Virus record (IMG/VR): IMGVR_UViG_3300037189_012170
Location: 1-20,951 of that record
Reading direction: 5' to 3' (one strand)
Origin: a virus
DNA: 20,951 bases
In this document: positions 1 to 20,951 of the stretch, one piece after another
Layout: every line of letters begins with the position of its first letter
Position numbering within the stretch: the first letter of the stretch is position 1
The notes under the pieces: model-generated
Told to the model about the DNA's origin: nothing
Seen by the model: the letters and a program-made list of their open reading frames with translations, nothing else
The model's database searches: none
Program-made: the position numbers and the translations under genes

Positions 1-105
1 CAAGAATACCGAATAAATCAAATGATGTTGATCCTTACCCGATACCTCATTGATGATGAATATTCACAAACATTTAACATAAAAGAAGAAGATGGAAGAA
101 TTTAA
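1..105 (+). CDS. C-terminal end of an unknown protein (5' partial)
   Basis: Frame 1 is open from the first base to a TAA at 103-105 and encodes the last 34 residues of a protein that begins outside the window. The visible tail is mixed and rather acidic, ending in EEDGRI. The next gene starts inside it, overlapping by 14 bases, as in the other compact overlaps of this window. No domain can be recognised from so short a piece, so no function is offered. The open frame could be chance, but the fit to the gene packing favours a real gene end. Confidence 0.5.
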   Translation, partial: QEYRINQMMLILTRYLIDDEYSQTFNIKEEDGRI

Positions 106-325
106 ATCTAAAAAAATCACAACATCAGACGGAACCATTATGTATACGTTTAATGGTAAACTCCATAATTGGGATGGCCCCGCTTTAATCCCTGAAGGAA
201 ATAAGCGTAAACGTGAGTATTACCTAAATGGAATTCAGATGACAGAAAAAGAATGGAAAGAGGCTCTTAAAAGTAGAGAAGGTTTACCTTGGTATAAAGG
301 CTCGGGTGCAAAAGCTAGATTTTGA
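92..325 (+). CDS. Small MORN-like/YwqK-like repeat protein
   Basis: A 77-residue protein with one copy of a motif common in phage and giant-virus proteins: NGKLHNWDGPALIP at about residues 20-34, then a charged turn and YYLNGIQ. It ends in an EKEWKEAL helix, as is usual for this family. The aromatic and glycine spacing resembles a single MORN or YwqK-type beta-hairpin. Such proteins often carry several copies, so this is a minimal one. Their function in phages is unknown to me. The ATG follows a purine-rich AAGAAG stretch and overlaps the preceding reading frame. The stop lies 4 bases before the preferred start of the next gene, so the two are probably co-transcribed. The family resemblance is by eye. 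Confidence 0.65.
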   Translation: MEEFKSKKITTSDGTIMYTFNGKLHNWDGPALIPEGNKRKREYYLNGIQMTEKEWKEALKSREGLPWYKGSGAKARF

Positions 326-329
326 TGTT

Positions 330-782
330 ATGAATCGTATCACACAAGAGGAAGCAAAACAATATATTCCGTGCTCCGAAGATTACTCAAATAATCCCCC
401 TTCGTATTTTACCCTTGAGGAAGACAAAGATGGCTGGGATAAAATAACGTATTACACGGGTAAAAAACGAGGTCTATTTATAGGCCGCGAAGGTGATGAA
501 TGGGTGTATATACTTACAAATCCTGCGATGCCCGGTATGGTTAAAATAGGGTATACTAGATTAGATCCGTTTGAGAGGGCAGCTCAAGTGTCTCGAGGAA
601 CTGGGGTTCCGATGGGTTATGAAGTAGAATGGGCTTATAAATGTTATAAAGGTGAACGTATTGAAAAAGAAGTTCATAAATGTTTTAAGAAAGAAAGAGT
701 GAGCCCTACAAGAGAATTTTTTAGAGTTACATTAGATGAAGCAAAACAAGTAATTGAGCAAATAGGAAAAAAATATGTCTAG
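330..782 (+). CDS. T5orf172/GIY-YIG-type nuclease-like protein
   Basis: The C-terminal two thirds resembles the T5orf172 (MUG113) branch of the GIY-YIG nuclease fold. From the ATG at 330 (150 residues), it shows WVYIL at about 58-62, the second strand VKIGYT at 71-76, an Arg at 83 in FERAAQVS, a candidate catalytic Glu in RIEKEVHKCF (about 111-120), and REFFRV at the end of the fold. The family includes phage proteins presumed to cut DNA, sometimes as selfish homing enzymes. No activity can be shown here. The N-terminal 50 residues match nothing I know. A GTG at 306 would add eight residues and overlap the previous gene by 20 bases. I prefer the ATG at 330, four bases after the upstream stop. 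The end overlaps the next gene by eight bases. Confidence 0.7.
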   Translation: MNRITQEEAKQYIPCSEDYSNNPPSYFTLEEDKDGWDKITYYTGKKRGLFIGREGDEWVYILTNPAMPGMVKIGYTRLDPFERAAQVSRGTGVPMGYEVEWAYKCYKGERIEKEVHKCFKKERVSPTREFFRVTLDEAKQVIEQIGKKYV

Positions 783-1035
783 TAAAAGTTTAAATATGTA
801 TTGTCAAATCATTGATATGGAACTACATGATTTAGAAAATAAAGTTATTGATCTTCAAAATTTAGTAAGTAGCTACTCTGCTATTTTAGAAGAATTGTGG
901 GTGTACCATCCGGCTAATCCTAATTTTATAAATCCTATAAAAGGATATGATGAAATGAAGAAAGTTATTTCTGGGGTTGAAAATCAAATTAATGATTTAG
1001 AATTAAAAATTCAAACGTTAAAATCAACGAATTAA
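775..1035 (+). CDS. Small helical protein of unknown function
   Basis: An 86-residue protein that I do not recognise. Two stretches with heptad-like spacing of leucine, isoleucine and valine (about residues 10-42 and 60-84) flank a short aromatic and proline-containing loop (WVYHPANPNF), which suggests a helical hairpin or antiparallel coiled coil. There is no signal peptide or membrane segment. It starts inside the last codons of the GIY-YIG-like gene (eight-base overlap), so it is probably translated from the same message. AGGA at 763-766 lies at a plausible Shine-Dalgarno distance, but it also encodes part of the upstream protein and may be coincidence. Confidence 0.6.
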   Translation: MSSKSLNMYCQIIDMELHDLENKVIDLQNLVSSYSAILEELWVYHPANPNFINPIKGYDEMKKVISGVENQINDLELKIQTLKSTN

Positions 1036-1076
1036 ACCGTGAATTTTAACTTTAGATAATATATACATATAGAACG

Positions 1077-1514
1077 ATGTCTTTAAATAGTATATTTGCA
1101 CTCTTTGGGTTTCCAAGTGGAGACGATAAAGAAAGAAAAGAATTAGAGGGTGAATTAACTTTGTATAAAGAAACACCACACTTTAAATTGGGAATGTTTC
1201 AAAAACTTATTCTTAATGGAAATCTTTTTAAGGAGCATGTTTTGAAATTTTTTGCTAAATCTGACCCTGAATTAGATACTGAAGGAATAGATAGTGCAGG
1301 TGAATATATGATGTATACGAGAGCGTACTTTTGGATCCAAGATTGTAAAGTTAGAAGTAAATTTTGGAATGAAGCCCTAAAAATGTATTCAAGTGAGGAA
1401 TTTGCCTCGGCATTAAAATTATGTATTCAGTATTTTGAATGTGTAGAAGAATATGAAAAGTGTGCTCACTTGAAAAAAATATATGATTTTGTTGAAAAAA
1501 ACTTGCCTAAGTAA
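1077..1514 (+). CDS. Unknown alpha-helical protein
   Basis: A 145-residue protein without a recognised family. It looks wholly helical, rich in Lys, Glu, Phe and Tyr, with repeated aromatic and hydrophobic patches (MYTRAYFWIQ, CIQYFECVEEYEKC) that recall helical-repeat or TPR-like packing. Four cysteines (three in the C-terminal 35 residues) show no metal-binding spacing. It follows a 41-base A/T-rich gap. That gap contains TAACTTTA at 1047-1054, close to the Bacteroidota -7 element but without a TTG at the right distance, so a promoter is only possible. The gene after it is preceded by a better promoter match, so this gene may end a transcription unit. Confidence 0.6.
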   Translation: MSLNSIFALFGFPSGDDKERKELEGELTLYKETPHFKLGMFQKLILNGNLFKEHVLKFFAKSDPELDTEGIDSAGEYMMYTRAYFWIQDCKVRSKFWNEALKMYSSEEFASALKLCIQYFECVEEYEKCAHLKKIYDFVEKNLPK

Positions 1515-1533
1515 AAGAGAGTTATTACCTTTA
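1503..1533 (+). promoter_or_regulatory. Candidate Bacteroidota-type housekeeping promoter
   Basis: TTG at 1503-1505, a 20-base spacer, then TACCTTTA at 1526-1533. This matches the -33/-7 promoter described for Bacteroides and Flavobacterium (TTG, about 19 bases, TAnnTTTG) except for the last base. It overlaps the end of the preceding gene and would start transcription near 1537-1541, giving a leader of about 60 bases before the small gene at 1600. The same TACCTTTAA string recurs before the primase gene with nearly the same spacing, which strengthens both. Confidence 0.45.
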
Positions 1534-1582
1534 ACTACATTTTCATTTGAAATGTTAAAAATATAAAAAATTATTTTAAAAA

Positions 1583-1598
1583 TAAATAAATAAATAAA
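1583..1598 (+). repeat. (TAAA)4 tandem repeat in the leader of a small gene
   Basis: Four consecutive TAAA units end two bases before the ATG at 1600. The leader is almost free of G and C and has no Shine-Dalgarno sequence. An unstructured A-rich leader is a plausible ribosome entry signal in Bacteroidota, where Shine-Dalgarno pairing is little used. The repeat could also change length by slippage, altering leader length. Its role is inferred. Confidence 0.4.
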
Positions 1599-1599
1599 A

Positions 1600-1767
1600 A
1601 TGAGAAATAAAGAATTATTATTGAGACGCTTGGAGTCTTTAGAAAGTAAATTGAAACGAATGAGAAACGCTCTAAATGAGAGAAATTTAGAAGCAGCTCA
1701 CCAAATTTTACAAGAAGTGTTAGAGTTAAGAGACGACACTCAATCTATTGTAGAACGAGAAGATTAA
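1600..1767 (+). CDS. 55-residue charged helical protein
   Basis: An ATG at 1600 opens a 55-codon frame ending in TAA at 1765-1767. The product is strongly charged and apparently one or two long helices: leucine and charged residues alternate in LLLRRLESLESKLKRMR, followed by QILQEVLELRDD. It has no cysteine, no membrane segment and no known motif. Short coiled-coil proteins of this type are common in T4-like phage accessory regions, but I cannot name a function. It fills what would otherwise be a 271-base gap, lies 18 bases before the HD gene, and is preceded by a candidate promoter and an A-rich leader, so I consider it a real gene. Confidence 0.7.
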   Translation: MRNKELLLRRLESLESKLKRMRNALNERNLEAAHQILQEVLELRDDTQSIVERED

Positions 1768-1785
1768 TTTAAAAATTAAAAAGTT

Positions 1786-2580
1786 ATGAATTTAACCGCC
1801 GAACAAATCCAATCTAATTGGGTTGAATTAATGGATTATATTAATGAATATATTTCCGAACCACGTAAAGAAAAATTATTGGAATTTTATGATCAATATT
1901 CCGAACGTTTAATGTTGATGCCTGCTGCGCATAAAAAAGAATATCATAATGCTTTTCCTGGGGGGTATGTTGAACATGTTTTACGTGTTATTCGATGTGC
2001 ACTCAAGCAAGCTGAGCTGTGGGATAGTGAAGGGGCTGACATGTCTACTTTCACAGTTGAAGAGCTTGTATTTTCTGCTTTGAACCATGATTTAGGTAAA
2101 ATGGGAAGTGAAGAGGAAGAATCATATATCCCTCAAACTGATCAATGGCGTAAAGATAAATTAGGAGAGGATTACATGTTTAATACCAAAGTAGCATTTT
2201 CTTCTGTCCCTGATAGAGGATTATTTATGCTCCAATCACATGGTATCCAGTATACATTTAATGAGATGGTTGCTATCCAAACTCATGATGGTTTATATGA
2301 TGAAGCAAATAAGAAATATCTTCTTAATTTTATGCCAGAACAAAAACCACGTACATCCCTTCCTTTTATTATTCATCAAGCAGATTTAATGGCCGCACGT
2401 ATTGAATTTGAACGTGAATGGTTGCCAAAGTTAAAGGAAGGTAAAAAGTCCGTGGATAACAAAAAAGGAAATTATACATTGGGGAATAAACCAAACTCAT
2501 CAAAGAAAACCTCAACAAAAACTAAAGCGTTAGGTTCATTTAAAAGTGAGGGTTTAAAAAATATATTTGATAACTTATGA
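1786..2580 (+). CDS. HD-domain phosphohydrolase-like protein
   Basis: A 264-residue protein with the metal-binding signature of the HD superfamily: His64 in GGYVEHVLR, His101-Asp102 in ALNHDLGK, His167-Asp168 in THDGLYDE, and Asp200 in IIHQADLMA. The family usually hydrolyses phosphate esters of nucleotides or cyclic nucleotides. The substrate here cannot be read from the sequence. After the domain (from about residue 215) comes a Lys/Ser/Thr-rich, probably disordered linker and a final hydrophobic peptide, LKNIFDNL. The linker and peptide resemble the C-terminal sliding-clamp-binding tails of some T4-like proteins. That is inference. The gene overlaps the next by four bases (ATGA), and the neighbouring late sigma factor places it in a gene-expression or nucleotide-metabolism module. 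Confidence 0.82.
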   Translation: MNLTAEQIQSNWVELMDYINEYISEPRKEKLLEFYDQYSERLMLMPAAHKKEYHNAFPGGYVEHVLRVIRCALKQAELWDSEGADMSTFTVEELVFSALNHDLGKMGSEEEESYIPQTDQWRKDKLGEDYMFNTKVAFSSVPDRGLFMLQSHGIQYTFNEMVAIQTHDGLYDEANKKYLLNFMPEQKPRTSLPFIIHQADLMAARIEFEREWLPKLKEGKKSVDNKKGNYTLGNKPNSSKKTSTKTKALGSFKSEGLKNIFDNL

Positions 2581-2864
2581 CAGCATTAGTAATTACAACT
2601 TGTATTTTAGCAACATTAGTCGTGGTCCTTGGATTCACGACTTATAATCTTCTTAGGAAAAATGAAAAACAAGAAGATATGGTTGCAAGCTATTTAACTT
2701 ATTTAGATCGATTATCTCGTACAATTGAGATTTCGAATAAAAAACTTAAAGAGTTGGATCGTGGAGGTGTATTTGAAAAAGATGATGAAGTTGGGGTTAT
2801 TTTCCAATCCATCCTAAAAATTCAAGAAATTCTAAATGAATTCAACATTATTAAGTCCAACTAA
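2577..2864 (+). CDS. Small single-pass membrane protein
   Basis: A 95-residue protein with one N-terminal hydrophobic segment (about residues 3-24), then a KNEKQED turn and a long helical region that may form a coiled coil. The segment has no obvious signal-peptidase site, so an anchored protein with the C-terminal part in the cytoplasm or at the inner face is likely. Similar small anchored helical proteins occur in T4-like phages. Their role is unknown to me. The start codon overlaps the stop of the HD gene (ATGA) and the gene ends four bases before the preferred start of the late sigma factor, so translational coupling along the three genes is likely. Confidence 0.65.
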   Translation: MTALVITTCILATLVVVLGFTTYNLLRKNEKQEDMVASYLTYLDRLSRTIEISNKKLKELDRGGVFEKDDEVGVIFQSILKIQEILNEFNIIKSN

Positions 2865-2868
2865 AAAG

Positions 2869-3573
2869 ATGGCAAAAAAAGCTCCTAGTAAAAATTATTT
2901 TACTCAAGATACTGAGGATGCTATTGTACTGTATAATTTAACTGAAGATACCGCGGTTAAAAGTCGGATCTATGAAGAGCGCATACATTATGCGTTCTTT
3001 AAGTTAACTCAAAATATTATACATACTTTTAAATTTTACCATACTGAAGTAGAGAATTTAGAGCATTTACAACATGAAATTATTGTATTCTTACTCTCTA
3101 AAATTCACCTATTTAACCCACAAAATGGAGCTAAAGCTTATTCTTATTTTGGTACTATTGTAAAACGATGGTGTATCTTATATAATGATAAAAATTACAA
3201 GAAAAAAATCCAAAAAGTACCTGTTACTGAATTAGAACAAGATGATAAACATTCTTATACTCTAGAACCATCTAACTCAGATGATAAACTTTCTTTGTTT
3301 ATGGATGGATGGGTTGAATTTGTTAGTTTTAATCTTTATGAGATTTTCCCTAAAGAGTATGATACTAAAATTGCAGATGCTGTTTTGGAACTTTTTAGGA
3401 AACGAGATCAAATAGATATTTTTAATAAAAAAGCTCTTTACATTTATATTCATGAAATGGTTCCGGATGCTAAGACTCCTAAAATTACTAAAATAGCAGG
3501 TATTCTTTATGATATATTTAAAAGAAATTATTTGTTTTATTTAGAACAAGGATATACAAATTTTAAACTTTAG
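2869..3573 (+). CDS. 55: Late-transcription RNA polymerase sigma factor, T4 gp55-like
   Basis: The N-terminal half matches the gp55 family of phage sigma factors, which direct host RNA polymerase to late promoters together with the sliding clamp and a co-activator. The visible signature is YFTQDTEDAIVLYN, then a helical region equivalent to sigma region 2 with NPQNGAKAYSYFGTIVKRW at its end, the usual location of -10 recognition. The C-terminal half is helical and less conserved. Length is 234 residues, against about 185 for T4 gp55. An in-frame ATG at 2836 would add 11 residues inside the upstream gene. I prefer the ATG at 2869, four bases after the upstream stop, giving MAKKAPSKNYF. In T4, gene 55 is not next to the baseplate genes; here it immediately precedes them. 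Confidence 0.82.
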   Translation: MAKKAPSKNYFTQDTEDAIVLYNLTEDTAVKSRIYEERIHYAFFKLTQNIIHTFKFYHTEVENLEHLQHEIIVFLLSKIHLFNPQNGAKAYSYFGTIVKRWCILYNDKNYKKKIQKVPVTELEQDDKHSYTLEPSNSDDKLSLFMDGWVEFVSFNLYEIFPKEYDTKIADAVLELFRKRDQIDIFNKKALYIYIHEMVPDAKTPKITKIAGILYDIFKRNYLFYLEQGYTNFKL

Positions 3574-3582
3574 TAATTTTCT

Positions 3583-3591
3583 ATATTTATA
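3583..3591 (+). promoter_or_regulatory. ATATTTATA motif: candidate late promoter 1
   Basis: ATATTTATA lies in the 33-base gap after the late sigma gene, with 15 bases between it and the ATG at 3607. The same nine bases occur in three other gaps before structural genes. It is the reverse complement of the T4 late element TATAAATA plus one T. If it is a -10 box on this strand, the leader would be only about 8 bases. Confidence 0.45.
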
Positions 3592-3606
3592 CCCAAAACT
3601 ACTTAT

Positions 3607-3945
3607 ATGAGTAATTTAGAATCAAATATTTGGGGTAAGAAAAAATTCTCTGATTTACTAAAAGAAATTTACGAAAATTCAAAGAAAAAAGAAATCCAAA
3701 TTAACGCTTTAATAGGCGAATTAAAACCATTAATTAATGATATTGGTGATGCTACTTTAATTGTTCCCTTAATTAAGGAATATATGGAGTTAGGTATTAA
3801 AAATGATGAGCAGTTAATCAAAATGGCTACCATTGCACAACGTGCTATTGCTTCTGGCAAATCAGAAGAAGAAGGATTTGGAATGACTGAAGATGAAAAA
3901 GCACAATTATTATCTGAAGTTAAAAAATTTAACCCTAAAGATTAA
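3607..3945 (+). CDS. Small helical protein opening the baseplate operon
   Basis: A 112-residue, mostly helical protein with no recognised family. Visible features are a basic N-terminal patch (WGKKKF, NSKKKE), hydrophobic helices around residues 32-60 (LIGELKPLINDIGD, LIVPLIKEYME) and an acidic C-terminal tail with EDEKAQLLSEV. There is no signal or membrane segment. It is the first gene after the candidate late promoter and overlaps the spike gene by one base (TAATG), so it is probably expressed with the baseplate. It could be a baseplate assembly factor or a small structural protein, but nothing in the sequence decides this. Confidence 0.6.
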   Translation: MSNLESNIWGKKKFSDLLKEIYENSKKKEIQINALIGELKPLINDIGDATLIVPLIKEYMELGIKNDEQLIKMATIAQRAIASGKSEEEGFGMTEDEKAQLLSEVKKFNPKD

Positions 3946-5234
3946 TGGCTCTTTATAAAACTGGCTTAGCTAATTCTACTAAGGGAACTACTCCCCCACC
4001 CCAACAATCTGGGACCCAGAATCAACTTAATGCATTAAAAAGCCAAGTTGTTGCTGCCAGGGTTATTGATATCATTTTGGATGAAAACCACCCTAAATTT
4101 AATGATGTTGGGCAATGGAATGGAATAGGGGCTATACTTTATGAATTTGTAAACCAATCATTTACAGGTGATAATTCTAATTTTGCTTTGCCTTATGATT
4201 CTCAAATAAAAACATACCCCCTAGTTAATGAATTAGTATTATTGTTTTCATTACCTAACAATCAAATAGGATCTAATACATCCAACACTTCATATTTTTA
4301 TCTTAAACCTTTAGGAGTTTGGAACCATCCACATCATGATGCTTATCCTAATACTTCAAGAAATTTAAATCCTTCACAAGCTCAAGATTATAAATCTAGT
4401 AATAATGGAACTATAAGACAAGTTACTGACGGCTCAACTGAAATTAATTTAAATAGTCCTGTTAATCCTTCACAAAATACCTTTATTGAAAAAACAGATA
4501 TCCATCCTTTAATGCCCTACATGGGAGATGTTTTAATAGAAGGGAGACATGGACAAAGTTTACGCTTTGGAAGCACAGCTAAATCCCAAAGTTCAATAAA
4601 AAATCAATGGTCAACTGCTGGAATGAATGGTGATCCTATTACTATTTTAAGAAATGGTCAACCAAACCAAGTAGATGATAAGGGTTGGATTCCAATTAAT
4701 GAAAGTATTAGAAACGACCTATCTTCCATCTATTTAACTTCAACTCAAAAACTAGAAGATTTTAAGGTAGCTAGTGAATTATATAATTCTTATACAACCC
4801 CTCCAACACCTCCATCACAATTTACTTCTCCACAAGTTGCTCTCAACTCAGATAGAATAGTAATAAATGCTAAAACGGATAGTGTTTTATTAAGCGCTCA
4901 AAAATCAATTGGGATGTCTACTAATGGGAGTGTAAATATAGATGCTACTTCCCATTATATAAGTTCAAATGATGTAAAATTAGGTTCTAAAAATGCTACC
5001 CAACCAGTTTTATTAGGAGATGATACTATTGAATTATTAAAACAGTTAACGGGTGCTATTAAAGATTTAGCTTCTATTTTACAAGTTCAAAGAGATTATC
5101 CTGGAGGAAATCTTGCAACTTCATATAATGCCATAGCAGGAAATGTATTAGAACAAATAAATAATCCTTCTAATGGAATACTAGCTCAATTAAATAATAA
5201 TAGTCTAAAGTCTAAAACAACAAAAGTACAATAA
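3945..5234 (+). CDS. 5: Baseplate hub/central spike protein, gp5-like, without lysozyme domain
   Basis: A 429-residue protein that would form the central spike at the tip of the contractile tail. An N-terminal OB-fold-like region (about 35-125) begins with VVAARVIDIILD. The hallmark GDVLIEGRHGQSLRFGST follows at 194-211. A hydrophobic beta-repeat region (about 300-350, NSDRIVINAKTDSVLLSA) probably forms the trimeric beta-helical needle, and helical residues run from about 356. Phage spikes of this type pierce the outer membrane. T4 gp5 carries a lysozyme domain between the OB-fold and the needle. Residues 210-300 here are too short and lack any lysozyme signature, so cell-wall digestion must reside elsewhere. 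The gene is coupled by TAATG overlaps at both ends. Family-level assignment is firm; the domain limits are approximate. Confidence 0.75.
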   Translation: MALYKTGLANSTKGTTPPPQQSGTQNQLNALKSQVVAARVIDIILDENHPKFNDVGQWNGIGAILYEFVNQSFTGDNSNFALPYDSQIKTYPLVNELVLLFSLPNNQIGSNTSNTSYFYLKPLGVWNHPHHDAYPNTSRNLNPSQAQDYKSSNNGTIRQVTDGSTEINLNSPVNPSQNTFIEKTDIHPLMPYMGDVLIEGRHGQSLRFGSTAKSQSSIKNQWSTAGMNGDPITILRNGQPNQVDDKGWIPINESIRNDLSSIYLTSTQKLEDFKVASELYNSYTTPPTPPSQFTSPQVALNSDRIVINAKTDSVLLSAQKSIGMSTNGSVNIDATSHYISSNDVKLGSKNATQPVLLGDDTIELLKQLTGAIKDLASILQVQRDYPGGNLATSYNAIAGNVLEQINNPSNGILAQLNNNSLKSKTTKVQ

Positions 5235-6547
5235 TGGCTATGGATTCACAAAATACAAGTTCAATTGATGTAGAAATAAATCTAGTAAATCTTTTATCCT
5301 TAGCTGGAATAGAACTCCCTCAAACCCCAACTTCAGGATCTACTCAAGAACTTCCTAAAAAAATAAAACTTGAAAAAATTACAGGAACTGTAGTTGATGC
5401 TATTACTAATGAACCACTCTCAGGAGTTGTAGTCACTAATCCACTTTTAAAAAGAGATACTACTAATAAAAAAGGTGAATTTACTATTAAACACCCAGCT
5501 ATTGCAGGTACTGGATTAGATCCTACTAAATTTCCATTAAATTTTAAATTAAAAAGATATTCTCCATTAACTGTAATTCCATATACTTCTGTAGGAGATA
5601 TTAAAAGTAATTTAGGAATAAACTCTTTAAAACCCGTAGAGTCAAACTTAAAAAAAGAAATTTCAGAATTTTTATCTTTTCCTGATCCTGTTACTGAAAC
5701 ATATGCAACTGCTAATGTTACTTTTGATTTTAGAGTTCAAAAGAAATTAAATACTAGTATAGATGATATAAAAGGTATAGTTATTCCTTTAGTATTAAGT
5801 TTAATAGCAGTATATGGTGTAAGTAAAGTTCAAGAGCTATTAGAAAAATCAAAATTAAATCCTCAAGCGGCATTTGAAGAAATAAAAGATATAATTACGT
5901 GTCCACCTAAAGATCAAATTGATAAATTAATAGCTACTAAAAATAAACTTGTTAATAAAATAAATAATACCTTAAATGTAATTAAAACTACAACAAATGC
6001 TTTAACTATTAGTGAAGGTATTATTTTAACTATAGACACAACATACCAAATCCTTAAAGTTCTCCCCACTCCATCAGCTATTGGAGGTGTAGGTATTCCT
6101 ATATCTGTAATTAATGGTATACAAGATGTTAAAACTTTTTTAAGTAATAATATAGGAAAATTTAAAGCAATTAATACTGCAACTTTAGCTATATTAACTC
6201 TATTAGAATTAGTTTTATCCCAAGTTTTATCACTTTTAACTTTATTAGATTTATTAACTCAATTTTGTTATCCTGGTGTTTCCCAAGATCAAATTTCAAC
6301 AGAATTAACAGCATTAACTCAACAACAATCTAATCAATTATCCCCTGTTGTTACAAATGTAAATGGATTTGAAATGGGTGTTGAAACTGAAGTAACAGAT
6401 AAGCCATTAAAACGTAGAAGAGCTATAGCTAGAAATAAAGGAGGTGTTGTAATGTTACAAGGAGAATGGTCTTTTAGCTCAATTGATCAGATATTAATTG
6501 ATGAACTTGTATTTTATATTCAACAAAATAATTTAAAAGCAGAATAA
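5234..6547 (+). CDS. Baseplate-cluster protein with carboxypeptidase-regulatory-like domain
   Basis: A 437-residue probable virion protein. Residues about 48-118 form a carboxypeptidase-regulatory-like (transthyretin-type) beta sandwich, recognised by ITGTVVDAITNEPLSGVVV and then TNKKGEFTI. The middle is helical with two very hydrophobic stretches: about 180-198 (IVIPLVLSLIAVYGV) and about 313-345, almost all Leu, Ile, Ala and Val. The C-terminus has a basic RRRAIA patch and the motif SFSSIDQILIDELVFYI. The location between the spike and gp25 suggests a baseplate hub or tail-tip component. The hydrophobic helices could be buried in a multimer, act in tape-measure-like packing, or insert into a membrane during infection. 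None of these can be chosen from sequence. It is coupled to the spike gene by a one-base overlap. Confidence 0.65.
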   Translation: MAMDSQNTSSIDVEINLVNLLSLAGIELPQTPTSGSTQELPKKIKLEKITGTVVDAITNEPLSGVVVTNPLLKRDTTNKKGEFTIKHPAIAGTGLDPTKFPLNFKLKRYSPLTVIPYTSVGDIKSNLGINSLKPVESNLKKEISEFLSFPDPVTETYATANVTFDFRVQKKLNTSIDDIKGIVIPLVLSLIAVYGVSKVQELLEKSKLNPQAAFEEIKDIITCPPKDQIDKLIATKNKLVNKINNTLNVIKTTTNALTISEGIILTIDTTYQILKVLPTPSAIGGVGIPISVINGIQDVKTFLSNNIGKFKAINTATLAILTLLELVLSQVLSLLTLLDLLTQFCYPGVSQDQISTELTALTQQQSNQLSPVVTNVNGFEMGVETEVTDKPLKRRRAIARNKGGVVMLQGEWSFSSIDQILIDELVFYIQQNNLKAE

Positions 6548-6551
6548 CCAA

Positions 6552-6560
6552 ATATTTATA
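6552..6560 (+). promoter_or_regulatory. ATATTTATA motif: candidate late promoter 2
   Basis: The motif lies in an 18-base gap, only five bases before the ATG at 6566. As a -10 element it would place the transcription start at or near the A of the ATG, giving a leaderless message. It may instead be an A/T-rich translation-initiation context. Confidence 0.35.
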
Positions 6561-6565
6561 ATTAT

Positions 6566-6895
6566 ATGAAAGCCAACGATTTTAAAAAAATTATTAAAGA
6601 AGCCGTAAGAGAAGCAATTCAAGAAGAATTGAAAGATATTTTATTGGAAGCAGTAAAATCACCAAAACAAATAATTAAAGAATCTTACACACCACCAACA
6701 TCTACACCTTCATACGCTCCACCATCTATTGATTTTAGATCAAAGTATGCTGAAGTTTTAGGTGAAACTGCTATGAGTTTTACTTCACAAGATGCGGTTC
6801 CATTTAGACCACAAGTAAGTGATCCTGTAAATGGTAATTTAGGAACAGGTGAAGTAGGAATGGATCAAATTATGAGTTTATTAAACACTAAATAA
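6566..6895 (+). CDS. Small protein with amphipathic N-terminal helix, baseplate cluster
   Basis: A 109-residue protein. The first 33 residues form a strongly amphipathic charged helix (KIIKEAVREAIQEELKDILL). A Pro/Ser/Thr-rich linker follows at about 42-55 and then a C-terminal part with EVLGETAMSFTSQDAVPF. N-terminal helices of the form K-x-x-x-x-K-x-x-I-K-E-x-V-R are frequent in small phage structural and assembly proteins, where they may bind a partner. I cannot assign this one to a named baseplate gene. It is coupled to gp25 by a one-base TAATG overlap and follows an ATATTTATA motif. A role in baseplate wedge or hub assembly is inferred from position only. Confidence 0.6.
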   Translation: MKANDFKKIIKEAVREAIQEELKDILLEAVKSPKQIIKESYTPPTSTPSYAPPSIDFRSKYAEVLGETAMSFTSQDAVPFRPQVSDPVNGNLGTGEVGMDQIMSLLNTK

Positions 6896-7299
6896 TGGCA
6901 TTTAATCCCCAACAAATAAATCCTTTAGATTTAAATCCTAATGTAGCTGTTGGGGTGAATTTACCATTTAATGGTCCTTCTGTTTTCACTTCAAATTATT
7001 TTACCTCTCAAGCCTTAAAAAATAATCTTATAAATTTCTTTTTAACCAACCCAGGAGAACTTCCTTTAAATCCAACATTTGGAGGAGGTTTAAGAGCATT
7101 TATTTTTGAACAAATATCCGAGGGGACATTAAATGGATTAGAAACCAATATAAGTTTTAGTTTAGAAAAATTTTTCCCAAATGTTATAATTAATGACTTA
7201 GTAATACTAAGAGATGATGATAATAACACAATAACAATTAACTTAAAATATTCTGTTGCTAATTCTAATATTAATGACAATTTAACAATACAACTATAA
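6895..7299 (+). CDS. 25: Baseplate wedge protein gp25 (GPW/gp25 family)
   Basis: A 134-residue protein, almost exactly the length of T4 gp25 (132). The family core is visible: SQALKNNLINFFLTNPGELPLNP, then FGGGLRAFIFEQ at about 62-73, then an amphipathic helix and a beta C-terminus (TITINLKYSVA). Gp25 forms the inner ring of the baseplate wedge and helps trigger sheath contraction by mimicking a sheath subunit. The gene lies directly before gp6, as expected for neighbours that bind each other in the wedge, and overlaps it by one base (TAATG). The start is fixed by the TAATGGC overlap with the upstream stop. Confidence 0.85.
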   Translation: MAFNPQQINPLDLNPNVAVGVNLPFNGPSVFTSNYFTSQALKNNLINFFLTNPGELPLNPTFGGGLRAFIFEQISEGTLNGLETNISFSLEKFFPNVIINDLVILRDDDNNTITINLKYSVANSNINDNLTIQL

Positions 7300-9143
7300 T
7301 GGCTAATCTAAATAGAGATATAAGATATATTAACCGTGATTTCTCTGAATTCAGACAACGATTAATAGAATACACTAGAACATATTTTCCAAATACTTAC
7401 ACAGATTTTTCTCCTGCTTCACCTGGTATGATGTTTATGGAACAGTCTGCATATGTTGGGGATGTTTTAAGTTTTTATTTAGATAATCAATTTCAAGAAA
7501 CATTTACTCAATATGCCCAACAAACAAATAATGTATTTGAATTGGCATATATGTTTGGGTATAAACCTAAAACAACAGGAGCTGCCCAAGTTACTGTAGA
7601 TTTTTATCAACAATTACCTTCTAAACTTTCAGGATCCGAATATATTCCTGATTACGATTATGCAATAACAGTTGGAGAAAATACAGTAATTTCCTCCCAA
7701 AATGGAACAGGATTTATTATCCAAGATAAAATTGATTTTTCAGTTTCAAGTTCAGAGGATCCAACTGAAGTTTCTATTTACCAAATTGCAGGTAATAACC
7801 CACAATATTTTTTACTTAAAAAGAGTAGAAATGCTGTTTCGGCTAATATAGCAACCCAACAATTCATTTTTACAGATCCACAACCTTTCAACACTATTAA
7901 TCTTCAAACCAATAATATAATTAAAATATTGGATATTACAGATTCTGAAGGAAATACTTGGTATGAAGTAGATCATTTGGGACAAGAAATGGTATTAGAC
8001 CCTGTAAGAAATACTAACATAAATGATCCAAATAAATCATTAGATGTTCCTTATCTTTTAAAATTAAAAAAAGTTCAAAGACGTTTTGCTACCCGTTTTA
8101 CCTCTTTATCTAATCTTCAAATTCAATTTGGAGCGGGTTCACCATATGATACTGATGAAGAAATTACCCCTAACCCTAACAATGTTGGGATTGGATTACC
8201 ATTTATTAAAGATAAATTAACTGCAGCATATTCTCCCGTAAACTTTTTATATACCGGAACTTACGGAATTGCCCCTTCAAACACCATTTTAACAGTAAGA
8301 TATTTAACTGGTGGAGGAGTAGGCACTAATATACCAGCTAATACTTTAACTTCTTTAAGTACTATTAATTGTAAATTTAATCTTACTAATTTAAACCCAA
8401 CAACAGCAAACTACATATTTACCTCACTTTCTTCAAATAATCCAGAAGCGGCTTCTGGAGGTAGAGGTGGAGATACATTAGAGGAAATTCGTCAAAATAC
8501 ATTAGCACTAGTTGCTTCCCAAAAACGTTCAGTTACAGCTGATGATTATTTAATTAGAGCTTTAAGTATGCCTACAGATTATGGTGCTATTACTAAAGCT
8601 TATATTGAACAACCTAAATTAACTGATAATCAAGTTTCAACAATTGAAACTCTTAATTTATATATTTTATCCCAAAATACAGGTGGTCAATTAGATTATG
8701 CTACTACTGTTTTAAAAGATAATCTTAGAACATATTTGTCTCAATATAGAATGATAGGTGATAATATCGAAATTAAAAACGCCTTTATTATCAATATTGG
8801 GGTTGATTTTGAAATTATAGTTACTCCTCAATTTAACAACAATGAAGTCCTTATAAACTGTATTACAGCTTTACAATCATATTTTGACATAAGTAAATGG
8901 CAACTTAATCAACCTATTATGATGAGAGATTTATATGTGTTGTTAGATAAAATTAAAGGAGTCCAAACTGTTAAAAGTGTTTCTATATCAAATAAAGCCG
9001 GAACAACTTCCGGATATTCCCAATATGCATATGATATAATAGGTGCAACTCAAAATCAAGTAATTTATCCATCATTAGACCCTAGTATTTTTGAAGTAAG
9101 ATATCCTAATTTAGATATTAAAGGTAAAGTAGTTCCTTTATAA
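7299..9143 (+). CDS. 6: Baseplate wedge protein gp6-like
   Basis: A 614-residue protein corresponding to T4 gp6 (660 residues), which forms the continuous inner ring joining the six wedges and clamps gp25 and gp7. The N-terminal family signature is visible: DFSEFRQRLIEYTRTYFP, then DFSPASPGMMFMEQSAYVGD and FYLDNQFQETF. A later conserved block reads GGRGGDTLEEIRQN, followed by QKRSVTADDYLIRAL at about 405-425, typical of the gp6/J-like fold. The C-terminal third has the alternating helix and strand pattern of the dimerisation domain (QPIMMRDLYVLLDKIKGV). It is coupled to gp25 at its start. It ends with a TAATG, but that ATG leads only to a four-codon ORF; the next gene starts at 9170. Confidence 0.88.
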   Translation: MANLNRDIRYINRDFSEFRQRLIEYTRTYFPNTYTDFSPASPGMMFMEQSAYVGDVLSFYLDNQFQETFTQYAQQTNNVFELAYMFGYKPKTTGAAQVTVDFYQQLPSKLSGSEYIPDYDYAITVGENTVISSQNGTGFIIQDKIDFSVSSSEDPTEVSIYQIAGNNPQYFLLKKSRNAVSANIATQQFIFTDPQPFNTINLQTNNIIKILDITDSEGNTWYEVDHLGQEMVLDPVRNTNINDPNKSLDVPYLLKLKKVQRRFATRFTSLSNLQIQFGAGSPYDTDEEITPNPNNVGIGLPFIKDKLTAAYSPVNFLYTGTYGIAPSNTILTVRYLTGGGVGTNIPANTLTSLSTINCKFNLTNLNPTTANYIFTSLSSNNPEAASGGRGGDTLEEIRQNTLALVASQKRSVTADDYLIRALSMPTDYGAITKAYIEQPKLTDNQVSTIETLNLYILSQNTGGQLDYATTVLKDNLRTYLSQYRMIGDNIEIKNAFIINIGVDFEIIVTPQFNNNEVLINCITALQSYFDISKWQLNQPIMMRDLYVLLDKIKGVQTVKSVSISNKAGTTSGYSQYAYDIIGATQNQVIYPSLDPSIFEVRYPNLDIKGKVVPL

Positions 9144-9147
9144 TGCC

Positions 9148-9156
9148 ATATTTATA
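9148..9156 (+). promoter_or_regulatory. ATATTTATA motif: candidate late promoter 3
   Basis: The motif fills part of the 26-base gap after gp6 and ends 13 bases before the ATG at 9170. It follows the same pattern as the motifs at 3583, 6552 and 16492 and would start a message with a leader of about six bases. Confidence 0.45.
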
Positions 9157-9169
9157 ATAAAATATATTA

Positions 9170-10288
9170 ATGGCTGTTTATAAAATATTCCCTACTCAAG
9201 ACGCTACATTATACTCTGCTTACCCAACAATGAATACTGGATTGGATGCTATCTTAGAAGCATCTAATAAAATTAATCTTGATGGAACACCTGATGTAGC
9301 TAGATATTTAGTTCAATTTGATAATCTTGAGATTCAAGATATTATTGCTAATAAAATTAGTGGAAGCTCATATGGTATATTCCTTAAAAATTTTATAGCA
9401 GAAGCTCAAGGTATTAGTCTTAATACTTCTTTAGAAATACGCCCAACTGCCCAATCCTGGAATAATGGAACTGGGTATACTTTAGATAACCCTATAGTTG
9501 AAGATGGTGTCTCATGGGCATACTCTGCCTATTCAGGATCTAATCCTTGGAGTATGGGAGGTACAACTGGAGGATTTAATTATACCGGATCATTCAATTC
9601 TAGTTTTTCAACTCAAGGCGGGGGAAATTGGTTTACAACTTCAAGTTTTCTTGTTACTGAATCTTTTGGGTTACGCAATACTAAAGATATTGAACTTAAC
9701 GTAACTAATACAGTTAAGGCTTGGTATAGTTCATCTATCCCAAATTACGGGTTTATATGTAAACTTTCAGGATCTTATGAATTTATAAATAATGAAAATG
9801 TTCAACCCGTATTTAAATACTATAGTGTTGACACAAACACAATTTATCCTCCATGTTTAGAATTTAGATGGATAGACTATACTACAGTAATAACCTCTTC
9901 TTCCCCAGTTGTTACCACAGTAAACCTAAAAATGTCTTTAGCTGAAAACCCAGGAGAATTTTTTCCTGAAAGTGTTAATAGATTTTACATTAATGTAAGT
10001 CCTTTATATCCTACAAGAACATATCAAACTGGTTCACTCTTTACAAATTTGAATTATTTACCAACTAGTTCATATTATGCAATAAAAGACTTGGCTACTA
10101 ACGAATTTGTTGTTAACTTCGATAACAGTTATACTCAAATTAGTTCTGATACTAATGGGAATTATTTTAATGTTTATATGAGCGGATTAGAACCAGAAAG
10201 ATATTATAAAATTTTAATTAAAACTATCATAAATGGTTCAACATTAATCTTTGATGATGATTACTACTTTAAAGTTATTAACGGATGA
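9170..10288 (+). CDS. Probable baseplate structural protein with DNRLRE-like domain
   Basis: A 372-residue, beta-rich virion protein. The N-terminal domain (about 4-215) resembles the DNRLRE/CBM96-type beta-sandwich found in cell-surface and phage proteins: PTQDATLYSAYPTMNTG, then VARYLVQFD, then SLEIRPTAQSWNNGTGYT and DGVSWAYS. The C-terminal 120 residues form a second beta region ending in YYKILIKTIINGS and DDYYFKV, typical of an Ig-like or attachment domain. Coming right after gp6, it occupies the place of gp7 or gp8 in T4, but I see no sequence similarity to either. A wedge-surface protein, perhaps touching fibres or glycans, is an inference. The gene overlaps the next by four bases (ATGA). 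Confidence 0.65.
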   Translation: MAVYKIFPTQDATLYSAYPTMNTGLDAILEASNKINLDGTPDVARYLVQFDNLEIQDIIANKISGSSYGIFLKNFIAEAQGISLNTSLEIRPTAQSWNNGTGYTLDNPIVEDGVSWAYSAYSGSNPWSMGGTTGGFNYTGSFNSSFSTQGGGNWFTTSSFLVTESFGLRNTKDIELNVTNTVKAWYSSSIPNYGFICKLSGSYEFINNENVQPVFKYYSVDTNTIYPPCLEFRWIDYTTVITSSSPVVTTVNLKMSLAENPGEFFPESVNRFYINVSPLYPTRTYQTGSLFTNLNYLPTSSYYAIKDLATNEFVVNFDNSYTQISSDTNGNYFNVYMSGLEPERYYKILIKTIINGSTLIFDDDYYFKVING

Positions 10289-10647
10289 GTGAAAATGTAA
10301 ATTTAAATAAACAGGTATACGATAAAAATCAATATACTAAAGTTATAGATACTTCCTTTAAGCAGTTAGGAGTTCAAACTATACAAGAACAATTAAATCA
10401 ACAACCTACAGTTGATGAATTTTTTGCTATGTATAATGATCTTTTTTATAATATACCTGAATTAGGAGCTACTAATTCTCATGAATACTTAATTAAAACT
10501 AGTAGTGAATATATTAATTATACTGCTAATCAAGAAATAATAGATGCTTTACAAGCTGAAATAGCTCAACTTAGGATAGAATTACTTGATTCACAAAAAC
10601 AAGTTATACAATTACAAACAGGAACAACATTAGCTAATCCACAATAA
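10285..10647 (+). CDS. Small coiled-coil structural protein
   Basis: A 120-residue protein of unknown family. The middle contains TVDEFFAMYNDLFYNIPELG and HEYLIKTSSEYI. Residues about 83-110 form a clear coiled coil (IIDALQAEIAQLRIELLDSQ), so it is probably oligomeric. It is coupled to genes on both sides: ATGA with the upstream beta protein and TAATG with the giant structural protein. Such tight coupling suggests a stoichiometric partner or assembly chaperone for one of them, but this is inferred from position. It has no cysteine and no membrane segment. Confidence 0.65.
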   Translation: MSENVNLNKQVYDKNQYTKVIDTSFKQLGVQTIQEQLNQQPTVDEFFAMYNDLFYNIPELGATNSHEYLIKTSSEYINYTANQEIIDALQAEIAQLRIELLDSQKQVIQLQTGTTLANPQ

Positions 10648-13600
10648 TGGCAGCAGAAATTACACAAATCGATCCTCAAGAATTTTCATCCCAAACATAT
10701 GGAGGTCAAGATACAGGTTTATTGACATCATTAGATGTTAACACTTCTTTATCCTCTAGTAGTTATATTGAATATTTTACATACGATAACAATAAAAACA
10801 TTCTTTCTTCTGATTATAGTTTTACCCAATATACGGTTCAAAATGATGGCCAATCAGCAGGTGAAGAAGGAAATGTATCTGAAATCATATTAGATCCTGA
10901 ACAAATTCTAATAGATAATGGATTTGATCAAGGAGAATATATTACATATTTTAACTTTTTTAATAAACAAATTGGTTCTGATCTTGAACAACTTTATATA
11001 GCTGAAATTTCATCTGATAGAACTGAAATTAGGTTAGATAGTACTGATTTAGATAATCTTAGTATTGTTGAACAAACAAGTAATTTCATAATTGAAAGAG
11101 AAAATAGTCCTTATTTTGTAGACTTTTACTTAAATCTTGGAGATAATCAACTTTTAATTGCAAATAATATTCAATTAGATAATCAAGATCCAAATAATCC
11201 AACTATATTAATTAAATTATATGAGGCATTACCTGAAGAATTTGATTTAAATTTTACATTATGGGTAGTAACAGTTGTAGAAGAACCTAGAGCATATAAA
11301 GTTACCTTTGAAGATCTCCCTATAATAATCACTGATACAACCTCAATTTCCGGTCCTAACTTTAATTTAGATTTAAAAGATCAAATTAATAATTCTACTA
11401 GTGAGGTCTCGTATTTTGATTTAATTACAACTTCTTTAACAAGTTCACAAAACCAATTAAATAGTTTACTTGAAGAAAAAGAAATTGATATTAATATAGA
11501 CTACACTAATTTTTCTGATTTTATTCATTTTAGTTCAGCTAGAACAAGATTAGAAAATTTTTATTATAAAGTTAGTTTAATTGAAGAATATTCATCATCC
11601 ATTGCTATATTAAATAATACTACTAACAATAACCCAAGTGCTAGTGTTGCAATTTATGAAAGTAAAATTAATAGTATTATAACTAATTTTGATGGTTTTG
11701 ATTACTATTTATATTATTCAAGTGGTTCTTGGGCTTGGCCTAAATCAACAACACAACCCCCATACAAACTATATCCTACAGGAAGTACACAAGTTTTAAA
11801 TTGGTTTGGAAGTGATAATCCATCAAATGCTTACTATGGAGGAATAATCCTTTCAGCATCGTTTTATGACGAAAATAATAAAGATTATCTTTACTATGTT
11901 ATCCCTGAATACCTAAGAGATGACGCAAACAATGACCAGTATCTACTATTTGTAGAAATGGTAGGTCAACATTACGACAACATTTGGATTTACTATAAAG
12001 ATGTTACCCAAAAATATAATGCCGATAACCGTTTAGAATATGGTATCTCAAAAGATATAGTAGCGGATGCAATTCGTGATTTTGGAGTTAAATTATATCA
12101 AAATAATTTTTCAACACAAGATTTATATACTGCGTTTTTAGGTTTAACACCTGATGGTGCTTTATTTCCATTCCCCAATATAACAGGTTCACTTCCTACT
12201 CCTAGTGGATATGAATACGTTAATACTTTAATATCGGCTTCAAGCGATTATTTACCGTTAGATGATGTAAATAAATCGCTGTATAAACGCATTTACCATA
12301 ATTTACCATACCTGCTTAAATCAAAAGGTACTTTACCTGGTTTACGCGCTCTTATCACTTCATATGGTATTCCTGATACTATTTTAAGGATAAATGAATA
12401 TGGAGGAAAAGATAAAGTAGATTATAACGATTGGGATTATTGGCAAAATGAATTTAATTATGCTTTTAAAACTAATGGTAATAATTTTATTTCGGCTTCA
12501 TGGGGAATAAATCCTAATTGGGGAAGTGTTGATGGAGTTCCTGAGTCATTAGCATTTAGATTTAAAACAAATGGTTTACCTTATTCTAATATTCCATACT
12601 CCCAAAGTTTAGTATCTTTATATCAAGACCCACTTAATGTTGGGTTTCAATTTACTTTAACTTATACTGGATCAGGATATACTAGTGGTTCTTATAGTGG
12701 TTCCATTCAAGACCCATACTACCAGTATGCTACCTTAACATTTATTCCAGATCCTATTAGTTACCCTAACCTTTCAGCAAGTATATATTTACCTTTCTTT
12801 GATGGAGGGTGGTGGTCAGCTATGGTAAATAGAAATGTAGGTAATTTTACCTTATATGCAGGAAATAAAATATATGAAGGTGGCGACAATGGAACTTTAT
12901 TAGGATTCTTCCAATCATCTTCAATATTTGCAGATGATAACGGTTGGACTCCATCTTATCCTATATATTTTGCTTCTAGTAGTCTTATTAATGGCAAGAC
13001 ATACAAACCATTTTCTGGCTCTTTACAAGAAATTAGATATTACACTATAGAATTAACTGAAAATACTTTTAAGGATTATATAATGAATCCTTATTCAATT
13101 GAAGGTAATACTATAAAGAATGGACCTGATATACTTGCTTTTAGAGCATCTTTAGGGGGTGAGTTATATACTGGGTCACGCTCAATTCACCCAAAAGTTA
13201 CAGGATCATGGGTTCCTACTAGTTCATTTGTTGGGAATAGTAATTTCTCCTTTAAGTCAACTCCTGTATTTGTTCCAAATACAGAATATTTCTTTTATGA
13301 CCAACCTATAGCAGGTATTAAAAATACGGTTAGTAACAAAATTCGTTTAGAAAATTCGGTTATACCTGCTGGAGATACACTTTCAACATATAGATCATTA
13401 GCTCAAAACACAGAAGCAAGTCAAAGTTATACGGCAAATGTTAACTATCTTGAAGTAGCATTTTCCCCTCAAAATGAAATAAATGAGGATATAATGGATC
13501 AACTTGGTTATTTTAATATTGGAGATTATATTGGTGACCCAAGATTACGTTCCTCCTCAGCTGAGTCATATCCTGCTTTAGATAAATTACGAAATGATTA

Positions 13601-16472
13601 TTTTAAAAAATATACTAAAAATTATGATTTAGTTGATTTTATTCGTTTAATAAAATTCTTTGATAACTCATTATTTAAAATGATTAAAGATTTTGTACCT
13701 GCTCGTACAAGTCTTGCTTCTGGGATCGTTATTAAACAACATTTACTTGAAAGAAATAAATATCCTCAACCACAAGTTAGTTGGGAAGACTTAGATATTT
13801 CTGGAACTTTAAAACCTACTTGGAATGATTTTGAACCGGGAACTGTAGAGAATTTTAGTGGTGGTACTGGTGGATCATTTGAACAATATAATTATGTAGG
13901 AAATGTATCTCAAAGTTGGTATGAAACCATTCAATCACCTTTAGGACTTGTAGTTACACTACATAATGACCAAGATGAATTTTACGATGGAGAACTTAGT
14001 GGTTCTGTTATAGTAGCTACAACCCAAAGCTTAAACCAACCTTACCCACTTGAAAATATTGCCTTTAATTATACTCCGGTATTATTCTTAAATACTAATT
14101 TAGGACAAGCAGTTCAATCAAGTTTTGCTTCTGATAGATTAGTTAATCCATTAACAGTTCCTGGAAATGGAGAGGTGATGCTTAGTGTTAGAAGAAAATT
14201 AGGTTCAAACAATATATTTGTACTTGGAGTAGATTACATTAAAATATCTAAAACCGATGCTAGTGGGAATAATTCAACAATTCCATTAGGACAAATAACA
14301 AATCTTTTAATTAAATACTCTAATTATTCTACTGCTACTAATTATCAAATAAACAATATTGTAGAATATTCAACGTATTATTTATATGATATTGAAGTTA
14401 ATTCACAATATTCAACAGTAGATAATTATATTAAAAATTATAAATTATCGGGATCCATAGTTAACCAACAAATTATTAGTAGTGGCCCCGGAAATGATTT
14501 TACTTTAAAATACACAGCTAGTATAGATACCCAAAACGTTTATACTCAATCATTAGGAACTATTTATTACCCACAAACTACAAATATTGGATTAATATTT
14601 ACAGCTAGTTTTACTGGAAAAACCAGTGCGATACCTAACATAATAACAATGTCTTTTGGGGGAACTTCTAAAACTTTTACTTTAACCTCAACACCATCAA
14701 CCCTTATCTTTACAGGATCAATATACCCATATCCTGGGGAAGGGTATATTTTTGGAGGAACAAATAATGGGGTTGCTGTTACTATGAGTAATTTTCAATT
14801 CTTAATTACTCAAAGTGTTGCTTCTATTGCAGCTGTTCAAGATTTAACAATTTTAGAACCTTATATTTCGGTCCCTAACTTTTATAACAGTGATCAAAAC
14901 GCTTTATTAAATAGTGTAGAAGATGAAAGAACTAGTTTAATTTATGAAGATGTAGATTATTCAACTGGTTTACTTATTCCAACAAATTTTGGTGCTATTA
15001 TAAGTGGTAGCGCTACAAAAGCAACAGTTCAAGATTCAAATTATAGCACTAAACGTCATATTATCCCTAGATATGAAGGTAGTAAAACTACTTCCCAATT
15101 CTTAAACACTTGGACTTCCGGAGATGTAGGTACATATGGTAAATTGCCTTCTGTTGAATCTAATAAAGTATATGTAGCATATTGTGATTCTATAGGTGGA
15201 TGGGCGCCTGAAAAAATGAATGCTTCCGCTGCGTTTGTCAAATTCTTTATAAGTGAAGATGGGGATATTATAACACCAAATACAGATATTACGGCATTAT
15301 ATGTTAACCAAGGTACTTTTGTTTCTGGAGAAAAAATTAAAATAGAATCTTTAGGAACTAGTACAAATACTTCAACTCAATATAAAACTGTATTTAGAGG
15401 TGGAACTAAGATTGAACCCATTCTATACAATCAAATTAAACATTACCAAAATCCACCAATGTCATTTACTGGGAGTATTGAGTTTACAGACGGTAATCCT
15501 ACTTCTACTACTACAGTAAATAATTACACTGCTACTCTTACCGACTCTGCAGGAGCATTTGGATCCACATCTTGGTCAGGAATATCAATGAATACAGTAG
15601 TAACAACAGGTAGTTCTCTCCCAGCATCTGCAATAGCAACAATTAATACTTATACTGTTACTAGTGGGGTAATATCTGAAGGACTAGATTTAATATTCCA
15701 AGTAAATCTTAACATATTCAACAATAATTTATCTACTTCTACAGCATATGCTAGAATCATTAGAAATAGATCAAGTGTACTTACCCCTGTAGGAGGAATA
15801 GGATATGTTAATGAAAGTGGATATATAGCTGGGGGAACAGTTAAACCTCTATCTTTTACTACAACCATACCTTTAGCGGATTTAGTAGTAGGAGACATAT
15901 TCCAAATCCAATTAATAACAGGAAATAGTAATGTAGGATATAATTCAACTAGTACTTGGACAATCTCAACAAATCCTCTACCTACATCACCAATAAATGT
16001 TACAGGAGCCTTTTATACAGTTAACACCCCAGGCCAAGAAGCATTTTTATATTCTACCAGTTCAGCTTTACTTCAATATTATAATTTGCAAAATACCCAC
16101 CAAAAAGATATTGATGGATCAGGATTTAACCCAATAACATTACCATTTACTGTTGAAGTTGGAGATGAATTTAGATTTGAAGGTGATGAATCTAAATCAT
16201 TTATGGTTACAAATGCTGTTTATTTCCCATATATACCAAATCTTCCAATTCTAGCAATAGTTTTAAATCGTCCAATTTCTGGATCAGGAATCAATGTAAA
16301 TGAATTTGTTTTAAGAAGATATGTTGATAGTGCTGGGTCATTTATATTTGATGGATCTGTTCCTTCTGGAGTAAATAGTCCGTATTTAATTAAACCTGAG
16401 TACATAAGTAAAAAATTAGATCAAAACATAGGAAAATATATTGAAGACCTTACACAGAAAGGTTTGATTTAA
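10647..16472 (+). CDS. Giant baseplate/tail structural protein (gp7 position) with LamG-like domain
   Basis: At 1941 residues this is by far the largest gene here. T4 gp7 has 1032. Regions in order: about 1-330 are beta-rich and acidic. About 425-600 form a conserved helical core with VEMVGQHYDNIWIYYKDVT and LPYLLKSKGTLPGLRALI. About 610-825 look like a LamG/concanavalin-type lectin fold, ending in FSGSLQEIRYYTIELTEN and an NPYSIEG turn. About 890-1035 form a second conserved core including LVDFIRLIKFFDNSLFKMIKDFVPA. The rest is Thr/Ser/Gly-rich beta sandwich up to the motif LIKPEYISKKLDQNIGKYIE. Position after gp6 and size suggest the outer wedge scaffold with built-in glycan-binding modules. 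A giant fibre-like protein is the alternative. No lytic motif is seen. Confidence 0.7.
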   Translation: MAAEITQIDPQEFSSQTYGGQDTGLLTSLDVNTSLSSSSYIEYFTYDNNKNILSSDYSFTQYTVQNDGQSAGEEGNVSEIILDPEQILIDNGFDQGEYITYFNFFNKQIGSDLEQLYIAEISSDRTEIRLDSTDLDNLSIVEQTSNFIIERENSPYFVDFYLNLGDNQLLIANNIQLDNQDPNNPTILIKLYEALPEEFDLNFTLWVVTVVEEPRAYKVTFEDLPIIITDTTSISGPNFNLDLKDQINNSTSEVSYFDLITTSLTSSQNQLNSLLEEKEIDINIDYTNFSDFIHFSSARTRLENFYYKVSLIEEYSSSIAILNNTTNNNPSASVAIYESKINSIITNFDGFDYYLYYSSGSWAWPKSTTQPPYKLYPTGSTQVLNWFGSDNPSNAYYGGIILSASFYDENNKDYLYYVIPEYLRDDANNDQYLLFVEMVGQHYDNIWIYYKDVTQKYNADNRLEYGISKDIVADAIRDFGVKLYQNNFSTQDLYTAFLGLTPDGALFPFPNITGSLPTPSGYEYVNTLISASSDYLPLDDVNKSLYKRIYHNLPYLLKSKGTLPGLRALITSYGIPDTILRINEYGGKDKVDYNDWDYWQNEFNYAFKTNGNNFISASWGINPNWGSVDGVPESLAFRFKTNGLPYSNIPYSQSLVSLYQDPLNVGFQFTLTYTGSGYTSGSYSGSIQDPYYQYATLTFIPDPISYPNLSASIYLPFFDGGWWSAMVNRNVGNFTLYAGNKIYEGGDNGTLLGFFQSSSIFADDNGWTPSYPIYFASSSLINGKTYKPFSGSLQEIRYYTIELTENTFKDYIMNPYSIEGNTIKNGPDILAFRASLGGELYTGSRSIHPKVTGSWVPTSSFVGNSNFSFKSTPVFVPNTEYFFYDQPIAGIKNTVSNKIRLENSVIPAGDTLSTYRSLAQNTEASQSYTANVNYLEVAFSPQNEINEDIMDQLGYFNIGDYIGDPRLRSSSAESYPALDKLRNDYFKKYTKNYDLVDFIRLIKFFDNSLFKMIKDFVPARTSLASGIVIKQHLLERNKYPQPQVSWEDLDISGTLKPTWNDFEPGTVENFSGGTGGSFEQYNYVGNVSQSWYETIQSPLGLVVTLHNDQDEFYDGELSGSVIVATTQSLNQPYPLENIAFNYTPVLFLNTNLGQAVQSSFASDRLVNPLTVPGNGEVMLSVRRKLGSNNIFVLGVDYIKISKTDASGNNSTIPLGQITNLLIKYSNYSTATNYQINNIVEYSTYYLYDIEVNSQYSTVDNYIKNYKLSGSIVNQQIISSGPGNDFTLKYTASIDTQNVYTQSLGTIYYPQTTNIGLIFTASFTGKTSAIPNIITMSFGGTSKTFTLTSTPSTLIFTGSIYPYPGEGYIFGGTNNGVAVTMSNFQFLITQSVASIAAVQDLTILEPYISVPNFYNSDQNALLNSVEDERTSLIYEDVDYSTGLLIPTNFGAIISGSATKATVQDSNYSTKRHIIPRYEGSKTTSQFLNTWTSGDVGTYGKLPSVESNKVYVAYCDSIGGWAPEKMNASAAFVKFFISEDGDIITPNTDITALYVNQGTFVSGEKIKIESLGTSTNTSTQYKTVFRGGTKIEPILYNQIKHYQNPPMSFTGSIEFTDGNPTSTTTVNNYTATLTDSAGAFGSTSWSGISMNTVVTTGSSLPASAIATINTYTVTSGVISEGLDLIFQVNLNIFNNNLSTSTAYARIIRNRSSVLTPVGGIGYVNESGYIAGGTVKPLSFTTTIPLADLVVGDIFQIQLITGNSNVGYNSTSTWTISTNPLPTSPINVTGAFYTVNTPGQEAFLYSTSSALLQYYNLQNTHQKDIDGSGFNPITLPFTVEVGDEFRFEGDESKSFMVTNAVYFPYIPNLPILAIVLNRPISGSGINVNEFVLRRYVDSAGSFIFDGSVPSGVNSPYLIKPEYISKKLDQNIGKYIEDLTQKGLI

Positions 16473-16491
16473 CAATATTTATTAGTATAAT

Positions 16492-16500
16492 ATATTTATA
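16492..16500 (+). promoter_or_regulatory. ATATTTATA motif: candidate late promoter 4
   Basis: In the 40-base gap after the giant gene, ATATTTATA ends 12 bases before the ATG at 16513. A second copy with one mismatch (ATATTTATT) lies at 16475-16483, so this gap has a near-duplicate pair. It precedes a group of three probable virion genes, consistent with a late transcript. Confidence 0.45.
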
Positions 16501-16512
16501 ACAAAATAAAAC

Positions 16513-17178
16513 ATGGGATATTTAAATAACCAAGTAGTCACAGTTGACGCAATTTTAACAACAAAAGGTAGAGAATTACTAGCTAAAAATGATGGATCGT
16601 TTCGCATTACACAATTTGCATTAGCAGATGACGAAATTGATTACACTCTCTACAACCCAAACCACCCATCAGGTTCAGCATTTTATGGTGAAGCTCTCCA
16701 AAATATGCCTTTATTAGAGGCATTTCCAATGGAAACTCAAATTATGAAATACAAATTAGCTACTTTACCTCGTGGAACAGCTAAATTACCTGTATTAAAT
16801 TTAGGTTACTCTGCTGTTACTTTAAAACAAGGTGCTTCATTAGCAATTACTCCTCAAACATTAAATTATTTAGGAAACGCTCAAGCATATGAAACAAGCG
16901 GTTACTCAGCTACAATTTCAGATGTGCGTTTAATGAGTACATTTACGGGAATTGGAATTAATTCAACCGCAGCTCAAAATGCTAATGCTACTTCTACAAC
17001 AACATTAGGTACTAATGTTTCTACAACAGTAATTGGTTCTCAAATTAACTTAAGAGCAACTACTGTAAATACATTATTTGGAACAAATACTCAATTAGCA
17101 GCTACTTTAACAGTAGTAGGTTTAGATAGTGGAGCTCGTTTAACAATTCCAATTACAATTACAAAAACAACTGTTTAA
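16513..17178 (+). CDS. Probable virion structural protein (conserved N-terminal domain)
   Basis: A 221-residue protein. The N-terminal half looks highly constrained: MGYLNNQVVTVDAILTTKGR, then FRITQFALADDEIDYTLYNP and an NMPLLEAFP segment. I recall this pattern from T4-like phages of marine bacteria but cannot give it a gp number. The C-terminal half (about 110-221) is a Thr/Ala/Ser-rich beta domain ending in ARLTIPITITKTTV. It lies in a structural-gene block and follows a candidate late promoter, so a virion role is likely, perhaps in the tail or neck. No enzymatic motif is visible. The start is the first ATG after the motif. Confidence 0.65.
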   Translation: MGYLNNQVVTVDAILTTKGRELLAKNDGSFRITQFALADDEIDYTLYNPNHPSGSAFYGEALQNMPLLEAFPMETQIMKYKLATLPRGTAKLPVLNLGYSAVTLKQGASLAITPQTLNYLGNAQAYETSGYSATISDVRLMSTFTGIGINSTAAQNANATSTTTLGTNVSTTVIGSQINLRATTVNTLFGTNTQLAATLTVVGLDSGARLTIPITITKTTV

Positions 17179-17189
17179 AAATATAACTA

Positions 17190-18197
17190 ATGGCATTTAA
17201 AAGATTCGACGCTGAAGATTTTGTAGTTAGTAGTGATTCAATCACTTCTACACTTTGGTCAACAGGAAACCCAACCCTAACATTATTCTATACCTCTTCA
17301 GTCCAAGAAGCAGGTTCTTCTGGAAATTATTATTTGAGCGTTTATCAAACAGCATCCACTGAAGACTCAGCAGCTGTACAATTTGATATTGTATATTGTG
17401 ATATTTTAGGTAGTGGTAGTACATTATTTAATAGTGCTGTTCCTGAAAATTCTCCTACAAAAACAATGTTTGGTCAATATCGAGCATTAATTTTAGAAGA
17501 TGAAAATGCTAATTTCTTATTTGGAACTGGTACCAATATAGTAACTGGAAGTAATTTCTGGGTATTATCTATGGAACGAGCTCGTTATAAAGAATCTTTA
17601 TTCCCTGGATCACTTAATCTAAAAATATCAGGATCAGGAGGAATAATCCAACTTACAGATAACTCAAATGATGTTTCTGTAAATACATTTATTGGAGCTT
17701 CTCGTGTATTCCAATTAGTATCTGGTTCAAATGGATCGGGATTAAATGGAAGCGGATATGTAGCAGGATCGGGTTCATATGGTTTAGTATTCCCGGATTT
17801 AGGAACAATTATCTTAAACCCATCAGCTATCTCACAATCAATTCGAGTAGCACCTTCACGTTCAAGCAATTCTGAAGGATTTAATAATAGAAAACTTTAC
17901 ACATCTATTTCTTTAGGTGCAAGCTTTAAATTAAATTCCCAAGAAACTATTACCTCAGATTACGTATTTGTTAGAGCAAGAAATAGTGAATTTAACTATT
18001 CTGAAAATCCAACATTTATCTCAGGATCAACAGGTGAAGTAATTTATGATAATTTTATCAATCAACCACAAACATATATTACTACAATTGGGATGTATAA
18101 TGACAGTAATGATTTGTTAGCAGTAGCTAAAATGTCACGTCCATTATTAAAAGATTTTACAAAAGAAGCTCTTGTTAGAGTGAAACTAGATTTTTAA
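17190..18197 (+). CDS. Probable virion protein, paralogue A of a tandem pair
   Basis: A 335-residue beta-rich protein whose C-terminal 80 residues align by eye with those of the next gene: FVRARNSEFNYSENPTFISG, then a GEVIYDNF strand, TYITTIGMYND and LLAVAKMSRPL. The N-termini are also similar (FKRFDAEDFVVS against FKPFTTSDVVVS). The centre differs and here carries Gly/Ser-rich loops (SGSNGSGLNGSGYVAGSGS) about residues 175-195. The conserved C-terminus suggests a shared attachment or trimerisation module, with the centre diverged. The structural context supports a virion role, such as a neck, tail or baseplate surface protein. The exact role is unknown. Confidence 0.65.
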   Translation: MAFKRFDAEDFVVSSDSITSTLWSTGNPTLTLFYTSSVQEAGSSGNYYLSVYQTASTEDSAAVQFDIVYCDILGSGSTLFNSAVPENSPTKTMFGQYRALILEDENANFLFGTGTNIVTGSNFWVLSMERARYKESLFPGSLNLKISGSGGIIQLTDNSNDVSVNTFIGASRVFQLVSGSNGSGLNGSGYVAGSGSYGLVFPDLGTIILNPSAISQSIRVAPSRSSNSEGFNNRKLYTSISLGASFKLNSQETITSDYVFVRARNSEFNYSENPTFISGSTGEVIYDNFINQPQTYITTIGMYNDSNDLLAVAKMSRPLLKDFTKEALVRVKLDF

Positions 18198-18203
18198 GAA
18201 TGA

Positions 18204-19157
18204 ATGAGCATTTTCAAACCATTCACCACTTCAGACGTTGTCGTCTCTCCATTCAAAGTAAATAAATTATTTTCTTTTAGTGGTACTGCAGCCTTAACAG
18301 GCTCGGGAATTAATATATTTGAAGGAAAAAATATTAATCCAACTTTATGGATTTCGGGTTCAAATCCAACAGGATATATTTCAACTCAAGATAAATATTT
18401 AGTATATCGTTCCGTTAGAGAATTATATTACTATAATTACATTTATGGAGATGATGGTTCACCTGCAACCACTGCTTCATTTAACGTTGATGGAACTATA
18501 ACAACTACGACACAGTATACTCCAAACGCATATAACTATTTACCTAACACATTACCTGCTAACAGATATTTTCCAACAGGTTCAAACGATATAGTTGGAG
18601 TAATTGCTATCCCTTCCAACTTATTTGGAGAATATATTAAACCCGGTACTTTTACTTTAACATATGAAAGTGGTTCTTTAACAGATGATGGTGAAGGAGG
18701 TCTTTTAAGAAATTTAGAAAAAGTAGGAGATATAATTTATGAGCATGGAATGATCATTATCACAAATGATGGTACACTTGCAGGAAATGGATATGGATTT
18801 GTTACATATGGATCCGCTCTATATAATATAAATGATTCTACATTTATCCAAGACATCATTACCTCTCAGAATTTATCATGTGAATTTGAAAGTACAGTTA
18901 CAATTTATGAAACTCAATACAAATGTACAGTTAGAGAAAATGAATATAACTTTACACAAAATCCTACTGTAATTTCTGGAAGTTCAAATAGTGGAGTAAT
19001 ATATAATTTTGCAACAGGTTCATTCTTTACTCCATATGCTACTACAATTGGATTATATGATAACAATTATAATTTATTAGCAATAGCAAAATTAGCCCAA
19101 CCCTTACCTCTCTCAGCAGTTACAGATACATCAATATTAGTTAATCTAGATTTATAA
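18204..19157 (+). CDS. Probable virion protein, paralogue B of a tandem pair
   Basis: A 317-residue beta-rich protein and the partner of the preceding gene, six bases downstream. The C-terminal module is the clearest match: CTVRENEYNFTQNPTVISGS, GVIYNF, YATTIGLYDNNYNLLAIAKL and a final VNLDL (VKLDF in the paralogue). The central region differs, with a Tyr-rich stretch (YRSVRELYYYNYIYGDDG) and a YEHGMIIITNDGT strand pair. The pair probably arose by tandem duplication. Both are kept as full-length open frames, which suggests they are not redundant. A virion surface or connector role is inferred from the gene block only. Confidence 0.65.
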   Translation: MSIFKPFTTSDVVVSPFKVNKLFSFSGTAALTGSGINIFEGKNINPTLWISGSNPTGYISTQDKYLVYRSVRELYYYNYIYGDDGSPATTASFNVDGTITTTTQYTPNAYNYLPNTLPANRYFPTGSNDIVGVIAIPSNLFGEYIKPGTFTLTYESGSLTDDGEGGLLRNLEKVGDIIYEHGMIIITNDGTLAGNGYGFVTYGSALYNINDSTFIQDIITSQNLSCEFESTVTIYETQYKCTVRENEYNFTQNPTVISGSSNSGVIYNFATGSFFTPYATTIGLYDNNYNLLAIAKLAQPLPLSAVTDTSILVNLDL

Positions 19158-19162
19158 ATTTT

Positions 19163-19621
19163 ATGTCAAATTGGTTATACAAAGATAAAAGAATAGAATC
19201 CTTAGAAGATTTTCCTGAAGGAACATTCGGATTTATTTACCTTACAATACATGAACCCTCAGGCAGAGCATATTTAGGAAAAAAATCTTTATTTCATAAT
19301 GTAAAGAAAAAACTTACTAAAAAAGAATTAGCTGAACAACCTGTAACTCGAGGACGTAAATCTTTAACTACAACTATTCAAAAAGAATCGGATTGGAAAA
19401 CATATTATGGTTCTGCTAAACCTATAGTTGATTTAATTAAACAAGGTAAACAAAAAGATTTTGTACGTAAAATTTTATGTTTTGCTCCAAATAAAAAACT
19501 TTTAACATATTACGAATGTAAGTATTTATTTAAACATGAGGTTTTAGAAAAACCGGATGAATGGATAAATGACAATATTCTTGGAAAATTTTACACAAAA
19601 GATTTTGCTTCCATAGATTAA
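19163..19621 (+). CDS. SegE-type GIY-YIG endonuclease
   Basis: A 152-residue protein that fits the SegE-like branch of GIY-YIG nucleases. The first strand GFIY is at 23-26, the second YLGKK at 37-41, an insert with SDWKTYYGS at 76-84, an Arg in DFVRKIL at 102, and the candidate catalytic Glu in YYECKYLF at 118. In T4, Seg proteins are free-standing homing endonucleases that spread into related phages, cutting near their own gene. Some relatives may have been adopted for phage functions. It lies between the structural block and the primase gene, a typical homing location. The start has no Shine-Dalgarno sequence; GATTTATAA just upstream resembles a degenerate late motif but includes the previous stop. 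Confidence 0.75.
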   Translation: MSNWLYKDKRIESLEDFPEGTFGFIYLTIHEPSGRAYLGKKSLFHNVKKKLTKKELAEQPVTRGRKSLTTTIQKESDWKTYYGSAKPIVDLIKQGKQKDFVRKILCFAPNKKLLTYYECKYLFKHEVLEKPDEWINDNILGKFYTKDFASID

Positions 19622-19634
19622 GTTCGTACCTTTA
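19603..19634 (+). promoter_or_regulatory. Candidate Bacteroidota-type promoter of the replication genes
   Basis: TTTTG at 19603-19607, a 19-base spacer, and TACCTTTA at 19627-19634, matching the TTG/TAnnTTTG promoter except for the last base. It overlaps the end of the endonuclease gene. The -7 box ends four bases before the ATG at 19639, so transcription would begin at or next to the start codon and the primase message would be leaderless or nearly so. The position, at the switch from late structural genes to DNA replication genes, is where a separate early or middle promoter would be needed. Confidence 0.5.
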
Positions 19635-19638
19635 AAGT

Positions 19639-20568
19639 ATGGTAAATGAACTATTAGTTAATTTAGTAAATTCTGTTCTAGGAGCAGGTAAACGTACTGC
19701 ACGTGGAAATCAAGCATATACGTGTCCATTTTGTCATCATCATAAACCTAAATTAGAGGTTAACTTTACAGAAAATAAAGAAGGTATAAATCAATGGGCA
19801 TGTTGGACTTGTAATAAGAAAGGTAAAACTATAAGAAGTTTATTTAAACAAGTCCAAGTTGATGCTTCTTACTTTCAAGAATTAAGTAAATTAGTTAAAA
19901 ATGTTTCCTCTGAAGATATTAGAGAGGTAAAACAAAACATTTTAGAATTACCTAAAGAATACCAATCCTTTATAAGTAACCAAGACCATACAGCTAGACA
20001 TGCTTTAGCTTATCTTAAGAAACGAAATATATCTAAACAAGATATTCTTAAATATAATATTGGATATTGCTCTTCGGGCACATATGCTAATATGATTATA
20101 ATACCATCATATGATCTTAATGGTAAGTTAAATTATTTTACCGCGAGATCATTCGAGAAAGATCCTTACACCAAGTACCGCAACCCCGAAACGTCTCGCG
20201 ATATAATTGCGTTTGAATTGTTTATTAATTGGGATTTACCTATTATATTGTGTGAGGGACCATTTGATGCTTTAGCTATAAAGCGAAATACCATACCATT
20301 ATTTGGAAAAAATATTCAATCTAATTTAATGAAAAAATTGGTTGAATCTAAAGTACAAAAGATATATATTGCATTAGATAATGATGCAATGAAACAAGCC
20401 CTTGGCTTTTGTGAACAGCTTTTAGATATTGGGAAAGAAGTATATTTAGTAGAACTTAAAGGGAAAGACCCAAGTGAAATGGGATTTGAACATTTTACAA
20501 AACTAATCCAAACAACTACTCCGCTTACACAATATAAGCTAATGGAGAAAAAATTATCTTTAATATGA
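19639..20568 (+). CDS. 61: DNA primase, gp61/DnaG-like
   Basis: A 309-residue primase that would make RNA primers for lagging-strand synthesis together with a replicative helicase (gp41 in T4). The N-terminal zinc ribbon has Cys29 and Cys32 in CPFC and Cys55 and Cys58 in CWTC. A helical linker follows. The catalytic TOPRIM core shows Glu206 in CEGPFDA and Asp247 and Asp249 in ALDNDA, the three metal-binding acids. A conserved central block (ARSFEKDPYTKYRNPETSRD, about 168-187) binds substrate in relatives. T4 gp61 has 342 residues. That central block is encoded by an unusually GC-rich stretch. The stop overlaps the next gene's start (ATGA), linking it to a nuclease gene. Confidence 0.88.
   Translation: MVNELLVNLVNSVLGAGKRTARGNQAYTCPFCHHHKPKLEVNFTENKEGINQWACWTCNKKGKTIRSLFKQVQVDASYFQELSKLVKNVSSEDIREVKQNILELPKEYQSFISNQDHTARHALAYLKKRNISKQDILKYNIGYCSSGTYANMIIIPSYDLNGKLNYFTARSFEKDPYTKYRNPETSRDIIAFELFINWDLPIILCEGPFDALAIKRNTIPLFGKNIQSNLMKKLVESKVQKIYIALDNDAMKQALGFCEQLLDIGKEVYLVELKGKDPSEMGFEHFTKLIQTTTPLTQYKLMEKKLSLI
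20142..20200 (+). repeat. GC-rich island with 7-base inverted repeat inside the primase gene
   Basis: CGCGAGA at 20142-20148 and its exact reverse complement TCTCGCG at 20194-20200 bracket a 45-base stretch. The 60 bases from 20141 to 20200 contain 33 G or C, which is far above the surrounding AT-rich gene. They encode the conserved primase block, so part of the signal is protein constraint, but the codons chosen (GCG, CGC, TCG, ACG, CGC) are rare elsewhere in this window. Confidence 0.6.
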
Positions 20569-20951
20569 AAAAAAAAGATATTAAAAAATCGTATAACAGA
20601 ATTCTTGAAATATCTGCTGACGCACAACAAATAACCTTACCTGATTCTCGATATTACAGACGAAATGGAAACTATTATCCATCCGTTACTTATGTTTTAG
20701 GATATTACCCAAAAGGTAAATTTTTTGAAAATTGGCTTAAACAAGTTGGATTTGCTTCAGATTACATTGTTAAAAAAGCAGCAGAAGAAGGCACTCAAAC
20801 ACATGAATTGTGTGAAGAATATTTAAATGGAGCAGAACTAAAATTTTTAGATGAGCATGGGCGCCCCCAATACAACCCAGATGTATGGCAAATGTTTTTA
20901 CGTTTTGTTGAATTTTGGGAAGAATTTAAACCTACATTAATTGAAACTGAA
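20565..20951 (+). CDS. PD-(D/E)XK (RecB/Cas4-like) nuclease, 3' partial
   Basis: An ATG overlapping the primase stop (ATGA) opens a frame that runs to the end of the window (129 codons visible). After a basic N-terminus come YYPSVTYVLGYYPKG, then FENWLKQVGFASDYI, and AAEEGTQTHELCEEYLNG. This order is typical of the N-terminal part of phage RecB/Cas4-type exonucleases, where the EEGTxxH helix precedes the catalytic strand pair. The last residues (PTLIETE) look like the approach to the first catalytic motif. The D/E-x-K residues lie beyond the window, so activity cannot be confirmed. It lies next to primase, as in other T4-like phages, and probably serves recombination or DNA processing. The nine-A run after the ATG is a possible slippage site. 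Confidence 0.7.
   Translation, partial: MKKKDIKKSYNRILEISADAQQITLPDSRYYRRNGNYYPSVTYVLGYYPKGKFFENWLKQVGFASDYIVKKAAEEGTQTHELCEEYLNGAELKFLDEHGRPQYNPDVWQMFLRFVEFWEEFKPTLIETE

Follow-up and report, generated by a model that had tools for sequence, protein, structure and literature searches.

A conserved TATTTATA element before phage virion genes is best explained as a late promoter box of T4 type with an altered centre

What is the function of a short AT-rich string that recurs in front of the virion-gene blocks of a virus contig, just downstream of a gene for a sigma-like protein? We compared the arrangement with relatives of the phage and with phage T4. The most likely answer is that TATTTATA before each virion-gene block is a switch for late transcription and a variant of the T4 sequence TATAAATA.

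Copies of the motif in the window

The window, meaning the whole stretch of DNA analysed, is a virus contig of 20,951 bases with 30% G+C. When both of its strands were scanned, ATATTTATA was found exactly at 3583, 6552, 9148 and 16492, always on the + strand, with no further exact copy on either strand. The copies lie 15, 5, 13 and 12 nt from the ATG that follows, and none was found inside coding sequence of the window, confirming what an earlier note on this DNA had described. A copy with one mismatch, ATATTTATT, occupies 16475–16483. The total number of ATATTTATA in the window was unremarkable (4 compared to 2.37 expected, with at least 4 in 25 of 100 shuffles), whereas its placement was remarkable, since gaps held 4 copies against 0.17 expected when the gap sequences were shuffled, a number reached in 0 of 2000 trials. 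The reversed-pattern control of the motif search was uninformative, because ATATTTATA reads identically backwards. The features considered here are the following.

2869–3573, + strand: gp55-like late sigma factor (candidate); the ORF is open from 2836 with the conserved reading from 2869; weak profile matches and an alignment to gp55 region 2
3584–3591, + strand: putative late promoter box TATTTATA before 3607 (unit 3607, 3945, 5234); 15 nt to ATG; 148/150 distinct orthologous upstreams
6553–6560, + strand: putative late promoter box TATTTATA before 6566 (unit 6566, gp25 6895, gp6-like 7299); 5 nt to ATG, predicted leaderless; 90/90
9149–9156, + strand: putative late promoter box TATTTATA before 9170 (unit 9170, 10285, 10647); 13 nt to ATG; 52/103
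16476–16483, + strand: principal conserved putative late promoter box TATTTATT before 16513 (unit 16513, 17190, 18204); 29 nt to ATG; 22/22 orthologues
16493–16500, + strand: additional tandem copy TATTTATA upstream of 16513; 12 nt to ATG; 5/22 orthologues

Two other genes of the window deserve mention. The 1,941-residue protein of the baseplate/tail cluster (10647–16472) has no PHROG match and is matched just partially (~40% of its length) in Flavobacterium phage immuto, Mel-JY01 and LR756508. The family at 19163–19621 is named 'NAD synthetase' by PHROG and in the immuto record; Pfam gives a SegE-type GIY-YIG endonuclease domain, and the name is probably a mis-annotation.

Relatives and the genes that carry the box

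More than 500 relatives are present in IMG/VR, and about 240 relative loci were examined. The gp6-like baseplate protein as query gave 80 loci, and the sigma-like protein together with its immuto homologue gave 160, on contigs partly shared with the first set. The nearest cultured phage found was immuto, whose gp6-like protein is 45% identical; from this kinship and the lack of Shine-Dalgarno sites we infer that the window's phage infects Bacteroidetes. Across 81 loci (873 kb, window included) the 9-mer occurred 216 times in sense and 14 times in antisense orientation, and gaps, which make up 6% of the sequence, held 204 of the 216 sense copies. It also ranked among the commonest gap 9-mers of the large genomes in an unprompted count. 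TATTTATA in gaps was about nine- to fifteen-fold above gap shuffles (24 versus 2.5, 23 versus 2.7, 20 versus 1.3 and 26 versus 3.0), and T4-sense TATAAATA showed no comparable sense enrichment in gaps, being mildly raised in genomes G001 (13 versus 4.4 expected) and G005 (7 versus 2.0). The earlier note had held that its proposal would fall if the motif were not enriched before late genes genome-wide; with the enrichment seen in the genomes of relatives, it was not refuted.

The core [A/C]TATTTAT precedes the genes that open the blocks, being found in 148/150 (3607), 90/90 (6566), 52/103 (9170) and 18/18 (16513) distinct orthologous upstreams. At eight internal starts of the structural blocks it was found in 0/468 orthologous upstreams (3945, 0/31; 5234, 0/4; 6895, 0/148; 7299, 0/138; 10285, 0/78; 10647, 0/43; 17190, 0/14; 18204, 0/12). 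Directly behind the sigma gene, the gap contained TATTTAT in 157/161 relatives while its remaining sequence varied freely. Immuto has no box at the counterpart of 9170, where its genes 159 and 160 are just 1 nt apart. Upstream of 16513, all 22 orthologues have a box 28–31 nt before the ATG, corresponding to the distal copy at 16475, and a counterpart of the exact copy at 16492 appears in 5 of the 22 as an occasional tandem. Of the exact and the one-mismatch copy that the earlier note had listed here, the conserved one is thus 16475, not 16492.

Gene function was then compared with box content. According to the annotated products of immuto, [AC]TATTTAT lies in 18/28 gaps that lead into genes for structure, packaging or lysis, compared to 10/71 others. 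When genes of three IMG/VR genomes were classed by their immuto homologues, late genes had the box more often than other genes in G001 (13/19 versus 1/24), G003 (8/14 versus 1/12) and G005 (13/21 versus 0/8), with p from 2e-6 to 0.014. Counting against a promoter, some late gaps have no box, for example that before the major capsid gene, and ten non-late gaps of immuto do have one. Collectively, the enrichment in gaps and in the sense direction, the block-first placement and the late-gene bias support the idea of a late promoter element adjoining the upstream gp55-like sigma gene. A variant late box, TATGTATAA, was seen in G001 upstream of 155180 and 158119 (reverse-complement coordinates), two tail-spike-like genes, suggesting that the box centre may tolerate G.

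The same core was found in a more divergent phage. In Mel-JY01, which is recorded as a Microcystis phage and has a sigma about 33% identical, the top gap 8-mer is this core (21 sense, 6 antisense), and the box stands 12–46 nt, often 30–36 nt, before late genes such as those for terminase and tail-tube, usually with a Shine-Dalgarno-like site between box and start. Such sites were found at 62/150 starts in Mel-JY01, 19/28 late starts in T4, 11/232 starts in immuto and 7/232 in G001. Thus the box is farther off where a leader is needed and nearer where it is not, a pattern that points to a role in transcription and not in translation. An A/U-rich, Kozak-like enhancer of translation initiation, acting in mRNA where the host makes no use of Shine-Dalgarno sites, would fit the lack of those sites in these phages and the frequent location of the motif 3–20 nt from the AUG, and A-rich upstream bases do tune translation in Flavobacterium (PMC6847099). 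However, the signal described there is an A at -3 with no fixed heptamer, a Kozak-like signal would be general at starts and fixed in position, and our motif is missing from all 468 internal upstreams of the same highly expressed class, ranges from 3 to over 30 nt from the start, and lies ~30–36 nt upstream in Mel-JY01 alongside Shine-Dalgarno sites. We consider this reading very improbable.

A phage recorded from Microcystis, PP395634.1 (loci L284–L286 and L110), has the sigma, the baseplate cluster and the late box in common with the group. It also has a gene for a homologue of ribosomal protein S21 (RpsU, 22183–22410), a curious finding because bS21 is involved in how Bacteroidia use Shine-Dalgarno sites. 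A related sigma (~40%) is present in the 484-kb phage LR756508 with no box beside its gene, which counts against the promoter explanation; the LR756508 sigma as query retrieved just two further contigs.

Sense, shape and spacing of the site

The minus strand reads TATAAATA at each site of the window, and the earlier note had raised an 'inverted sense' use of the T4 box through its reverse complement. When both are written in the gene direction, TATTTATA differs from TATAAATA in having TT for AA at its centre; the two are reverse complements because both begin with TAT and end with ATA. A same-sense box with an altered centre therefore needs no new geometry. The T4 control, read likewise, gave sense-oriented TATAAATA ahead of late genes. 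Since the difference in the gene direction amounts to two central positions and TATAAATA is not comparably sense-enriched, the inverted use was not supported, and the other option offered at the time, an altered box used in + orientation, is favoured. The minus-strand reading would equally allow a genuine T4-sense late promoter on the opposite strand that gives rise to antisense transcripts, but one strand holds nearly all the genes, and both the A-rich stretch expected to melt and the constrained spacing to a start lie on the sense side. The antisense reading was rejected on these grounds, and an opposite-strand promoter has next to no chance of being correct.

Alignment of the late sites of four genomes showed that TATTTAT is common to them, preceded by A or C and mostly followed by A, with an A-rich stretch ~11–13 nt from the start of the box and, in the logos, nothing strongly conserved near -35. 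Late sites thus consist of a single 8-bp TATA-like box without a conserved -35 element, placed before virion and packaging genes, as T4-type late promoters are; the late consensus is TATTTATA rather than the TATAAATA of that type.

The Bacteroidetes primary-sigma promoter, the likely type of the same hosts, has -33 TTTG and -7 TAHHTTTG elements (PMC6847099). Sites in the immuto early region differ from the late ones and are a fair match to it, reading AGTTG, N20 and then TATATTTAGGTAT (also written TATATTTAG); this pattern occurs in 22/71 non-late gaps compared to 1/28 late gaps. Might the box then serve a host sigma, either a variant of sigma-A or an ECF sigma, with the phage sigma playing no role? 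The -7 element is likewise AT-rich and T-rich, and host-like promoters do exist at the immuto early sites. But the late sites have no -33 conservation and end in TATA rather than TTTG, the early class is distinct and avoids late genes, and the distribution of the box tracks the phage clade, extending to a phage whose recorded host is a cyanobacterium. A host-sigma element is accordingly very unlikely. In G001 and G003 (loci L086–L100) a further class was observed at 30 and 21 sites, AAAGGAATA, ~8 nt, TTAAAA and then TTTCGTATATTgA, before early or unknown genes. It is unlike the host TTG/TAnnTTTG class and is perhaps an activator-dependent early or middle promoter.

The distance from box to ATG is mostly 3–22 nt in phages of the clade lacking Shine-Dalgarno sites. 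Among 484 distinct sites in 81 gene families its lower edge was 3 nt, with 167 sites at 3–5 nt, none at 2 and six at 0–1. A dip at 6–9 nt in the histogram was weak at the gene-family level, so no claim is built on it. The spacing at the 6566 start is 3–7 nt in nearly all relatives. Start sites were predicted by T4 geometry (box at -13 to -6) or Flavobacterium geometry (-12 to -5), and with a spacing of 4–5 nt either geometry puts the start at the A of the AUG, so a leaderless mRNA is predicted for the 6566 (gp25/gp6) unit. Leaderless mRNAs make up just 5.5% in F. psychrophilum (PMC9723704). The earlier suggestion that late leaders are very short and Shine-Dalgarno sites absent agrees with these spacings, from which the leader lengths are derived.

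An RNA-level element of polycistronic late mRNA, namely a UAUUUAU processing site or the site of an RNA-binding protein, would also be confined to the sense strand and to unit borders. The lower distance edge of 3 nt, the A-rich stretch where a promoter melts, and the match to T4 late promoters in length and layout all better fit a promoter, and we regard an RNA element as most improbable.

The candidate sigma factor and comparison with known systems

At default cut-off the sigma ORF matched no PHROG or Pfam family. Weak matches were obtained to Sigma70_r2 in 16/25 family members (best 0.0032) and to the late-sigma PHROG in 11/25 (best 0.066), and in whole genomes of relatives the sigma locus was the sole match to phrog_234 / PF04542. 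The sigma profile aligned with residues 38–109 (region 2) of T4 gp55 with an hhalign E of 0.0012 and a score of 29.4, compared to at most 20.0 for 30 permuted controls, a weak but specific relation of the kind expected in the gp55 family. Structure models were poor at first (pLDDT 72) and improved with a deeper alignment (82); Foldseek lists for the AlphaFold2 models were dominated by sigma factors, with no match passing E 0.001, and a PDB sequence search gave a single unrelated weak match. Homology is weak in that no lone family or structure match lies beyond threshold. Taken together, the profile alignment, the Sigma70_r2 and PHROG matches and the Foldseek list support, rather than prove, that the ORF at 2836/2869–3573 encodes a distant gp55-like sigma factor, as the earlier note had proposed for 2869. 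Upstream of sigma gene orthologues the box was found in 0/128 cases, as expected because the factor is made before late time. Residues 140–234, outside the gp55 alignment, form a conserved C-terminal helical part (helices 163–178, 187–197 and 203–227), possibly a second DNA- or polymerase-binding domain. Two homologues (L011:5551–6273 and L035:3800–4531) have a ~58-residue insertion within region 2, before the AKAYSYF block.

With a probability of about 0.83, TATTTATA is the -10 box of gp55-type late promoters, read in the + direction, in this phage and a large clade around immuto. It would be the single recognition element of these promoters, to which the gp55-type sigma encoded just upstream would direct host RNA polymerase late in infection; transcription would start ~5–6 nt after the box, and the mRNAs would begin at the AUG or up to ~20 nt before it. 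It is possible, though rather doubtful, that a T4-related clade has re-specified its gp55-like sigma on TATTTATA, perhaps without a gp45-type clamp, with transcription partly leaderless at the AUG. Literature searches turned up no description of TATTTATA as a late promoter of phages; subscription papers fell mostly outside the search, and novelty is not proven. The box lets late genes be mapped by eye in hundreds of uncultured phage genomes, and its association names a sigma candidate for late transcription. Comparing TATAAATA with TATTTATA provides a natural test case for box recognition by a minimal sigma, and leaderless or near-leaderless virion mRNAs are predicted where the host makes no use of Shine-Dalgarno sites.

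In the T4 late promoter an 8-bp box precedes the start by one turn, a -35 element is lacking and the downstream sequence is AT-rich (PMC2988020). The system described here resembles T4 and gp55 in its 8-bp AT box, missing -35 element, AT-rich downstream sequence, position before late virion genes and phage-encoded region-2 sigma. It differs in the TT centre in place of AA and in the distance of 3–22 nt from the ATG in the clade without Shine-Dalgarno sites (about 24–28 in T4). The sigma is larger than T4 gp55 and very diverged, and a gp45 clamp was not recognised, although the clamp models PF09116 and PF02916 matched T4 alone and were silent too in Mel-JY01, a phage with an annotated clamp loader. 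A late promoter variant is known from Aeromonas phage Aeh1, in which a/gC at -13/-12 replaces TA (PMC2988020). In both cases a T4-type late box has drifted in sequence, at its 5' end in Aeh1 and at its centre here.
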